Below are positions 1-64,000 of a stretch of DNA of 64,000 bases, piece by piece. The stretch covers positions 1 through 64,000 of the forward strand of contig JACQZQ010000119.1 of the NCBI GenBank assembly GCA_016213785.1. Direction: 5' to 3'. This DNA comes from Acidobacteriota bacterium (GTDB lineage: Bacteria; Acidobacteriota; Blastocatellia; Chloracidobacteriales; JADJPF01). Made by a program: the position numbers and the translations under genes. Under the pieces are notes generated by a model, which saw only the letters and a program-made list of their open reading frames with translations, had not been told where the DNA came from and made no database searches. Within the stretch, counting starts at the first letter, position 1, and each line of letters begins with the position of its first letter.

Positions 1-1
1 C

Positions 2-928
2 TCCTCTGAAAACATCAGACAACAATTTACTGGTTACGAGAAAGATGACGACTCTGGCCTTGATTTTGCCCAAGCTAGACACATGGCTAGTAGCTTAGGC
101 AGATTTATGCAACCTGATCCTTTGGGTGCAAGTGGTCGTCCCCATAATCCTCAAACTTGGAATCGATATGCTTATGTTCTTAACAGGCCCATAAATAGGA
201 TAGATCCTTCAGGATTACTAGATCTTAGTGGGTTAAAGGGATTTGCTAAAGGTATTGCTAAAGGAGCTAAAAAACTTGTAGTAGGAACATATGAACTTGG
301 TAAGGGCATAATTAAAAACCCTAGGGCTACTACTACAGCCATAGCTCATGGGGTAATTCAACAAGGAAAAGATGCTATAAGCACTGCAAAACAAATATCT
401 GCTGATCCAATTGCTTTTAGTGATACTGTAATAGATAGTATTTTCACTTCTGAACCAGAGATTCTTTTTGAGGTTTTTGGTGAAGCGACTTTTGATGTAG
501 GCTTAATAATTGCAACTGCTGGTGGTGGCGCTGAAGTCGAAGGAGCTGCAAATGTAGGTAAAATAGCATCAGAAGCTTCCTCTATTGCTAAACAAACTTT
601 ATCTACAGCAGAACAAGCTGCTAATGGTATCGCAAAATCTGAAGGAGAAATACTTAGTCGCTTAGGGACTTCATATGAGTCAGCTACTCGTCTTGGTAAA
701 AAGGCTGCTGAAGCAGAAGAATTTATAAATTACCATGGCGTTTCTGTAACAGCTGGCACTCCCATAGGTCCCGCATCATCTGCTAGTAGAGAAGCGGTTG
801 AACAATTCTTCAAGGTAGTTAATACTCCTACTAGAAACGATCCTTTACACCGTACAGTAGTCTTGTCAAAGCCTGTTACTAAAGATGTTGCAGACACTTT
901 TAACAAAGTGTTTGGACGGCAGAAATAA
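2..928 (+). CDS. RHS repeat-associated core protein, C-terminal part (polymorphic toxin)
   Basis: This is the 3' end of a larger RHS/YD-repeat gene; the frame is open to the left edge of the window. The residues just inside the window (QQFTGYEKDDDSGLDFAQAR, then SLGRFMQPDPLG) match the RHS-associated core that marks the end of the repeat shell. RHS proteins encapsulate a variable C-terminal toxin and deliver it to neighbouring cells. Here about 245 residues follow the core: a Gly/Ala/Lys-rich, partly hydrophobic linker, then a compact basic tip of about 80 residues ending in DTFNKVFGRQK. I do not recognise the toxin fold, so its activity is unknown. Two small genes follow on the same strand, as expected for immunity genes. 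The RHS assignment is strong; the toxin role is inference. Confidence 0.88.
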   Translation, partial: SSENIRQQFTGYEKDDDSGLDFAQARHMASSLGRFMQPDPLGASGRPHNPQTWNRYAYVLNRPINRIDPSGLLDLSGLKGFAKGIAKGAKKLVVGTYELGKGIIKNPRATTTAIAHGVIQQGKDAISTAKQISADPIAFSDTVIDSIFTSEPEILFEVFGEATFDVGLIIATAGGGAEVEGAANVGKIASEASSIAKQTLSTAEQAANGIAKSEGEILSRLGTSYESATRLGKKAAEAEEFINYHGVSVTAGTPIGPASSASREAVEQFFKVVNTPTRNDPLHRTVVLSKPVTKDVADTFNKVFGRQK

Positions 929-1027
929 TAAGAAAACGGAGAACAAAAAAATTTTACTAAAAAGCAAAAATCAAAATTAATACAATATAGACAACAATAC
1001 AATGCTAGATAAAGTAAGGTTAATTTT

Positions 1028-1477
1028 ATGGAATGTTGCAAGCAATTAACAAAATCTCCAAACTCGCCATCTCCTTTCTTTAGAATAATAGTTCTAGATT
1101 ACTACGATGGTGCAAAAGCAGGTATACTGCAATGCCAAATCTGTTCTTCAGTATACAAATTTGATATGATTGACTGGGATGAACATCAAGACATACGGAT
1201 ATTTACGTTAAGCGAACTGCCTTGTCAATCTTTTGAGATATTAATAAGTATTTGCCAAGAAATAGAGAAACCAAAATGGCCTCAATGGGTTATAAATTGG
1301 CAACCAAATAACATAACAATAGACAAAAGGACACAAAAAATTTTGGATTTAGCAGAACCTATCACTATGATAGTTGTGTCAACAAATCTATCATCCGAGA
1401 TTATTGGAGCAACAGATGTTACTAGCCCACAAATCATACATGATTGTGATTGGTTTAGTTACTTTAATCTAAAATGA
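1028..1477 (+). CDS. Hypothetical protein, candidate immunity protein of the RHS toxin
   Basis: A 149-residue soluble protein of no family I recognise. It starts at ATG with a weak AAGG site upstream, 99 bp after the RHS stop codon. It has no signal peptide or membrane segment. A CQIC pair lies near residue 36 with further cysteines, and the protein is acidic and tryptophan-containing. Being the first gene after a toxin C-terminus, in the same direction, it is the positional candidate for the cognate cytoplasmic immunity protein. That role rests on gene order only; it could also be an unrelated accessory gene. Confidence 0.6.
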   Translation: MECCKQLTKSPNSPSPFFRIIVLDYYDGAKAGILQCQICSSVYKFDMIDWDEHQDIRIFTLSELPCQSFEILISICQEIEKPKWPQWVINWQPNNITIDKRTQKILDLAEPITMIVVSTNLSSEIIGATDVTSPQIIHDCDWFSYFNLK

Positions 1478-1601
1478 ACTTCGATTTGGCCTAATGAAGG
1501 TACGATTTCATGCACATCAACTTGCAGGGCGAGTACATTACAAAATATTAAAGTTTAAGGACTTTAATAAGGTAGGTAAATATAGATAAGAGAGATAAAT
1601 T

Positions 1602-2174
1602 ATGTCTAATCAATCTACTAACCTTAAATGGATAAATTCGAGTGGCGGGCCTTTAGTTTTAATACCAAAACATTTAAGCTATTTTTGGATGGGTTATTAT
1701 TTCAACTTGAATGACAGTTTAGTTAGTCCCTTTGAAATAACATCTGAGGAGCTAACAAATTTACATTTAGCAACTTCAAAGACAGATTATGATAGAGCTT
1801 GTGAAATTGAAGAGTACCTCGCTCCTATTAGAGTTGATAGTGGCATAGGCTTAGTTATAACAGGTGAAATTTGTCCTACAAGTTGGTGGCAAGAAGAATT
1901 TGGTGGAATGTTAGTCCGCATAAATTATGCAAGTGATGCTAACAAAATGCCAAACTACTTAACTAATCTACCTGATAGTATTTGGGAAAAAGAAAATTTT
2001 TGCTTTGATTTACAGGACGACCACTTGTTGTTATTTGATTCTGTAGAATATGGGAAAGATATTAGTGATTTACTTGAGATAACCTTACAACCAAGTAATT
2101 ACCAGATTTTTACAGCTAATTATTCTCCTAATAGTGAAACAGCTTTAATCATCCATAAGTTTACTAAAGCTTAA
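1602..2174 (+). CDS. Imm21-like immunity protein
   Basis: A 190-residue soluble protein. Its N-terminus (LKWINSSGGPLVLIPKHL) followed by W-x-G resembles the opening of Imm21-family immunity proteins, and the later TDYDRACEIEEYL segment fits the same family as I remember it. Imm21 members are encoded beside polymorphic toxin tips and are thought to neutralise them. It lies 124 bp after the preceding gene on the same strand, so it may be an orphan immunity gene kept from an earlier toxin cassette or a second protector. The family call is from memory of the motif and needs a profile search. Confidence 0.6.
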   Translation: MSNQSTNLKWINSSGGPLVLIPKHLSYFWMGYYFNLNDSLVSPFEITSEELTNLHLATSKTDYDRACEIEEYLAPIRVDSGIGLVITGEICPTSWWQEEFGGMLVRINYASDANKMPNYLTNLPDSIWEKENFCFDLQDDHLLLFDSVEYGKDISDLLEITLQPSNYQIFTANYSPNSETALIIHKFTKA

Positions 2175-2369
2175 TAACAAATAAAGTTTTTACAAATTAG
2201 TAGGTAAAGTAGCTAGCACTTTAGCTTGGTGTTGCAAAAAGAGAGCTTTAACAAGAGGATAAGGTTTACACCCTTGGCTACAACTATGCTACTCGTTTAG
2301 GACTTGGTAGCTAAGAATTTAGGTCTTACTTAGTTTATATTGTAATAATCTACAAAATATAAAATATCT

Positions 2370-2999
2370 CTAAGTTACGCTTATTTCTTTGCTTTTCTTA
2401 GATTTAGGCATATCTTGATAGGTTCCAAACAAATAATCAATTATTGGTGAAGTGACCCCAAACCAAACAGGGGCATTAGTATGATGGTGAAGCAAATGAT
2501 AAGTCTTTAAGTAACGCATAAACTTAGTCTTAGGCTGTCTACAATGAGCAGTATAATGAACAAATTCATACCATAAATAACCCGTCCAAATACCAATTAA
2601 TATTAAAACAGCTACATGCTGGTTTCCAATAACTAAGCTAAGTGCCCCCCAAATTAATATGCTAATAGGTAAACTAAACCAAACAGGAGCAAAGATTAAG
2701 CTAATTTTCCTAGGGTATTTATGATGTGTCCTATGTGCCCAAGGTAGTAGTGCCCACCATTGACCATGTTCTTCTTGATGAAAAATCCATCTATGCATTA
2801 TATACTCAACAAAACACCAAGTAATTGCACCTAAAGGTAGTGCCCAGCCTAAATGGTGCCAGCCTATCTCTTTACCAGCATTTATTGCTAGAAAAACTAA
2901 AACTGGAGGATAAAAAAAATAAGCTTGAAAATACCATAAATCTTTCCATGTTTTCTTAGTCTCTTTATCCTTTGATTCTCTATCAACTAGTTCTTCCAT
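2370..2999 (-). CDS. Fatty acid hydroxylase / sterol desaturase superfamily membrane protein
   Basis: A 209-residue integral membrane di-iron enzyme of the fatty acid hydroxylase superfamily, resembling Scs7/FA2H-type lipid 2-hydroxylases. The histidine clusters are visible: H69-x4-H74, H89-x2-H92-H93, H148-x3-H152 and H168-x2-H171-H172-H173, set between hydrophobic segments at about 26-42, 50-66, 100-123 and 128-147. In this family the histidines hold two irons that hydroxylate a lipid chain using O2. The start is an ATG with AGGAG seven bases upstream. There is no fused cytochrome b5 domain, so an external electron donor is needed. The exact substrate cannot be read from the sequence. Confidence 0.85.
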   Translation of the reverse strand: MEELVDRESKDKETKKTWKDLWYFQAYFFYPPVLVFLAINAGKEIGWHHLGWALPLGAITWCFVEYIMHRWIFHQEEHGQWWALLPWAHRTHHKYPRKISLIFAPVWFSLPISILIWGALSLVIGNQHVAVLILIGIWTGYLWYEFVHYTAHCRQPKTKFMRYLKTYHLLHHHTNAPVWFGVTSPIIDYLFGTYQDMPKSKKSKEISVT

Positions 3000-3351
3000 T
3001 TAAGGCTCCTAAAGTTTTGTGGTAAGGTGGTTATACCACTTTACTTATAAAAAATCAAAAGATTTTTTATAAACTATATAATTCTAGCCAACTATATATA
3101 TAACCAAGCTTTAGCCCTTGTCCATTCTGCTTTAACATATTAATTTTTTCAACCACATTGCTACCTCCATATATTTTATTAAGCCGTTTGCATAGCTCTA
3201 GTAATGGCAAAAGAAAGCATCTCCCAAGTAGAAGATTCTAAGATTAATTGTTTTTCCCCTTCTACTATCAAGGGGAAAATTTAACTCTAAATAAAAATAG
3301 GCTCTAGTGTAGACTAGAGCCTATAAAAATCACTTATATTTAGTTTTACGA
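3000..3351. other. Intergenic region between two minus-strand genes
   Basis: AT-rich and without a plausible gene. It should carry the promoter of the hydroxylase gene at its left end and the 3' end of the DUF1501/DUF1549 transcript at its right end. Two hairpins are visible: a 10-bp perfect stem at 3252-3279 (TTTTCCCCTT / AAGGGGAAAA) and a 12-bp stem at 3297-3324, annotated separately as a terminator. Confidence 0.6.
3297..3324 (-). terminator. Intrinsic terminator of the DUF1501-DUF1549 operon
   Basis: A perfect 12-bp inverted repeat, ATAGGCTCTAGT / ACTAGAGCCTAT, around a 4-base loop. Read on the minus strand it is followed by a T-rich run (TTTTATTTAG), 28 bases after the stop codon of the 3352-5265 gene. 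This is the normal form and position for a Rho-independent terminator. Confidence 0.75.
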
Positions 3352-5265
3352 TTAATAGTTATAAAGGAAATCTGGTTGGTTAATTAATAGCCATTGTAAA
3401 TCAGCTATAGCTTGTCGGCCTGCTTTTGTATGTTCTTTTAATTTATCTATTTCCACTTTAGAAGGCTGTCTAGAAAGTGTATTAAGATAAAGTGTGACTA
3501 CAGCATCTTCAGGAGAAAGCTTATTTTGTGCTAAATTATTAGCAATTTGGCTAGGTAGACTATTAGGATTTTCAAGTCTATTAATTAATAAACTACTATT
3601 AAATAAGTCTAAGGCTTGAGTAATAGAACTATCATTAAACCTAGGTTGATTATTTCTATCACCACGACCAAAGTTATTTAAGAACCGACCAACAACTATT
3701 GGGTCATCTGCTCCGCTACCACCTAAGACAGGCTCTTCAACCCCTGGCAAAGCTATAGCACTAGTTAGAGGCTGACTTAAGCCTTTAACATAATAGTTAG
3801 CTGGGATTTGTGTACTTGTAGTAATAGCATCTAAAACTTCTTCAGCTTGCAAACGCCTTACTAACTTACGGGCAAATAACCTAGTATATTCTGGCTTCCA
3901 TTCTTTCTCATCATAACTAGAAGATAATGCATAGGTTTTTGAAGAGGCTACTAGTTTTATTAGTTTACGTAGGTCATAACCACTTTCTACAAACCATGTG
4001 GCTAGATTATTAAGTAAAACTGGATGAGAAGGTTGTAGTGTCCAAGGCGCAGGAGGTGGATTTTTAGGATCAAGCCTAGCTAAATCAAAACCATTAAGAG
4101 GTTCTACTAGTCCTAAAGTAAAAAATCTTGCAAAAACGCGATTAACAAAAGCTTTTGCAAACTGTGGATCACTAGTAAGCATTCTTGCTAGAGCTTGGCG
4201 GCGTTCTTCATTGGCTTGGATTTCGCTATTTCCAAATAAAGCATAAGAAGGTGCAATTATACCTCCGCTACGTGGTGGCCTCATCCCTTTAGAAGTATTA
4301 GCGTTATATTCTTGCTGCTTAAAGTTAGTAATTGTGCCTCTACTAAACCCTACTTGTGCAAAAAAAGAAGACATAGCCCAAAAATCGCTACGTTTTTTTG
4401 TAGAAAAATAAAGGTTTACAGCTTCTAAATGCCCTTCACCATTATGACAAGAAATACAAGTTGATTGAGTACCAAGAAAAATACTAGATGTTTGTCCAGC
4501 CATATCATCAAAAGCATCTTGGGAAACTTCTGCAAATATAACATTATGTAAAATAAGGCTAGAAGGTACTCTTTGGTAATCACCTACAGCAGTAATAAGC
4601 TCTTTAGCAATTTGGTCATAAGGTTTATTACTGGCTATAGCAGTTTGCAAATATTTATGTTGGGCATCTCGTTCAAATGGAGAGCGAGAATTTAGAGCAA
4701 AATTACTAGTTAAATCTCCAAACCATAATGACCAAAAATCAATATAAGCTTGAGAGGCTATTAATTCATCAATTAGTTTTTCTTTTTTCTCTGGAGTTTT
4801 ATCATCGATATATTGCAAAAGCCTTTGTGGACTAGGCTGACGGCCTGTAATATCTAGAAAAACTCTACGACAAAATTCTTCATCGCTTGCCTCTTCAGCA
4901 GCTTTAACATTACGAGATGCTAAAGTACCAAAAATTTCTTTATCAATAAGATTACTAAAAGATTCTGCTGATTGTGTAGAGATTTTATTAATTTTATTTC
5001 GGTTACTAGTTAAAGGTAATTTTGAGGCTAAAGCTTTAGTATTTTGTTCAACTTGTCCAACATATTGATCAAGATCTATTAAGCTTTCGTGAGGATTTTT
5101 CTCTTTACGCTTCTTTATTTGCTCTTCTCTAGCTTGAAGAAATTCCTGTGGAATCTCTTCAGTTTCTTTAGTTTTTATTAAAGGGTTTTGAGCAGCTTTT
5201 TGTACAGACGGAATATTGCAAAATATTACTATTAAAATAAAAGACCATAAAACAAAGCGTTTCAT
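3352..5265 (-). CDS. DUF1549/DUF1553 secreted protein with a CxxCH motif
   Basis: A 637-residue exported protein of the DUF1549-DUF1553 type, abundant in Planctomycetes, Verrucomicrobia and Acidobacteria. It has an N-terminal hydrophobic signal segment (about 4-18), a basic coiled stretch (40-60), the DUF1549 domain (about 105-300) and the DUF1553 domain in the C-terminal half. A single C270-I-S-C273-H274 lies in DUF1549 and could bind one c-type heme. Biochemical function is largely uncharacterised; the family is linked to degradation of complex polymers. AGGAGG precedes the ATG. It is the second gene of an operon, 12 bp after the DUF1501 gene, its usual partner. Confidence 0.88.
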   Translation of the reverse strand: MKRFVLWSFILIVIFCNIPSVQKAAQNPLIKTKETEEIPQEFLQAREEQIKKRKEKNPHESLIDLDQYVGQVEQNTKALASKLPLTSNRNKINKISTQSAESFSNLIDKEIFGTLASRNVKAAEEASDEEFCRRVFLDITGRQPSPQRLLQYIDDKTPEKKEKLIDELIASQAYIDFWSLWFGDLTSNFALNSRSPFERDAQHKYLQTAIASNKPYDQIAKELITAVGDYQRVPSSLILHNVIFAEVSQDAFDDMAGQTSSIFLGTQSTCISCHNGEGHLEAVNLYFSTKKRSDFWAMSSFFAQVGFSRGTITNFKQQEYNANTSKGMRPPRSGGIIAPSYALFGNSEIQANEERRQALARMLTSDPQFAKAFVNRVFARFFTLGLVEPLNGFDLARLDPKNPPPAPWTLQPSHPVLLNNLATWFVESGYDLRKLIKLVASSKTYALSSSYDEKEWKPEYTRLFARKLVRRLQAEEVLDAITTSTQIPANYYVKGLSQPLTSAIALPGVEEPVLGGSGADDPIVVGRFLNNFGRGDRNNQPRFNDSSITQALDLFNSSLLINRLENPNSLPSQIANNLAQNKLSPEDAVVTLYLNTLSRQPSKVEIDKLKEHTKAGRQAIADLQWLLINQPDFLYNY

Positions 5266-5277
5266 TAAGTTATCCTC

Positions 5278-6663
5278 CTAAAACAAAGCTGAGATCTCAT
5301 AGCTATTTTCATCGCCAATAGCCTCAGGATCAACATATCGAAATGGTCGCCCTGAAGGTGTGTTATTTAAGGTTTTAGTCCAGTCAATGCCTAGAGCAGA
5401 AAACATTGTTGTAACAACATCTGACATATGAACTGCACGATTATAACTCCAACCAAAATCTACTACCGCAGCACCAAGTTCGTCTGTTGAACCAATAACA
5501 CGCCCTCCTTTTACACCTCCACCTAAAAACATAGCTGAAAATGCGTAAGGATAATGATCACGGCCTTTACTACGATTAAGAGGGCCTACGGTACGACCAA
5601 ACTCACCAACTACAACTATTAAGGTTTCATCTAGTAAAGTCTTTCCAGGAGTTTCGCCTGGGCTAGTGGTTAAATCATCAATAAAAGCAGAAAGAGCCGT
5701 ATCTAGTTCTTTACACTTAAGTTCTAAGAAATTACTAGAATAAATATTACTATGGTGATCCCAGTTAAAATGGTTTACTTCAATAAAACGAGTGCCTCGA
5801 TTAGCCTTAAATAAATTTCTAGCAATAGCCAAAGAGCCAGCTAAATCATTAGATCCATAGGTTTCAAAATCCGTTTTAGAAGCTATAAAAGTCGTTTTGC
5901 TAATAGGGTCTTTAAGTAACTTTTCAGCTTGTTGTTGAATTGTAGAAATAGGTTGCTGAGAGGTTTCTGTTTCTACTCCATCAAGAAGCTTAAAAGTATT
6001 ACGTCTTCTTTCAAAAGCAGTTAAACCATCTTTAGGAAGAAGATTTGCAATTCCTGAAATAGTATCATTTAGTCTAAATGGGGCTGTTTCGACAGGTAGA
6101 AAACCATTATTAGTTACAAAAAAAGTAAAAGGATTAAAGGTTACAAAACTAGGAAAAATGTCTGTACTAGAACGAGTTGTGGCTTTTTCTAATGCAGTAA
6201 CAGCACCTATATGAGGAATTTCTAGTCTTAGACCAGGGTTTAAGCGTCGGCCTGTTTCTAGAAAATATTGGGCACGTTCATGTACTACTTCTACATGCTG
6301 TAATGAGCGAACAAGCGAAAACTTATCTGCTTTTTCTGCAAGTTTTGGCATTAACCCAACAGGCCAAAGAAAACCTGTTGGTAATTTAGTGGGTTTTAGT
6401 TTTTTTGGTGTCCATTTGCCTACTTTTAAGTCAAAAGTATCAACATGGCTTGCTCCGCCACGTAAAATTACTAGCAAACAATTTTTAGCTGTACCTCTAG
6501 GAGTAACGCTTGTTTCAGAAGCTTTTACTCTAGTAAGTAAAGGTAGGCTTTCATCATCAAGCCACCCCAGCATCATAGCACCTAAGCCTAAGCCTAAAGT
6601 TCCTTTTAGGAAAGCCCGTCGTGTCTTTAGCAAAGAACCATCAGCAAAAGATTCTTTTCTCAT
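5278..6663 (-). CDS. DUF1501 family protein, Tat-exported
   Basis: A 461-residue DUF1501 protein, a family related to the alkaline phosphatase/sulfatase superfamily. The N-terminus carries a twin-arginine signal (KTRRAFLKG, residues 14-22) followed by a glycine-rich hydrophobic stretch, so it should be folded before export. An ILRGGASHVDTFDLK segment near residue 70 matches the characteristic metal-site region, and GEFGRT and GRDHYP motifs typical of the family occur in the C-terminal half. GAGG lies before the ATG. It is the first gene of the operon with the DUF1549/DUF1553 gene. The substrate is unknown. Confidence 0.9.
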   Translation of the reverse strand: MRKESFADGSLLKTRRAFLKGTLGLGLGAMMLGWLDDESLPLLTRVKASETSVTPRGTAKNCLLVILRGGASHVDTFDLKVGKWTPKKLKPTKLPTGFLWPVGLMPKLAEKADKFSLVRSLQHVEVVHERAQYFLETGRRLNPGLRLEIPHIGAVTALEKATTRSSTDIFPSFVTFNPFTFFVTNNGFLPVETAPFRLNDTISGIANLLPKDGLTAFERRRNTFKLLDGVETETSQQPISTIQQQAEKLLKDPISKTTFIASKTDFETYGSNDLAGSLAIARNLFKANRGTRFIEVNHFNWDHHSNIYSSNFLELKCKELDTALSAFIDDLTTSPGETPGKTLLDETLIVVVGEFGRTVGPLNRSKGRDHYPYAFSAMFLGGGVKGGRVIGSTDELGAAVVDFGWSYNRAVHMSDVVTTMFSALGIDWTKTLNNTPSGRPFRYVDPEAIGDENSYEISALF

Positions 6664-7032
6664 ATTTGCCTCTTCGGTTAATTAAAAATAGTGAAAATTC
6701 TTGATTAGCAGTGGTAAATTTAACAATTTTGATTAGAAAAAGTTCCTTAAAAATATTTGCTATTTTCCGGGTAAAATAGCTCCCTAACAGTTCTTAAAAG
6801 CATATTTAAAAAATTAAAAAACCTGTAAAGTATGCTAAGTATTGAGGAGCTATTTTTTTGCATATTACCTTTTAAACTACTTTTTAAAATATTTTTTGTC
6901 CTTAATAAATAAAGCGTAATTTATAAAAAAAGCTATCATAAAATTTAATAAAAACTTATAAATCTAGTATTTTCTTAAACATAATGTCTTTTAGTGTAAG
7001 GGTTTTAGATTAAAAGGCTTTAGTTGGTTAAT
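6664..7032. other. Intergenic region upstream of the DUF1501 operon
   Basis: A 369-bp AT-rich stretch between two minus-strand genes, with no credible open reading frame. It should contain the DUF1501 operon promoter, near 6670-6760, and the end of the histidine kinase transcript, near 7000. Its main feature is the large nested inverted repeat at 6773-6856, listed separately. Confidence 0.6.
6773..6856. repeat. Long nested inverted repeat, possible structured RNA
   Basis: The outer arms AAAATAGCTCC (6773-6783) and GGAGCTATTTT (6846-6856) are perfectly complementary over 11 bp. Inside them AGCATA (6799-6804) pairs with TATGCT (6831-6836), and CTT (6793-6795) can pair with AAG (6837-6839). On the plus strand the right arm runs into seven T residues. 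It could be a small RNA with its own terminator, a 5' UTR structure of the minus-strand operon, or a remnant of a miniature inverted-repeat element. Nothing in the neighbouring genes decides between these. Confidence 0.45.
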
Positions 7033-8301
7033 TTATTTTGGTAAGGAAAAATACACTGTAGTACCTTTATCTACTATAGAATCTATCCAAATCTTTCCCC
7101 CATGTCTAGTAATAATACGGCGGACTGAAGTTAATCCTACACCTGTTCCAGGAAAATCTTTTTGAGAATGCATTCTTTGAAAAGGAGAAAATAGAGTTTG
7201 TGCTTTTGATTTATCAAATCCAACCCCATTATCTTGAACAAAAAAAGTTTTATCTTTTTCTGTGTATGAGCTAACTCCTACTTTAATTTTACTCTCAGCA
7301 GATTTACTAGAATACTTCCAAGCATTAGATAATAAGTTTTGCATTACTAAATATAATAAAGACTTATCTCCTTTAGTGATCAAGTCTTTTTCAATAGTAG
7401 TTTTTACTTGGCGAGTAGGCTCATTTTCTTTCATTATAAAAATTATTTCTTTACTAATTTCGCTTAAATCAACTATTTCTTGTTTTAGTTCTCGTTCTGA
7501 AAGTTTATGTAAATCTAAAAGAGTATCTATTTGTAAGTTCATTCTTTCCGCAGAATTACAGACACGAGTTAAATAATTTTTTGCCTTATCATCTAAAGCA
7601 TCAGTATGTTTTTCTAATACAACTCTACTAAAGCCATTTATTATATTTAAAGGTTCTTTTAAGTCATGGGATAAGGTATAAGAGAAGGCTTCTAAATCTT
7701 GATTTGCAGTAGCTAAGCTTTGATTTGCAAGTTCTAATTTACGGTTTGCATCTTCTAGTTCTTTTGTACGTTTTTCAACATGTGTTTCTAAAATAGAATA
7801 GACTCGGATATTTTCTATTGTTATTGCAGTAATATCAGCTAAGGCTTGTATTATTTTTATTTTTTCAATAGTAGGTTTATGATAATTAGCCCAATAGCAA
7901 ATTATTGCTCCTATTGGGTTAATGGTTTTTACTGGTATAACAAGTAGACTTCTTACAAAAGTATTTTTATATAAATCTTTTTTGATTCTCTCATCTTTAT
8001 AAACATCTTCTATAACAGTAGAACTACGATTTATAATAGACCATCCAGCAATACAATCAGTTAAAGGTAATTTTTTTCCTTTCCACAAAGGGCTTATCGT
8101 ACTTTCATCAGCATAAAAACATTGCTCTGCTTCTCTTAAAACAAAAGAAACCCCATCTGCTACGCTTAATTCACGAGCAGCTATTTTTACAATGCTCATT
8201 ATTTGGTCTAAACTATCAGCCATAGAAAGCTCTTGCATAGTTTTAACCAGTTTTTCCATAGACCTTAAGTAGTCTATTATGGATTCTTTTGCTTTTATCA
8301 T
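7033..8301 (-). CDS. GAF-domain sensor histidine kinase
   Basis: A 422-residue soluble two-component kinase. Residues about 20-165 form a GAF sensor domain, followed by a coiled-coil linker rich in AN/LE repeats (about 168-205). The HisKA box has the phosphoacceptor at H212 (SHDLKEPLN), and the HATPase domain shows the N box N322-N326, G1 box D357-G361 (DNGVG) and G2 box G385-L390 (GTGVGL). The layout resembles phytochrome-class kinases without the chromophore domains. No membrane segment is present, so the signal is cytoplasmic. No response regulator is adjacent, so it is an orphan kinase in this window. The ATG has only a weak ribosome binding site. Confidence 0.9.
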   Translation of the reverse strand: MIKAKESIIDYLRSMEKLVKTMQELSMADSLDQIMSIVKIAARELSVADGVSFVLREAEQCFYADESTISPLWKGKKLPLTDCIAGWSIINRSSTVIEDVYKDERIKKDLYKNTFVRSLLVIPVKTINPIGAIICYWANYHKPTIEKIKIIQALADITAITIENIRVYSILETHVEKRTKELEDANRKLELANQSLATANQDLEAFSYTLSHDLKEPLNIINGFSRVVLEKHTDALDDKAKNYLTRVCNSAERMNLQIDTLLDLHKLSERELKQEIVDLSEISKEIIFIMKENEPTRQVKTTIEKDLITKGDKSLLYLVMQNLLSNAWKYSSKSAESKIKVGVSSYTEKDKTFFVQDNGVGFDKSKAQTLFSPFQRMHSQKDFPGTGVGLTSVRRIITRHGGKIWIDSIVDKGTTVYFSLPK

Positions 8302-8602
8302 TTTTCTGGATACTAATAGCTAACAGTAGTAGTACTGACAATATTATATATCAGTCAGTCTATATACAACAGTAAACTGATTTACTTTACTATATTTTTA
8401 ATAAAATTTTAAGAAATCTTTATTATTAAAATAAATAGACATAACTTTTTAGTCTTTGATTACAAAATTTGCCAACTTTATTAAAAAAAATATTGAATTA
8501 ATAGGCTCTGTTTAGAAAAATCAAATATGTTTTCTTAAACGAAGTGTTAAAATAGAAAATTCATAATTACTTGAAATTAAAGCTCTCGTAGGTAATAATT
8601 CT
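8302..8602. other. Divergent promoter region, kinase and Hsp70 genes
   Basis: About 300 bp of very AT-rich DNA between divergently transcribed genes, so both promoters should lie here. An imperfect inverted repeat, GTTTAGAAAA (8510-8519) with TTTTCTTAAAC (8530-8540), lies 60-90 bp before the Hsp70-like start codon. It could be an operator or a leader hairpin. No gene is seen. Confidence 0.5.
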
Positions 8603-11017
8603 ATGAATCAATTAGCATTACTTATCCCAGAAAATAGTTCATTAAAAAAATACTCAAAATCTATTCGTGTTTTAGGTATAGATTTAGGAACAACTAATTC
8701 TGCTGTGGCAGAAATAGTTTGGGAAAATAATGAGCATAGCCCAATAAATATTCAGTGTTTAGAAGTTGCCCAACATACTCCTGATGGGGAATATTCTCAT
8801 GTTTTAGTGCCTTCAATACTAGCACTTTATGAAGGGCAAGTTATTATAGGAGAAGGAGCTAAACGCCTTCGCTCTAGAGCATCAGAGCTAAATCTTAAAC
8901 CTAACCAAAATCTTTTTTATGAATGTAAAAACGATATAGGAATAATGAGAACCTATCATATGGCACCAGAAAATTTCCGCTCTGCTGCTGAAATAGGAGG
9001 GCATTTACTAGAGTTCTTACACCAGTCTGCTGTAGATAAAGACGACACACCAGCTAGTCGCGTAGTTGTCACTGTTCCAGCATCATTTCAAGCCGCTCAG
9101 CGCCATGATACATTAAAAGCTGCCGAACTTGCCCAGTTACACTTAACAGGTGGCGACCTTTTAGATGAACCTATTGCAGCTTTTATTGATTATTTAATTA
9201 CTTATAGAGAAACTTTTATTAAAGAATCTACTGAACCAAAAAGCTTAATTGTCTTTGACTTTGGTGGAGGAACTTGTGATGTTGCAATTTTTCGCCTGCA
9301 AATGCCTAATCGTAGCCGTAGGTTAAAAATTTCACCGTTAGCAGTCTCTCGTTATCACAGATTAGGTGGTGGTGATATTGATGCAGCAATTGTTTATGAT
9401 GTGCTTATCCCCCAATTAATAAAGGAAAACGAGCTATCAAATTTTGACTTAAGTTTTGAAGATAAGAAAAAATTTCTTGAACCCCCAATGTTAGGTATTG
9501 CCGAAGCCTTAAAAGTCGGGTTATGTACAGAAATCTTACAATTACAAAAATTTGGTAAATATGACTCTGCAAATAAATCACAAATCCTTAAACAACAACC
9601 TGGAACATTTTCTTATAAAATAAAAAATCGAACCCTAAATTTACAAGCTCCTAAGCTTACTGCTCTACAGTTTGAAGAAATCCTTAAACCTTTTCTAGAC
9701 CCAGATCTAGTATTTGCTCGTGAAACAGAATATCGTATGACTTGCTCAATTTTTGCGCCTCTTCAAGATGCTCTTGATCGTAGTGGTCTTACGACTAAGC
9801 AAATAGACTATTGTTTGCTTGTAGGTGGTAGTAGCCTTATTCCTCAAGTTGTTCAGGCTGTAGGAAAATATTTTCCAAAAGCAAAGCTTATGACTTATTC
9901 TGATCGTAACTTAGTACAAACTGCTATTGCTCGTGGAGCAGCCTACCATGCTTTAGTCTTAGCACTTTATGGAAAAGGAATGGTACAGCCTGTTTGTCAT
10001 GATGCAATATCTATTAGGGCTGAATCTGGATTACTAGAACTTATCCCTAAAGGTGCTGATTTACCTTATCCTTCTGATGGTTCTTATGCAAAATGTTTTT
10101 CTTTAGCTGTACCAGAAACAACAAATTATTCTGTAGATTTAAGAGTAGAAATAGTTGGAGGAGATGAAGAAAGAAAGCTCTTTAGTCAAATTTGGCAAAT
10201 ATCTGGCCCAGTAAGAAAAGGTGATAAGCTTTGTTTAGAATATCGCTATGATGAAAATCAAGTTCTAGACTTAAAAATGCGACTTGCTGATGCCGATGAT
10301 TTAGAAGAACCTTTTGTTGCAAAAATAGAAAATCCTCTAACAAATGTAGTAAATCCACAAAGCAGAAGACTAAAAATCGATGAAATAGAGGAAGATCTTA
10401 GGAATAAAAAATATCCTGCTTATCGTGTCCCAGATAAATTAGTTGAACTAGCTGAAAATTATGTAGAGCTTGGTCAAAGAGAAAAAGCTATTGATTACTT
10501 AAAAAAAGCCCTGCAAGGTAAAAATGGCGTAGATGCTAGTATTTTGAATAAATTAGGCATTTATTTTGGTGAAATAGGTGATTATGATAGAGAGGAAAAA
10601 TTTTATAAAGAAGCCGCTGGTGCTTCTCCTTCTTGGAGTACTCCTTGGTTTAACCTAGCCCTTGCACAAAAGAAACGTAAACGCTATTCAGAAGCTATTG
10701 AATCTTTAGAAAAAGCTTTTTCTATTAGACGCGAAGGGCCTTATTTAATCCTAGCTGCTCAAGTTGCTGATGCTTGTCATAAAACTATTGATAGGGATAG
10801 GTACTTAAAAGAAGCTTTTGAGGCTTTTGGCTCTGTCTCATCGCTTGATGATTGGGAGTTAGGTTGGATTTTAGCAGGTGCAAGGCTTGGTGGAAAAAAT
10901 GACCTTATAGAACAAATACAACTTGAACAAAAGCGACGCAAAGACCGCCGAGAACTAGTAATAGAAAGAGGAGTATTACCAATTATTACTCCAGGAATGC
11001 AAAAGGTTTCTGAATGA
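8603..11017 (+). CDS. Hsp70 (DnaK-like) ATPase fused to a C-terminal TPR domain
   Basis: An 804-residue protein with an Hsp70/actin-type ATPase domain: phosphate-1 loop GIDLGTTNS (25-33), VTVPASFQAAQR (157-168), phosphate-2 loop DFGGGTCD (219-226) and adenosine loop LLVGGSSLIP (about 403-412). The region after about 440 is not a normal DnaK substrate lid. Residues about 605-725 form tetratricopeptide repeats (VELGQREKAIDYLKKALQ, KFYKEAAGASPSWSTPWFNLA). Ordinary DnaK is about 640 residues, without TPRs and next to dnaJ/grpE, so this is a specialised paralogue. It overlaps the next gene by ATGA, which implies translational coupling with the UvrD-like protein and a joint role. No known function can be assigned. 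Confidence 0.88.
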   Translation: MNQLALLIPENSSLKKYSKSIRVLGIDLGTTNSAVAEIVWENNEHSPINIQCLEVAQHTPDGEYSHVLVPSILALYEGQVIIGEGAKRLRSRASELNLKPNQNLFYECKNDIGIMRTYHMAPENFRSAAEIGGHLLEFLHQSAVDKDDTPASRVVVTVPASFQAAQRHDTLKAAELAQLHLTGGDLLDEPIAAFIDYLITYRETFIKESTEPKSLIVFDFGGGTCDVAIFRLQMPNRSRRLKISPLAVSRYHRLGGGDIDAAIVYDVLIPQLIKENELSNFDLSFEDKKKFLEPPMLGIAEALKVGLCTEILQLQKFGKYDSANKSQILKQQPGTFSYKIKNRTLNLQAPKLTALQFEEILKPFLDPDLVFARETEYRMTCSIFAPLQDALDRSGLTTKQIDYCLLVGGSSLIPQVVQAVGKYFPKAKLMTYSDRNLVQTAIARGAAYHALVLALYGKGMVQPVCHDAISIRAESGLLELIPKGADLPYPSDGSYAKCFSLAVPETTNYSVDLRVEIVGGDEERKLFSQIWQISGPVRKGDKLCLEYRYDENQVLDLKMRLADADDLEEPFVAKIENPLTNVVNPQSRRLKIDEIEEDLRNKKYPAYRVPDKLVELAENYVELGQREKAIDYLKKALQGKNGVDASILNKLGIYFGEIGDYDREEKFYKEAAGASPSWSTPWFNLALAQKKRKRYSEAIESLEKAFSIRREGPYLILAAQVADACHKTIDRDRYLKEAFEAFGSVSSLDDWELGWILAGARLGGKNDLIEQIQLEQKRRKDRRELVIERGVLPIITPGMQKVSE

Positions 11018-12327
11018 AGACATTGCTAGCATCTAAATCCGAGCTTACTCCTGCACAAGCAAGAGTAATAGAAATGAGCGCAACAGAAAATCGAGTAATT
11101 TTTGGGGTTGTTGGAACAGGTAAAACCCAGTTACTACTACACCGTGCTCGCTATCTTTCTGATAGTCTAAAAGTCCCTTCTAATCGCTATCATATTTTTG
11201 TACATAATAATGTACTTAAGACTTATTTACGTTCATCTTTAGCGCTATTAAATATTCCTGAAACCGCATTATCTACTTTTAATTCTTGGTGCTTGAATTT
11301 TTATCGCTACCATATAAATACCCTACTTCCAGAAAACCATGATAAAACCCCTCAATTTGATTTAATCCGCAAAGGTATTTTAGGCAAAATCAAGTTTTCT
11401 GATAACTCTTCTTTTTTTGATAATATTTTTCACTCTATGTTAAATATAGTACGGTCTAATACTATCACTATGCCTATTTATGATTTTGTCTTAGTAGATG
11501 ATGGTCAAGAGTTAGATAGTATTTCAATAGATATTATTAGTACTATTGCTAGACACGTTACAATAGTTGCAGATGATAAACATAAAATTAATACTTCAGG
11601 CTTAAGTAGTACAGAGTTATTAATTAAACTTAAACAACGCTATTCACTGCACTTAAATGGAGCTTTTCGTTCTTCGCCTTTTATTATTAATTTGGCAGCA
11701 CAGTTTATTGATGATCTAGAACTTCGCAAAAACTATCTTTTTGAAGCTAAAACCCCTGAAGGAGAAAAAGAAACCCCTGTTCTTTATTATGCTGCTAATG
11801 CTCTAGATGAAAAAAATAAATTAATTGAAGTAATGCGTAACCGTTTAATTAAAGGAGAAAATGTTGCAGTACTGCTCTTTAATGATAATCAGGTCAATGA
11901 GTTTGCTGAAGCACTAAAAGATCCTAGGCTAGAAGTTAAGAAAATTCTTTCATCTCCTCGTAGTGATGGTAGTCTAAACAAATTAGACTTTAGTAATGAT
12001 TGTCCTAAACTAATTACTTTCCAAAATGCCCAAGGGCTTACTTTTGATACAGTAATAATCCCTCAATTAATAAACAATGGACATTTTAAGACTCTAGCTG
12101 TTGATCAGGTACAAAAAATATTATTCTCTGCTATTACTAGAGCAACTAAGTGGGTTTTCTTAAGTACACATAATGCTGATTCATTACCATTACTTAGCAA
12201 AATCACTCCATTAAAAGAACAGGGAATGTTAAATATTCAAACTTTTGTTCCTCGCAGAATGGTAAAAAAATTTACTGTACCAACCCATATTCCCGCAGAA
12301 ACAGACGACCTAATAGATATTCTCTAA
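11014..12327 (+). CDS. Divergent UvrD/Rep-like superfamily 1 ATPase
   Basis: A 437-residue protein, short for UvrD/Rep (about 650-750 residues). Motifs seen are a Q-motif (LTPAQARVIEM, 11-21), Walker A GVVGTGKT (31-38), motif II VDDGQE (161-166), motif III region VADDKHKI (185-192), motif IV GAFRSSPFI (216-224), motif V NAQGLTFDTVIIP and motif VI SAITRATKW. In motif II the usual DE is DD, and motif III has lost its usual glutamine. The large 1B/2B inserts are also missing, so helicase activity may be reduced and it could be an ATP-driven switch. Its ATG lies inside the stop of the Hsp70-TPR gene. Confidence 0.8.
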   Translation: MKTLLASKSELTPAQARVIEMSATENRVIFGVVGTGKTQLLLHRARYLSDSLKVPSNRYHIFVHNNVLKTYLRSSLALLNIPETALSTFNSWCLNFYRYHINTLLPENHDKTPQFDLIRKGILGKIKFSDNSSFFDNIFHSMLNIVRSNTITMPIYDFVLVDDGQELDSISIDIISTIARHVTIVADDKHKINTSGLSSTELLIKLKQRYSLHLNGAFRSSPFIINLAAQFIDDLELRKNYLFEAKTPEGEKETPVLYYAANALDEKNKLIEVMRNRLIKGENVAVLLFNDNQVNEFAEALKDPRLEVKKILSSPRSDGSLNKLDFSNDCPKLITFQNAQGLTFDTVIIPQLINNGHFKTLAVDQVQKILFSAITRATKWVFLSTHNADSLPLLSKITPLKEQGMLNIQTFVPRRMVKKFTVPTHIPAETDDLIDIL

Positions 12328-12355
12328 ATCGCCTAAAATCTAGTTTAGCTAAAAC

Positions 12356-12631
12356 TTAATCCTCTACATATAAAATTTTTACTTTTAGAATCGCTATATC
12401 TTGAGAATCAAATCTAGCTGAAGTAACTGTCCCTAATAATTTTTCTTGCATTCTATCTATATTAAGCTTAGTTCCAACAGGAAAAAACTTATAAGTAACA
12501 AGTTCAACTGTAGTTTCGTCAAGATTTTTTGCTAAAGCATCAAAAGAACCTTCTCTACTACTATTTTTATCAGAATTTTTTATTTCTACAAAAAACCTAG
12601 TTTTAATATCAGTAGCAAGTAAGTATGACAT
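12356..12631 (-). CDS. Small PilZ-like beta-rich protein
   Basis: A 91-residue soluble protein. I start it at the ATG preceded by GGAGG five bases upstream; the frame could be extended four codons to a TTG, but that TTG overlaps the ribosome binding site. The pattern of alternating hydrophobic strands with a central FFPVGTKLNID and a later GTVTSARF resembles a PilZ-type barrel. The usual RxxxR c-di-GMP motif is not obvious, so ligand binding is doubtful. It is convergent with the UvrD-like gene and has no operon partner. The family call is tentative. Confidence 0.55.
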   Translation of the reverse strand: MSYLLATDIKTRFFVEIKNSDKNSSREGSFDALAKNLDETTVELVTYKFFPVGTKLNIDRMQEKLLGTVTSARFDSQDIAILKVKILYVED

Positions 12632-12932
12632 ATTTACCTCCAAAATAAACCCAGGATTTTCTTCTGTTACTAGATGGCAAGACTACTAAATTCAATTACC
12701 ATCTTTTAGGGGCTTATTATTACTTCTAAACAATAACATTCTGGTCATAAAAGATTTATTTAGTTGAAGTAAAAGTTTGATTAACCATTTGTTAACAAAC
12801 CATTAACATTTTTTTGGTAAAAAAATATTAATCTGGAGAAAAAATTAAATTTTTCCATCTAGCTTGTTAATAAAGTTTTACTTGCTACGTTTTATAGAGA
12901 GAAATCAAAACAACACACTTTAGGAGGACACA
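12632..12932. other. Divergent intergenic region upstream of the sigma factor
   Basis: About 300 bp, AT-rich, between the divergent PilZ-like and sigma factor genes, so it should hold both promoters. A perfect 12-bp palindrome is annotated separately at 12788-12799. I see no gene. Confidence 0.5.
12788..12799. promoter_or_regulatory. Palindrome TTTGTTAACAAA, possible operator
   Basis: A perfect 12-bp dyad located 134 bp before the sigma factor start codon and 157 bp before the PilZ-like start. It is flanked by further TTAAC/GTTAA-like words (TTAACC on the left, ATTAAC on the right). The form fits a dimeric regulator site, but the dyad is AT-rich and could occur by chance. Confidence 0.35.
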
Positions 12933-13487
12933 GTGCTAGCAGTCGTAACACAATTAAGACCATTGCCTGACCCTCGAAATAATATCGAGAGTCTTTTTCA
13001 AGAGCATTATGATCAGGTCTTTCGTACTGCTTATCGCATTACAGGTAATGTTGTAGATTCCGAAGATGTTCTACAAACAGTTTTTCTACGTATTATGCGA
13101 AGTCAGGAAGAAAAAGACCTTTCTCCTAACCCCAAAAGCTACCTTATTCGTGCAGCAATTAATGCATCTTTAGACATAGTTCGTGCTCGTAGTCGTGCTA
13201 AGTCTATTTCTATTGACCAAGTTACAGATTTTCCAACAACTAATAAGATGTTTAACCCCCAAACTGAGCAAGAAGATAGAGAACTAAGAAAACAAATACA
13301 AAAAGCAATTGCTAGCTTAGGTGAAAAAGCGGCAGAAGTTTTTATACTACGTTTCTTAGAAGGCTATGATAATCAAGAAATTGCTAGGTTATTAGGGGTG
13401 TCTCAAATTATGGTAGCAGTAATTTTGCATCGTGCCCGTACTAAAGTGCGCAAAGAGCTTGAAAAGTCTTTGGAGGAATTAAAATAA
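12933..13487 (+). CDS. ECF-type RNA polymerase sigma factor
   Basis: A 184-residue sigma-70 family protein of the extracytoplasmic function class. Region 2 is at about 22-90 (LFQEHYDQVFRTAYRITG, DSEDVLQTVFLRI) and region 4 at about 128-180 (AAEVFILRFLEGYDNQEIA, then a helix-turn-helix LLGVSQIMVAVILHRAR). The start is a GTG with AGGAGG five bases upstream, which I prefer to internal codons. Its stop overlaps the start of the next gene (TAATG), and that gene encodes a membrane anti-sigma protein, so this is a co-translated sigma/anti-sigma unit. The target promoters are unknown. Confidence 0.92.
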   Translation: MLAVVTQLRPLPDPRNNIESLFQEHYDQVFRTAYRITGNVVDSEDVLQTVFLRIMRSQEEKDLSPNPKSYLIRAAINASLDIVRARSRAKSISIDQVTDFPTTNKMFNPQTEQEDRELRKQIQKAIASLGEKAAEVFILRFLEGYDNQEIARLLGVSQIMVAVILHRARTKVRKELEKSLEELK

Positions 13488-16105
13488 TGATACACAAAAA
13501 ACTTACAGATAATAAAACAGATAACAAACTAGAACAAACACTTAATTCTATACGAAGAGAAAAACTTGATTCTGATGTAGTTGATGCTGCTGCTCAAAGA
13601 GTTTGGGCAAAACTAGCAGAATCTCAAGAAAGCGCTCCTCTAATTGAAATCGATCAAATTCGCACTTGTGCAGATTTTCAAAGTTTAATTTCTACTTATT
13701 TAAGTGGAAAATTAACAACTGCCCGTACAATTCTTTTTGAAGATCATACTCGTGAGTGTTTACTCTGTCGTAAAGCATTAAAAGAAGCCCGTAATGGTCG
13801 AGTAGCTAAAGTTAGTCAAGTAGCACAAATTAACACTACTCGTTCAACTTTTACTAAATGGCTAATTGCTGCGGCTGCTATTTTAGCTTTAACTTTAATT
13901 TCTTGGCCGATTATTGAACGCTTTTCTCCTTATGGAAGTAGTGTTTATGCAAGCGTAAATGTGGTCGAAGGGGCTGTTTATCGTGTTGCTGATGATAATA
14001 GCAATATGCTTAAAGCAGGAACAAAATTAAAAGAAGAAGAAAAAATTAGAACAGCTAAAGATGCAGGCGCAGTAGTTACACTTAGCGATGGCTCATTGAT
14101 TGAAATGAAAGAGCGCTCTGAATTTTACTTAACAGAAACCGGTAAAGGAATTAATATTCACCTAGAGCGAGGAAATATCATAGTCCAAGCAAATAAACAA
14201 AATTCTCGTAAATTATTTGTTACCACAAGCGATTGTTTAGTTTCTGTTGATGGGACTATTTTTTCTGTTAATAGTGGAATTAAAGGCTCTCGTGTTTCTG
14301 TTATTGATGGAAATGTCCAAGTAGATTATGCAGGTCAAGGAAAAAATCTACAAGCAGGTGAACAACTTAGCACTAATCCAAGTCTTGGTGTAGTAGCAAT
14401 TAAAGATGAAATCTCTTGGAGCCGTGATGCAGCCAAATACTCTAAATTACTTGCTGCCCTCTCTTCAGTACGTAAAGAAATTGAAAGAGTGCCTGTTGCT
14501 GGAGTTCGCTATACAACTGAACTTTTAGATATTGTTCCTGCTCAAACAGTTTTTTACAGCGCATTACCTAATTTTAGTGCTTCTCTAGAACAATCTTATG
14601 CAATTTTGCAACAACACTTATCTAAAAACCCTGCTCTACAAGAATGGTGGAACAAAGCACATAATGATGATTATGAGCAAATGATTAAGAAAATTATCGA
14701 GCTAGGAAGTTACTTAGGTAGCGAAATAGTCATTTCCTCAGAAATGAAAAAGAATGGAGAGCCTGATAGCCCAGTAATTATTTCAAAAACCAAAGATCTC
14801 AATGGGCTGATTAATCTTTTTAGTAATCAAAAAGATATTTTCAAAGGCTTAACATTAGTTTTAGTAGATAGCCCAGTTCATTTAAGTGAACCAGCAGCTA
14901 AAGACACTATCTATGTTTGGGTAAATGGAGATTTATTTGCTGCTAGCTTAAATCCTGAACCATTAAAGCGATTAGCTGAAAATATAGAGTCTGGTCAAAA
15001 AGCTTTTATGAGTAGCATTTTTTATGCTCGTATTGCCCAAGTCTATCAAGAAGGTGCTGGTGTAATTTTAGCTGCTGATTTAGAAAAAATTATTCCTGCA
15101 ACAATTAAACCTGGTAATGATAAGCAGTTAGCCGCTTATGAAAAATTAGGACTAACCAGCTTAAAACATTTTATTGCCGAGCAAAAACAAGTCTCAGGAA
15201 AAACACAAAATCGTGCTGTTTTAAGCTTTAACCAAACCAATACAGGTATTACTTCTTGGGTAGCTGATCCTGGCCCAATCGGAGCATTAGAATTTGTCTC
15301 CCCAGATGCAAATGTTGTAACAGGTTTTGTAATTAAAGATCCCGCTTCATTAATGAGACAGCTTTTAGAAAGTATTAGTAGTCTTGATGAACCGCTTGCA
15401 CAAAACTTAATAGGCGTTCAAAAGACCTATAACTTAGATATTGTTAATGACTTTGCTGCACCTTTAGGCGGAGAGTTTGTAAGCGCTATTGATGGGCCTG
15501 TTATACCAACACCTGCTTGGAAAGTGATTTTTGAGGTTTATGATTCTGCTAAACTACAATCTAGTTTAGAGAAACTAACCTTAGAAGTAAATCGTATGCT
15601 TGGCTTAATTGGAAAGAAAGGCTTAGCAATAGAAAAGAGCGAGTTAAATGGTCGTACTTTCTACACTTTAAGATCTTTAGACACTAAATTAGAGTTAAAC
15701 TATACTTTTAGTAATGGCTATTTTGTTGGTGCTGCTAGTCGTGCTTTAGTTGACCAAGCCTTACGTTATAGAGACTCTGGTTATACTCTAACTCGTTCTG
15801 CTGGCTTTATAGCGCTACTCCCAGAAGATACTAATGCTAATTTCTCAGGTCTTTTCTACTATAACTTAGCATCTGTAGTTGCTCCAATAGCCGATCAAAT
15901 AGGAAAACTAGAAGGTCAAGAAAGTAAAGCACTACAATCTTTAGTTTCAAGTAAACCAACTCTAGTTTCTGCTTATGCTCAAGGCGATAGAATAACTTTC
16001 TTAGCTAATGGTGATTTAGGCCCATTTAGCTTATCACCTGCTAATCTATTAGGATTACCTAATGCAATGAATATTCAAAAAATGGTTAAAGGTAAAACAA
16101 AATAA
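13487..16105 (+). CDS. Membrane anti-sigma factor with zinc finger, FecR domain and large extracytoplasmic region
   Basis: An 872-residue protein. Residues 55-100 form an anti-sigma zinc-binding-type domain with C61 and H87-x3-C91-x2-C94. One membrane helix spans about 123-143 ([17 protein letters not shown]). A FecR-like domain follows (about 155-300, with LSDGSLIEM and [13 protein letters not shown]). The last 550 residues are a repetitive alpha/beta region resembling DUF3352-type sequences (for example [14 protein letters not shown]). The N-terminal part would hold the sigma factor in the cytoplasm and the periplasmic parts would sense an envelope signal. Anti-sigma factors are usually 200-350 residues, so this one is unusually long. 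A strong terminator follows. Confidence 0.85.
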
Positions 16106-16116
16106 CTATATTCTTG

Positions 16117-16156
16117 AAACTAAAGACAGAGTTATAGCTCTGTCTTTAGTTTTTTG
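16117..16156 (+). terminator. Intrinsic terminator of the sigma/anti-sigma operon
   Basis: A 15-bp perfect stem, AAACTAAAGACAGAG (16117-16131) with CTCTGTCTTTAGTTT, around the six-base loop TTATAG, running directly into TTTT. It begins 12 bases after the anti-sigma stop codon and separates that operon from the ABC transporter genes. Confidence 0.92.
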
Positions 16157-16173
16157 GGGTTAAAAATAAAATT

Positions 16174-17091
16174 ATGCAACCAATAATTGATCTTGATAAT
16201 TTAAGCGTAACGCTAGGAAAACGCCCTATCCTAAAAAATCTCAAAGTAGAGTTAACTGGCCGTGCCATAGGGCTTTTAGGGCCAAATGGAGCAGGTAAAA
16301 CAACTCTAATTCACACCCTACTAGGCTTCTATCCAATAAATCAAGGAACTGCACGTATTTTTGGTCAAGATATTAGGGTTGCACCTAAAAAGATTCGTGG
16401 GTTAATAGGCTATATGCCTGAAAGAGACGCTTTTATTGATGGTATGAGTTGTATTCAATTTATTCAAATGATGGGAGAACTATCTGGACTACCATCAGAT
16501 ATAGCTTTAGAACGCGCCCACGAAGCTTTGTTTTTTGTAGGTTTAGGCGAAGCTCGTTATCGTTCTATAGACACATATTCTTTAGGAATGAAGCAATTAG
16601 CTAAACTAGCTCAAGCAATTGTTCACGGGCCAAAGCTTCTAATCCTAGATGAACCGACTAATGGGCTTGATCCACCAACCCGCCAACGAATGCTAAAACT
16701 TATCCGAGATATTCGTGATACTAATCAAGTTAATATTTTGCTCTCTTCACACCTGCTTAGAGATGTAGAAGAAAGCTGTGAAGAAATCTTAATCCTTAAA
16801 GATGGTCGTGTTGCAACCTACTGCGATTTAGAAGCTGAAAGAAAGTCAAATCGTAAGTTTTTAGAAATGGAAACTTTTGGTAATAACTTAATTTTTGGTC
16901 AAGCAATAGCTAAACTAGGCTGTGAATATGCTTTAGTTGGGGAAAAACGAATTAAAATAATTCTCCAAGATGGTGTTGAAGTTGGAGATCTTTATAAAAT
17001 TGCTGCCCAATATGAATTACAAATTCGTAGGCTAAATTTTAAGCGCGACTCGCTAGAAGATATTTTTCTTAAAGCAATGGAGGATAAATAA
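16174..17091 (+). CDS. ABC transporter ATP-binding protein
   Basis: A 305-residue ATPase of the CcmA/DRA-type exporter group. Visible motifs are Walker [10 protein letters not shown] (about 35-43), a Q-loop in GYMPERDAF, a slightly altered signature YSLGMKQ in place of YSxGQ, Walker [14 protein letters not shown] and the H-loop [12 protein letters not shown]-terminal extension of about 80 residues is typical of this group. It is followed with a one-base overlap by its permease. The substrate cannot be inferred. Confidence 0.93.
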
Positions 17092-17951
17092 TGGCGGTCT
17101 TTGAACAAAAATATAAACCCTATGCTGATGAGCTAACACCTCATTGGTCAAGATTTCTAGTCATACCACGTTATGCTTACAAAGAAATCTTTCAATCTAG
17201 ACTTTTTCTAGCGCTTTTTGTTTCATGCTTTGTTTATCCTCTTGCTTGTATGCTAATTGTCTATTTGCACCATAATGCTACTGCGCTAGAAATGTTAAAA
17301 CTACCTATTACTCAAGTTATTCCTATAGATTTAGACTTTTTCTATTATTTTGTTGTAGTTCAAAGCACTTTTGGTTTTTTTGTGACAATGTTTATTGGCC
17401 CAACTCTAGTAGCTAAAGATGTGACTAATAATGCCCTAGCACTTTATTTGTGTCGCCCTTTCTCACGATTTGAATATGTACTAGGAAAAATGGCTACATT
17501 GCTAATACTATTATCTCTAATAACTTGGCTACCTGGGATACTACTATTTTTGCTTCAATCTTATTTAGAAGGAATCTCTTGGTTATTTGGAAACCTTAGA
17601 ATTATTTTTGCTATTTTAGTAGGTAGTAGTATTTGGATCTTACTTCTAGCCCTTATGTCTCAAGCCATTTCTGCTTGGGTTAAATGGAGAGTTGCAGCAA
17701 TGGGAATATTACTAGGGCTTTTCTTTATTCCTAATGCTATGGCAGCAATTATTAAAGGAATTTTTGAGACTAATTGGGGCTATCTTATTAGCACACGTTC
17801 CTTAATGCGAACAATACTAGCTGATTTATTTAAGCATTCAACTAGAATTGAAATCCCTGTTTGGTCGGCTTGGACAGCGCTTTTAGTAATTTGTGCAATT
17901 TGTTTATTTTTATTATTTAAAAAAGTAAAAGCCTACGAAGTGATTTCCTAG
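17091..17951 (+). CDS. ABC-2 type transporter permease
   Basis: A 286-residue integral membrane protein with about six hydrophobic helices: near 38-60, 83-105, 123-150, 160-190, 202-222 and 262-280. The ABC-2 layout includes a long N-terminal amphipathic segment and the [20 protein letters not shown] segment typical of NatB/Ccm-like permeases. It overlaps the ATPase stop by one base (TAATG), so the two are translated together and should form one exporter half. Confidence 0.9.
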
Positions 17952-17985
17952 ATATCTCTATATAAATTTTGAGATAGGAGCAGCT

Positions 17986-18912
17986 ATGATAGTTTTTGAA
18001 AATGTATCTAAATTTTATGGTGAGATTTTAGGGGTTAATAGAATTAATCTTTCAATCTCTCGTGGTATTACTAGTCTAGTTGGGCCAAATGGCTCTGGGA
18101 AAACTACTTTAATGAATTTAATGTGTGGCTTACTTAGACCAACTCAAGGATCTATAAATGTCTTAGGGCTTACTCCAGACCAACCAGAAAAACTCTTTCA
18201 TAAACTAGGCTATTGTTCTCAATTTGACTCATTTCCTAAAGGCATTACAGGACGTGATTTTATCCAATCTTTTCTAGAAATTAGCGGCTATGTTCGTAAA
18301 GAGGCTATTAATTTAACCAACCGAGCTTTAGAAAGAGTAAACTTAGTTGAAGCGGCAAAACGTAAAGTAGAGAGCTATAGCAAGGGAATGCGTCAGCGTA
18401 TTAGGCTTGCTCAAGCTATCGCACATAATCCTGAGGTAATTATTCTAGATGAGCCGTTAAATGGCCTTGATCCTATGGCAAGAGCCGAAGTTATTGCTCT
18501 ATTTCGTCAATTGTCTGCTGAGGGAATGTACTTAATACTCTCAAGTCATATTTTGCATGAAGTAGATATGATGTCAGATAGAGTAGTACTAATAAATAAT
18601 GGTTATATTGTTGCAGATGGTGATACTCGTGGGGTACGTAGTGAAATGCAAGAACATCCACTACAGATTCTAATTCGTTGTGATAGGCCGTCTTTACTTG
18701 CAGCAAAGGTTTTTGAGCAAGAAGATATAGTAGAAGCAAGGTTACATAAAGACCGTAGAGGATTATTTGTTAAAACAGTAAATCCAGATAATTTTTATTT
18801 ATTTTTTAATAAAGTAGTTTTAGAGGAAAATCTACAAGTTGAATCAATACACCCTGTAGATGATGATTTAGACGCTATTTACCAATATTTAATTGGGTCT
18901 GAAGGGAGTTAA
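17986..18912 (+). CDS. ABC transporter ATP-binding protein (second pair)
   Basis: A 308-residue ABC ATPase with Walker [10 protein letters not shown], signature [15 protein letters not shown], Walker [14 protein letters not shown] and H-loop SSHILHEVD. An AGGAG site lies seven bases before the ATG. It is the third gene of the four-gene exporter block and is clearly related to the first ATPase but far from identical, so the block looks like an old duplication. It is followed two bases later by the second permease. Confidence 0.93.
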
Positions 18913-18914
18913 GA

Positions 18915-19778
18915 ATGAGTTCTAGAGTTGAAATTTATTCAGCAGAACAGGTAAAAGGAAAAATGCCTCTGGCTCTTTGGTGGAGACAGTTTCAAGCGAT
19001 TTTTAGATCAGAAATAAAAAAGATCTTTTTATCTCGCAAATCTATTATGCTCTATATTTTTGCGTTAAATCCTAGCTTACTTTTTATAATGCTAAATATT
19101 TTTAATGATAAGAAAAAGTTAATAGATGCTCAGTTTCTTAATCGTGTTTTTTCAGAAGTTTATGAAGGCTTAATTTTAAGAGTAGTAATATTTTTTGGTT
19201 GTAGCTGGATATTTATAAATCTATTTCGTGCGGAAATTAATGAAAAAAGCTTACATTACTATTTTCTTACCCCAGTTAGACGAGAAGTTTTAGTAGTTGC
19301 AAAATATTTTTCTGGGCTTTTTACTGCTAGTCTGCTTTTTAGCATTACAACATTATTTTGCCTATTTTTAATTTATTTACCTCGTGGTTATGAATCTAGC
19401 ATGCAATATATATTTGATGGGCCAGGGCTTAACCATATTTTATCTTATTGGGGAATTTCTGTTTTAGGTTGTGTTGGATATGGATCAATGTTTTTACTCT
19501 TAGGAGTATTTTTCCGTAACCCAATACTTCCTGCTACATTTCTTTATTGTTGGGAGTTAATTAGTTTTCTACTTCCACCTCTGTTAAAGAAGTTAACAAT
19601 AATTCATTATCTACAATCATTAACACCAATAAAGCTTTCTGAAGGGCCTTATGCAATTGTGGCTGAACCTGTTTCTGCTTGGGTAGCAGTTCCATCTCTA
19701 TTTTTGCTAACAGCAGTAGTATTAACTGTTGCTTGCTTAAAAGTGCGTAAGATGGAAATTAGTTATTCAAATGAATAA
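18915..19778 (+). CDS. ABC transporter permease (second pair)
   Basis: A 287-residue membrane protein with about six hydrophobic segments, for example near 41-62, 88-105, 129-153, 175-196 and 255-275. The segment NEKSLHYYFLTPVRREVLV is the ABC-2 counterpart of the same region in the first permease. It lies two bases after its ATPase and ends the exporter operon; a 22-bp perfect hairpin follows. Two ATPases with two different permeases may build either a heterodimeric exporter or two exporters. Confidence 0.88.
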   Translation: MSSRVEIYSAEQVKGKMPLALWWRQFQAIFRSEIKKIFLSRKSIMLYIFALNPSLLFIMLNIFNDKKKLIDAQFLNRVFSEVYEGLILRVVIFFGCSWIFINLFRAEINEKSLHYYFLTPVRREVLVVAKYFSGLFTASLLFSITTLFCLFLIYLPRGYESSMQYIFDGPGLNHILSYWGISVLGCVGYGSMFLLLGVFFRNPILPATFLYCWELISFLLPPLLKKLTIIHYLQSLTPIKLSEGPYAIVAEPVSAWVAVPSLFLLTAVVLTVACLKVRKMEISYSNE

Positions 19779-19808
19779 CTAAAGGTAACAATAACGCTTT
19801 AAGATAGC

Positions 19809-19854
19809 ATAAAATAAAAGCCTAGTAGATTTATCTACTAGGCTTTTATTTTAT
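19809..19854. terminator. Intrinsic terminator after the ABC exporter operon
   Basis: A perfect inverted repeat of 22 bp per arm with only two bases between the arms; in RNA the practical loop would be larger. It has a GC-richer core (GCCTAGTAGAT / ATCTACTAGGC) and A-rich and T-rich flanks on either side, the form of a bidirectional terminator. It starts 31 bases after the permease stop codon. Confidence 0.9.
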
Positions 19855-19929
19855 AAAACTCTAACATCTGCTAAGTTTTATAGCTCTGCAATAAAATATT
19901 AATATAAGATAGGAAAAACAATTGTATTA

Positions 19930-20178
19930 ATGGAGAAACTCTTTTTAGCAATGGTAAATAGCAAAGAATCAGTAGAAAAATTTCTAAAAGAATCATTAGA
20001 AATATTATGTTGTCCTGTTTGTAAAGTTAAAATTCATATTAAAGCTGATGGAAGCGGATTTAGATGCGAAAAATGCCATCGCATTTACCCAATAATTGAC
20101 GAAATCCCTATGCTTAGGGTTGATGAGGCAATTATTGAAAAATTTGATGATGTTATTCAAATAGACAATGTGTGTTAA
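19930..20178 (+). CDS. Trm112-like (UPF0434) zinc-ribbon protein
   Basis: An 82-residue protein whose second half is a Trm112p-like zinc ribbon: CCPVCK (about 28-33) and CEKCHRIYPIIDEIPMLR (about 48-65). Bacterial members such as YcaR are thought to bind and activate methyltransferases; the partner here is unknown. Start choice is uncertain: an in-frame ATG at 19951 would give 75 residues and begin closer to the domain, and neither codon has a clear ribosome binding site. The stop overlaps the next gene's ATG by one base, which couples it to the GT9 gene. Confidence 0.82.
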   Translation: MEKLFLAMVNSKESVEKFLKESLEILCCPVCKVKIHIKADGSGFRCEKCHRIYPIIDEIPMLRVDEAIIEKFDDVIQIDNVC

Positions 20179-21242
20179 TGACAGAAGATTTTTGGGATCA
20201 AGCAAAAAGAGTTTTACTTATTAGATTAAGATCTATTGGCGATACGGTTTTAATGACCCCCTGTTTAACAGCCTTAAAAGAATGGCGAAGTGATTTAGAA
20301 ATAGATGTATTAGTCGAATCTTTATCAGAACCTATTTTACAATCTCATCCTAAAATTAGCCAACTTTTTGTTTTACCTACAGCAAAAAGGCAAATAACTA
20401 AATTAAAATCTAGACTAGAAATAATAATGGCTCTACGTGCGCGTCGTTATGATATTGCTTTTAATTTGCACGGTGGTTCAACAGCAATGTTTTTAACTTG
20501 TTTAGCTGGGGCTAAAATTTCTGTTGGATATAAAACTGGAAGGTATTCAAAACTACTTTCTTTAACGGCTCCTTCACCTCAAAAAATTTGGCAAAAAAAT
20601 CAAATCCATTGTGTAGAGCAACAACTTGGGTTATTAAAATTCTCTGGAGTACCTATAAATAATGTCCCTGAGCTTAGTTTAGAAGCTAATAGTATTGCCA
20701 AGGAAATATTAACTAAAAAGTTAACTAAAGCTGGTATAAACAAAGAATTTATTGTTATTCATCCAAGTGCTGCATTTGCCTCTAAACAATGGGAAACTAC
20801 ACGGTTTATTGAAGTAATTGAATATCTTTACACTTCTTATAACTTGCCTTCAGTAATAGCAGTTGCCCCGTATGAAGCAAGTATAGCTAAGGAGATCAAA
20901 GAAAAAGCTAGAGTTCCTGTTACAATTTTTACAGATCTAGATTTATCAGAATTAATGGCTTTAATTTCTAAAGCTAAGATATTTTTAGGAAATGATAGTG
21001 GCCCTGCACATATTGCTGCTGCTTTTAAGAAGCCTGTTGTAGTAATTTTTGGCTCATCAAACTCCCAAGTTTGGCACCCTTGGTCAAAAGAACCTTATAG
21101 ACTTCTACGAGCTAATTTGCCTTGTATTCCTTGCCCTGGTTATACTTGCTCAGAGTTTCCTCAGCCTGAATGTATTAAGCAGATTAGCGTAAAAGAAGTC
21201 ATTAGCGCACTTGATGAAATGCTACAGACTATAAAGAACTAG
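20178..21242 (+). CDS. Glycosyltransferase family 9 (heptosyltransferase-like)
   Basis: A 354-residue GT9 protein of the type that adds heptose to lipopolysaccharide core. It shows the N-terminal LIRLRSIGDTVLMTPCL, the HPSAAFASKQWE donor-binding stretch, the GNDSGPAHIAAAFKKPVV motif and a cysteine-rich C-terminus (LPCIPCPGYTC). I start it at the ATG that overlaps the previous stop (TAATG) and not at the GTG two codons upstream. Its last 14 bases overlap the convergent Uma2 gene. With kdsD in the window this supports an outer membrane with LPS, but the exact acceptor is unknown. Confidence 0.88.
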   Translation: MTEDFWDQAKRVLLIRLRSIGDTVLMTPCLTALKEWRSDLEIDVLVESLSEPILQSHPKISQLFVLPTAKRQITKLKSRLEIIMALRARRYDIAFNLHGGSTAMFLTCLAGAKISVGYKTGRYSKLLSLTAPSPQKIWQKNQIHCVEQQLGLLKFSGVPINNVPELSLEANSIAKEILTKKLTKAGINKEFIVIHPSAAFASKQWETTRFIEVIEYLYTSYNLPSVIAVAPYEASIAKEIKEKARVPVTIFTDLDLSELMALISKAKIFLGNDSGPAHIAAAFKKPVVVIFGSSNSQVWHPWSKEPYRLLRANLPCIPCPGYTCSEFPQPECIKQISVKEVISALDEMLQTIKN

Positions 21243-21885
21243 GATCTATACCAAGCTCTCTAAGTTTAGCCGCTAACCGTTCAGCCCGTTCAATTCCAGT
21301 AGTAATAACTTGTCCTTGTTCATTAGTCCAACGGAGCCAGGATTTAGAGAAAGTATTTTCAAATTCACCTTCCCATAAAGTAAGCCCTAAACCAATGTCA
21401 GAAAAGTGGTTCTGATTAAGAGGAACATAGCGACTAAATTGAAGGGCATAAATGCTAAGAATTTCATCACTAAGTTTTTTGAAAGGATCAAAAATAACGT
21501 AATAGGTAACACCCATTTGGCTATAACGAGTAATTTTTTTATTGTTTTCTTCACCGATTTTATTAGAAACAATCTCTATAACAATATTAGGAACCTTTCC
21601 AAATTCCCAAGTAAAATAAGAGCGTTGTTCTTTTTCCCACCAATCAGCAGGAATTTCTACATCCATACTTAAAAAGACATCAGGAACTATTGCAGGTAAA
21701 TAAATACTATTAAAAATACCTACATTAGCAGCAACTAAAAAAGTTCTATTGCCCTCAGGTTTCCAACAACTATAAAGTGGCTCTGTTAGTAAGCGTTCTT
21801 GTTTTTCAGTTAAAAAATTATCCACTGGTTCATCATCTTCTGTTATAAGGTGTTTGATATCAATGTTTAGAATTGCTTGTGACAT
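21229..21885 (-). CDS. Uma2 family endonuclease (PD-(D/E)xK fold)
   Basis: A 218-residue protein of the Uma2/DUF820 family, a restriction-endonuclease-like fold numerous in cyanobacteria and some Acidobacteria. Probable catalytic positions are P68-D69, E104 in NIVIEIVS, and a lysine at 116/117 before the ITRYSQMGVTYYVIFDP segment. Biological role is unsettled; members are often linked with mobile DNA. It is convergent with, and overlaps by 14 bases, the GT9 gene. The RBS before the ATG is weak (GGTAG). Confidence 0.85.
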   Translation of the reverse strand: MSQAILNIDIKHLITEDDEPVDNFLTEKQERLLTEPLYSCWKPEGNRTFLVAANVGIFNSIYLPAIVPDVFLSMDVEIPADWWEKEQRSYFTWEFGKVPNIVIEIVSNKIGEENNKKITRYSQMGVTYYVIFDPFKKLSDEILSIYALQFSRYVPLNQNHFSDIGLGLTLWEGEFENTFSKSWLRWTNEQGQVITTGIERAERLAAKLRELGIDPSSL

Positions 21886-21932
21886 AACTACCTCTAGCCT
21901 TAAAATAATCTATTATATCTTAACATAAAAAT

Positions 21933-22817
21933 TTAGCGTCTTTCTTTAACATAGGGTTGACCAATTGCTTTTGGTGGATGAACACGTCCAATAAATCCAG
22001 CAAGTACAATCATTGTTAATATATATGGAACCATTTGGATAAATTGGTTGGGAATATCTACAACCCCTTGCATACGAATAGAAATAGCTTCAGCTAAACC
22101 AAAAAACAAGCAAGCAAGTAGAGTTTTTACTGGATGCCAATTACCCAAAATAAGCGCTGCTAAAGCTATATAACCTCGTCCTGCTGTCATATTACGGGTA
22201 AAAAGCGAGTTTTGGCCTATGGCAAGATAAGCACCAGCAGCAGCAGCAAGTAGTCCAGAAATTAATACAGCCATATAACGCATTTTTTCTACATTGACTC
22301 CACCTGTGTCAGCAGCTTCAGGGCTTTCTCCAACCATTCTAAGGCGTAAGCCAAAACGAGTATAAAATAAAACAAAATATGTAAAAGGAACAATAAGAAA
22401 GGCTATATAAATTAAGAAGTTAGGAAGACGCTGTTCTATTTCTAGCTGAGGGGTTGAGCCAGATGAGCCAAAAAAAGCTTTTGAAAATAAGGCAGGAACG
22501 CCTAAAAATAAAATATTAATTGCTGTACCAATTACAACTTGATCGGCACGATATTTTATACAAGCTACTGCATGAACTAGAGCAACTGCAAGTCCTGCTA
22601 AAAGAGCAGCAATTAACCCTAACCAAGGAGAGCCTGTTTTAGCAGCTATAGCAGCACCAGTAAAAGCCCCAGAAAGCATAATGCCTTCTAAAGCAATATT
22701 AATAATTCCTGCTCGTTCAGAATAAAGTCCTCCAATTGCAGCAAGAATAAGGGGTGTAGCTAACCTAATAGTTGAGCCAATCAATGAGAGATTAATAATA
22801 TCAGTAGCATTTATCAT
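21933..22817 (-). CDS. ABC transporter permease, nucleoside/simple-sugar type (YufQ/NupQ-like)
   Basis: A 294-residue polytopic permease of the branched-chain/ribose class (BPD_transp_2), resembling YufQ/NupQ of BMP-dependent nucleoside uptake. The motifs GLYSERAGIINIALEGIMLSG and GRGYIALAALILGNWHPV are characteristic. It starts three bases after the stop of the partner permease, so the two form one unit. No ATP-binding subunit or BMP-type binding protein lies next to the pair in this window, so these must be encoded elsewhere or have been lost. Confidence 0.88.
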   Translation of the reverse strand: MINATDIINLSLIGSTIRLATPLILAAIGGLYSERAGIINIALEGIMLSGAFTGAAIAAKTGSPWLGLIAALLAGLAVALVHAVACIKYRADQVVIGTAINILFLGVPALFSKAFFGSSGSTPQLEIEQRLPNFLIYIAFLIVPFTYFVLFYTRFGLRLRMVGESPEAADTGGVNVEKMRYMAVLISGLLAAAAGAYLAIGQNSLFTRNMTAGRGYIALAALILGNWHPVKTLLACLFFGLAEAISIRMQGVVDIPNQFIQMVPYILTMIVLAGFIGRVHPPKAIGQPYVKERR

Positions 22818-22820
22818 AGA

Positions 22821-23891
22821 TTAACTTTTTCCACCTGTACTTGGTTTTTGCAAAAATGAGAAAAATGCCTCACAAGCAACAAATAAGATTATTATTGCTT
22901 GTAGTACAACTACTAGATCTTTAGAGACTCTATCAGAGAAAATATTGATAAATAGACCACCTCTTACAAGTGAGCCAAAGAGAATTGCTGCAAGAAAAAT
23001 TCCTAATGGATGGTTACGTCCAAGTAAGGCTACAGCAATGCCAGTAAATCCATAGCCAGCAGAAAACCCATCATAATAGCGGTAGCGATAACCTAAGACT
23101 TCATTAATACCAACAAGCCCTGCAAGTGCTCCACTTAAACACATTGCAATAACAATGCTACGAGAAACATTAATTCCACCATATTCAGCAGCACTAGGAT
23201 TAACACCTACGGCTCTTAATTCATAACCCCACTTAGTTTTCCAAAGAAAAACATAAACTACAACACAAGCTATAATTGCAATTACAAAACCTAAGTTAAG
23301 CGGTAGCCATGCTGGAAAATCTATTCCTAATGGTGCAAGTATAGCGTTCATACGAGGAATATGAGCCTGCTCAACAATGGGTTTAGTTTGTAGTATGGGA
23401 TCTCCTGGTAAACGGTAATAATACTGAGTAAAGTAACTAACTATTCCTACAGCAATAAAATTCATCATTATAGTATTAATAACTTCATGGCTACCAAAAC
23501 GAGCTTTTAATAGCCCAGGGATACCTCCCCAAATCCCGCCTGCAACTATAGCAGCAATCATACAAAGAGGAATTACCAACCATTTAGAAGTATCAAGAGT
23601 AAAACCTACCCAAGCAGCAGCAAAGGCAGCTATGATAAGCTGCCCTTCTGCGCCAATATTAAGTAAACCACAGCGAAAAGCGATTGCTACAGCAAGTCCA
23701 GTACAAATTAAAGGTGTTGCATAAAAGAGAGTATAGGAAATGCCATCAACCGTACCAAATGCGCTAGCAAAAAAAATCTCATAAACTCTAATAGGATTAT
23801 CTCCTACTAAAAGAACAATAACTGCGCCTACTAAAAAAGCGCTAACTACTGCTAGTAAAGGGAATAACAACGCATCAACTATTCGCTGCAT
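22821..23891 (-). CDS. ABC transporter permease, nucleoside/simple-sugar type (YufP/NupP-like)
   Basis: A 356-residue partner permease, with the family motif FRCGLLNIGAEGQLIIAAF near the middle of the protein and the C-terminal GYGFTGIAVALLGRNHPLG. About nine to ten membrane helices are seen. AGGAG lies before the ATG. It would form the channel heterodimer with the 21933-22817 product. The gene upstream is a small unrelated membrane protein, so this operon lacks the usual binding protein and ATPase genes at its 5' end. Confidence 0.88.
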   Translation of the reverse strand: MQRIVDALLFPLLAVVSAFLVGAVIVLLVGDNPIRVYEIFFASAFGTVDGISYTLFYATPLICTGLAVAIAFRCGLLNIGAEGQLIIAAFAAAWVGFTLDTSKWLVIPLCMIAAIVAGGIWGGIPGLLKARFGSHEVINTIMMNFIAVGIVSYFTQYYYRLPGDPILQTKPIVEQAHIPRMNAILAPLGIDFPAWLPLNLGFVIAIIACVVVYVFLWKTKWGYELRAVGVNPSAAEYGGINVSRSIVIAMCLSGALAGLVGINEVLGYRYRYYDGFSAGYGFTGIAVALLGRNHPLGIFLAAILFGSLVRGGLFINIFSDRVSKDLVVVLQAIIILFVACEAFFSFLQKPSTGGKS

Positions 23892-23921
23892 TTTGCTAGC
23901 TCCTAAGAATAAAATATTAAG

Positions 23922-24479
23922 TTATTGACCTGGATAAGAAGATTTCTGTCCTTCTCCAAATGATTGACCATAATCATAAGGTGGTGTTGAAGGAGGTGTT
24001 TTTTTACCAAAAAGAGAAGCCCCAATTAAACCACCTAATCCACCAAAGACAGTCATTATTACTATTCCTATTAATGCAAATAGAAATACAAATATTATAA
24101 GATTACCTATGATGAGATCTGCCCACTGCATAACCATTTCAACAACTTTAGGATCTGCGGTAGGTTGTTTTTCTATCTCACGTCTAAAAATTTCTTTTAA
24201 TTCCTCTGAAGATACACCCCTATAGTTAATTATACTAAAAATCAGGTTAACCATTTGAATGATAATAGCTGCTATTGCGCCAGACATCGCTCCAACAACT
24301 GCACCATCAGAAGATTTAATAGCGTTTGGATTATTGCTGCTATACATCTTAACAGCAACTAACCCACATATCATTAACCATCCACAACAGCAATTAAGTA
24401 AATTAACAAATGGAATTAATGAAATAATTCCAAAAATCACCCCAGAAATTAGCGCTGGTTTTAGCTTACTTTGATCCAT
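23922..24479 (-). CDS. Hypothetical four-helix membrane protein
   Basis: A 185-residue membrane protein of no family I can name. Hydrophobic segments lie near 9-26, 28-44, 62-86 and 122-158, with a cysteine run (CCCGW) in the second. A charged loop (SSEELKEIFRREIEK) lies between helices, and the C-terminus is a Pro/Tyr/Gly/Ser-rich tail. Its start overlaps the end of the DUF2085 gene by 14 bases, and it is followed after 30 bases by the permease pair, so the four genes are probably co-transcribed. Confidence 0.7.
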   Translation of the reverse strand: MDQSKLKPALISGVIFGIISLIPFVNLLNCCCGWLMICGLVAVKMYSSNNPNAIKSSDGAVVGAMSGAIAAIIIQMVNLIFSIINYRGVSSEELKEIFRREIEKQPTADPKVVEMVMQWADLIIGNLIIFVFLFALIGIVIMTVFGGLGGLIGASLFGKKTPPSTPPYDYGQSFGEGQKSSYPGQ

Positions 24480-24993
24480 AAAAGACTACTCCTTTTCTTT
24501 TGCTAGCAATAGTTTTTGTTATTTCTAAAGCTAGATTGATGATGGCTCTAGCGATGTAAAAGGCTAGTGCAAAACCAGCTATTACACCCGTAAAAGCGCG
24601 TGAGAAATGCGTATTTTCTAAAATGTGAAATGCTCCAAGTAAAAAATCTACAGTAGTTGGTAGCAACATCACTATTAAATAGCTTCGCGGAAGTAATTCT
24701 AATTTTTTATAGCTTTTTAGCAATGGATAGAACAAAATACCTAATAGTACACCAAAATATATACCACTACATCTAGCACATACAGCCAATGGATAGCCCC
24801 AAAGCAAAAAAGATCTATCTATAATCTGATGACAAACAGGCGAAAGTATTTTTCGCATTAAATAAGCTGGCAATACTTGTTTTTGAACAAAAAAACAAGC
24901 TGGTGCGATTATAGCTATAAGCCAAAGTATAACCCCTAGTAGCATTGCAAAATAAGTTACTCTACTTACTTTCTTTATTTGCTCTTGGGTCAT
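24466..24993 (-). CDS. DUF2085 family membrane protein
   Basis: A 175-residue membrane protein with the DUF2085 signature: CHQIIDRSFLLWGYPLAVCA (about 54-73) leading into RCSGIYFGVLLG. The conserved CHQ and CARC residues suggest a metal or redox site near the membrane face, though the family has no known function. Four hydrophobic segments are seen. It is the first gene of a probable four-gene operon ending in the nucleoside-type permeases. The overlap with the following gene supports coupling. Confidence 0.85.
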   Translation of the reverse strand: MTQEQIKKVSRVTYFAMLLGVILWLIAIIAPACFFVQKQVLPAYLMRKILSPVCHQIIDRSFLLWGYPLAVCARCSGIYFGVLLGILFYPLLKSYKKLELLPRSYLIVMLLPTTVDFLLGAFHILENTHFSRAFTGVIAGFALAFYIARAIINLALEITKTIASKRKGVVFYGSK

Positions 24994-25106
24994 TTGAGTG
25001 GTTGACTTTAATATTTATAAAAATTTGTTGATTATTTTTAGCTATTTTACTATTTCTTAGCTATTTACCCTAGATTTTTATTTTCTAGTCTTTTACCTTC
25101 TTATAA

Positions 25107-26072
25107 TTATTTTTGCTGAAGTACTGATAAATAGTGTGCTTGAAACCATTTTGCCGTTTTAGCAAGACCTTCTGAAAAACTCACTTTTGGCAGGTAGTTT
25201 AGTAACTGAGTGGCTTTACTAATATCTGCATAAGAGTCTTGAACATCTCCAGAACGAGCATTGTAATAATTTATTTTTAGTGGTGCACTTAAAATGTGAC
25301 TTAATTCTTTAGCAAGATCTAGAATTGAATAATGTGCTCCACAAGCAATATTAAAAGCTTCTCCAGTAGCATTATTCTCTGCAATCATTGCTAGTAAATT
25401 AGCTTCAACAACATTTTTAATATAAGTAAAATCTCTAGTTTGTTTACCATCTCCAAAAATGGTAAGGGGTTGGTCTGTAAGTAGGGCGCTAGCAAAACGA
25501 GGAATGACGGCTGCATATTGAGAGTGTTCATCTTGGCGAGGGCCAAAAACATTAAAGTAACGAAGACAAACCGTTTCTAGCCCATAGAGTGAGTTAAATA
25601 ATTGACAATAAATTTCTCCTGAAAGTTTAGATAGTGCATATGGCGAGCGAGGAGATGTAGGCATGGTTTCTAGCTTTGGTAAAATAGGAGTATTACCATA
25701 AACTGAAGAGCTAGAAGCATAAATTAAACGCTTTACCCCAGCATCACGAGCAGCAACTAAGAGTTTTAGAGTACCAGTAGTATTACAGTCATGAGTAGTA
25801 AGAGGATCATCTATTGAACGAGGAACTGAGCCTAAAGCAGCTTGATGTAAAATATACTCTACTCCTCTAACGGCTTTGTTTATAACTGCTTCATCACAAA
25901 TATCACCTTTTATTACTTCAATATATGGAAAGTTAGCAGCTAAATTTTCTTCTTTACCTGTAGAAAAATTATCTAATACTCTTACTTGATAGCCTTTTTC
26001 TAATAAACCATCTACTAAATGACTACCAATAAAACCTGCTCCACCTGTGACTAAAACCTTTTCCTTTGACAT
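25107..26072 (-). CDS. NAD-dependent sugar-nucleotide epimerase (extended SDR)
   Basis: A 321-residue extended short-chain dehydrogenase/reductase, close to UDP-glucose/UDP-N-acetylglucosamine 4-epimerases. It shows the Rossmann motif GGAGFIGSHLV (10-20), a YASSSSVYG stretch and the catalytic SPYALSK (Y-x3-K). I start it at MSKEKVLVTGG; an upstream in-frame start would add 26 residues that do not belong to the fold and would run into the divergent kdsD gene. It probably makes a UDP-sugar for LPS or exopolysaccharide. The exact substrate is not readable. Confidence 0.88.
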   Translation of the reverse strand: MSKEKVLVTGGAGFIGSHLVDGLLEKGYQVRVLDNFSTGKEENLAANFPYIEVIKGDICDEAVINKAVRGVEYILHQAALGSVPRSIDDPLTTHDCNTTGTLKLLVAARDAGVKRLIYASSSSVYGNTPILPKLETMPTSPRSPYALSKLSGEIYCQLFNSLYGLETVCLRYFNVFGPRQDEHSQYAAVIPRFASALLTDQPLTIFGDGKQTRDFTYIKNVVEANLLAMIAENNATGEAFNIACGAHYSILDLAKELSHILSAPLKINYYNARSGDVQDSYADISKATQLLNYLPKVSFSEGLAKTAKWFQAHYLSVLQQK

Positions 26073-26126
26073 TAAACCTTGCTCTCCTTGACATCTTAAA
26101 GTGTAGATAATAATCTCGTTGTTAAG

Positions 26127-27095
26127 ATGGCACAAGACAAACCCGAACAAAGTAAAATAATTGAGCTAGGAAAGAAAGTTCTTTCACTAGAAGCTAATGC
26201 ACTTCTTGAAGTAGCCTCAAGACTAAACGGTGATTTTGCCTTAGCAGTAAAAGAAATTGCTGGGTGCAAAAGTAAAATTATTTGCTCTGGAATGGGCAAA
26301 GCTGGACTTATTGCACAAAAAGTAGCTTCAACATTTGCATCTACTGGGATTCCAGCCTTTTTTCTACATCCTGCTGAAGCAATGCATGGTGATTTAGGAA
26401 TGGCTGCATCAGGTGATGTAGCACTGATTTTCTCTAACTCTGGAGAAAGCGAAGAAATTGTTCGCCTTCTTCCACACTTACGAAACCGCCAAGTTTTGCA
26501 AATTGCTATTACTGCTACTAAAACCTCTTCTTTAGGACGTAATGCAGAAATTACTTTAGAGATGGGAGTTTTAGCCGAAGCTTGCCCACTTCAACTTGCA
26601 CCATCAAGCTCAACTACTGCACTACTTGCACTTGGAGATGCACTTGCTTTAACAGTCTTAGAAATAAGAGGTTTTACTAGCGAAGAATACGCTCGTCTTC
26701 ATCCAGGTGGCACTATTGGACGTTTAGTTAGCCAAGTTCAAGACTTAATGCGTACTGATCTGCGATGTCCTAAAGTACAACCTGAGACTACTGTAAAAGC
26801 TACTATTGCAGCAATTAGCCGCGCTCGTGCTGGTTTAGCTACAGTAGTAGACAAGTCAGATAAATATCTTGGAGTTTTTACTGATGGAGATTTTAGAAGA
26901 CATTGGGAAAATAACAGTGAAATAGGTAATACTCCTGTAGGCGAAATAATGACTCGCCCTGGAACTTTTGTTAAAGTAGGTTTATTAGTTAGAGATGCTA
27001 AAAATCTTATGGTTGAGCGCCATATAAATGCCTTACCAGTTCTTGATTATGAAAATAAGCTTATAGGACTCTTAGACTTACAAGATATTGTTTAA
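26127..27095 (+). CDS. kdsD: Arabinose-5-phosphate isomerase (KpsF/GutQ family)
   Basis: A 322-residue protein with an N-terminal SIS sugar isomerase domain (SGMGKAGLIAQKVASTFAST; FSNSGESEEIVRLLP) and two C-terminal CBS domains from about residue 205. The LAPSSSTTALLALGDALALT segment and a G-x-x-G before the CBS pair are hallmarks of KdsD/KpsF. It converts ribulose-5-phosphate to arabinose-5-phosphate, the first step to KDO for lipopolysaccharide. It is divergent from the epimerase gene with 54 bp between, and convergent with the isochorismatase gene with 8 bp between. No other KDO gene is next to it. Confidence 0.9.
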   Translation: MAQDKPEQSKIIELGKKVLSLEANALLEVASRLNGDFALAVKEIAGCKSKIICSGMGKAGLIAQKVASTFASTGIPAFFLHPAEAMHGDLGMAASGDVALIFSNSGESEEIVRLLPHLRNRQVLQIAITATKTSSLGRNAEITLEMGVLAEACPLQLAPSSSTTALLALGDALALTVLEIRGFTSEEYARLHPGGTIGRLVSQVQDLMRTDLRCPKVQPETTVKATIAAISRARAGLATVVDKSDKYLGVFTDGDFRRHWENNSEIGNTPVGEIMTRPGTFVKVGLLVRDAKNLMVERHINALPVLDYENKLIGLLDLQDIV

Positions 27096-27103
27096 GTTAA
27101 GGT

Positions 27104-27652
27104 CTATTTTATAAGTCGGCTAATTTGCTTAAACTCTTCTGTACCTGCAAAATCCATTAATTGAAAAAGGATCATCTCAGTAGTAACAATATAGCCTCCT
27201 ACTTGTTTAATTCGTTCTAAAGCAATTTCTCTATCAAATTTCTTACGTGAAGAAACTGCATCAGCAACAATATGAACATCATAGCCTTGTGCTAGGGCAT
27301 CTAGAGCAGTTTTTAGAACACAAATATGAGATTCTACACCTGCAAGCACTAGTGATTTTACTTGTAGCCATTTTAGTTTTTGGTTAAGTTCATCTGATAG
27401 CATAGAGCTAAAACACATTTTTTCTATAACTACTTGTTCATCTAAGTTTATTTCTTTACAAGTATGCCCAAGCCCTTTTGAATATTGCTCTGTAACAATT
27501 ACAGGAATATTTAAGATTTTAGCGGCTGCAAGAAGTTTATTAACATTAGAAAAAACCTGTTCTTTTTCACTAATAACAGGCATTAATTTCTCTTGTAAAT
27601 CAATGATTAGAAAAGCGCTTTCTGATCTTTTAATTAAACCTACGTTTTTCAT
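27104..27652 (-). CDS. Isochorismatase family cysteine hydrolase
   Basis: A 182-residue isochorismatase-like hydrolase of the YcaC/nicotinamidase-related group. The family triad can be placed as D18 (IIDLQEKL), K78 (VIEKMCFS) and C111 (GVESHICVLKTAL). I start at the ATG next to an upstream TTG, with GGAAA before it. Members hydrolyse small amides or vinyl ethers, and the substrate cannot be read from the sequence. It stands alone on the minus strand. Confidence 0.85.
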   Translation of the reverse strand: MKNVGLIKRSESAFLIIDLQEKLMPVISEKEQVFSNVNKLLAAAKILNIPVIVTEQYSKGLGHTCKEINLDEQVVIEKMCFSSMLSDELNQKLKWLQVKSLVLAGVESHICVLKTALDALAQGYDVHIVADAVSSRKKFDREIALERIKQVGGYIVTTEMILFQLMDFAGTEEFKQISRLIK

Positions 27653-27734
27653 CAAAATTTTCCTAATTTAAGAAAGTATTGTTAAAATGATTTGAAAACA
27701 ATTTATCATAAATTAAATCAACTAGTTATTCTTT

Positions 27735-28211
27735 ATGTCTATAGAAAACCATAAAAATAATTCTCATTTAGCTTTATCATCATTATTAATAAAGCTATCA
27801 GCAATAAAACAAGATCCTGCTCTAGCACCTAGTGCAAGAGGAGCAAGAAAGTTATTAATAACAGAACTTTTTAATGAAAAAGAAAATCTAGCTCAAGAAG
27901 AAATTTGGCAAGCACCAAAAATTGGCGAAAAATGCTCTGTTTTACTCACAAAAGATTTTGAAATGTCGGTTTTTAACCAAACAGCTAGCCAAGATCGCCA
28001 TTATCATAAAATCGCCACTGAAATTTACCTAGTAATTGAAGGAAGTATGCTTATAGAAGTTGAGAAGAAAGATCACTTACTTTTTTTAGGAGATAGTATT
28101 GTTGTTAATCCTGGTTCAGTTCATTTAGTTAAACCTAACCAAGAAAAATTTTTATGCTATGTTTTTGCCCTTAATTGTAAAGGGATAGAAGATAAATTTG
28201 TAATAAAGTAA
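27735..28211 (+). CDS. Cupin-domain protein
   Basis: A 158-residue protein whose C-terminal half has the cupin fold. It shows DRHYHKIATEIYLVIEGSML (histidines and glutamate of cupin motif 1) and GDSIVVNPGSVHLVKP (motif 2). The N-terminal 50 residues are a short helical region without a known domain. The metal site H-x-H-x4-E appears kept. Function is unknown; single-cupin proteins include dioxygenases, isomerases and regulators. It is divergent from the isochorismatase gene and convergent with the phosphodiesterase-like gene. Confidence 0.8.
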   Translation: MSIENHKNNSHLALSSLLIKLSAIKQDPALAPSARGARKLLITELFNEKENLAQEEIWQAPKIGEKCSVLLTKDFEMSVFNQTASQDRHYHKIATEIYLVIEGSMLIEVEKKDHLLFLGDSIVVNPGSVHLVKPNQEKFLCYVFALNCKGIEDKFVIK

Positions 28212-28239
28212 AAAGATAGTAAAAAGATAATCACACTTA

Positions 28240-29007
28240 CTAGTCAATTTCATAGTTATTACCAGGTTCAGCAATAACTATTTGCTGGTGTTTTAGGGCA
28301 AGTAAATCTTCTACTATTTCTTCTAAATAAGCTGGTTTAAGGTGATAAGCAAAGGCCTGGATATTTTTCCCTATTTTTTGATATTCTGCAAATAATAGTT
28401 CTGGAGAAAGATGACCATATTTACCAGCTAAATCGCTTAATCTATTTGGATAGGAGCATTCAATAAAAGCTGCTTTTAACTGTTTTAGGTTTTTAGCCAT
28501 AGCCCATAGCTCGTCTGTAATACCAGTATCACCAGAAATAACCACTGCTGTTTCTTTATCTTTTACTATTAACCCTACTGTAGGAACAGTATGGTTTACA
28601 GGAACAGCAATTATTTCTAAACCTCCTATTTTTACTAGAGAGTTTGGAGTAATTATCTGCAACTGTAAATTAACATTATGGCTATTCTTAAAACTTGTAA
28701 AATCAGGCCAAATAATATTATTAAAAATATGTTTATGGAGAGCTTGGACAGTTTCTTCTATGGCATAAACCAAAATAGTTTGGTTTATATCAGTAAAAAT
28801 ATTGTCTAACATCAGGGGTAAACCTGCCATATGATCTAGGTGGGCATGAGTAATAAAAATATGATGGATAGATAGTTGACTTGACCGATCAAGTGCTAAA
28901 GGCAATGCACCAGCATCTACAGCCAGTTCATCATTAATTAAAAAAGACGTTAGGTATTGTTCTTGTGGGTTATTTGCTCCACCACCTGGTAACAGCTTTA
29001 CCTTCAT
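28240..29007 (-). CDS. Class II cyclic-nucleotide phosphodiesterase-like MBL-fold hydrolase
   Basis: A 255-residue metallo-beta-lactamase-fold protein with the metal motif H54-x-H56-x-D58-H59 (FITHAHLDHMAGLPLM), similar to the class II cAMP phosphodiesterases (CpdP/PDE1 type). Further metal ligands would be in VPVNHTVPTVG and the VVISGDTGI segment. The likely activity is hydrolysis of a 3',5'-cyclic nucleotide, which would tie it to second-messenger control, but RNase-Z-like hydrolases look similar. I start at the ATG just after a TTG that would add one residue. Confidence 0.75.
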   Translation of the reverse strand: MKVKLLPGGGANNPQEQYLTSFLINDELAVDAGALPLALDRSSQLSIHHIFITHAHLDHMAGLPLMLDNIFTDINQTILVYAIEETVQALHKHIFNNIIWPDFTSFKNSHNVNLQLQIITPNSLVKIGGLEIIAVPVNHTVPTVGLIVKDKETAVVISGDTGITDELWAMAKNLKQLKAAFIECSYPNRLSDLAGKYGHLSPELLFAEYQKIGKNIQAFAYHLKPAYLEEIVEDLLALKHQQIVIAEPGNNYEID

Positions 29008-29379
29008 CAATCAAACGCATAGATACCGCAAAAGTCTTAATAGTTGCAGCAATCTAAGCGTCCTCCTTTGCAAAAAATTCAATATAATGTAGCGCTTGTT
29101 TTAATAAGGTTTAATTTAATAACTAATCTGACTAATACAAAATACGTAGTACTATATAATTTTCTTTTGATAAACGCTCTCTATAGTATTCTATTTGCTT
29201 TTATGATGCAATGCTCTGACAAGTAAAAGTAAGATTTTCTTATCTTGTCTTTATAATTAAATAATTTATTTTATGACTTTACTTGGATCTTTAGTAAGAG
29301 CAAAAAATTAATTTTGCTGCTAAAATTCTTACTATAATTCTTACTATAAAGCGAAAACTCATAGGATTAAAATAAAATT
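29008..29379. other. Divergent intergenic region before the sirtuin gene
   Basis: About 370 bp of AT-rich DNA between divergent genes, without a convincing gene; a 60-codon frame at 29044-29226 has no RBS or recognisable product. A perfect tandem 12-bp repeat (AATTCTTACTAT, 29324-29347) lies about 35 bp before the sirtuin ATG, and its junction makes a TATAAT word. It may be part of the promoter. Confidence 0.5.
29324..29347 (+). repeat. Tandem 12-bp direct repeat, AATTCTTACTAT x2
   Basis: Two perfect adjacent copies (29324-29335 and 29336-29347). The junction of the two copies forms TATAAT at 29333-29338, which may serve as a -10 element for the sirtuin gene starting at 29380. No well-spaced -35 box is obvious. 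Confidence 0.6.
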
Positions 29380-30120
29380 ATGGATAATTTAGAAAAACTC
29401 TTAGAAAAGGCGGCTAATAAGTTAAAAGCAGCAAAACGAGTAGTAGTTTTAACAGGAGCAGGAGTTTCGGCTGAAAGCGGTATTCCTACTTTTCGAGATG
29501 CACAAGTAGGTCTTTGGGAAAAATACGATCCAGCAGAATTAGCTTCACCTGATGGTTTTCAAGCTAACCCAAAACTTGTTTGGGACTGGTATGAGTACCG
29601 TAGAGAAATTGTTCGTAATAATAAACCTAACCCTGCTCATTTTGCATTAGTAGAGCTAGAAAAAAAGCTCCCCTCTGTAGTCATAGTAACTCAAAATGTT
29701 GATGAATATCATAGATCAGCAGGAAACAAAAATATTTTAGAATTACATGGAAGAATAATGGAAAATCGATGTTTTAAGGAAGGTCGGTTGCTTAAGGAAA
29801 ACGAATTGAATCATAGTAGCATCCCTCCTCGTTGCCACTGTGGATCTTATGTAAGGCCAGGTGTTGTTTGGTTTGGCGAAGCGCTTCCAAGCAATACTTT
29901 ATCAGAAGCATTTACTCATGCAAGAAACTGTGATGTTTGTTTAGTAATAGGAACAGCTGGAGTAGTTCAACCAGCAGCATCTGTTCCTTATTATGCACAA
30001 CAATCAAAGGCATTTCTTATAGAAGTCAACAATTTACCATCAGCATTAACCTCTATTATGAATGTTTTTTTACAAGGAAAAGCTGGAGAAATATTGCCTA
30101 AGTTGATCAATTTAATTTAG
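29380..30120 (+). CDS. Sir2 family NAD-dependent deacylase (class III-like)
   Basis: A 246-residue sirtuin. It has the NAD-binding GAGVSAESGIPTFRD (26-40), QNVDEYHRSAGN, the catalytic histidine H123 in the LHG motif, and PGVVWFGEALP. Y71 and R74 in DWYEYRR match the acyl-pocket pair of SIRT5-like desuccinylases, so negatively charged acyl groups are likely substrates. The zinc ribbon is reduced: only C131 of the first pair and a C152-x-C154 in place of C-x2-C are seen, so zinc binding may be lost. It is convergent with the FHA gene. Confidence 0.88.
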   Translation: MDNLEKLLEKAANKLKAAKRVVVLTGAGVSAESGIPTFRDAQVGLWEKYDPAELASPDGFQANPKLVWDWYEYRREIVRNNKPNPAHFALVELEKKLPSVVIVTQNVDEYHRSAGNKNILELHGRIMENRCFKEGRLLKENELNHSSIPPRCHCGSYVRPGVVWFGEALPSNTLSEAFTHARNCDVCLVIGTAGVVQPAASVPYYAQQSKAFLIEVNNLPSALTSIMNVFLQGKAGEILPKLINLI

Positions 30121-30156
30121 GCAATATTTAAGGTTTAAGTAAGTTAGAAATAGATT

Positions 30157-31173
30157 CTATTTATTTTGGAGGCGTTTAATAGAATTTTCTAGGGCAAAGC
30201 GTTCTTCAGGGGTTAGATTATTAACTTTACCTGTATTATGAACAGGCTCTGTTAGAAACTCGGCTGGTTTTGCTGACTGGGATTGTTGCTGCATTTCATT
30301 ATTAGACACAAGTTCAAAACTTACCCAAGCAGAACCAAATCTTAAAATATCTCTATGTTCTAGCTTAACACCTTGGGTGTAATTAGAAGTAACTAAAAAT
30401 TCTTCTGCATTAAAGCCGCCTCGCTGTATTGCTGTACCATTAGCGCTTCCATGATCAAGAACATAAAAAGCGTTATTACGGTAAAATATCGTAGCATGTT
30501 GGCGAGAAACGCTATTAGAAAGAGCTTCAGGTGATTCTAGGTGAGCAAATACAAAATCATTACGCCTAATAAGTTTACCTGTTTGTTCATTAACAACACT
30601 ACGCATTCTACCAATATATATTATAGGCTTAGTAATTAAGTATTGATTTTGATAAACAACAGCATTATGAGCAGTAAGGCGTGCTAGCTGAGGGATTTGA
30701 GGAGCAGGTGAGCTAACAGATGTAATTTTTTTCTGCACCATATTAACTACTACTAATACATCTTCTGAAGCCATTTCTTGTCCAGGCCAGTCTAGAGCAA
30801 AGGCAGCACGTCTATACATTACACGGCTATTGCCTTTACTTACAGTTTGGACTTCAACTCTAATAGGGTTAAATAGGCTTAGCCCTTGGTTAGCTAGAAA
30901 AGCTTCAAAATTCCTTAAGAAATCTTCTCCATTAAAGATCATTTCTAAATCTTCAACTTTTTCTGCTTTTGTTTCAGGAATTGATATGGTGATAATATTA
31001 GGAGTGCAGGCTACACCATTATAGTCATAGCGATTTTGTTTAACTTGATCGATTATTTGATAAACTATTTCTTTTGGATCAAGATCTTCTTCAGTAACAG
31101 TCCAGCTATTTTCTCTTGATTGGAGTAAGTATTTTTCTATTTCTGCTAAGTATTTATCATTAAAATCAAGCAT
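30157..31173 (-). CDS. FHA-domain protein with DUF3662-like N-terminus
   Basis: A 338-residue soluble protein. Residues 1-150 resemble the DUF3662 region of FhaA-type proteins. The C-terminal region from about 185 is a forkhead-associated domain with IGRMRSVVN, SNSVSRQHATIF and LDHGSANGTAIQ, so the phosphothreonine-binding residues (G-R, S-x-x-H, N-G) are kept. FHA domains read Ser/Thr-kinase output; the Ser/Thr kinase at 49013-51964 is one possible source, though nothing links the two genes. It is transcribed alone on the minus strand. Confidence 0.85.
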   Translation of the reverse strand: MLDFNDKYLAEIEKYLLQSRENSWTVTEEDLDPKEIVYQIIDQVKQNRYDYNGVACTPNIITISIPETKAEKVEDLEMIFNGEDFLRNFEAFLANQGLSLFNPIRVEVQTVSKGNSRVMYRRAAFALDWPGQEMASEDVLVVVNMVQKKITSVSSPAPQIPQLARLTAHNAVVYQNQYLITKPIIYIGRMRSVVNEQTGKLIRRNDFVFAHLESPEALSNSVSRQHATIFYRNNAFYVLDHGSANGTAIQRGGFNAEEFLVTSNYTQGVKLEHRDILRFGSAWVSFELVSNNEMQQQSQSAKPAEFLTEPVHNTGKVNNLTPEERFALENSIKRLQNK

Positions 31174-31346
31174 AACGTTTTAGACACTATGATGAAAAAT
31201 AAATTTAATATTTTGTAAAATAAACACCTAAAAGGTATAAAAATTATTAACAAAGGCAAAGTAATTTTAGAAAAACAAGTTTATTTTACAGGATAAGTTT
31301 CTGAGAAGCAAAATATTTATCTAATTATTACTTTGATAAGTATTAC

Positions 31347-31730
31347 CTAATTTGGCAGATCTTCTAAATCTGCTAAAAACTGTTCTAGTTCTTTACGAAC
31401 ACAGTAATAATCTTCCAAAATACCATTAAATTTTACAATAAAAGGTATTTCTAAGGCTGCGGCTGTTTCAGCACGCTCTTCTAAGAGTTGTGCTTGAGGG
31501 CTACCTTCAGGGTATTTTTCTAGTTCCTGCATTACTTCATAGACATTTTCACCCCGTGGGTGTCTATGGTAGCAATAACTAATAAAGGCTAGGGTTAAAC
31601 CATCAATACAAAGTTTTATTTTTTCTGGGTCTTCAAATTCTATTTGTCCTAGCAGATAAGAGTCTGGTGGTACGTGTAAACGTACTGCTAATTCACTTAT
31701 TCTCTCTTGTAGTTGGTCAGATGATAACAT
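31347..31730 (-). CDS. Hypothetical protein
   Basis: A 127-residue acidic soluble protein with no signal peptide, membrane segment or known domain. It is rich in Glu and Leu, with a helical tail (DYYCVRKELEQFLADLEDLP). It starts 23 bases after the ScfR-like regulator on the same strand, so the two are probably one transcript. The ribosome binding site is weak. It could be a small regulatory partner, but nothing shows that directly. Confidence 0.6.
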   Translation of the reverse strand: MLSSDQLQERISELAVRLHVPPDSYLLGQIEFEDPEKIKLCIDGLTLAFISYCYHRHPRGENVYEVMQELEKYPEGSPQAQLLEERAETAAALEIPFIVKFNGILEDYYCVRKELEQFLADLEDLPN

Positions 31731-31753
31731 TATAAATTTGCTCTAATAAAAAA

Positions 31754-33232
31754 TTATCTTGTAAATAGTCTACGTAAAGCTTCTTCGCGTTCACGATGTT
31801 CTGCAATTTGGCTTATTATACTAGCGGCAACCACTCTTTCAGAGCATTCTTCAAATTTTAATGGGCAGCGCTCGCAACTTGTACCAACTTCAACTTTAGG
31901 AATAGCCCTGTCATCTAAGAAATTAATAGTTTTTGCTAGTTTTTCATCAAACTTCAACCCTATTGAAACACTAGAATTAGCATTTTGATTTAAGGTTAAT
32001 GGTCGAGCTAACCCAAGGCATAAAAAACTATTTTGAGGCTCGCCAATAAACTTAGAAATTTGGACACCAACAATTGGGTGAGAAGTAATCCTGCGGGCGC
32101 TACGTAATTGACGTAACAAACGAAGCCCCAGCCAGCGACGGCAATGATGCTCAGTTAAACCTAAACCTCCAGGTACTAGTAAACGAGACATATTAAATTG
32201 CTTTACTAGCCTTACATTGCCTTGTTCCTCATTGTAACGCAAGAAATGTAGTTTGAAACCAAAAAAGCGCGGAATAATTTCACTTAACCGATAAAACAGT
32301 ATTTCTGGAGTCACTCCATATTTTTCCAAAAAAGAAAGCAAAACTTTTGGTTTCCATTCTGTTAAAGAAAAAAACTGTAGTAGATCATCTTGAATAGCTT
32401 TATTTTTTATAAGTAGCGCCCCAGCAAAATAAGAAGCCTTAAAATCATTTAGGACTTGCTCAAAAGAGTCCACTCTTTCAGGTGCAGAAGTAAGCGCTCT
32501 GACCTTTAATCCTAAAAATTGATAACCTATTTCTCTAGCAAGAATAAATTTTCTTTGAGTAATGCTTAGTCTAGGATTAATAAGTAGTTTTGGGGCATCT
32601 TTTGGTATTAAAATAGATCTATAACCCGCAAGCTTAGGTTGCTCAGCTAGCGAAGTTTCATCTATATGGTAATTATAAAATTCTTGAATAATGCGGTAGA
32701 GTTGCTCATAAGAATAGCCATGACTACTAGGATCACCATAATTACTATCAAATTCTTCTACTGCTTCTTCTAAGTCTTCAAAGTAATTATGTTTACGTTC
32801 TTGATAAGCCCTAAGAGCAGATCGAAATAAATGTTCAACTCCTACTTGATAGTGATTAGCAATATCTACCATAGCTTCAACTAAAGCTGCTGCTTCTGAA
32901 GGGCTACGAGTCATAAGTTCAACTACATCTGTTAAAGAAATTCCAAAAAAATGAAAAGGAAAATCCTTTAAGACAGGAGAAGAAAGAAAAATTTCAAGTG
33001 GAGCAAGTTCTTCAGAAAGTTTTAGTGATACTAGTTCATCATAGTTACGGCCTAAAACTTCTGCCATCCGCATTATTTTTTCTGTTTTTGGGTATTTTTT
33101 ACCTCGCTCAATTTCAGTAAGATAAGAAGCAGATAAATCACATCGTGTAGCAAAGTCAGTTAAAGACATTCCTTGCCCTTCACGAAATTTTTTTAATTTC
33201 ATCCCAAAGATTACTGGAATATTCAAACTCAT
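31754..33232 (-). CDS. ScfR/RamB-like transcriptional regulator (HTH_XRE with IrrE-like domain)
   Basis: A 492-residue regulator with an N-terminal XRE helix-turn-helix (8-65, SLTDFATRCDLSASYLTEIE). A peptidase-like IrrE domain is centred on FILAREIGYQFLG (229-241); its zinc motif HExxH is altered to R233-E234-x-x-Y237, so it should not be proteolytic. The C-terminal DUF2083-type region includes a CERCPLKFEEC motif. This layout is that of short-chain fatty acyl regulators such as RamB, ScfR and MccR, which control propionate or acetate metabolism. Two upstream dyads may be its operators. No metabolic operon lies next to it. Confidence 0.85.
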   Translation of the reverse strand: MSLNIPVIFGMKLKKFREGQGMSLTDFATRCDLSASYLTEIERGKKYPKTEKIMRMAEVLGRNYDELVSLKLSEELAPLEIFLSSPVLKDFPFHFFGISLTDVVELMTRSPSEAAALVEAMVDIANHYQVGVEHLFRSALRAYQERKHNYFEDLEEAVEEFDSNYGDPSSHGYSYEQLYRIIQEFYNYHIDETSLAEQPKLAGYRSILIPKDAPKLLINPRLSITQRKFILAREIGYQFLGLKVRALTSAPERVDSFEQVLNDFKASYFAGALLIKNKAIQDDLLQFFSLTEWKPKVLLSFLEKYGVTPEILFYRLSEIIPRFFGFKLHFLRYNEEQGNVRLVKQFNMSRLLVPGGLGLTEHHCRRWLGLRLLRQLRSARRITSHPIVGVQISKFIGEPQNSFLCLGLARPLTLNQNANSSVSIGLKFDEKLAKTINFLDDRAIPKVEVGTSCERCPLKFEECSERVVAASIISQIAEHREREEALRRLFTR

Positions 33233-33350
33233 AAAAATCAGTAGAAAAGCTTAAAACTCTTTTTTTCTTACAAGCTAGCTTTTCTAAAGTAGCCAATATG
33301 TAATAGGTTTTGTTAACTTTAAAGAGTCGATACTATCATTTTGATTTTAG

Positions 33351-33360
33351 GATTGCAATC
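33351..33360. promoter_or_regulatory. Palindrome GATTGCAATC, possible ScfR operator
   Basis: A perfect 10-bp dyad, 119 bp before the regulator start codon. RamB/ScfR-type regulators bind TTTGCAAA-like sites, and the TTGCAA core matches that. Autoregulation is a reasonable guess. A single short palindrome in AT-rich DNA is weak evidence. Confidence 0.4.
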
Positions 33361-33495
33361 TATCAGCTAGTTTTTCAGCAATTACCATAATTATTGTTAG
33401 GTAAATTGTGATAGTAAAAAAGAATGTAGAAAAATGTTAGAGGTAAAAAGTAATAGATATTAAGGTTTTTAGAATAGGTTTTTAGTAGTTTATAA

Positions 33496-33509
33496 ACAAA
33501 AGCTTTTGT
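33496..33509. promoter_or_regulatory. 14-bp palindrome ACAAAAGCTTTTGT
   Basis: A perfect dyad in the intergenic region, 264 bp before the regulator start and 62 bp after the start-distal end of the methyltransferase gene. It could be an operator or an unpaired AT-rich chance match. No T-run follows, so it is not a good terminator. Confidence 0.3.
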
Positions 33510-33678
33510 TTTTTGTTAGTATTAGTAACAATTCACATTTATCATTTTAAGTATTAATCAATAAAATGTCGAATGTTTATGTAAGGAAAAGTGTTATTTA
33601 GCGATAAAATATACCTTTTGGCGAAAACATTTTTCTAAAATATTAAAATTATTTGTTGCTTAAAATTTATTATAAAAT

Positions 33679-34434
33679 TTACTGGCTTTTTATTGCAATT
33701 CCACCATAACCTATTAATAAGGATTTAGTAAAGGTAAAACTAAAATTATCTGCAACAGTTCCTGTTAAAAGCATCTGAAAAAAGGCTTTAGTAAAAAAAC
33801 AAGGTCTAATTCCTAATAGTTTATCTAGGGTTAAATTATAGTTTTTAAGTATACCATTTAGTACTTCTGGCTTAATAAAAAGTTCTAGGGTATGCAAATT
33901 TTTAGGAGTATTTTTTACAAACCACTCTACACCTTTTATTACTATTAACCAAGCAAGCAAATTACGGCTAAAAGTGCTAAAAAAAAATAGCCCATTAGGT
34001 TTAAGTACTCTAGAGACTTCTGAAATAACAACCTCAGGTTTATCAACATGTTCTAAAAAATCCATAGCACAAACTATATCAAAAGAGTTATCAGGAAAAG
34101 GGAAGTTGTAAGCATCTGCAAATAAATACTTTACTTTTTTAGTAGTGTCATATTGTTTTGCAATCTCTAGACTTTCAGTTGAAACATCAAAAGCTGTAAC
34201 ATCATACCCCTTACTACTTAAGGGGTTGCTAAAGAGACCTGCTCCACAACCAACATCTAAAATACCACTGCCCAAAGCAAAGCCCTTTTGGGCAATGGAT
34301 TCTATTGCCCAAGGAACTAAAAGCCTTCTTTCTGCTCTAAGTAATGCGACTGGATCATCTTTTGCGTGATACCAACGCTCTCCTAAGCTATGGTAAAGTT
34401 CATTATTTACTTTATTTGTTTTAGACCCTTCCAT
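33679..34434 (-). CDS. UbiG-like class I SAM-dependent methyltransferase
   Basis: A 251-residue SAM methyltransferase. The N-terminal motif (LYHSLGERWYHAKDDP...RAERRLLVP) and the GSGILDVGCGAGLFSNPLS SAM loop resemble UbiG-type O-methyltransferases, and DAYNFPFPDNSFDIVCAMDF is motif II. The C-terminal part departs from UbiG. I start at the ATG, which has GGAA upstream, and not at the in-frame TTG four codons earlier. It overlaps the end of the preceding membrane protein gene by about 28 bases, so the two are coupled. The acceptor is unknown and may be a lipid or quinone. Confidence 0.8.
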   Translation of the reverse strand: MEGSKTNKVNNELYHSLGERWYHAKDDPVALLRAERRLLVPWAIESIAQKGFALGSGILDVGCGAGLFSNPLSSKGYDVTAFDVSTESLEIAKQYDTTKKVKYLFADAYNFPFPDNSFDIVCAMDFLEHVDKPEVVISEVSRVLKPNGLFFFSTFSRNLLAWLIVIKGVEWFVKNTPKNLHTLELFIKPEVLNGILKNYNLTLDKLLGIRPCFFTKAFFQMLLTGTVADNFSFTFTKSLLIGYGGIAIKSQ

Positions 34435-34916
34435 AAAAAATTCCAATAAATAATCTGATAAAACATCATAAGAAAAGTTAAAATAAATTCACCTAAAAAG
34501 AATAATTTAAATACTTCTAATGACTCATCTTGTAACTCTTGTAAAAACAAGCTACTACTCTTAGCTGAGCTACTAGCAAGCCAATAAAGACCAACAAGAA
34601 TAAAAAGAATTGGGTGAAGTAAAAACAAAAAAGCATGTAACCACATTTCTTCTAAGACACAAAGCTTAGAATGTACAAATTCATCTTTAGTTACAAAAAT
34701 ACAAGAAAATATTGCAAGTATTATATAAATAATTATATTTTTTTCTGTTGGTGAAAAGAAAAATATTACACTATAACAAGCTAACACTGTTAAAGTATCA
34801 GCAGGATGGCCTAGCCTTTCCCAAAGCCCTAAACCGCGTTTATGGTGGAAATAGACCTCATCAACAATAGCTAAAATAGCATGAAAAAGAAAAACCACTA
34901 TAGCAATATACCACAT
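34407..34916 (-). CDS. Hypothetical membrane protein with conserved-looking His/Asp/Glu residues
   Basis: A 169-residue protein with about five hydrophobic segments: near 2-16, 41-55, 60-75, 92-113 and 135-160. Charged residues lie at membrane edges in DEVYFHHKRGLGLWERLGHP (19-38) and in a TKDEFVHSK segment followed by EEMWLHAFLFLLHP. This pattern of D/E and H within membrane segments is what one sees in membrane metalloenzymes, but I know no family with this exact arrangement. It overlaps the UbiG-like methyltransferase gene, so the two may modify the same lipid-soluble substrate. Confidence 0.65.
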   Translation of the reverse strand: MWYIAIVVFLFHAILAIVDEVYFHHKRGLGLWERLGHPADTLTVLACYSVIFFFSPTEKNIIIYIILAIFSCIFVTKDEFVHSKLCVLEEMWLHAFLFLLHPILFILVGLYWLASSSAKSSSLFLQELQDESLEVFKLFFLGEFILTFLMMFYQIIYWNFLWKGLKQIK

Positions 34917-34945
34917 GTTTATCTACCTAGATTAAGCTAGCAAAA

Positions 34946-35461
34946 TCACTTAAAAGCTTCACTAATAACTTCATCTAGCGGTCGAAATTGAGATTTTGAA
35001 CTAACCATTTGACCCGTTTCTATAAGTATTTTATGGTCTTCAAAAACTTGTTTAACTATTTTGTAATTATTCATACTAGGCCAAATTTTAATTGGAGGGT
35101 TAGAATTTTTTATATCAGCAATAACATAATGTTTTTCTAGTGCAATAGGAAAGGGTCTGCCAAAAGTCATATCTTTCCAGCTAATAAAGGATTTTTGGAA
35201 AAGGAATTTATTTTCAAATCTTGCACCCTCTTGGTTTATTGTTAATTTGCCTAGCATCATTAAGCCAGTTACCCCTAAAGCGATCAGGGTAGAATGCATA
35301 ATCAGTTTTGCAGTTAATAAAAAAGTTACATCAGGGCAAATAAAGTGAAAAATAAATATCATTGGCCCACAAAAAACTACCCATTGGAATATCATTTTTG
35401 TTAACCAAGAATATAGAGCTGTCTTTAATGAAGGGGTTGCTTTAATAGTCTGATTTGTCAT
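34946..35461 (-). CDS. Hypothetical membrane protein with a PH-like C-terminal region
   Basis: A 171-residue protein with two hydrophobic helices (about 22-46 and 50-70), then a beta-rich region (ITLNQEGARFENKFLFQKS-like, WKDMTFGRPFPIALE) that resembles a membrane-anchored PH-like domain. It is transcribed 29 bases before the 34407-34916 gene and is likely the first gene of that operon. No function can be read from it. Confidence 0.6.
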   Translation of the reverse strand: MTNQTIKATPSLKTALYSWLTKMIFQWVVFCGPMIFIFHFICPDVTFLLTAKLIMHSTLIALGVTGLMMLGKLTINQEGARFENKFLFQKSFISWKDMTFGRPFPIALEKHYVIADIKNSNPPIKIWPSMNNYKIVKQVFEDHKILIETGQMVSSKSQFRPLDEVISEAFK

Positions 35462-35712
35462 AATCTTAACTATGATCCTTAAAAATTATTAAGTTTTATA
35501 GGTATAATTTTTATTGTAACAAATAAAAACAAAAATAAAACCTTATATTCTTTAAGTATATAAACAATAGATTTGCGTTTATTGCTAAGCTACTATTAGA
35601 TTTTCTTAATCAATCTGTAAAAAATGCTTTACTATCTAGATATATTAATTAGTTTAGCTTAATCAATGTTAATAGGTTAACAACAAATAGTCTAACAAAA
35701 AGGAGAAAATTT

Positions 35713-36435
35713 ATGCGATATGAAATGTTACATCCTGGTTCATCCTCTTTACTAAAGGTCTATTTAGATTATGGAGAAACAATAAAAGCTGAATCTGGTG
35801 CAATGGTTGCAATGAGTCCAACCCTAGATGTAGGTGGTCAAGCTGAAGGTGGTATTCTAAAGGGTTTAGGTCGTATGTTAGCAGGTGAAAAATTCTTTTT
35901 CCAAACTATTACTGCTAGTCGTGGGGCAGGTGAAGTACTACTTGCACCTGCAACACCAGGAGAAATCTACCCTATCGAGCTAAACGGTTCTTATAACTAT
36001 ACACTACAAAAAGATGGTTTTTTTGTAGGTACAAGTGGTATAGAAATTTCTACTCAAATGCAAAACTTAACTAAAGGGCTATTTTCGGGTGAAGGCTTTT
36101 TTGTAGTAAAAGCCAGTGGAACAGGACTACTTTTTGTTAGCTCTTTTGGGGCAATTCATGCAATAGATATTCCTCCAGGTGGTGAATATGTTATAGATAA
36201 CTCACATTTAGTTGCTTGGCCTGAAACAACACAATATAAAATAGAAAAAGCCTCTTCAGGGTGGTTTTCATCTATTAAATCTGGTGAAGTTTTGATTTGC
36301 CGCTTTTATGGGCCAGGTCGAGTATTAATTCAAACCCGCAATCCACAAGCTTTTGGACAATGGATTAGAGGGTTTGTTTCTCCTGGATCTAGTGGTGGTG
36401 GAACAATTTCTACTATAACTTCTCTAATTGACTAG
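35713..36435 (+). CDS. AIM24 family protein (TIGR00266-type)
   Basis: A 240-residue beta-rich protein of the AIM24/TIGR00266 family, related to tryptophan-RNA-binding-like folds. It has ESGAMVAMSPTLDV, an LGRMLAGEKFFFQTI segment, and AFGQWIRGFVSP near the end. AGGAG lies seven bases before the ATG. The role of these proteins in bacteria is not known; the mitochondrial relative affects cristae structure. The gene stands alone and ends in a 16-bp hairpin. Confidence 0.88.
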   Translation: MRYEMLHPGSSSLLKVYLDYGETIKAESGAMVAMSPTLDVGGQAEGGILKGLGRMLAGEKFFFQTITASRGAGEVLLAPATPGEIYPIELNGSYNYTLQKDGFFVGTSGIEISTQMQNLTKGLFSGEGFFVVKASGTGLLFVSSFGAIHAIDIPPGGEYVIDNSHLVAWPETTQYKIEKASSGWFSSIKSGEVLICRFYGPGRVLIQTRNPQAFGQWIRGFVSPGSSGGGTISTITSLID

Positions 36436-36451
36436 TTTTTCTCTTAAAAGA

Positions 36452-36487
36452 GTTTAAGCCAGTAAATCAAAATTTACTGGCTTAAAC
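36452..36487 (+). terminator. Intrinsic terminator of the AIM24-family gene
   Basis: A 16-bp perfect stem, GTTTAAGCCAGTAAAT (36452-36467) with ATTTACTGGCTTAAAC, around the loop CAAA. It starts 16 bases after the stop codon. The tail is only partly T-rich, so it may also serve the convergent pilin-like gene. Confidence 0.8.
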
Positions 36488-36532
36488 CTAAAATAAAAAC
36501 TTACATAAAATATACTTTAGAAAATAGCTTTG

Positions 36533-37237
36533 TTAGTTAATAGGGCTACATTCATTATATAGAGGCTGAGATTTAGTTAAGTCATAACAAAACTCACCAG
36601 GGGAACAGGGGTTTTTCCTTTTTGGATCATTTATTATCCAAATTGAATTGCTAATAGAGTCTGTATAAAACCACCTTATTCCAGTCTTAAAAACATTTGG
36701 TTTATATTCAGACAAAGGAACAGCATCCATTAAATATTCTAAAATTGCTATTTCTTCTCCACTATCATTATTCCCATTATTTCCATTATTTCCATTATTA
36801 GGTGCATTGCTATAAGAGTCTTTATTATTGTTAGATGCAGTTCTAGAAAAATCATCTTTCTTAGGTGTGCTAGCAGTTTGTTTTGTAAGACGACGTTCTA
36901 CTTTAGTTGGAACCATAGTAAAAGAGTAACCGCTTTTAGAAAAAATGGTCTTTCCGCAACTAAGAGTTTCCTGACTTCCAGCCTCATCACCAATAAAACC
37001 TGCTTTATTAAGCTGTGCAGGAGTAGCAAAAGAATTATGAATTGTAAAGTAAGTATGATTAGCAATAAGAAAGGCTTTTAGTTCACCAATAGCAGCAGCT
37101 TCATTTGCACTGGTTTTTGCAGATAATAAATTTACAATAGCGATAGAAGACAAAATAAAAATTATAACTATAACAACTAGCAATTCTATCATCGAGAAAC
37201 CACGTTGTTTATTTGTAGAAGAAAACGTCTTTTTCAT
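36533..37237 (-). CDS. Type IV pilin-like (prepilin) protein
   Basis: A 234-residue protein with a class III signal: a short basic leader, the cleavage/methylation motif GFSMIELLVVIVIIFILSSI (13-32) and then a globular domain. Prepilin peptidase would cut at G13/F14. The middle (about 125-160) is disordered and Asn/Gly/Ser-rich, with an NNG repeat coded by a 9-bp tandem repeat. Two late cysteines near CSPGEFC could form a disulfide. It is a minor or major pseudopilin of a type II secretion or type IV pilus machine, with no machine genes next to it. Confidence 0.85.
   Translation of the reverse strand: MKKTFSSTNKQRGFSMIELLVVIVIIFILSSIAIVNLLSAKTSANEAAAIGELKAFLIANHTYFTIHNSFATPAQLNKAGFIGDEAGSQETLSCGKTIFSKSGYSFTMVPTKVERRLTKQTASTPKKDDFSRTASNNNKDSYSNAPNNGNNGNNGNNDSGEEIAILEYLMDAVPLSEYKPNVFKTGIRWFYTDSISNSIWIINDPKRKNPCSPGEFCYDLTKSQPLYNECSPIN
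36766..36800 (-). repeat. 9-bp coding microsatellite (NNG units) in the pilin-like gene
   Basis: On the plus strand the word CATTATT(C/T)C is repeated three times and once partly. On the coding strand this gives Asn-Asn-Gly units in the disordered linker. The unit length is a multiple of three, so copy changes would keep the frame. Confidence 0.75.
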
Positions 37238-37540
37238 AATTTATAAGAATTACAGCTTGTTAAAGAAATATACTATTATGTATTTTTCATTAATTTAATT
37301 AATTTATAGTTAAAATATTAGTATCTTAAAAAGAAGTTTCTAAAAAGTGAATTTAACACAAAAACAAATAGATTTTAATAAAATCTTTATTTTTTAGCAA
37401 AAGTTTTTCCATAATAATTTCTTTATAAGTTAAGTTTATTTACGTATACTCATCTACATCTAGTTTGAATTTATTAAACCAATAAGGAAAAACTAATTAT
37501 AACTTATTTAATCTAAAAGATTTAGATTAAATAATGCTTA
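37238..37540. other. Intergenic region, pilin-like to small secreted protein
   Basis: A 303-bp gap between two minus-strand genes, extremely AT-rich. It carries the pilin-like promoter on its left side and a terminator hairpin (37504-37534) on its right side. No gene or other signal is seen. Confidence 0.5.
37504..37534 (-). terminator. AT-rich hairpin, probable terminator
   Basis: A 14-bp perfect stem, TTATTTAATCTAAA / TTTAGATTAAATAA, around AGA, directly after the stop codon of the 37541-37930 gene on the minus strand. The stem has few GC pairs and no long T-run, so its efficiency is uncertain. Confidence 0.5.
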
Positions 37541-37930
37541 TTATCTAATACCTATCTCTAGAGTAAAGCCTTGGGATTTATATTGATCAGTAAATACTAA
37601 TATTTGAGTGTCTCCACCCTCTGGTAATGGGCCTTCCCAATCTTTAGTAAAATCACTACCTGTTATATCTTTACCACTAGAAGAGTAAATTTGAAAAGCA
37701 ACTGAGTCGCTACCTGAAACATGAACAGTCATATATTGGCCTTTTTTAGCGCTAAGCAAATACCGAATATCATTGCTGCGAAGAACATTAGCCTTAATAA
37801 CAGCACTAGTTCGCCCTTTCTCAAATCTTACACGCTGTACTTTTTCATCTGCATTTACTAAAGAAACTGTTGATAAAATCAAAAATAAAACTAAGAAGTA
37901 TTTAGAAAGAAATTTGATGAGTGATAACAT
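37541..37930 (-). CDS. Small secreted protein, PPC / lysozyme-inhibitor-like domain
   Basis: A 129-residue protein with an N-terminal signal peptide (about 1-27, ending before DEKVQRV). The mature part is beta-rich: RVRFEKGRTSAVIKANVL, YLLSAKKGQYMTVHVSG and DWEGPLPEGGDTQILVFT. This resembles secreted domains annotated as pre-peptidase C-terminal or g-type lysozyme-inhibitor-like. AGGA lies before the ATG. It probably acts in the periplasm or outside the cell; inhibitor function is a guess from the family. Confidence 0.7.
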   Translation of the reverse strand: MLSLIKFLSKYFLVLFLILSTVSLVNADEKVQRVRFEKGRTSAVIKANVLRSNDIRYLLSAKKGQYMTVHVSGSDSVAFQIYSSSGKDITGSDFTKDWEGPLPEGGDTQILVFTDQYKSQGFTLEIGIR

Positions 37931-38137
37931 ATTTTCCTCGTTATTTTAATGACTAAGGGCTATAAAATTAGTATTTTAACAAATATTTTGAACCCGAGTA
38001 AATCATAACTATTTATAAAAGTTCCAGGCATTAAAATTTAAGTAAAGAAATTCACGTGAAACTTGTCCTAGCTTAATACGTTAAAGCGCTTATCTATGCT
38101 ATTATATAGGTAGAATCCTGATATTTAGGAGGTATTT

Positions 38138-38317
38138 ATGAAAGAAGATCAAAATAATTGGAGCAAACCTGCCGATATTTTTGGCAAAGTAATTGGTGGA
38201 GATTCTAATATTGATGCACTAGTTAATGTGCGTAAGTTTTTAATTGATAATTTAGTACTTAACCAACAAGAAAAAGAAAATACTAAGGAAAAAGAAGGTA
38301 AAAAGAAACCTAGTTAA
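38138..38317 (+). CDS. Small hypothetical protein, 59 residues
   Basis: A short gene with strong start signals: AGGAGG at 38127-38132, five bases before the ATG. The product is soluble, begins MKEDQNNWSKPADIFGKVIG and ends in a Lys/Glu-rich tail (EKENTKEKEGKKKPS). It has no membrane segment or recognised motif. A hairpin follows six bases after the stop. It sits alone between two minus-strand genes, and the promoter would be around 38060-38110. Confidence 0.65.
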   Translation: MKEDQNNWSKPADIFGKVIGGDSNIDALVNVRKFLIDNLVLNQQEKENTKEKEGKKKPS

Positions 38318-38322
38318 ATAGA

Positions 38323-38350
38323 AATGAGGTGCTATTTTAAGCACCTCATT
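38323..38350. terminator. Hairpin between the small gene and cstA
   Basis: An 11-bp stem AATGAGGTGCT / AGCACCTCATT around ATTTTA, between convergent genes (stop codons at 38317 and 38393). It can serve both directions; the T-run is short on the plus side and TTTCTATTTA on the minus side. Confidence 0.65.
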
Positions 38351-38392
38351 AATCACTAATTATAACTATAGAAATATTTTAACTAATCTAGC

Positions 38393-40183
38393 TTAATCTC
38401 CTGCTTTTGCAATTAAAGCTTTAGTATTTAAGCTTTGCCACCATTGCCAAGCACAGTCAGCTAAAATAATCATTACACAATTCATCATAATAAGAGTTAA
38501 AGCAATATTTAAATAGCCTTGAAAATTATGTTTAGGGTAAAAAATATCTATAATACTAAAGTAACCTGCTGTAAGAGTCGTAGTAGCAACAAATAGCATA
38601 GGCAAAACTGTCACCCAAACATACTTAACTCGTCCAGACTTAATAATTATTGTAGTGCCAACTGCAAGAGCTATTACAGCTAGGAGTTGGTTAGCAATAC
38701 CAAACATAGGCCAAATTGTACTAACTGAGCCTGTATAAATAAAATAAGCCCAACCAATTACAACTAAAGATGTTGCAGTTAAAGAACCCACTAAAGAATC
38801 TGGTTTCTCAAAAGGCTCATAAAAACGCCCAATAAATTCTTGGACTAAAAATCTGGCTACTCTAGTTCCAGTATCAATAGTAGTAAGAATAAATAAGGCT
38901 TCAAACATAATAGCAAAATGATACCAATAAGAGAGTAACCCTTTCATTCCTGGCAATGAGCTAAAGATTTGAGCCATTCCTACAGCAAGAGAAACCGCTC
39001 CACCTGCACGCCCTTGGAGTTGTTCGCCTATTTCTTTTGCTAAATCTGGTAAAACTTGCATTTCCATTCCTAGTTTAGCAAATTTTTCTGGTGGAACGTT
39101 GATAGCAAAATAATCTGATGGATAAAGGGCTGAGGCTGCTAAGAGTGCAGTAATTCCTACTAAGCCTTCTATTAGCATTGCACCATAAGCTATAGGACGA
39201 ATATCACTTTCTTTATTTATCATTTTAGGTGTAGTGCCTGAAGAAATAAGTGAATGAAATCCTGAAATAGCACCACAGGCAATTGTAATAAATACAAAAG
39301 GAAATAATTTACCTCCAATAATTGGCCCACCACCATCAACATATTGGGTAAGTGCTGGCATTTTTAGCTCAGGATTAACAATTAAAATCCCTAAAACTAG
39401 AAAACCAATTGTCCCTATTTTCATAAATGAGCTTAAGTAATCTCTAGGACAAAGTAACATCCAAACAGGTAGAACTGAAGCAACAAAACCATAAAGAGCA
39501 ATACAAAAAGTAATTTTATTTTTTGAAAGAGTAAAATAAGGAGCCAGTGATGAATCTGGAATATATTTACCTAAGATTACACAAAGGACTAATAAAACTA
39601 CACCAATAATTGTAGCTTCAGTAATTTTTCCTTTGCGAAATCTATACATATAAAGACCCATAAAAAGAGCTATTGGGATTGTCATAGCTATAGTAAAAGT
39701 ACCCCAAGAGCTTTCATTTAAGGCATTAACTACAACAAGTCCTAATCCTGCAAGGGCAATAATGATAATAAATAGTATAGCGATGGCACAAACAATGCCT
39801 GAAAGAGGGCTTATTTCTGTACGAGCAATTTCTGCTAAGGATTTTCCTTTTCTTCTAACAGAAGCAGCCATAATAATAAAATCATGAACTGCTCCACCTA
39901 AAACCACTCCTATTAAAATCCACAAAAGCCCAGGTAAAAAACCAAACTGTGCAGCTAGGACTGGCCCTATTAAAGGGCCTGCCCCTGTAATTGCAGCAAA
40001 ATGATGCCCAAATAATACCCAGCGATTTGTTGGAACATAGTTTTGTCCATCATTCATTGTATGAGCAGGAGTAATAGTATTATCATTTAATAGCAATACT
40101 TTAGATCCGATAAAAGCGCTATAATAACGGTAGCCAATTGCTAAGACACAAAGCACTCCTAGCATTATAGGGAATGCACCCAT
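38393..40183 (-). CDS. cstA: Carbon starvation protein A (peptide/pyruvate transporter)
   Basis: A 596-residue polytopic membrane protein of the CstA family, with about 16 hydrophobic segments. Typical motifs are an N-terminal [48 protein letters not shown] and [14 protein letters not shown]. CstA proteins take up peptides or pyruvate during carbon limitation. I start at MGAFP, with GGAGG seven bases upstream; the longer frame begins at a TTG overlapping that site. The next gene upstream (40217-40495) is on the same strand and probably in the same transcript. Confidence 0.93.
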
Positions 40184-40216
40184 AATAACCTCCAATATTA
40201 AAAGCTTTGCTTTTAA

Positions 40217-40495
40217 CTAAATATCCATATCTTCAACACTAATTTTTAATTTTTTTAAGAATTGTAAATCATCTTGGCTCATAAGTTCAGAAAGGTCACG
40301 TTCTGTCATATCATCGCCTTTTTCTGAGCTAGGAGGGCGTTTAGCAAAACAAATTGTGGCTTCTACCATTAAAATAGTTTCATAACCCGCCTGACGTAAT
40401 TTTTCGGTTAATTCCTTTACACGAGGGGCTTCGTTGATGGCTTGATCTATTGCTTGGCCTAATTCTTGAGTCAAACGTTTTAGTTTTTCATCCAC
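40217..40495 (-). CDS. Hypothetical protein upstream of cstA
   Basis: A 92-residue soluble, charged, helical protein starting at GTG with AGGA upstream. It lies 33 bases before cstA on the same strand. An N-terminal heptad-like part (RLTQELGQAIDQAINEAPRV) and a C-terminal acidic part (DDLQFLKKLKISVEDMDI) are seen. I know no family for it. Gene order suggests it accompanies CstA, perhaps as a regulator, but that is a guess. Confidence 0.65.
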   Translation of the reverse strand: MDEKLKRLTQELGQAIDQAINEAPRVKELTEKLRQAGYETILMVEATICFAKRPPSSEKGDDMTERDLSELMSQDDLQFLKKLKISVEDMDI

Positions 40496-40768
40496 AGGTT
40501 TTTCCTTTCTGATTTGACCAAAAAGTGTCTATAAGTGTCTATAATTAGTTGTAAAATGTATGCTACGTGTCTTTCCTAAGTCTTGTCAAACAGTTCCAAC
40601 AAAATTATTTTCCCATTGTTATCCCTTCAGCAAATATACTATTAAAACTACTTTACAACTTGCATTTTAGTAACCTATTTCCTATAATCTGTCACGATTT
40701 TCTTTACAACTTTGAAACATTAATTAAGCTAAAAACTAATCTAAAACAGGTATAAAAACAGGTATAAA

Positions 40769-41524
40769 ATGTTAGCTCAAGCCTCTCCTAATGAAAATTC
40801 TGAACCCTGCTCTTTATGTTATGGCACAGGCTGGCAAATTATTGTTGGTGTAGGAGCAAAAGCTTGTCCTTGTCGTAAAAAAAACCAATATGAACGCTTA
40901 CTTGAGCGGGCTAGAATTCCTCTTCGCTATAAAGATTGTTCTTTAGAGAATTATCAACCCCAAGGGCCTCCAGAACTAGAACCCTTTACTACTCAAGCTA
41001 AAGCTTTATTAGAAAGTAAGAACTTTATAAGAGATTTTCCTGGTGTAGAGTTTGGTTTGCTTTTTGTGGGTGAATGTGGCTTAGGAAAAACTCATTTAGC
41101 TGTAGCAATTCTAAAAGAAGTTATTAATAAAACTGGGCTTACTTGTCTTTTTTATGATTTTCGTGATTTGCTTAAGGAAATTCAAGAAAGTTATAATCCT
41201 ACTACGTCTACTAGCGAACTACAGGTTTTAGCCCCAATTTATGAAGCTGATGTTTTAGTCTTAGATGAACTAGGTGCAACTAAACCTACTCCTTGGGTAC
41301 AAGACACAATGACCCAAATTATTAACCGTCGCTATAACAATAAAAAAAGTACTATTTTTACTTCTAATTTTCTAGATAACCCTTCTGCTAATTCTAACTA
41401 TGGAGAAACCTTATCTGAACGCCTAGGGGTAAGACTGCGCTCCCGTTTATATGAAATGTGTAAATTAGTTCATATAGTTGGAGAAGATTTCCGACGTAAT
41501 AAGTTAAAAAATACCCGTTTTTAA
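40769..41524 (+). CDS. DnaC/IstB-like ATPase (helicase loader-like)
   Basis: A 251-residue AAA+ protein. The N-terminus has a zinc-ribbon-like CSLCYGTGW...ACPCRK (about 14-38). The ATPase domain has Walker A GECGLGKTHL (about 105-114) and Walker B VLVLDELGATK, then sensor-type TIFTSNF and the arginine-rich RLGVRLRSRLYEM. It resembles DnaC/DnaI loaders and IstB. No transposase (IstA) lies beside it, so a chromosomal helicase loader is more likely than an IS21 helper. No RBS is obvious before the ATG. Confidence 0.85.
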   Translation: MLAQASPNENSEPCSLCYGTGWQIIVGVGAKACPCRKKNQYERLLERARIPLRYKDCSLENYQPQGPPELEPFTTQAKALLESKNFIRDFPGVEFGLLFVGECGLGKTHLAVAILKEVINKTGLTCLFYDFRDLLKEIQESYNPTTSTSELQVLAPIYEADVLVLDELGATKPTPWVQDTMTQIINRRYNNKKSTIFTSNFLDNPSANSNYGETLSERLGVRLRSRLYEMCKLVHIVGEDFRRNKLKNTRF

Positions 41525-41575
41525 TTTTATTTAATTAGCTATTTTAGTATCTGGATAATTCTACCTTAAGTAATT

Positions 41576-42205
41576 TTATTTTGTTGCTTTAGTCCAAATA
41601 TTCATAAATATCTCAAAATACCCAAACTGCATTTTTTCTTCAGAAAACCCTCCTTGGGCTAAGAATTTTGTAATTTTCTTAAAGTTATAAGCATCTTTAT
41701 GTTCTTCTATTTCTGTTGGACTTACTAATCTAAGTTTAGCTAAAAAGCGTAACAACCCATCTGCCCAAATAGCTGGAGTGGTCATTATATAAACTCCTCC
41801 AGGTTTTAATATACGTTTTATTTCTGCTAGTAAATTAGGTAGTTTTTCTGGTTCAATATGTTCAAATACTGCTAGCATTGTTACTACATCAAAAAAATTG
41901 TCTTCAAAAGGAAGTTTATCTTCTAGTTCATTATCATGGTTTATTAAGTTTATTTGTTTTTCTCTAAAAGACTTAATAGCTTCACTTTTTACCACTTTAT
42001 CTAAACCATATTTATTAGAAAACTCTGTAGAAGTTAAAAACAAAGGATAAGTTCCACAACCTATATCTAAAATATTGCCTTTTCTATATTCAAAAGGAAT
42101 TAACTTATTAGCAATTTTTACTCGTTGGCTTGCCAAAAAACCTTCTAATAAACCATAACCTCTTGTTACAGTACTATCTAGGTTACTATTTATACTCACT
42201 TGCAT
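41576..42205 (-). CDS. Class I SAM-dependent methyltransferase
   Basis: A 209-residue methyltransferase with the SAM loop NILDIGCGTYPLFL (about 44-57), an acidic loop D at about 73 in GLDKVV, and VVTMLAVFEHIEP (motif II/post-I). The C-terminal part is short. It is divergent from the GT2 gene at 42363, so the two may share a control region and a polyprenyl/sugar pathway. Substrate is unknown. Confidence 0.8.
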   Translation of the reverse strand: MQVSINSNLDSTVTRGYGLLEGFLASQRVKIANKLIPFEYRKGNILDIGCGTYPLFLTSTEFSNKYGLDKVVKSEAIKSFREKQINLINHDNELEDKLPFEDNFFDVVTMLAVFEHIEPEKLPNLLAEIKRILKPGGVYIMTTPAIWADGLLRFLAKLRLVSPTEIEEHKDAYNFKKITKFLAQGGFSEEKMQFGYFEIFMNIWTKATK

Positions 42206-42362
42206 CCCTACCCATAAAACTATTATTTTTTAGACAAGAACAAAACTATTACTTTTTCTTGATAAATCAATGGTATAATCCTGACCTTGTTTACCATTTA
42301 ATCAAAATTAGAAAATATTTTCCAAAATACTAAGAAAATAAAATATTACTTGGAATAAAAAT

Positions 42363-43124
42363 ATGTCACTAACTAAACACCAACAAATGTTAGAAGTTAA
42401 AACTTCAGAAGATCTTTTCCAAAAACACTTTACTTTATCTGTCGTAATGCCTGTTTACAATGAAATTCGCACTATTGAAGAAATACTTAAAAGAGTACGA
42501 AACATTAATATAAAAAAAGAAATAGTTCTTGTTGATGATGCTTCCAAAGATGGGACAATAAACTATTTACGCGAACATGTGGAAGGCAAATATCCAGATG
42601 TTAAGGTTTTTTATCATGAAAAAAACCAAGGTAAAGGTGCAGCAGTTCGTACTGCTATTGGTAAATGTACTGGTGACTATATAATTATCCAAGATGCAGA
42701 TTTAGAATATGACCCTAAAGAGTATTTTTCCCTTTTAGAACCGCTCTTAGATGGTCGTGCTGATGTGGTTTTTGGCTCAAGATTTTTAGGTGGCGGTGGC
42801 CCACGACGAGTACATCTTTTTTGGCATATGATTGCTAATACTATACTTACAACCCTTTCCAATATGATGACTAACCTTAATCTAACCGATATGGAAGTTT
42901 GTTATAAGGTTTTTAAGGCAGATGTTATTAAAAGTATTAATCTTAAGTCTGATCGCTTTGAATTTGAGCCAGAAATAACGGCTAAAGTAGCTAAAAAACA
43001 CTGTAGAATTTATGAAGTACCGATTTCTTATAGTGGTCGTGATTATTCTGAGGGTAAAAAAATAGGCTGGAAAGATGGTGTTACTGCTCTTTGGTCTATT
43101 TTTAAGTATCGCTTCTTTGATTAA
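42363..43124 (+). CDS. Family 2 glycosyltransferase (dolichol-phosphate mannosyltransferase-like)
   Basis: A 253-residue GT2 with SVVMPVYNEIRTIEEILKRV (about 26-45), LVDDASKDGT, the QDADLEYDP DxD site and GSRFLGGGGPRR. The family moves a sugar from a nucleotide sugar to a polyprenyl phosphate. No C-terminal membrane segments like those of some DPM synthases are visible, although AN-rich LTTLSNMMTNL is moderately hydrophobic. The gene ends in an 18-bp hairpin. Confidence 0.88.
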   Translation: MSLTKHQQMLEVKTSEDLFQKHFTLSVVMPVYNEIRTIEEILKRVRNINIKKEIVLVDDASKDGTINYLREHVEGKYPDVKVFYHEKNQGKGAAVRTAIGKCTGDYIIIQDADLEYDPKEYFSLLEPLLDGRADVVFGSRFLGGGGPRRVHLFWHMIANTILTTLSNMMTNLNLTDMEVCYKVFKADVIKSINLKSDRFEFEPEITAKVAKKHCRIYEVPISYSGRDYSEGKKIGWKDGVTALWSIFKYRFFD

Positions 43125-43132
43125 ATATTATA

Positions 43133-43169
43133 AAATAAGATGTTTAGCTTAAAGCTAAACATCTTATTT
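43133..43169. terminator. Intrinsic terminator between GT2 and GH57 genes
   Basis: Arms AAATAAGATGTTTAGCTT (43133-43150) and AAGCTAAACATCTTATTT (43152-43169) are fully complementary over 18 bp around a single base, so the RNA loop opens a few pairs. It lies between convergent genes (stops at 43124 and 43189) and should work in both directions. Confidence 0.85.
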
Positions 43170-43188
43170 ACTTAAACTGAAGAAATTC

Positions 43189-45435
43189 TTAAATAGCAAT
43201 TGCTGTAAGATTTACTTCTAGAGTATCCTGCATTAATTCTTTAATAGGCAAAATAGCTATTATTGAAGACCCTTGATAAACCCTTTCAAAACCTTCTTCT
43301 GATTGTGATACAGAAAAAACAGGATAAACCCACCAATCGATTGCACGATTAGAGCTTAGTTTAACGCCTAACCTAAAATATTCATCTGTAAGGGTTAACT
43401 CTTTTTGACTTTGGATAACACCTTGCCAATTAAGTCTATGCTGCTCACTGCCAAAGCGAAAATACCTATCATGTGCATCACCTGCAAGTAGGTTTATATT
43501 TAGCTCCATAGCTAAACGGCCATTAAAATTAGTATTTCTTGTTAAAAGTACTGGACATTTTATTTCTAAATCATTAGCAACAAAAACAATTCTTTGCAAC
43601 ACTTCTATAGTTTCATTAAACCCAATACTAGCTAAATTTAACTTGTGATTAATGTTTACTTCTGTTGCATTTAGTTGATTTGAAGAATTAATTTTTGCAT
43701 TACCTGACTGAGCAATTAACCAGTTATTTTCTAGTTGTTGTTTAGCAAAACTTTCTAGACTAACTGTATCGGCTAAAGCGTAGAGAGTAAAACAATTACG
43801 GGGATAAAGATCATATACTAGAAAACGACCTAAGCCCTTTTCTTTAACTTTAGCAATTTCATGTATTGTTTCTACACCATCTTCTGCCCCTACAGAGTTA
43901 TTACTGCTAGCTGATAGATCTTTATTGCTAATATCTTTCCTATTTTTAGAAGCCTCTTCTTTTGCTTCTTCTTCAGCTATTTCTCTTACGCGTTTATGAT
44001 AGGATTCAAACCTTCTTTGTAATGAGTTAATTAAACTAAAATTCCTTTGCTTAAAATCTAAAATACTAAGCCCACCTTCTTGAACATCATAAATAGCAGA
44101 AAAATGATTAGTTTGAATTTCTATCTCATTTACCCCATCGGCATCAAAATCATATTCTTTAACTTCAATCCAATTAACTTGATCTTCAAATTCTACTTTA
44201 TCTAACAAATATTCAGCCCTAATAAAATTCATTAAAGAACTGCTACGTAAGTTAGGCGCGTAGAGTCCACCAAAAACACCATGCCAAAAAGCATCATTAC
44301 ATTCACCTTGTAAAAGATGATCATAGGCCTCTTTAACTTGTAAAACTTTTTCGTTATCAGACGAGCTTAGTGAAATTAATTCTTTACCACTTTGGTATTT
44401 TTCATACATATTATGAGCGCGTTTGCTAACTTGAAGCATTTTTTTATGGATTAAGTTACTTTCTCTATAGCGAGCTAAGAAATTACGCCAATAGCCGCCA
44501 TGTAAATATTCAGCTAACTGTTGATCTTTTTTGGTGTGTGTAAGATTATGTTTTAGTTCAACAAATTCTTGGGAGACTTTGGCAGGAAGTGCCCATTCCA
44601 TCATTTCAGAATAACTTGCAGTGGGTAAGTAAATCCTTCCTTGAGGGAGATTTTTCTCTAAATAATCTCCTAGTTTAACGGTTTCTAGCCAATCACTCTC
44701 ATTAGCTATAGCCTGATAAAACCTATCAAGCCAGCCTCTGAGATAACATAACTGGTAGGTTTTAGGCCAAACTCCAAATTTTTCTGTATCATCCCCCATT
44801 GCTACTAGTAAATCTTGGTCAGATTCTTTTAATAAAGCCCGAAGATATTCTATAGTCTCTTTTGGTTCAGCAAAAGGAACTAGATAACGAACCCTCATAC
44901 TTGAAGGAACAAGCTTAAGTGTATCTCCTCGCTCTTCAGTAATATAATAACCAAAAAGCTCTTTATCCCTTAATCCAGCCATTCTAAAATGAGTATCGTC
45001 TAAGATAGTATACTTAATACCTGACTCAGCAATTGCCATAACCAAATTGCTTTCCCAGACTCTTTCTGCTGTCCACATTCCTTTAGCTTTATATCCTAAT
45101 TCTCTTAATAGAAAATCATTAAGTTTAGCTATTTGTTCTAGTCTATCCTTAAAAGGTAAGATAGCTAAAATTGGTTCATAAAAGCCGCCTGAGATTAGTT
45201 CTATTTGACCATTAGCCACTAAATCGCTAAGTAGAGTTAAATAATCTGGGTGTTTAGCCTTAAACCAATTAAATAAAGAACCTGTAAAATGCAGAGCCAT
45301 TTTTATTTCAGGGTGTTTTGCAAGTGTTTTTACAAAGGGTAAATAAGACTTTTGGTAAGCATCTTCTATAACATGATCAAAATTTCCTACAGGTTGATGT
45401 GCATGTATTGCTAGTGCAAGATAAACTTTTGGCAT
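43189..45435 (-). CDS. GH57 4-alpha-glucanotransferase / alpha-amylase-like
   Basis: A 748-residue GH57 enzyme. The five family motifs can be placed: H13-Q14-P15, GQIEL (76-80), MWTAER with the predicted nucleophile E124, a GDDTEKFGVWP segment with the acid at D215 or D216, and the YSEMMEWALP region (about 270). Spacing fits the Thermococcus litoralis glucanotransferase (E123, D214). The C-terminal half is the DUF1925/DUF1926-type beta region. A charged insert (about 495-545, EEEAKEEASKNRKDISN and an Ser/Asn-rich stretch) is unusual and probably disordered. It acts on starch or glycogen in the cytoplasm. Confidence 0.9.
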   Translation of the reverse strand: MPKVYLALAIHAHQPVGNFDHVIEDAYQKSYLPFVKTLAKHPEIKMALHFTGSLFNWFKAKHPDYLTLLSDLVANGQIELISGGFYEPILAILPFKDRLEQIAKLNDFLLRELGYKAKGMWTAERVWESNLVMAIAESGIKYTILDDTHFRMAGLRDKELFGYYITEERGDTLKLVPSSMRVRYLVPFAEPKETIEYLRALLKESDQDLLVAMGDDTEKFGVWPKTYQLCYLRGWLDRFYQAIANESDWLETVKLGDYLEKNLPQGRIYLPTASYSEMMEWALPAKVSQEFVELKHNLTHTKKDQQLAEYLHGGYWRNFLARYRESNLIHKKMLQVSKRAHNMYEKYQSGKELISLSSSDNEKVLQVKEAYDHLLQGECNDAFWHGVFGGLYAPNLRSSSLMNFIRAEYLLDKVEFEDQVNWIEVKEYDFDADGVNEIEIQTNHFSAIYDVQEGGLSILDFKQRNFSLINSLQRRFESYHKRVREIAEEEAKEEASKNRKDISNKDLSASSNNSVGAEDGVETIHEIAKVKEKGLGRFLVYDLYPRNCFTLYALADTVSLESFAKQQLENNWLIAQSGNAKINSSNQLNATEVNINHKLNLASIGFNETIEVLQRIVFVANDLEIKCPVLLTRNTNFNGRLAMELNINLLAGDAHDRYFRFGSEQHRLNWQGVIQSQKELTLTDEYFRLGVKLSSNRAIDWWVYPVFSVSQSEEGFERVYQGSSIIAILPIKELMQDTLEVNLTAIAI

Positions 45436-45668
45436 AAAGGAAGCCTTTCTTTAACTTAAAATATAGAAAAATATTAGTTATTTTTTAACTTAAAATATTA
45501 GGTTATTTTTTTTAAGTGTTGTGTTTTATCATTAAATCTTCTATTTCTTAAAACATTCTAGATCTTATGTGGTGAGTAGACATAGATAAGATAGTTAGGC
45601 TACAATGATTTGGCAAGTCTATTACCGCTAAAAACGGTTTTCTAAACATTTTTAATAGAGGCATAAAT

Positions 45669-46583
45669 ATGTACCCGTTCCAGAACATCCTGTTCACCAC
45701 TGATTTTTCAACTAATTCCAAAAGCGCACTTAAATACGCTGCTGCTTTTGCTCATAAGCATCAGGCAACGCTTTATATCCATAACTCACAAGAAGCTAGC
45801 CTTCCCCCCAATGCTATCAAACTTTCAGAAAGGGCTTTAGCAGATAATAATTATGAGTGGTTGGTAAGTATCAAGCGAGAAATGGAGAGTCTTGCTCATT
45901 CACCGCTGTTAGCAGGATTAAAAATAGAATTATTATTAACAGAAGGTAATCCTAAGGACGAGATACCTCGTGTTATTCGTGATCATGGGATTGATCTTGT
46001 TACTCTTGGCACAACAGCACGCTCTGGACTAGGTGGAGCACTTGGTTCAACTGCTTTAAGTATAATGGCACATGCTAATTGTCCAATGTTGTTTACTCGT
46101 CATCCAATGCACAATTTTGTATATTACAAAGGCTCACAAACCAATATTGCACTTAATCGCATCCTATTTGCGACTAGCCTTTCAGAAAATGATGTAAGTG
46201 CAAAACGCCTAGCTTTTGAATTAGCCCGGGCTAATGAATCAGAACTTACAATTATTCATTCTATTGGCTCATTTTTAGGCTACATTCAAGCCGTTTCATT
46301 AAGTAAAGTTATAGATGTAGAGGATCGTGTACGCTCAGATGCCAATGAACGTTTGTCCCTATTGGCTAAAGAAGCTGGCGATATTTCAGTATCAACTATT
46401 TTAACTGAAGGTAATTCTTCAGATGAAGTTCTAAGAGTTGCATCAGAAAAAGATATTGATCTAATTATTATCGGAACAGGTAAAGCTGATTCTACAGCAT
46501 CCTTACCTGGAAGAGATGCCGAACGTATTGTTAGAGGCGCTTTTTGCCCTGTTTTAACTATTCGCCAAGGCACACTATCTTAA
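45669..46583 (+). CDS. Tandem universal stress protein (UspA x2)
   Basis: A 304-residue protein with two UspA domains. The first runs from NILFTTDFSTNSKSALKYAA to about 145, and the second from NRILFATSLSENDVSAKRLA to the end. Each domain ends in the ATP-binding-type signature: GTTARSGLGGALGSTA in the first and GTGKADSTASLPGRDAERI in the second. These bind ATP and help survival in stress. It is transcribed before the VWA gene with 46 bp between, but it may be separate. Confidence 0.9.
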   Translation: MYPFQNILFTTDFSTNSKSALKYAAAFAHKHQATLYIHNSQEASLPPNAIKLSERALADNNYEWLVSIKREMESLAHSPLLAGLKIELLLTEGNPKDEIPRVIRDHGIDLVTLGTTARSGLGGALGSTALSIMAHANCPMLFTRHPMHNFVYYKGSQTNIALNRILFATSLSENDVSAKRLAFELARANESELTIIHSIGSFLGYIQAVSLSKVIDVEDRVRSDANERLSLLAKEAGDISVSTILTEGNSSDEVLRVASEKDIDLIIIGTGKADSTASLPGRDAERIVRGAFCPVLTIRQGTLS

Positions 46584-46629
46584 ATACTTAGTCTAATTGT
46601 AAAGATACTCTTAGCAGGAGCTTTGTATT

Positions 46630-48972
46630 ATGAAAAAGCAACCTATATCAAATAGTCTAGGATTGCGCTTAACGGGTACAATCCTTTTCTTTGTTCTACT
46701 TCTTATATTTTCACCTACCCTACAAGCTAATAAATATGAAATTTTAGACCAAAGTTTTGAATTTAAAACTGGGGGTACAGTAAAAATTGATAATCCCGGT
46801 GGAGAGGTTAAAGTAGAAGTCTGGGCAGAAGAATTAGTTCATGTTACTGCTAAAAAAATCGAACCCCCTGGAACACCTGTAGCTCTTTCTGACATAGCTT
46901 TTTTTAATACAAAAACTCAAATAAATATTAAATCCCAACCTGTAGAGAAAACTTCCCGAATAGATTTATCTGTTTATGTTCCTAGAAATACAAGTCTAAG
47001 AATTCTTACTAGTACTGGGGCAGTAGAAATTAAAGGGGCTGTAGCAAGTGCTTTAGTAGAAACATCTTCGGGCAATATTAGATTAGAATCTCCCCCCTCA
47101 CAAGATGCTGATGTGGTTATGACTACTACATCAGGAGCTATTAAAGCTGATATTCCAATAGATCCTTATGGCACTCCTACGAACAAATCACTACAGGGAA
47201 AACTTAATTCTGGTGGTAACCCTGTTATTTTACGTAGCACTAGCGGAAATATTCAGCTAACAACCCTTGAACGCGAACTTGATAAAGATGTTGCTACAAT
47301 CCCCTCAGCACCTACAGTAAGTTCTAGTACAGACTCTAATAATTACTACAGTAACTCCAATGGCCCCAACAACTCCAATAATTCTTACAATAATAACACT
47401 AATAATGACTCATTATTTAATTCAACCCCTCCAACTGTTAGTAGAAGACCTAGCAATAATAATAGCCAGCCTTATACCTATGGAGGTAATTATGGAGGCA
47501 GTAGCGGTGGACTAGGTGGATTAAATGATAAAGCTAGTAATCCTAACAATCGTAACAACTCAGGTAGACCCAATAATTCCAATAATTCCAACAATTCCAA
47601 TAATTCCAATAATTCTGGAACAAGTTCTACAGATATTTTTGGGGCTGGGCGTGATTCAAATGATAATAGTAATGGTGTTGATGCAGGCAGTTTAGGTGTA
47701 AATCGCAATCGTTCTAATAGTAATGTAGATAGTAGAGGTGGTGTAGGCGTAAGAATAATTCCTCCTCCAACAAGCAGATCACAACAAACTGACGATTATA
47801 ACAACCCTAATAACCAAAACTATCAAAATAACCCTAACCCTAATAACCAAAATTATTCTGATCCTCAACAGCCTCCACCACTTCAACGACGTAAAAATAA
47901 TAGTTTATCTGGTAATACTAACTCTAATAGTTCAAATAATAATGATAGTCCATCGACATATAACCCACCTGTAAATAATAATACTGATGAAGATATTCCA
48001 GATAATATAGCAAAAAATTCTAGTAATTCTACTCCTGTGCTCAAACGTAATAATACACCTAGCTCTAATAATTCAAACTCCAATAATGATGATTCTGATG
48101 ATGATGGCACAATTAAGATTGATACTAAGTTAGTTTCATTAAATGTTAGTGTTATGAGTAAAGACGGTCGTGCTATTAGTAATCTTAAAAATACAAATTT
48201 CCAAGTTTTTGAAGATGGTGTACTTCAACAAATAGAACATTTTGAACCTGTAAACTCTCCCTTTAACTTAGTTATTTTAATCGATCTTAGCGGCAGTATT
48301 ATTGATAAAATTGATATACTACGTAGAGCAATAATACGCTTTACTGATGTTTGTCGGCCACAAGATCGTATTGCAATTGTTACATTTACCCGTTCTGTTC
48401 AGGTAGTTTCTGAGCTTACCAATGATAGACAATTAATTAAACAACGTATTCAATATATGAGTATGCCAAAGGGTGGAACAGCCTTTTATGAAGCTACTTG
48501 GTTTACTTTAACTCAGATGTTTAAGGGCGTAGAGGGTCAACGTAATGCAGTAGTAGTACTATCTGATGGAGTAGATAACTCAATTAGCGTAACCTATCCT
48601 ATGCCATCTCGTGTTACTTTTGACCAAATACTACGTAAAGTACAAGAAATAGGTGTTTTAGTCTTCCCTATTTATTTAGATACAGAACAAGATAATATTA
48701 GCCAAATGATTGAAGAACCTGGTAGCTATGTTATTGCACGTAAACAACTTGGAGCACTTGCAGAAAGCTCTGGTGGTGTATATTTCAAAGCAGAGCGCCC
48801 TGATAATCTAGAAGGAGTTTATGAAAAAGTAGCCGCAGATTTGAGAACACTTTATAGTGTTTCTTACTATCCTACTAATAGTACTCGTGATGGAAGTTGG
48901 CGTAAATTAAAAGTTAAGGTTGACAAGCCAGATCTAGCAGTAAGAACTAGACGTGGCTATTATGCAAAATAG
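46630..48972 (+). CDS. VWFA-related Acidobacterial-type protein with Asn-rich linker
   Basis: A 780-residue exported protein. It has a signal peptide (about 1-33) and an N-terminal beta-helix-like domain (about 40-205) similar to DUF4097 (GAVEIKGAVASALVETSSGNIRL). A very long low-complexity linker rich in Asn, Ser and Pro spans about 234-490. The C-terminal VWA domain of the TIGR03436 kind has the MIDAS motif DLSGS at about residue 552 and YMSMPKGGTAFYEA as the distal threonine/glycine region. The metal-dependent adhesion site should bind a ligand at the cell surface. The family is strongly enriched in Acidobacteria. RBS AGGAG is 11 bases before the ATG. Confidence 0.9.
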   Translation: MKKQPISNSLGLRLTGTILFFVLLLIFSPTLQANKYEILDQSFEFKTGGTVKIDNPGGEVKVEVWAEELVHVTAKKIEPPGTPVALSDIAFFNTKTQINIKSQPVEKTSRIDLSVYVPRNTSLRILTSTGAVEIKGAVASALVETSSGNIRLESPPSQDADVVMTTTSGAIKADIPIDPYGTPTNKSLQGKLNSGGNPVILRSTSGNIQLTTLERELDKDVATIPSAPTVSSSTDSNNYYSNSNGPNNSNNSYNNNTNNDSLFNSTPPTVSRRPSNNNSQPYTYGGNYGGSSGGLGGLNDKASNPNNRNNSGRPNNSNNSNNSNNSNNSGTSSTDIFGAGRDSNDNSNGVDAGSLGVNRNRSNSNVDSRGGVGVRIIPPPTSRSQQTDDYNNPNNQNYQNNPNPNNQNYSDPQQPPPLQRRKNNSLSGNTNSNSSNNNDSPSTYNPPVNNNTDEDIPDNIAKNSSNSTPVLKRNNTPSSNNSNSNNDDSDDDGTIKIDTKLVSLNVSVMSKDGRAISNLKNTNFQVFEDGVLQQIEHFEPVNSPFNLVILIDLSGSIIDKIDILRRAIIRFTDVCRPQDRIAIVTFTRSVQVVSELTNDRQLIKQRIQYMSMPKGGTAFYEATWFTLTQMFKGVEGQRNAVVVLSDGVDNSISVTYPMPSRVTFDQILRKVQEIGVLVFPIYLDTEQDNISQMIEEPGSYVIARKQLGALAESSGGVYFKAERPDNLEGVYEKVAADLRTLYSVSYYPTNSTRDGSWRKLKVKVDKPDLAVRTRRGYYAK
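47572..47616 (+). repeat. 9-bp tandem repeat coding NNS units, five copies
   Basis: The unit AATAATTCC occurs at 47572, 47581, 47590 (AACAATTCC), 47599 and 47608 (last base T), giving Asn-Asn-Ser five times within the Asn-rich linker of the VWA protein. It is a phase-neutral coding microsatellite that could change in length without frameshift. Confidence 0.85.
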
Positions 48973-49012
48973 ATTTTCTAAAATTCTTTTATTAGAAATT
49001 ATACCTGGGAAT

Positions 49013-51964
49013 TTATTTCCTTTTTGGTAATCTTACTGTATCTGATTCTGAAGGAGAAAGGCTATTAGGCATTGAAAGTGTTTTTTCTCTGTAACTACGA
49101 ATAGCAGGAATTATTTCTACCTGCATTTGACTAATGGATTGAAAACGGTTTTGGGGTTCTTTAGCCAAACATTTTTGGATTTTTTCATCAAGTAATTTAA
49201 CTTCTGGGCTAGTACCTGGTAAGTGATACGCTTTACTTAGCATTGTTCCCATTAATTCATAAATTGTTTTCCCTGCAAAAGGTTTACTTCCAGTTAAAGC
49301 TTCAACAATCATCACCCCTAAAGCAAAAATATCTGCACATTCATTAATTTCTTCACCAGAAAATTGTTCTGGTGGCATATAACCAAAAGTCCCCATAATT
49401 GTACCTGGAACAGTTAGACTATTAGCATTATTAGGGTCAACTCTATCTGTAGATTTAACTTTTGCAATACCAAAATCTAGAATTTTTATAGTATTACGTC
49501 CTAACACTTCTGTAATTAATATATTATCTGGCTTTAAGTCTCGATGAATAATGCCTCGTGAATGTGCAAGTTTCATTGCATCTAAAATTTGGTCAAATAA
49601 GTCTGCTACTAAATCTGGAGCTAAAGTTTTATATTGGTTAAGTTTAGCTTTTAGTGTTGTGCCATTAACAAGTTCCATAACTAAATAAGCGCCTTCTGCA
49701 TTTAACTTACCATAATCAAAAATAGCTACAATATTTGGATGGGTAAGTTTTGCTGAAGCTTTAGCCTCACGCTCAAAACGCTTCATTGCTTCTAAATCAC
49801 CAAACATACTTCCTTTAAGTACTTTTATTGCAACATCGCGCCCAAGTCTTAAATCCTTAGCAGAATAAACAGCACCCATTCCACCCTTACCAAGTAATTT
49901 ATTTAATTCATATTTCCCATCTATTACTTTTTCTACAGGTAGGGTTAGCTCTAAAAGGCTATTATCTTCAGAACAAACTTCATCTGTATTATTAAAACAT
50001 TTACCACACTTAGGGCATTCTTTTACTAAATTAATTTTTTGCTCTGTTAATTTTACTAACACTTCTTGCTTAATTTTTTCTTCTTTATCTACTTTTTCTT
50101 TCAAAGATTTATTTTCATAAACTACACCAAGTTGGCTAGCAATAGCTTCTAAAAGCTTTTTATCGCTTTTAGAGTAAGGTTCTTCGGATAGTTTTTCTCC
50201 TAATAAAAGTATACCTACAGTCTCTCGACTACTAGCTACCATTGGAACAATAAGCTGAACCTGCATATTAATTAGCCAGTTTTTTTCTTCTATTGGGAGT
50301 TCTGTTAAAACTTCTAACTCTTTAGCTAATGCTTCACTCTCCATAAAATGAATAAGTTCTGAGTTTGCTAAAATAGGCTTTGTGTGAATTTTATTTCCTA
50401 TAAGATTGCTATCTATAGAATGCCCTAGAGTAAAATCTGTTTTTTCTTGCCCGCGATAAAAGAAATAAATACTTTTAGGATGTAGGACTTCTGTTAGTTT
50501 TTCACTAATTTTAGTAGAAAGTTCTGTAATAGAACTTAATGCCTTAATCTCATCAAGTAAATTTGAGAGTATTTTTTCTCGATTATAAGCAACTCTAAAA
50601 AATTTCTTATCAAGCTCCAAAGCAATATTATTACGATAAACAAAGCTAAAAACAGTTATAGAAATTAAATAAATATATCCTGATTTTAGTGAAAATATTT
50701 CACCTAAAGTAAGATTAGGTTTTAATAATATCACTATAATAATTCCTAAAGCTTCTAAAGCTAATATCATTCGTAAAAAATTTTTTGCAAATAAATATTG
50801 CATCCCCTGACGAATTACAAAATCGATTTCAAATACTTTGTGTCTAATAATTACATAATCAAAAGCAAGTGGAATTATAGTAAGAAAAAGTTCTCCAAAC
50901 CTTGTAAACAAGATATAAGAGCTTGTTGAAACTATATAGCGGTATTCTGAAGAATTAAGTACAAGAGTTGTTAAGTTATTGATTAGTGTAGGTGTAAACC
51001 CAATAACCGAAGCATAAACTAACCACTTTATCCGGCGGCGATCATCGGCTTTGTTTATTAACCTATAATTACGAATAGTCACACTAACTAATAAAATTAG
51101 TGTAATTATAATTAGTAGATCAAAGCTAATATCACGAGCAAAAAGAAAAGTATTATTATTTAGTATAGAGTTTTCAATAGACAAATCTTGCAGATAATAA
51201 ATATTTTTCCATAAAGAAATACCAGCTATTAATGAAGCAAATATATATAAAAAATATTTGCTAAAAGTCCAAAATTTACTTTTAGTAATGTTTTGAGGAA
51301 AGCTGTAATAAACATCATAAGCAAGAGGAAACATTGCTGGGAAAGAAAACCATAATATCAAATGGCAAAGATAATCAAATCCTTGTAAAAAAACTATCAT
51401 AAACCTAGTGCTATTTAGCAGCATAAAAGCACTTAAGACAAACATTGCAATGCTTAAACGTCTAGTCAAAGGCTGATCAGGCTTTAATATACCAATAAAA
51501 AAACCTGAAATAGAAAAAGCTAAACTACATAAGAAATAACTCAACGTTATGCTTAATCTCTCATAGTTTACTATTAGCTTTGTAGGTAACTCAAACTGAT
51601 AAATATCAGACCCGCGAACAATATCTATAGTATAGGTACTATTTGGAGGTATTTTTTGTTTTGCCTGAACAATCGTTACCAAAAGGTCAAAGTTTTTTTG
51701 TACAGATTTATCGCCATTGATGGCAAGGATTTTATCACCTACTTGAAGTTTATTAGGTGTAGGGTTATTGGGGGTTATTTCACTAATAACATAGAAATCT
51801 TCTTTAGAACTATATTTCCAGCCAAAATCTTTTTCATAAGCACCATAGCGAAATATCATGCTAGCTAGAACAACATAAAATCCAAGCATTAAAATAGCTA
51901 AGAAAATTGTTAAAGCAACAAAGTAGTTTTTTTGAAAAAACCCTAATTCTAATTTAGATTCCAT
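49013..51964 (-). CDS. Ser/Thr protein kinase with PDZ, polytopic membrane, GAF and zinc-ribbon regions
   Basis: A 983-residue kinase with an unusual order. TM1 is at about 13-37 and an external PDZ-like domain at about 50-130 (PNKLQVGDKILAINGDK). Seven or eight hydrophobic helices span about 140-440 and a cytoplasmic GAF-like domain about 455-625. A zinc-ribbon CPKCGKCFNNTDEVC lies near 650. The C-terminal Hanks kinase (about 685-955) has GKGGMGAVYSAKD, VAIKVL, HRDLKPDN near residue 805 and DFG in KILDFGIAKV. The catalytic elements look intact, so it should sense envelope or membrane signals. The PDZ-polytopic half resembles that of some sensor histidine kinases, with the output swapped to a Ser/Thr kinase. 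Confidence 0.85.
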   Translation of the reverse strand: MESKLELGFFQKNYFVALTIFLAILMLGFYVVLASMIFRYGAYEKDFGWKYSSKEDFYVISEITPNNPTPNKLQVGDKILAINGDKSVQKNFDLLVTIVQAKQKIPPNSTYTIDIVRGSDIYQFELPTKLIVNYERLSITLSYFLCSLAFSISGFFIGILKPDQPLTRRLSIAMFVLSAFMLLNSTRFMIVFLQGFDYLCHLILWFSFPAMFPLAYDVYYSFPQNITKSKFWTFSKYFLYIFASLIAGISLWKNIYYLQDLSIENSILNNNTFLFARDISFDLLIIITLILLVSVTIRNYRLINKADDRRRIKWLVYASVIGFTPTLINNLTTLVLNSSEYRYIVSTSSYILFTRFGELFLTIIPLAFDYVIIRHKVFEIDFVIRQGMQYLFAKNFLRMILALEALGIIIVILLKPNLTLGEIFSLKSGYIYLISITVFSFVYRNNIALELDKKFFRVAYNREKILSNLLDEIKALSSITELSTKISEKLTEVLHPKSIYFFYRGQEKTDFTLGHSIDSNLIGNKIHTKPILANSELIHFMESEALAKELEVLTELPIEEKNWLINMQVQLIVPMVASSRETVGILLLGEKLSEEPYSKSDKKLLEAIASQLGVVYENKSLKEKVDKEEKIKQEVLVKLTEQKINLVKECPKCGKCFNNTDEVCSEDNSLLELTLPVEKVIDGKYELNKLLGKGGMGAVYSAKDLRLGRDVAIKVLKGSMFGDLEAMKRFEREAKASAKLTHPNIVAIFDYGKLNAEGAYLVMELVNGTTLKAKLNQYKTLAPDLVADLFDQILDAMKLAHSRGIIHRDLKPDNILITEVLGRNTIKILDFGIAKVKSTDRVDPNNANSLTVPGTIMGTFGYMPPEQFSGEEINECADIFALGVMIVEALTGSKPFAGKTIYELMGTMLSKAYHLPGTSPEVKLLDEKIQKCLAKEPQNRFQSISQMQVEIIPAIRSYREKTLSMPNSLSPSESDTVRLPKRK

Positions 51965-52090
51965 AACATAACTAACAAGTTCTTGTGGTAAAGGTTTCTT
52001 GATATGTTGGGTTAAGGTTAGTCGATTTTGCTTAAAAATACTACTATCTTTTATTTATCAGATTTAGATTTAGCCTTAGAAATTAACAGA

Positions 52091-52117
52091 AAAAGCCGCT
52101 ACTTAGCGGCTTTTTTT
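52091..52117 (-). terminator. Intrinsic terminator downstream of pepA
   Basis: An 11-bp stem AAAAGCCGCTA / TAGCGGCTTTT around CT, with seven T on the plus side and five T on the minus side. On the minus strand it follows the pepA stop codon (52155) by about 40 bases. It could also stop plus-strand transcripts. Confidence 0.88.
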
Positions 52118-52154
52118 ATAAATGTTAAGTAAGTTTAACTTACCAAAATATAGG

Positions 52155-53642
52155 TTAATTTTGTGACATTACCCAAGCAACTAAGGTTCTTATTCCTACA
52201 CCTGTGGCACCTTTGCTTAAATAAGGCTTCTTTTCGTTAGAAACAGCAGTACTAGCAATATCAAGGTGTGCCCAAGCAACATTACCTGTAAATTCCTTAA
52301 TAAAGTAAGCGCCTGTAATTGTCCCTGCTGGACGACCTCCACTATTTTTTAGATCAGCAATATCACTTTGTAATTGTTCTCCATATTCCTCATCTAATGG
52401 TAGTTGCCAAAAACGTTCTCCTACTTCACTTCCTGTAGAAATAATTTGGTCTATTAAATCTTGGCAAGTACCTAAAATAGCCGTATAAACTGGGCCTAGA
52501 GCAATACCTACTGCCCCTGTTAAAGTAGCTAAGTCAACCATTTTAGTTGCTCCTAGTTTTTCACGTGCATAAGTTATAGCATCAGCTAGAACTAAACGCC
52601 CTTCAGCATCAGTATTTACAACTTCAATAGTTTGTCCTGACATTGCAGTTAAAACATCTCCAGGTTTAATTGCTGTCCCTGAAGGCATATTTTCAGCACA
52701 AGCCATTACACCTACAACTCGCGCCTTAGGTTTAAGTTGGCCTAGAGCACGCATTGCTCCCATAACAGCAGCAGCACCAGCCATATCACCTTTCATTTTT
52801 TCCATTCCCTCGCTAGGTTTAATGGAAATACCACCAGAATCAAAGGTAATACCTTTTCCTATTAAAGCAATTGTACTATCTGGACTAGCTTCGGGATGTT
52901 CATAGCGTAAGACTATTAGGCGGGCTTCTTCAGCAGAACCTCTTGAAACGCCAAGTATTGCGCCCATACCAAGTTCTTTCATTTTCTCTTCATCAAGTAT
53001 CTCAATTGCTAAATTAGCCTCTCTAGCAACTTGTTCTGCTTTGCTAGCCATATCTTTAGGAGTTAAATTAGAGCTAGGTTCATTAACTAGATTGCGAGAA
53101 AAATTTGTTGAATCAGCTAAGATTTTTCCTTTTGCTAGACCTTTTTCTAACTCTGCTTGACCTTCAGAACTAGAAAGAACAAAAAACTCTTCAACTTGAC
53201 TTTTATCACGTTCACGGGTTTTATAAGTATCTGGATCAAATGTGCTTAGTAAAGCACCTTCAGCTATTGCCTCACCTGATTGTTCTAAAGCACTTGCGTC
53301 GCGAAGAAGAAAAGCTAAACTTTTAACTTTTTTAGTTCTTAAAAACCTAGCAACTGTGCCTGCGGCTTGTCTTAGTTGTAAGTTTGTAACTTTTGCCTGT
53401 TTACCTACCCCAACTAGTAACAAACGTCTAGCTTTTAAGCCTTTAACTAAGTGTATATAAGCTGTTTCATTAGCTTTACCCTTAAATTCCTTACGCTCAA
53501 ATAAGGAAGAAATTACACCTCCTGTAGCTTCATCTAGTTCTTTTCCTAGACCTTCTTGGTAGGCTTCATCCTCATAAATTGGCACTACTAATGCGTCAGT
53601 ATTAACTTGATAAAAGTTATCTGTTAAAACTTTAATTTCCAT
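52155..53642 (-). CDS. pepA: Leucyl aminopeptidase (M17)
   Basis: A 495-residue cytosol aminopeptidase. The N-terminal macro-like domain spans about 1-165, and the C-terminal catalytic domain has the metal-site motifs KGITFDSGGISIKPSEGMEK and the M17 signature NTDAEGRLVLADA. Later G-residues and a basic bicarbonate-site arginine (AEGR) are kept. It removes N-terminal Leu and other residues from peptides as a hexamer with two metals. It is the last gene of a minus-strand block, 91 bp after smpB. Confidence 0.95.
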   Translation of the reverse strand: MEIKVLTDNFYQVNTDALVVPIYEDEAYQEGLGKELDEATGGVISSLFERKEFKGKANETAYIHLVKGLKARRLLLVGVGKQAKVTNLQLRQAAGTVARFLRTKKVKSLAFLLRDASALEQSGEAIAEGALLSTFDPDTYKTRERDKSQVEEFFVLSSSEGQAELEKGLAKGKILADSTNFSRNLVNEPSSNLTPKDMASKAEQVAREANLAIEILDEEKMKELGMGAILGVSRGSAEEARLIVLRYEHPEASPDSTIALIGKGITFDSGGISIKPSEGMEKMKGDMAGAAAVMGAMRALGQLKPKARVVGVMACAENMPSGTAIKPGDVLTAMSGQTIEVVNTDAEGRLVLADAITYAREKLGATKMVDLATLTGAVGIALGPVYTAILGTCQDLIDQIISTGSEVGERFWQLPLDEEYGEQLQSDIADLKNSGGRPAGTITGAYFIKEFTGNVAWAHLDIASTAVSNEKKPYLSKGATGVGIRTLVAWVMSQN

Positions 53643-53733
53643 CTTCTTAACTCCTAAAACCCTAGGAGTGCCTCCTAGGTTATTAAATTATATAAAATAT
53701 TTTTCTAGGGCCATAAATAAGCTCAAAACAATT

Positions 53734-54195
53734 TTACTTATTACGCTCTTTTAACATTGCCCGAGTTTCGCGATCTACTACACGTTGTTTTTCTGTATCT
53801 CGTTTATCGTAGAGTTTTTTTCCTCGTCCAATACCAACCTCTACTTTAACTCGGTTTTTCTTAAAATATAGCTTAGTTGCTACTAAGGTTAAGCCTTTTT
53901 CCTTAATCTTAACTCCTAGTTTGATAATTTCGCGTTTGTGAAGTAAAAGTTTACGATTACGGGTAGGGTCATGATTTTCTCTATTACCGTGACTGTAGGG
54001 GCTAATATGCGCGTTTAGTAGCCAAGCTTCACCCTCTTTAACTATTACATATGAATCTTTTAGGTTAACCCGACCATCACGAAGAGATTTAACTTCTGTG
54101 CCTGTTAATACTATACCTGCTTCTAAAGTCTCATCAATAAAGTAGTTATGATAGGCTTCTCGATTGCTACTAATAACCTTAAACTTTTCTGTCAT
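53734..54195 (-). CDS. smpB: SsrA-binding protein SmpB
   Basis: A 153-residue SmpB, a partner of tmRNA in trans-translation. It has the family opening VISSNREAYHNYFIDE, then EAGIVLTGTEVKSLRDGRVN and the C-terminal basic tail GRGKKLYDKRDTEKQR, which enters the empty mRNA channel of a stalled ribosome. Length is normal. The tmRNA gene (ssrA) is not visible in the adjoining 165 bases. Confidence 0.95.
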   Translation of the reverse strand: MTEKFKVISSNREAYHNYFIDETLEAGIVLTGTEVKSLRDGRVNLKDSYVIVKEGEAWLLNAHISPYSHGNRENHDPTRNRKLLLHKREIIKLGVKIKEKGLTLVATKLYFKKNRVKVEVGIGRGKKLYDKRDTEKQRVVDRETRAMLKERNK

Positions 54196-54359
54196 TGTAA
54201 AATTAGCTTTTTATTTTTAAATAGAAAGAATTTTGAAATATAGCAAAAGCTCTTTAGTAGATGCAATGCAAGCTAACATTTAGTTGGAAAAATTATAGAT
54301 GCCTATGTTTATTTATGGCTTTATTTAGACTTTATTTATAGGTTATAAAACCATATTGA

Positions 54360-54575
54360 TTATCTTTGATCATCTGATTTCTTATTATTCTTAGCAGAAG
54401 TACTTTTACCTGGCGCTATTACCCTTTGACCACGAATTACACGTGTTGGGCCGTGAGTAGGAGGGCTACCTTGGCGAATCATCTCAGCAAATAAATCTAC
54501 GTCATAATCACATTCTCGTGCCATTTCTTCTTGGATTCTATGAAGTTCAGTTAAAAACCTTGGTCGTCTGTACAT
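54360..54575 (-). CDS. Small hypothetical protein, antitoxin candidate
   Basis: A 71-residue protein. The N-terminal half is helical (LTELHRIQEEMARECDYDVDLFAEMIRQ) and the C-terminal half is basic and disordered (GQRVIAPGKSTSAKNNKKSDDQR). It begins at the last base of the PIN-domain gene stop, so it is translated with it. Short proteins of this shape next to PIN genes are thought to act as their antitoxins. The order toxin-then-antitoxin is the reverse of classical vapBC. The role is inference. Confidence 0.65.
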   Translation of the reverse strand: MYRRPRFLTELHRIQEEMARECDYDVDLFAEMIRQGSPPTHGPTRVIRGQRVIAPGKSTSAKNNKKSDDQR

Positions 54576-55051
54576 TATCTTTTTCCATCTACTGACTCTG
54601 AAACTAAAAACTCTGGTGTTACAATCTCTGGAACAAAAAAACCTGCGGCAGTATTAAAAAGTTTGATTCGAGCTTTACGATGGACATTTGCAATATGTCC
54701 AAAATTCCAAGTAACAAAAAAATCTATTTTATAAAATGAAGCTAATGCTACATGTAGCGCATCAGCAATATATTTACGATGAAAAATGCCTCGGCTAATA
54801 TAACCTTCTGCTAATATTGCTGCTTCATCAGCAATATCTAGCTTTGGTAATGGTTTAATTAAGTTTAAGTAAGAAGACCTATGAGGTTCACTAAGTCTTT
54901 CTAATTCTCGCTCCACTAATAATGAAACTACTGCATTATAGTTTTGTAGCTCATGCTCCCACCATCTTATGGTTAAATCCCGGCGAAAAGGCTCATCATT
55001 ATCTAAATATGCCCCAACTACAGAGGTTTCTAGATAAAGACTAAGTTTCAC
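54575..55051 (-). CDS. PIN-domain protein (VapC-like toxin candidate)
   Basis: A 158-residue PIN-domain protein starting at GTG with AGGAGG before it; the start overlaps the previous gene's TGA. The first strand reads LYLETSVVGAYLD, with E in the position where most PIN domains have D, and acidic residues follow in VVSLLVERELERL and DADALHV-like ADALHVALASFYKIDFFVTWN. The catalytic acidic cluster is therefore mostly present but altered. It is probably a metal-dependent RNase. It forms a transcriptional unit with the small downstream protein and the upstream protease-like gene. Confidence 0.8.
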   Translation of the reverse strand: MKLSLYLETSVVGAYLDNDEPFRRDLTIRWWEHELQNYNAVVSLLVERELERLSEPHRSSYLNLIKPLPKLDIADEAAILAEGYISRGIFHRKYIADALHVALASFYKIDFFVTWNFGHIANVHRKARIKLFNTAAGFFVPEIVTPEFLVSESVDGKR

Positions 55052-56655
55052 TTAGCCTCCTTTTCTAGTAAAGAAGCCTCTCCAACACGTTTAACTAAAC
55101 CTGTACTTGGAGTTAGAGTTAATTGTAGGCGGCGAAAATCAATTTGGATACGACAATGATATAAAAAATCTCCACCTAAAATTCCTTGTTGCTCAAAACC
55201 TGCTTGTTCATTTATACGTGAAAGATTAAGTATTGGCATACGCATATTCTCGCGTAATAAATCTATAATTTGTACTTTACCTAGCATTAACTTAACATTT
55301 TCTGTAAAACCAGCGGCTCCTATTACTTTAACTGTATCTTTAAGGATTTTGCTTTCCCATTTTTGGGCATCAACTATGTCATGGGAAATTACTGTACTTG
55401 TCGCACCAGAATCAAAAATAAAATTTAAGGTCAATTCATCATTTATTTTGCCTTCTACACTAATTAAACCACTTTCTGTTGTACGAAAAGGAACAACTGT
55501 TGAGTTAGCGGCAGGTGTTACAGTTTCTTTATTCTCTTTAGAATCTTCATCTGGTATAACTAGCTCTAGTTCATTAGCTTTATAGTCCATTGTCATTAAA
55601 AAATTACCTAATAAAGAAAGCCCTAGATAACCATCTGCTATATCTTCAGCTTTAGCAGTAGAAGGAGCATGAACTTTACGAATATAGGTAGGAACAAGAG
55701 AAATTTTTATATCTCCTATTTGCATTTCATCTATTAAACCATAAACTATTGAAAAAGCCCCTTCACCTCCAACAGCACGGGCTTCACCTCCACGAGCAAT
55801 CTCTTTTACCCCTATTTTAGCGGCGGCTTCAGGAGAAATTACACAAAGCCCTGCACCTGTATCAATAACAAATCTAAGTGTTTCCTTACCATTAACTTTT
55901 ACTTGTAAATATGGCCGTCTAAGTTTGATGTCTAGAGGAATACTGCTAGATTTACCACGTACTTGATAAAGATGAGTATTACCTAAATAGCTATAAAACC
56001 TTATTACACCTTCAATTCTTGCTCTACGGTCAATATCAGTTTTAGGGGAATTTTGTAAAAATTGGCGTAGTGCCTCAGATGCTTCCTTAAAAAACTCTTG
56101 CCGTGAAGCAGCACGAGCTAAAATCAACCAATAATCCCCTTCTGATGGGCGAATATAAGTAGCTAGTCTTAGTTTTTGATAGGCTTCAGCAGTACGGCTT
56201 TCATAAAGATCAATTTCTGCACTAGAAGCTAGAGCAAGATCATCACGTTGGTTAAATTGTAGGGCATAAAGCAGTTGATCGCTTGCCCTATCTACATAAC
56301 CTGAACGTAAAAGCGCAGTGCCAACAATAGCACGGGCACGAGCGTTTTTTGTATCTAGCTCTAGAACCTTAATACCTGCTTCAAAGGCAGCATTTAAGTT
56401 TCGTCTTTTTAAGTAAGCCGTTGCTAAACCAATATATGCTTTTACATCTTTAGTGTCTTTACTAATAATTTGTTGGTAAAGGTCTTCTGCAATATCAAAA
56501 TTACCTTTATCCATCTCTTGTTGAGCTTTTCTATGCAGTTTTTCATCACCAGCCGCATAACTTGAGCTTGATGTAAAAAATAATATTAGCACTATTACTA
56601 GGCTAGTGAGTAGATGTGAACTTAGAGAAATGAAAGTTTGGTATTTATCTTTCAT
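55048..56655 (-). CDS. TPR protein with two retropepsin-like aspartyl protease domains
   Basis: A 535-residue exported protein. It has a signal peptide (about 1-35, ending SSYAAG) and TPR-like repeats (about 37-210). The first aspartyl-protease-like domain (about 248-365) has D265-T-G in FVIDTGAGLCVISPEAA, and the second (about 395-530) has D415-S-G in FIFDSGATSTVISH. Each domain also has a flap-like segment and a GGEGAFSIVYG-like or GAAGF turn. Retropepsin-like bacterial enzymes normally act as dimers of single domains, so this is an internal duplication with a TPR scaffold. It overlaps the PIN gene by four bases (GTGA). Confidence 0.85.
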   Translation of the reverse strand: MKDKYQTFISLSSHLLTSLVIVLILFFTSSSSYAAGDEKLHRKAQQEMDKGNFDIAEDLYQQIISKDTKDVKAYIGLATAYLKRRNLNAAFEAGIKVLELDTKNARARAIVGTALLRSGYVDRASDQLLYALQFNQRDDLALASSAEIDLYESRTAEAYQKLRLATYIRPSEGDYWLILARAASRQEFFKEASEALRQFLQNSPKTDIDRRARIEGVIRFYSYLGNTHLYQVRGKSSSIPLDIKLRRPYLQVKVNGKETLRFVIDTGAGLCVISPEAAAKIGVKEIARGGEARAVGGEGAFSIVYGLIDEMQIGDIKISLVPTYIRKVHAPSTAKAEDIADGYLGLSLLGNFLMTMDYKANELELVIPDEDSKENKETVTPAANSTVVPFRTTESGLISVEGKINDELTLNFIFDSGATSTVISHDIVDAQKWESKILKDTVKVIGAAGFTENVKLMLGKVQIIDLLRENMRMPILNLSRINEQAGFEQQGILGGDFLYHCRIQIDFRRLQLTLTPSTGLVKRVGEASLLEKEAK

Positions 56656-56692
56656 AAATATTTCCCCCGATATTTGAAAATAGCCCCCGCCG

Positions 56693-57361
56693 CTATTTCA
56701 AAATCTCACCAGTCTTATTAGACCACAAAAGTAAATCTAACTCATCAAAATTTATTTCTATTTCTTCAGCAAAATTTCTTAACTTTTCCTCTAGAGCTAT
56801 ATATTTTTTCTTTGTAGTTGGTGGTTTTGGATCATCAATTATTGATAGCTCATGTAAACTACGTAATATATGTTTATCTAATATTGCATACCCAATGTAG
56901 CCAATATTACGCAAAAAATGACTAGCTTCTTTATATCCAATACCTTTAATACCAGGGTTAGCAGCAAAAAAATCTCTACGCTCTTCTTTGTCTTTTAAGC
57001 TTAAGAGTTTTGCCCTTATTTCTAAGTTACAGTGTTCTTTTAAGTAATTGCGCGTATGTATAATATAACGGCTACGTTCACGAGCATAGCGATGAGCACC
57101 AGTAATTGAGTTTAGGATATCTGTTTCAGAACCATTTATTAACACACTACTTACTTTTTGGATGCAATTAAGTCCCATTTTTGCGCTTGCGCCTGCGGTA
57201 AAAATGCAAAAAACTAATTCTTCAAATAATTTAGCATCTGTTGCCTTATGATAAATGGCTTGGAATTCGGCTAAACGAGCCTTAATAGCTGATTGTTTAA
57301 CTAAATAACTTGCTTTTAAGCTATCAATACTAATAGTGATTGGTTGTGCTTTATTAGTCAT
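56693..57361 (-). CDS. ogg: N-glycosylase/DNA lyase (Ogg2-like)
   Basis: A 222-residue HhH-GPD glycosylase of the Ogg2 class, which removes 8-oxoguanine and cleaves the backbone. The helix-hairpin-helix segment reads GIKGIGYKEASHFLRNIGYI, with the catalytic lysine (K) in GYKEAS and the aspartate in ILDKHILR. Length is right for the class. I start at the third in-frame ATG-type codon (MTNKAQP); longer starts at 57370 or a TTG at 57397 are possible but fall in or beyond an inverted repeat at 57367-57388. Confidence 0.85.
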   Translation of the reverse strand: MTNKAQPITISIDSLKASYLVKQSAIKARLAEFQAIYHKATDAKLFEELVFCIFTAGASAKMGLNCIQKVSSVLINGSETDILNSITGAHRYARERSRYIIHTRNYLKEHCNLEIRAKLLSLKDKEERRDFFAANPGIKGIGYKEASHFLRNIGYIGYAILDKHILRSLHELSIIDDPKPPTTKKKYIALEEKLRNFAEEIEINFDELDLLLWSNKTGEILK

Positions 57362-57366
57362 AATAA

Positions 57367-57388
57367 CCATTCTAATTTTATAGAATGG
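57367..57388 (-). promoter_or_regulatory. Inverted repeat at the ogg 5' end
   Basis: A perfect 8-bp dyad CCATTCTA / TAGAATGG around ATTTTA. On the minus strand its 3' arm contains an in-frame ATG at 57370, nine bases before the chosen start. A folded RNA would hide that region, and on DNA it could be an operator. Either possibility is uncertain. Confidence 0.4.
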
Positions 57389-57596
57389 AGGTGTCAAACC
57401 TACAAAATATTTAATATAAAGATTAGGAGATAATAGGATTTTTTAGTCTACACCCTATCTACATCCTAAAAAACTCTATAACTCTATAACTCTACTAGCG
57501 TCTAAGGATGTTGACAGGTAAAGTAAAAAGTCTAGAATTATTTTAAGTATCGACGCTTAAACTAAAATTTTTCAAGTGATTTGAGGTTTTTAACAA

Positions 57597-59207
57597 ATGT
57601 TCTCGAATTTTTTGCTCAACTTTCTAGCAGAGAGCAATGAGCCTTTTTACCACCCCTCTATTCCTGTATTACCTGGTTTAGAAAAATTTGCCCAAACTAA
57701 TAATATTAGCTTCCTTGCCACTTTAGACACCTTTGATCTAATATTTATTTCGCTCTATTTTGGTATTCTTTTTATTCTATCCTTATATGGATTTTATAGA
57801 CTTAAATTAGTCTATACATTTTTTCGTTATCTTAAATATGCCCCTAAACCTAAAAGTGAGTTTGTAAAATTACCTAAAATAACTATTCAATTACCGCTTT
57901 TCAATGAGCTTTATGTAGTAGAAAGACTTATAGCAGCAACAACAGAAATAGATTATCCTCGTGAGCTTTTAGAGATCCAAGTTTTAGATGATTCAACAGA
58001 TGAGACAGTAGAAATTGCAGCTAAAGTGGTAAAAGAGTATCGTGAAAAAGGCTTTGATATTTCTTATATTCACCGAACAAATCGAACAGGATTTAAGGCA
58101 GGAGCCTTAGAAGCAGGACTAAAAATAGCTAAAGGCGAGTTTATAGCTGTTTTTGACGCAGATTTTCTACCAACAAAAGATTGCTTAAAAAAGATGATTC
58201 ACTTTTTTACTGATGAAAAAATTGGTATGGTGCAAATGCGTTGGAGTCATATAAATGGAGATTATAGCCTACTAACAAAAATTCAATCTATTATGTTAGA
58301 TGGACATTTTGTTGTAGAACAAATGGCTCGTAATCGCTCTGGTAGCTTTTTTAATTTTAATGGTACGGCAGGAATGTGGCGACGCGAGGCTATTGAGCAT
58401 TCTGGGGGTTGGCAACACGATACATTAACAGAAGATACTGATCTTAGCTATCGTGCTCAATTAATGGGATGGCGCTTTATTTATTTACTAGAAGATTCTG
58501 TTCCAGCAGAATTACCTGTAGAAATAAATGCTTTTAAGGCACAACAACGTCGCTGGGCAAAAGGCTTAATCCAGGTAGCAAAAAAACTATTAGGTAGAAT
58601 TATTAGAAATCCTAACCTGCCTACAAGAGTAAAAGTCGAACTGTTTTTCCGCTTAACTAACAATATTGCTGCCCCACTAATGATATTACTAGCATTACTA
58701 CACTTACCTGTATTAATTGTTAGATATAATCAAGGCTTTTTCCATCTTCTACTTTTTGATGTACCAATTCTTTTATTTTCCTCAATATCAGTAATTGCTT
58801 TTTATGGTTCTGCACAATACTATTTACATCCTACAAGCTGGAAATCTCGCTTAAAGTATCTTCCTTTAGTTATGGGAATGGGAATAGGTCTTACTTTTAG
58901 TAATGCTAGAGCCGTGCTAGAAGCTTTACTAGGTGTTGAATCGTCTTTTGTACGTACTCCTAAGTATAAAGTAGAGCAAAATAGTGATAGCTGGTTAGCT
59001 CAAGCTATGAAGTATAGACGTAGCAAAGGATTAATTCCTTATTTAGAAGTTTTAACAGCTATTTATTTTGCTTTTACAATTTATTATGCCTTTTCTCGTT
59101 CAATTTATGGCACAATTCCTTTTCTCTTTATTTTTCTTTTCGGTTACGCTTATGCAGGAACAATGTCTATGTTCCAATCTTCTTGGCAGAGATTGTTTAA
59201 GAAATAA
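57597..59207 (+). CDS. Membrane family 2 glycosyltransferase (cellulose synthase-like)
   Basis: A 536-residue processive-type GT2. One N-terminal helix is at about 47-65, then the catalytic domain with LDDSTDETVEIAAKV, DADFLPTKD (DxD), EDTDLSYRAQLMGWR (TED) and QQRRWAKG (QxxRW); three to five C-terminal helices follow from about 350. The four motifs together mark chain-extending beta-glycan synthases such as mannan or glucan synthases of the CsaB/CslA kind. No PilZ domain or companion genes are near, so the polymer is unknown. The ATG has GAGG 12 bases upstream. Confidence 0.9.
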   Translation: MFSNFLLNFLAESNEPFYHPSIPVLPGLEKFAQTNNISFLATLDTFDLIFISLYFGILFILSLYGFYRLKLVYTFFRYLKYAPKPKSEFVKLPKITIQLPLFNELYVVERLIAATTEIDYPRELLEIQVLDDSTDETVEIAAKVVKEYREKGFDISYIHRTNRTGFKAGALEAGLKIAKGEFIAVFDADFLPTKDCLKKMIHFFTDEKIGMVQMRWSHINGDYSLLTKIQSIMLDGHFVVEQMARNRSGSFFNFNGTAGMWRREAIEHSGGWQHDTLTEDTDLSYRAQLMGWRFIYLLEDSVPAELPVEINAFKAQQRRWAKGLIQVAKKLLGRIIRNPNLPTRVKVELFFRLTNNIAAPLMILLALLHLPVLIVRYNQGFFHLLLFDVPILLFSSISVIAFYGSAQYYLHPTSWKSRLKYLPLVMGMGIGLTFSNARAVLEALLGVESSFVRTPKYKVEQNSDSWLAQAMKYRRSKGLIPYLEVLTAIYFAFTIYYAFSRSIYGTIPFLFIFLFGYAYAGTMSMFQSSWQRLFKK

Positions 59208-59239
59208 CTATTAAACTGACTTCTTAGGATAGGAAAAAT

Positions 59240-60613
59240 ATGCGATCACAAAAAGCTCGTTTTCTGCTTACTCTTACACTTATTTTAGTAAGTTTTTTAT
59301 TATCCGTTAGTTTACCAATAAACTCATCTCAGGCTTGGTCAAAACCTCTAAGAACAACTTTACTAGCAGAGCAACCATTAAGTGAATATAAGTCACGTCG
59401 CCAAAAATTAATGGAAAAAGCAAAAGATGGTATTGTGGTTATAATGGGAGAGGAAGAAGACGATTTAGGAGTAGGGGCTAAGTTTAGACAAAATGATAAC
59501 TTTATGTATCTTACAGGGGTTGAAATACCTACTGGAGTACTAGTATTAGTACCTCATTCTTATCAAGGTGCTAAAGAATGGTTATTTTTACCTGCTCCAA
59601 ACAAGTTTTTTGATCAATGGACTGGGCCACGTCCTCCAATTAATGAAGAAACTGCACAGGCTTTTGGAGTTGAAAAAGTTGCTAGCTTAAATGATTTTCA
59701 AAAAGTAATCACTGAAATTTTAACTAGTGAAGCATTTCAAAAATCAGGTGAAAAGCTTTATACAGTTGTTCCTCCAAGCCCTTATACTAAATTAGTTAGG
59801 GAAGAAAAATTTACTGAGCAAGCACGTAAAATTAAGTCAACTATAAACCTTAATCCTATTGCTCCACTTTTAGCAGATATGCGTATGATTAAGAGTGAGC
59901 CTGAAATATCAATGATTCAACGAGCCATTAATATAACTTCACTAGCTCATTCAGAAGTCATAAAAAGTGTAAAAGCTGGAATATACGAGTATGAGTTAGA
60001 AGGAGCAATATTAGGACAATTTTACCGTAATGGGGCACAAAGGGCTGCGTTTCCTTGTATTGTTGGCTCTGGGCAAAACGCTACTATATTACACTATGAA
60101 AAAAACCGTAAGAAAATAGATAGAGGAGATTTAATAGTAGTAGATATTGGAGCAGAGTATAACTATTATGCTGCGGATATTACTCGAACTTATCCAGCCA
60201 ATGGAAGTTTTAGCCCTCGTCAACGCGAAATTTATCAGTTAGTTTTAGATGCACAAACAGCAGCAGTTAAAGCTTTTAAGTTAGGGGAGTCTACTATGCA
60301 AGAATTGGATGTAGTAGCCCGTAAGACTATGCGCCAAAGTCCGCTAAAAGACTCAAAAGGAAATCCCTTAGATCAATATTTTCCTCATGGTTTAGGGCAT
60401 TTTGTTGGAATGTATGTTCATGATGTAGGAGATTATAGCCGTCCTCTACCTGTTGGAGCAGTAATTACTATTGAACCAGGAATTTACTTACCAGATGAAA
60501 ATATTGGGGTTCGTATTGAAGACGACTATTTAGTAACCAAAAACGGGCTAGTGAAACTATCTAGCAATATTCCTAGTGATCCTGCTGAGATAGAAAAATT
60601 AATGGCAAAATAA
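59240..60613 (+). CDS. Xaa-Pro aminopeptidase (M24), exported
   Basis: A 457-residue M24 peptidase with an N-terminal signal peptide (about 1-32). The N-terminal aminopeptidase-P domain spans about 45-215. The catalytic pita-bread domain has metal ligands in VVDIGAEYNYYAADITRTYP (two Asp), PHGLGHFVGMYVHDVG (His), TIEPGIYLP (Glu) and VRIEDDYLVT (Glu). It cleaves N-terminal residues before proline; the signal peptide places it in the periplasm or outside. It lies 32 bases after the GT2 and may share its transcript. Confidence 0.92.
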   Translation: MRSQKARFLLTLTLILVSFLLSVSLPINSSQAWSKPLRTTLLAEQPLSEYKSRRQKLMEKAKDGIVVIMGEEEDDLGVGAKFRQNDNFMYLTGVEIPTGVLVLVPHSYQGAKEWLFLPAPNKFFDQWTGPRPPINEETAQAFGVEKVASLNDFQKVITEILTSEAFQKSGEKLYTVVPPSPYTKLVREEKFTEQARKIKSTINLNPIAPLLADMRMIKSEPEISMIQRAINITSLAHSEVIKSVKAGIYEYELEGAILGQFYRNGAQRAAFPCIVGSGQNATILHYEKNRKKIDRGDLIVVDIGAEYNYYAADITRTYPANGSFSPRQREIYQLVLDAQTAAVKAFKLGESTMQELDVVARKTMRQSPLKDSKGNPLDQYFPHGLGHFVGMYVHDVGDYSRPLPVGAVITIEPGIYLPDENIGVRIEDDYLVTKNGLVKLSSNIPSDPAEIEKLMAK

Positions 60614-60631
60614 CTTTAGAAGCTAGAAAGC

Positions 60632-60660
60632 AAACGTACTAATAGTTAGTTAGTACGTTT
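60632..60660. terminator. Hairpin at the convergent end of the M24 and beta-helix genes
   Basis: An 11-bp stem AAACGTACTAA (60632-60642) and TTAGTACGTTT (60650-60660) around TAGTTAG. Its right arm enters the last codons of the minus-strand gene. The T-run is weak in both directions, so it is a moderate terminator candidate. Confidence 0.5.
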
Positions 60661-61398
60661 ACGCCTAGTAATAACTTTATGGTTACGAGTAGAAGCTTTT
60701 TTAATTTGTTGAATTGGTTCAATTAATTCAGTTTCCTTATTTATAATAATTGGTTTTTCTTCTTTTAGCTCAAAATTTTCTATAGGTGATAAAACATCTG
60801 ATAGTGATAAGACTTTATCTTTTAAGTGCAGAGCTAAACTATGGCTATAGCGCTCTGCTAAAATCTCATCCTCAGCTAAATCAAAAACATAATCTCTAAA
60901 ATTACGCCGCATAAGTTCATCAATAATTTCATTTGACTGATTAGGAGCAAATAATTTGCAAGGATTACCAATCACAATATGTTGTATAGGAACTAGAGTT
61001 TCTGGAGGCAGGTGGGTTTGAATATGGACAATCGCACCTATTGACACTGCGGCATTACGCCCTACAATAGACCCATTAAAGACTGTTGCGCTAGAACCAA
61101 CAAAAGCACGGTAATGAAGAGTAGCACCACAAACATAAGCATTAGCGCCTACTAAAACATAATCTTCTAAAATACAAGGAAAAGACCTTGTACGGCCACC
61201 AGCGCCACGAATTACAGCATTTTCCATAACAACTACACCGCGACCTATTTTTACTGGTGCACCTTCAGCAGTGATAACTGCACCATAAAGTATTCTTGCA
61301 TTTGGGCCTATGGTAACATCCCCAGAAATAACAGCATTAGGAGCAATATAAGCTGAAGGATCTATCTTAGGCTGTTTTCCATCATATTCTATAATCAT
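60646..61398 (-). CDS. Gamma-carbonic-anhydrase-like left-handed beta-helix protein
   Basis: A 250-residue hexapeptide-repeat protein of the gamma-carbonic anhydrase/PaaY class. Hexapeptides run from PKIDPSAYIAPNAVISGDV to about residue 160, with histidines in ATLHYRAFVGSSAT and AIVHIQTHLPPE that may be metal ligands. An alpha-helical part follows (NEIIDELMRRNF) and a disordered basic tail ends KVITRRKRTN. It could be a carbonic anhydrase or an acyltransferase; the long basic tail is unusual for the family. Confidence 0.85.
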   Translation of the reverse strand: MIIEYDGKQPKIDPSAYIAPNAVISGDVTIGPNARILYGAVITAEGAPVKIGRGVVVMENAVIRGAGGRTRSFPCILEDYVLVGANAYVCGATLHYRAFVGSSATVFNGSIVGRNAAVSIGAIVHIQTHLPPETLVPIQHIVIGNPCKLFAPNQSNEIIDELMRRNFRDYVFDLAEDEILAERYSHSLALHLKDKVLSLSDVLSPIENFELKEEKPIIINKETELIEPIQQIKKASTRNHKVITRRKRTN

Positions 61399-61483
61399 TT
61401 ATATTCCTCAATAAGATAAAAATTTTTTATTTTTAGGATTTTATCCTTTGTTTTAAATTACCTTAAATTTCTAGCAAAATAAA

Positions 61484-63463
61484 CTACTCTGTTGTAAGTC
61501 GAAAAACCCCTATAGCAACTTCTAAATCCTTAGATTGTAATAAAACCTCTCGGCTAGCAGTAGAAAGTTGTTCTGAGAGTCTAGTATTACGTTCTGCTGC
61601 TGATTGAACACGTTCAACAGATTTAACAATTTCTGCTGTAGAAATAGATTGCTCTTGGCTAGCAGCTTGGATTTCATGAGTAACAATAGTTAATTCTTGA
61701 GTAGCTTTTAATATTGCTTCTGTACCAACAGATTGTTCAATAATTACTCCATCAATATAGTTTGATGTAGTAGAAACACTATCAACAACTACTTCTATTT
61801 GAGAAAGTGCTGAAACTACTTTACTAGATTGGGTTAAACCTTCGTTAACTAAATCTGTAGAGAGTCCCATTTGTTTGGCAGCTTGAGCAACGTCTTTTTG
61901 TACACCTGCAATTAAAGCTCCTATTTCTTCAGCAGATTCAGTTGTTCTTTCTGAGAGCTTGCGTACTTCTTCAGCGACAACACCAAAGCCTAAACCATGC
62001 TGACCTGCACGAGCAGCTTCGATAGCTGCGTTTAAGGCTAAGAGGTTTGTTTGTTCTGCAATAGAATTAATAACTTCAACAATTCTACCAATAGCAGCAG
62101 CATGTTCACCTAGCCCATAAATTGTATCTGCTGTGCTATTAATTGATTTATGAATTTCCCTTATTCCATTAGAAGCTTGTCCCACAGACTCTATACCATC
62201 TTTAACTACTCCTCTAGCAGAACTAACCAATTGTGTAAGATCTTTAGTTCCAGCAGCAATTCTCTGCATACGAGTAGACATTTGTTGAATAGAAGTAGTA
62301 GTTTCACTAACGCTAGAGGCTTGAGCCTCAACACTGTTAGCAATTAAACGGATATTGGTAGAGAGTTCTTCTACAACTGAGGCCATATCTTGTACAGCAG
62401 CAGCAACCGTTTCAGTATCTTTTTGTAATTGTTGGCCTGATTTAGCTAAAGTATTAGAAACTTCTTTTACCTGATTAGAGGATATTTTTACTTTACTTGC
62501 AACAGTCCTTAAAAACTGTAGCATTTTCTTAAATGCTTCTCCAAAAGTATCAGTAGCAGACTGAGTTTCTATTTGTAAGCTAAGATCACCATCAGCAATT
62601 TTATCTGCTACTCTAGCAGCCTGTTTTAAGTAATTAATTACTTGATTCATACTTTCAGCAAGATTTCCAATTTCATCTTTTCTATTTTTTAATTCAGTAA
62701 CTTCTATAAGATTTCCCTTTGCTAATTCTGAAGTAGTGTTAACTAAAGCATTCATTGGTTTTATCAAGGTATGTTTATTTATTAACCAACTAACAAAAGC
62801 AAGTAAGCTAAAACCTGAAATTATAAATAGAGCTACATACCAAACTAGTTGAGAGAGTTCTGATTCTGCTTTAGCAACAGGAACTACGACTTCTAATACT
62901 CCGCGAACATCACCAATTTTCCAGTCTTTTTTAGGTGATTCTGGGTGGCTGTTATGGCAATCAACACAGGATTTTTTCATTACATCGGCTACGGCATAGC
63001 GTAGAGAAAGCTCGCCATTAACATTTTCTAGTCGATAAAAAGGCTCTTTAGGTTTTTGTTCTAAACTAGTTAAGGCTTGTTGTTGAAAATCATCATATTT
63101 TTCATCTTTTCTATTAGGAAAAGGATAGCGACTATATAAACGTAGCTGGCTACCTGGATAGGTTTGAGCAATTTTTTCCCCTAGAGCTTTTACAAAAGTG
63201 GCTGGTAGAGGCAAAGTATCACGGCGAGATTCATAATCATAATTAACTTTAAGACCTGCCTCTTTAGCTCGTGTTACAATTTCTTCGCTATAGAAAGTTC
63301 TTAATGTATCTACCTGTAAAGTTAAAGTTTCAGCAGCTTGAAGTTTTATAATTTCTACACTACGGGTTTTAGTGTAAAAAAGTAGAACTAAAGATAGAGC
63401 AACAACTACGCCACCTAAAAGCATAATTAGTAGTTGTTTATTTTGGATTGAATTTATTGCCAT
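61484..63463 (-). CDS. Methyl-accepting chemotaxis protein with heme-motif sensor domain
   Basis: A 659-residue chemoreceptor. TM1 is at about 11-30, and the periplasmic sensor (about 31-203) belongs to the Tll0287/DUF3365 type with a C166-V-D-C169-H170 motif for covalent heme. TM2 is at about 205-228, HAMP at about 229-285, and the methyl-accepting signalling domain from about 330 has the hairpin tip [20 protein letters not shown]. It probably senses redox or gas ligands via heme. A cheW gene is just upstream on the same strand, so the pair belongs to a chemosensory cluster that continues to the right. Confidence 0.92.
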
Positions 63464-63658
63464 AGAGTCACTCTTTCTGTAAGTTAAGTTCCTAGCAATA
63501 AGAGTAAAGCACTTTATATGCTGTAATTTAGTAGTATAGGGTATTAGCTATTATTTAAGATTAGTGAATTATGATAATAATGTAAAATCTAAGGCAGGTC
63601 TTATTATCAAATCATGAAATATTTCACTTAGCTAGTACCTCTATTTAGCCAATATTTA

Positions 63659-64000
63659 TTAACTAGCATCTATTTGACCATAGAGGCTTTTTATTAGATC
63701 ATCTAATCTACCTACTTCTTGAGCGCTAAGCACACGACCTAAATCGAGTAAAACAATTAAGCGCTCATTATGTTTAACCACCCCAGTAATATAACCAGCA
63801 CCTGCATCACTAATTAGCTCTGGTGGTGGGCCGATGCTTTCACTAGCAACACGAACTACTTCTGAAGCAACATCAACTATCATTCCCATTAATTTATTAT
63901 CTAATTCTAAGATAATAATCCTAGTAGTTTTTTCACGATATGATGTAAGTTTTACGTGGAGTCGTTTTCTCATATCAATAACTGTGACTATTTTGCCACG
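63659..64000 (-). CDS. cheW: CheW chemotaxis coupling protein, N-terminus missing
   Basis: The frame is open at the right edge of the window; the nine codons after the edge (RGKIVTVID) join directly to MRKRLHVKL, which is the CheW pattern of RG-x-V-x-P-V-x-D-L-R. So the internal ATG at 63973 is not the true start. The rest matches CheW (IILELDNKLMGMIVDVASEV, ITGVVKHNERLIVLLDLGRVL). CheW links receptors to CheA. It is followed after 195 bases by the heme-motif receptor gene. Confidence 0.88.
   Translation of the reverse strand, partial: RGKIVTVIDMRKRLHVKLTSYREKTTRIIILELDNKLMGMIVDVASEVVRVASESIGPPPELISDAGAGYITGVVKHNERLIVLLDLGRVLSAQEVGRLDDLIKSLYGQIDAS

Follow-up and report, generated by a model that had tools for sequence, protein, structure and literature searches.

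A conserved gene pair encoding an Hsp70-TPR protein and a minimal UvrD-like helicase, a candidate bacterial immune module

The two genes and their products

The pair lies on the forward strand of the window, by which we mean the whole 64-kb stretch of DNA that was analysed, and consists of the gene of an Hsp70-TPR protein (8603..11017, 804 aa; ORF, Pfam, predicted structure and DnaK alignment) followed by the gene of a minimal UvrD-like SF1 helicase core (11014..12327, 437 aa; ORF, Pfam, model and UvrD alignment). The ORFs 8603-11017 and 11014-12327 share an ATGA stop/start overlap (11014..11017), as had been described in the original prediction. No nuclease or toxin domain was found in either protein.

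Comparison of the first protein with Pfam gave a match to HSP70 at 2.8e-28 and a match to TPR. In its AlphaFold model (pLDDT 85), the nucleotide-binding domain (NBD, residues 20-456, 8660..9970; conserved residues and predicted structure) and the substrate-binding beta domain (SBD-beta, residues 460-576, 9980..10330; predicted structure and a DnaK alignment reaching residue 576) superpose on DnaK over residues 20-576 with a Z of 33-35. The DnaK-type helical lid (SBD-alpha) is absent, and a TPR-type helical array, modelled at about residues 587-782 (10361..10948; Pfam, predicted structure and alignment), occupies its position. The NBD is actin-like and has the phosphate loops and the catalytic Lys/Glu/Thr. 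Residues K109, E189, D219 and T224 and the glycine loops, which were matched to the catalytic residues of DnaK by motif, were unchanged in 18/18 aligned members of the main clade; K109, E189, D219, G221-T224 and D226 were invariant across this clade wherever the residue was covered, and D27 and T30-N32 were invariant in the 16/16 members covering them. Pfam, residue conservation and the AlphaFold model thus agree with the earlier description of an Hsp70 with intact nucleotide loops and a TPR domain at the position of the lid. Asn649 and Asn684 are conserved and spaced one TPR repeat apart. A canonical carboxylate clamp was considered for the TPR and rejected, since the next repeat lacks the conserved basic pair expected from the clamp pattern of HOP.

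The helicase matched both the N- and the C-terminal domains of UvrD in Pfam. Its AlphaFold model (pLDDT 83) superposed on UvrD through residues 7-412, with 373 of the 645 UvrD residues aligned; the protein is about 270 residues shorter than UvrD, within the predicted shortfall of 200-300 residues, and the full 1B and 2B subdomains are absent. The 1A/2A core and motifs I, IV, V and VI are present, including Walker A (residues 31-38, GVVGTGKT, 11104..11127; alignment), so that the predicted retention of Walker A and motifs IV-VI holds, with the qualification that the Lys of motif V is replaced by Gln in the helicases of the window genus. Motif II (residues 161-166, VDDGQE, 11494..11511) and motif III (residues 187-192, DDKHKI, 11572..11589), both located by alignment, differ from the DE and D-x-x-Q types found elsewhere in the family. 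These departures had been predicted and are real in the window, but they do not extend to the module: the D-E of motif II and the Gln of motif III are absent from the helicases of the window and of the same-genus genome G001 only, are present in all other helicases covering the sites, and the SF1 motifs are intact in nearly all helicases of the family. Judged from the alignment, the DD motif II and the lost motif III Gln are a lineage-specific trait of the window genus and not of the family.

The branch of the window helicase was 2.2 times that of its Hsp70, which was the highest such ratio of all, and comparison with the copy of G001 gave a dN/dS of 0.12, similar to that of the neighbouring genes. 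A pseudogene was ruled out by this value, and the long branch together with the low dN/dS indicates a helicase that is altered but functional. On these sequence comparisons, the helicase of the window genus is kept by purifying selection despite the loss of the Walker B Glu and the motif III Gln; given this combination, the motor probably serves as a binder that is weak or ATP-locked.

The final 22 residues of the helicase are disordered in the AlphaFold model, and this tail closes with a conserved C-terminal tip (ETDDLIDIL, 12298..12324; model and alignment). Throughout the family, the variable tail of the helicases terminates in a hydrophobic tip that in most cases is preceded by acidic residues (DDLIDIL, DDLLGLL, DDLDFL, DDFSVL, EEISLF, DDELFF and IDDLF). 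The last two residues were hydrophobic in 19/22 helicases as against 8/196 background proteins, with the reservation that the helicases are related and the counts not independent. A conserved hydrophobic tip of this kind suggests docking, since docking peptides behave in this way; the obvious candidate site would be on the partner, in its TPR or SBD-beta.

Pairing, co-inheritance and distribution

A search for the helicase in 396 genomes of the phylum to which the window belongs, judging from its relatives, returned 9 positives, and a profile search for the Hsp70 in the same genomes returned 8, all of them within the nine. Both genes were therefore found together in 8/396 genomes (Fisher p about 6e-16), and the ninth helicase-positive genome (G143) has an assembly gap at the locus. 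In a scan of named genomes, the helicase directly followed the Hsp70 in 14/18 family-like loci having room downstream and in 0/74 generic Hsp70 loci. This pairing is far beyond chance; homologues of the two genes are usually adjacent, and among the 396 genomes the Hsp70-TPR gene is rare and restricted to genomes that also have the helicase, and is not a common housekeeping paralogue. A four-base overlap (ATGA or GTGA) was present in 15/22 pairs, a count that includes L068, where the ORF call begins further upstream, and was found across phyla, so that conservation of the overlap in distant genomes is established.

The results of the phylogenetic comparison showed the same main groups in the helicase and Hsp70 protein trees. 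The mirror-tree distance correlation was 0.96 overall and 0.70 when the Bacteroidota outgroup was removed, and 0/5000 permutations reached either value. The agreement of the two trees indicates that the Hsp70-TPR and the helicase were co-inherited, with horizontal transfer, to which the scattering of the Acidobacteriota rows among other phyla also points. Family Hsp70s without a helicase were found in L030, L052, L056, L058 and L062; the first of these (1486-3864) is a second Hsp70-TPR of genome G017 and adjoins the gene of a WYL-domain regulator. The helicase of genome G008 is truncated to 110 aa (L028, 9506-9838) and that of the other G017 locus is split (L029, 974-1723, with L031), a transposase gene lying at the contig end; the Hsp70 frame is open in both.

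The distribution of the pair is patchy (9/396 and 1/301 genomes) and spans at least eight bacterial phyla, a spread that could be inflated by misbinned MAG contigs. The profile scan of named genomes placed family Hsp70s in Hydrogenedentota, Neomarinimicrobiota, Bdellovibrionota, Acidobacteriota, Chloroflexota, Armatimonadota, Pseudomonadota, Bacteroidota and others. Plasmid-borne distant relatives in Antarctobacter, flanked on both sides by IS elements, and in Persicobacter, with a WYL gene upstream, keep the gene order Hsp70, AAA/UvrD-like ATPase and third gene, which is also that of Prevotella and Bacteroides. The Bacteroidota-type third gene (12796-14364 in L060, 3290-4453 in L061 and 13531-14898 in L063) was matched by neither Pfam nor NCBIfam. 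The third genes of different lineages are unrelated, the plasmid relatives (L175 and L176) carrying unrelated proteins at that place. Phages gave no match for the window helicase and a single weak one for the Bacteroidota-type helicase, and only one viral contig, of 6.9 kb, carried a close Hsp70; a phage-borne origin of the pair was rejected on the absence of phage matches to the window helicase and on this lone contig. In E. coli, nothing matched the one Antarctobacter Hsp70 gene that was searched by DNA similarity.

Genomic surroundings of the pair

The window belongs to a 6.4-Mb genome with a GC content of about 34%. The pair is located there among ordinary genes, with a GAF/histidine kinase, an ECF sigma factor and a FecR-type protein as neighbours; neither dnaJ nor grpE adjoins it, in agreement with the original prediction, and no defence genes were evident when the ORF translations of the 64-kb window were read. 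The same downstream genes are kept in G001, in stable synteny with the window pair. Elsewhere in the window, positions 83-928 hold the C-terminal part of a protein of the RHS/YD-repeat type whose tail is variable. Two small unassigned ORFs come next (1028-1477 and 1602-2174), an arrangement seen in polymorphic toxin loci. On the minus strand (3352-6663), a DUF1501 protein adjoins a 637-aa DUF1549/DUF1553-like protein, a pairing that is usual in Planctomycetota. Genome G000 has at least 8 further Hsp70-like matches on several contigs (L002-L008), including a tandem pair on C39.

Strong defence genes were present within 8 kb of the pair at 6/16 loci, while 10/16 had no strong PADLOC match nearby. 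Genes in these surroundings were called mechanically. In L042, the pair is followed by a DrmD-type protein (3e-283) and then by a DpdE-type protein (2e-184), SNF2 proteins of the DISARM and Dpd kinds. The neighbours in L029 are a type IIG enzyme and HKD-Snf2. L047 and L068 have the order type IIG methylase, AAA ATPase, pair and NERD-UvrD, to which L068 adds SNF2. L055 contains a complete Hachiman (HamA 7e-53, HamB E=0), and L040 an HNH endonuclease, DUF4007, a type IIG enzyme and GmrSD. Comparison with generic Hsp70 loci, whose 104 neighbouring proteins yielded a single weak defence match, showed a significant enrichment at the level of genes (at least 11/92 pair neighbours vs 1/104 control neighbours, p about 0.001). 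At the level of loci, the difference between 6/16 pair loci and 1/11 controls, which are mostly flavobacterial and mutually non-independent, was not significant (p 0.11). The proposed enrichment near defence genes therefore stands for genes but not for loci, and the window copy itself is outside a defence island. L042 also encodes, between DrmD and DpdE, a 504-aa protein (14006-15520) with a PADLOC match to PDC-M61B, a match also seen in the Hsp70; it is possibly a second Hsp70 or actin-like ATPase.

Possible function and comparison with known systems

We propose that the two proteins form a co-translated ATPase module that moves horizontally and is most likely directed against phages or other mobile DNA, a reading to which we assign a probability of roughly 0.55; the pair probably represents an immune module that has not been described before. 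Defence, DNA repair and conjugation control had been held equally open by the original prediction, and the genomic context tips this balance towards defence. A more specific model is offered tentatively, as something that could well be wrong: the TPR-lid Hsp70 would sense infection and gate the minimal SF1 motor through the C-terminal tip of the latter, and the interchangeable third protein of Bacteroidota and of the Antarctobacter and Persicobacter plasmids would be a possible effector or adaptor. In the proposed module, the Hsp70-TPR would be an ATP-switched scaffold to which the helicase is bound by its flexible tail and its tip, seated in the TPR groove or the SBD-beta cleft, and would either keep the motor inactive or load it. 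On infection, free DNA ends, single-stranded DNA or titration of the chaperone by a phage protein could act as the trigger, upon which the small motor would be freed onto nucleic acid and would block it, unwind it or pass it to a nuclease. If the function is defence, the pair would be an immune module in which a DNA motor is coupled to the complete core of an Hsp70 chaperone, and would make it possible to test directly whether infection can be sensed through chaperone occupancy. The DD variant under purifying selection would offer a naturally occurring SF1 motor in which binding is separated from hydrolysis.

The defence genes around the pair could also mean that it is an accessory of the neighbouring R-M, DISARM-like or Hachiman systems and no independent system, since it directly precedes DrmD in L042 and lies within one gene run with the methylase, the AAA ATPase and NERD-UvrD in L068 and L047. 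However, the partner systems vary from locus to locus and such a partner is missing from many loci, among them the window, which makes this explanation improbable. A non-immune role in DNA repair or replication stress, in which the Hsp70-TPR would remodel or load a PcrA/UvrD-like motor at stalled forks, is unlikely, though with a real chance of being correct. Hsp70s remodel DNA-bound complexes, the closest fold of the helicase is that of UvrD/PcrA, and, within its genus, the window copy shows stable vertical inheritance and purifying selection, whereas a sparse spread across phyla and surroundings of defence genes or of IS elements and plasmids are untypical of core repair genes.

Both the structural and the family matches of the helicase include HelD, and the small SF1 core could accordingly be imagined to act on RNA polymerase as a HelD-like transcription factor, with the Hsp70 as its assembly chaperone. 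This is very improbable: the long N-terminal arm of HelD has no counterpart, the alignment beginning at residue 185 of HelD and residue 7 of the window helicase, and UvrD scores higher than HelD. The helicases that are truncated in G008 and interrupted in G017 beside open Hsp70 frames, and the family Hsp70s without a helicase, would suit an Hsp70-TPR that acts alone and a helicase that is a frequent but dispensable passenger; against this, the overlapping start, the congruent trees and the helicase dN/dS leave little room for a mere passenger, and we give this explanation hardly any credence.

The comparison of the pair with known systems agrees with a conserved, undescribed chaperone-helicase pair, as had been supposed. 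Neither protein was named specifically in PADLOC, NCBIfam or Pfam, which gave generic Hsp70/TPR and UvrD matches only; no system in the libraries searched matched the pair, and the open-access literature searched contained no description of it, although papers elsewhere could hold one. The Hsp70-TPR shares its NBD, catalytic residues and SBD-beta with DnaK but has a TPR array for the helical lid, no DnaJ or GrpE nearby and a helicase as partner. The helicase family shares the 1A and 2A core and, in most members, motifs I-VI with the SF1A helicases UvrD, PcrA and Rep, and differs from them in its shorter length, its disordered tail with the hydrophobic tip and its adjoining Hsp70. The best PADLOC match of the helicase core was NERD-UvrD (C3a187, 2e-16); the window helicase lacks the NERD nuclease domain, and the NERD-UvrD that follows the pair in L047 and L068 is a separate gene. 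DISARM drmA, drmB and drmC were not evident in the window, and L042 has only the DrmD-type protein within 8 kb.

Gabija resembles the pair in the UvrD-like core of GajB, in being a two-gene unit and in its occurrence among defence genes. It differs in the partner, which is the OLD-type nuclease GajA in Gabija and the Hsp70-TPR here; no GajA-type OLD nuclease was present among the window neighbours. In CoCoNuT types II and III, an SF1 helicase is accompanied in some types by an Hsp70-like protein that carries helical repeats; CnuD has HEAT-like repeats and is predicted to have almost no ATPase activity, and CnuH resembles UPF1 and has additional domains (PMC11090510). McrB and McrC are core to CoCoNuT but absent from the window pair, beside which no McrB-type GTPase or McrC was found, and no McrBC match appeared among the neighbour families shown. 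Although the defining partners of both systems are absent here, GajB on the one hand and CnuD with CnuH on the other may, by analogy, be the nearest parallels to the way in which the pair works.

What the first reader, a model, noticed from the sequence alone, without database searches (positions are those of the whole stretch)
54360..56655. Overlapping operon: exported double-retropepsin TPR protein, PIN RNase and small protein
Three genes are joined by 4-bp (GTGA) and 1-bp overlaps. The first is exported and has two aspartyl protease domains (D265-T-G and D415-S-G) on a TPR scaffold. The second is a cytoplasmic PIN protein with a Glu replacing the usual first Asp, and the third is a 71-residue antitoxin candidate. 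The toxin-antitoxin order is reversed, and the coupling to a periplasmic protease is unexpected.
Basis: partly seen in the sequence, partly recalled or inferred. Interest (0 to 1): 0.6.

Follow-up and report, generated by a model that had tools for sequence, protein, structure and literature searches.

The report
Tamed toxin-like RNase, bacterial class-wide
A protein that looks like a bacterial self-poisoning RNA-cutting toxin, together with its small partner protein, appears to have been tamed into a permanent, slowly changing part of nearly every genome examined in one class of bacteria.

Summary
The three overlapping genes are real and belong to a conserved block in class Blastocatellia (Acidobacteriota). 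The PIN gene is a core gene: 142 of 147 class genomes, 98 of 99 good ones. It lies directly downstream of the protease in 129 of 142 and is more conserved than SmpB in 48 of 52 genomes. Two active-site Glu are invariant in 119 of 119 orthologues; of the other two acidic positions at least one is always Asp/Glu. The small gene is homologous to the downstream partner of sporadic VapC-like modules. It is equally universal (142 of 147) and is kept even where it lies away from the PIN gene (37 of 141). This argues against a selfish addiction module and for a domesticated endoribonuclease with an obligate partner. The protease is predicted to be a pepsin-like single-chain pseudo-dimer on TPRs, with a solved Bacteroides relative; nothing ties its mechanism to the PIN protein. 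RNA cleavage, the target and how the partner acts are inferred, not shown.

The parts
54575..55051 (-). PIN (VapC-fold) protein, predicted endoribonuclease; active-site positions E8, E49, D97, N116
   Evidence: Pfam PF01850 E 4.7e-4, below cut-off; AF2 model, pLDDT 75.6, nearest Mtb VapC11 and VapC20; orthologue in 142 of 147 class genomes; E8 and E49 invariant in 119 of 119
54360..54575 (-). 71-aa small partner protein: conserved core of about 33 residues and a variable tail; homologous to the downstream partner of sporadic VapC-like modules
   Evidence: no Pfam or NCBIfam hit; hhalign 95.8%, E 6.8e-9 against the partners of paralogous PIN modules; found in 142 of 147 class genomes
55048..56655 (-). 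exported TPR protein with two clan AA aspartyl protease lobes (D265TG, D415SG), predicted pepsin-like pseudo-dimer
   Evidence: AF2 pLDDT 91.8, pTM 0.87; Foldseek 9iy9 E 2e-18, then full-length bilobal pepsins; VIA Z about 17 over both lobes
56693..57397 (-). 8-oxoguanine DNA glycosylase (Ogg) gene, 37 bp upstream of the protease gene, probably first gene of the unit
   Evidence: PF22175 E 2e-49, NF002305 above cut-off; upstream in 90 of 119 distinct loci
53734..54195 (-). smpB, next gene downstream on the same strand; a local neighbour, not part of the conserved block
   Evidence: PF01668 E 5.4e-60; directly downstream in 1 of 119 distinct loci, the window itself

Best explanation
The PIN protein and the 71-residue protein form a resident two-part endoribonuclease, taken over from a toxin-first VapC-like module before or early in the history of class Blastocatellia and since inherited vertically. 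The PIN protein supplies a metal-dependent active site with three acidic side chains (E8, E49 and one of positions 97/116). The small protein binds it through its conserved core, where R15 and D25 are kept between this family and the sporadic modules, and either restrains it or fixes its choice of RNA. Both are made all the time and both are needed, so their genes can drift apart without loss. The exported TPR-pepsin shares the transcription unit and the ancestry of the locus, but most likely acts separately in the periplasm. Shown by computation: gene structure, orthology, conservation, fold of the protease, probable fold of the PIN protein, homology of the small protein, co-retention. Inferred: RNA cleavage, binding of the two proteins, and any housekeeping RNA target (tRNA or rRNA by analogy with VapC).
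For: PIN gene in 142 of 147 class genomes and 98 of 99 with at least 90% completeness and at most 5% contamination; 56 of 58 relatives. Identity to the window PIN is 65-94% and exceeds SmpB identity in 48 of 52 genomes (2 equal, 2 lower; medians 73 and 63.5); dN 0.035, dS 0.736 against the same-genus genome (NG86). Outside the class only matches of 36% identity or less. E8 and E49 invariant in 119 of 119; positions 97/116 are D/N 109, N/D 5, D/D 2, D/H 1, D/S 1, A/E 1, so an acid is never missing from both. Small gene in 142 of 147 genomes; both genes in 141, PIN alone in 1 (G029, contig ends about 80 bp after the PIN gene), small alone in 1 (G338); 104 linked, 37 not. The PIN tree groups the rows of the family codes f2, f3, f7 and f5/f8/f9 together, with supports of 94 to 99. 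Small protein homologous to the partners of sporadic PIN modules.
Against: The PIN model is only moderately confident (pLDDT 75.6). N116 in place of Asp could mean weak activity, although other VapC toxins also vary most at the fourth position (PMC10215180, passages). Strict co-retention of the pair is also what a true toxin and antitoxin would show. The tally of unlinked genes may include breaks of draft contigs (G376 clearly so). The reciprocal exchange at 97/116 gives only three independent pairs on supported branches, sign test p 0.25.
Confidence: 0.58

Rival explanations
1. It is a working toxin-antitoxin pair that has become fixed: the PIN protein is a growth-stopping toxin, the small protein its antidote, and addiction keeps both genes.
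For: VapC fold; partner homologous to the small proteins beside sporadic modules, some of whose PIN relatives are annotated as VapC family toxins on plasmids; the two genes are kept together in 141 of the 143 genomes that have either.
Against: Toxins of this kind are expected to be patchy and fast-evolving (recalled, general knowledge), whereas this one is near-universal and more conserved than SmpB. The genes are unlinked in 37 of 141 genomes, which breaks co-transcription. The small protein has no recognised DNA-binding domain.
Confidence: 0.22
2. A three-part system in which the periplasmic protease senses a signal or cleaves something and the PIN nuclease answers in the cytoplasm.
For: Protease directly upstream of PIN in 129 of 142 genomes; 4-bp stop-start overlap in 34 of the 75 named loci with a readable protease frame; both genes confined to the class at the cut-offs used.
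Against: The proteins lie on opposite sides of the membrane and the protease shows no membrane domain beyond the apparent signal peptide (by eye). In six g6 genomes both genes survive far apart, and in two f2 genomes no protease was found (G011, G012). The protease evolves much faster (median identity 43% against 73%). Ogg and other unrelated genes share the block.
Confidence: 0.12
3. The PIN protein has lost catalysis and acts as an RNA-binding or scaffold protein.
For: The active site differs from the D-E-D-D of VapC: E8 for Asp and N116 for Asp.
Against: E8 and E49 are invariant and at least one of positions 97 and 116 stays acidic in 119 of 119; the same E...D...N pattern is seen in many of the sporadic relatives.
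Confidence: 0.08

Closest known systems
VapBC type II toxin-antitoxin modules (Mtb VapBC11, VapC20, VapC51)
   Same: PIN fold in the predicted model, acidic active site, small partner gene next door in most genomes
   Different: partner gene downstream and without a recognised DNA-binding domain; first acid is Glu and fourth is Asn; class-wide core gene more conserved than SmpB; partner often unlinked
Sporadic toxin-first PIN modules with a 'DPIxEExxxIR' small protein (L076-L095; plasmid relatives annotated VapC family toxin)
   Same: same PIN subfamily (Y-[LI]-E-T at the first position, W-N near the fourth), partner directly downstream, homologous partner core
   Different: 30-38% identity only; sporadic; the block here adds Ogg and protease genes and is inherited with the class
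Bacteroides fragilis putative endopeptidase, PDB 9iy9 ('Exported protein')
   Same: exported protein with helical repeats followed by two protease lobes; Z 26.5, 377 residues aligned, model 102-515
   Different: 20% identity; no information here on its genome context
Pepsin family A1 (chymosin, renin, plasmepsin) and retropepsins A2 (RloA of Pseudomonas, APRc of Rickettsia)
   Same: two-Asp clan AA fold; both lobes superpose on pepsins
   Different: retropepsins are dimers of separate chains (PMC12239564, passages); here both lobes are in one chain behind a TPR domain and each lobe scores with retropepsin-type Pfam models
Protein-only RNase P (HARP, PIN_5)
   Same: a PIN nuclease used as a housekeeping RNase (recalled, and search listing)
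   Different: RNase P RNA is present in 19 of 20 relatives, so no replacement is needed

Membership tests
VapBC type II toxin-antitoxin | PIN-fold nuclease | tested here: met
   PF01850 E 4.7e-4 but under cut-off; Foldseek top hits VapC11 and VapC20, TM about 0.6
VapBC type II toxin-antitoxin | active-site quartet Asp-Glu-Asp-Asp | tested here: not met
   E8, E49, D97, N116 in the window; E/E invariant and 97/116 mostly D/N in 119 orthologues; quartet from PMC10215180 (passages)
VapBC type II toxin-antitoxin | antitoxin with N-terminal DNA-binding motif that represses the operon | tested here: inconclusive
   no Pfam or NCBIfam hit at E up to 1 for the small protein; a short unknown motif cannot be excluded
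VapBC type II toxin-antitoxin | the two genes form one operon | tested here: inconclusive
   adjacent in 104 of 141 genomes, not in 37, some of these contig breaks
VapBC type II toxin-antitoxin | toxin stops growth, partner neutralises it | not testable with these tools
   needs expression experiments
Sporadic toxin-first PIN / DPI-type small protein modules | homologous PIN and homologous downstream partner | tested here: met
   paralogues at 30-38% identity; partner profiles match, 95.8%, E 6.8e-9 over 33 columns
Pepsin-like single-chain aspartic protease | two lobes in one chain, one catalytic Asp each, superposing on bilobal pepsins | tested here: met
   D265 and D415 invariant in 45 of 45; Foldseek about 360 columns on pepsins; VIA Z about 17 over model 231-519. 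The distance between the two Asp was not measured
Pepsin-like single-chain aspartic protease | membership of Pfam/MEROPS A1 by sequence | tested here: not met
   hits are PF13650, PF13975 and PF00077, no PF00026 at E up to 1
Protein-only RNase P (HARP) | replaces a missing RNA-based RNase P | tested here: not met
   RF00010 above cut-off in 19 of 20 relatives, the window's genome included
Known anti-phage defence genes (PADLOC) | match of the PIN or small protein to a defence model | tested here: not met
   no hit for either; the protease hits candidate family PDC-M08B, E 3.8e-15

The most novel reading that the evidence does not exclude
The PIN/small pair is a dedicated, probably essential RNA-processing enzyme that exists only in Blastocatellia: a former toxin and antitoxin turned into catalytic and regulatory subunits of a housekeeping ribonuclease that carries out a class-specific RNA maturation or quality-control step.
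Probability: 0.35. Interest if true: 0.78.

Novelty: new variant of a known kind. Interest (0 to 1): 0.6.

Why it matters
Whether chromosomal toxin-antitoxin genes are selfish or useful has long been argued over. Here a toxin-like PIN nuclease and its partner are kept by 142 of 147 genomes of a whole class each, with 141 holding both, evolve more slowly than SmpB, and stay together in the genome even when no longer neighbours. That makes domestication directly testable in a cultured member such as Pyrinomonas methylaliphatogenes (locus L127) or Chloracidobacterium. It also gives a natural experiment, linked against unlinked lineages, for how such a pair is controlled without a shared operon.

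Tried and rejected
1. First idea: the 'antitoxin' had been lost in Chloracidobacterium-like (g6) and many g13 genomes while the PIN gene stayed (suggested, where it was missing downstream in 30 of 136 loci, one of them, L050, a false negative). Rejected by my own test: a whole-genome search found the small gene elsewhere in all 21 of 21 genomes tried, of which 19 lacked it downstream of PIN, and in 142 of 147 class genomes. In g6 genomes it sits 8-9 kb from PIN on the same strand.

2. Replacement of RNase P by the PIN protein (HARP-like): rejected, RNase P RNA present in 19 of 20 relatives.

3. Mobile or phage origin of this copy: no relative confirmed in viral contigs; only three plasmid records with distant relatives.

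4. Sequence search of solved structures with the PIN protein gave only designed pentatricopeptide repeats, a chance match; the fold search was used instead.

5. smpB as part of the block: rejected, downstream in the window only.

6. Statistical support for the reciprocal D/N exchange: Fisher p 8e-9 if rows were independent, but three independent pairs, p 0.25, on the tree; used as suggestive only.

7. Papers: searches found no report of this locus. The held library is open-access only, so this is weak evidence of absence. A 2009 survey of PIN-associated antitoxins (PMC2701414, passages only) did not show a partner of this kind in the passages seen.

Full report
What is there. On the minus strand lie a 535-residue exported TPR protein with two aspartyl protease lobes (55048-56655), a 158-residue PIN protein (54575-55051) and a 71-residue protein (54360-54575), overlapping by 4 bp and 1 bp. 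The 8-oxoguanine glycosylase gene (56693-57397) is 37 bp upstream on the same strand. Pfam and NCBIfam support the protease and glycosylase clearly, the PIN protein weakly (21.2 bits against 23.6), and say nothing about the small protein. No Rfam family or tRNA was found in the window.

Where it comes from. Relatives named by their records are Blastocatellia or Pyrinomonadaceae and unclassified Acidobacteriota (80 loci kept of 142 that encode a relative; one of the 80 is titled Actinomycetota, on a scaffold whose own name reads Acidobacteria).

The PIN gene is a core gene. It was found in 56 of 58 relatives, and in 142 of 147 genomes of the class, 98 of 99 with at least 90% completeness and at most 5% contamination. 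In a phylum sample, 39 of 297 genomes had a match at E up to 1e-15; 7 of these lie outside the class and match at 36% identity or less. The five class genomes without it are G052, G054, G338, G394 and G399. It is single copy in most genomes; where further matches occur those listed are distant paralogues (38% identity or less). Identity to the window protein is 65-94%. SmpB, a universal protein of the same length, is less conserved in 48 of 52 genomes, equal in 2 and more conserved in 2 (medians 73 and 63.5, from identities copied; one SmpB value, G049, is from a partial match). Against the same-genus genome, dN/dS is 0.035/0.736 by NG86. The protease is far less conserved (median 43%; PIN higher in 48 of 48). 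The PIN tree keeps the rows of family codes together (f3 99, f7 95, f5/f8/f9 99, f2 94), as vertical descent would give.

Active site. In VapC the four acids are Asp, Glu, Asp, Asp (PMC10215180, passages). Here they are E8, E49, D97, N116. E8 and E49 are invariant in 119 of 119 distinct sequences (from 136 loci). At 97/116 the states are D/N 109, N/D 5, D/D 2, D/H 1, D/S 1, A/E 1: every sequence keeps an acid at one or both. This looks like exchange of one metal ligand between two positions, but only three independent pairs exist on supported branches and the sign test gives p 0.25. The predicted fold (pLDDT 75.6) is closest to Mtb VapC11 and VapC20, a tRNA- and a sarcin-ricin-loop-cutting toxin (for the match and for VapC20; tRNA for VapC11 from a passage).

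The small protein. Twenty paralogous PIN loci were read. One (L085) gave no readable PIN frame. Twelve showed a small frame of one family directly or closely downstream (the 13 small proteins aligned come from L076-L079, L081-L084, L087-L089, L092 and L095; L088 starts 75 bp downstream and the L087 frame was entered from an internal start). The rest had other or no such frame. Profiles of the window family (22 rows) and of these partners (13 rows) match at 95.8% probability, E 6.8e-9, over 33 columns, with Arg15 and Asp25 invariant in the sporadic set. I first took the small gene to be lost in several lineages, as it is missing downstream in 30 of 136 loci (L050 is a false negative, L057 and L100 run into contig ends). 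A genome search overturned this: 21 of 21 genomes have it, and 142 of 147 class genomes. Both genes are present in 141; PIN alone in G029, whose contig ends about 80 bp after PIN; small alone in G338. They are within 1.5 kb in 104 and further apart in 37, at least one of which (G376) is a contig break. In five g6 genomes with both on one contig read out, and in G013, the two lie 8-9 kb apart on the same strand. Elsewhere the small gene stays with its usual downstream neighbour, such as an HtrA-like protease or a lytic transglycosylase gene. On the PIN tree the linkage state changes at least six times.

The protease. The AF2 model is confident (pLDDT 91.8, pTM 0.87). Foldseek's best match is the Bacteroides fragilis putative endopeptidase 9iy9 (E 2e-18), followed by full-length chymosin, plasmepsin and renin over about 360 columns. 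VIA-align gives 9iy9 Z 26.5 over 377 residues, and pepsins Z about 17 over 240-251 residues spanning model 231-519, so both lobes fit one pepsin in one superposition. D265 and D415 are invariant in 45 of 45. So the two domains probably pair in one chain. By sequence each lobe belongs to the retropepsin-type models, not A1. The protease gene was found in 141 of 147 class genomes, 96 of 99 good ones. In a phylum sample at E up to 1e-40 it was found in 32 of 297, all in the class. It is directly upstream of PIN in 129 of 142, elsewhere in 11, not found in 2. The 4-bp stop-start overlap is present in 34 of the 75 named loci with a readable protease frame.

Most likely working. The pair behaves like a domesticated, two-part ribonuclease: near-universal in the class, slow-evolving, active site kept, partner always kept but free to move. 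A toxin kept only by addiction would not be expected to outdo SmpB in conservation, nor to tolerate separation from its antidote. But a fixed toxin-antitoxin pair is not excluded, since the two genes are never clearly found apart in a genome. No direct evidence bears on the RNA target. The protease and PIN genes share a locus; a shared pathway is possible but unsupported.

Novelty. The parts are of known kinds (PIN/VapC, its toxin-first modules, clan AA protease with TPR). The fixed, class-wide, partner-retaining state is what is new to me. Eight paper searches found no description, in an open-access library.

Noticed in passing
L038:5398-6180 and other loci downstream of the small gene: A gene of about 260 residues with a DUF3881 match (E 2e-10) lies within 1.8 kb downstream of PIN in 70 of 119 distinct loci; function unknown.
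   Followed up: partly
L177:4483-5720, L176:3118-4502: In f2 genomes where the small gene is away from PIN, it overlaps or abuts an HtrA-like protease gene downstream; in g6 genomes a Ser/Thr kinase gene lies upstream.
   Followed up: partly
L064:5046-6182 and other f2 loci: In 8 of 10 f2 rows PIN is followed by a response regulator with a DUF4388 domain instead of the small gene.
   Followed up: no
55048-56655: The C-terminal protease lobe matches the candidate defence family PDC-M08B of PADLOC (E 3.8e-15), probably because that family also holds a clan AA protease domain.
   Followed up: no
49013-51964 (-): 983-residue protein with a C-terminal Ser/Thr kinase domain (PF00069 E 1.4e-48); by eye also a membrane part and PDZ- and GAF-like parts.
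   Followed up: no
L074 and L075 (G056, G053): The two longest PIN branches (0.74, 0.8) are lineages where the small gene is unlinked and the 97/116 pair is D/S or A/E; separation may loosen constraint.
   Followed up: no
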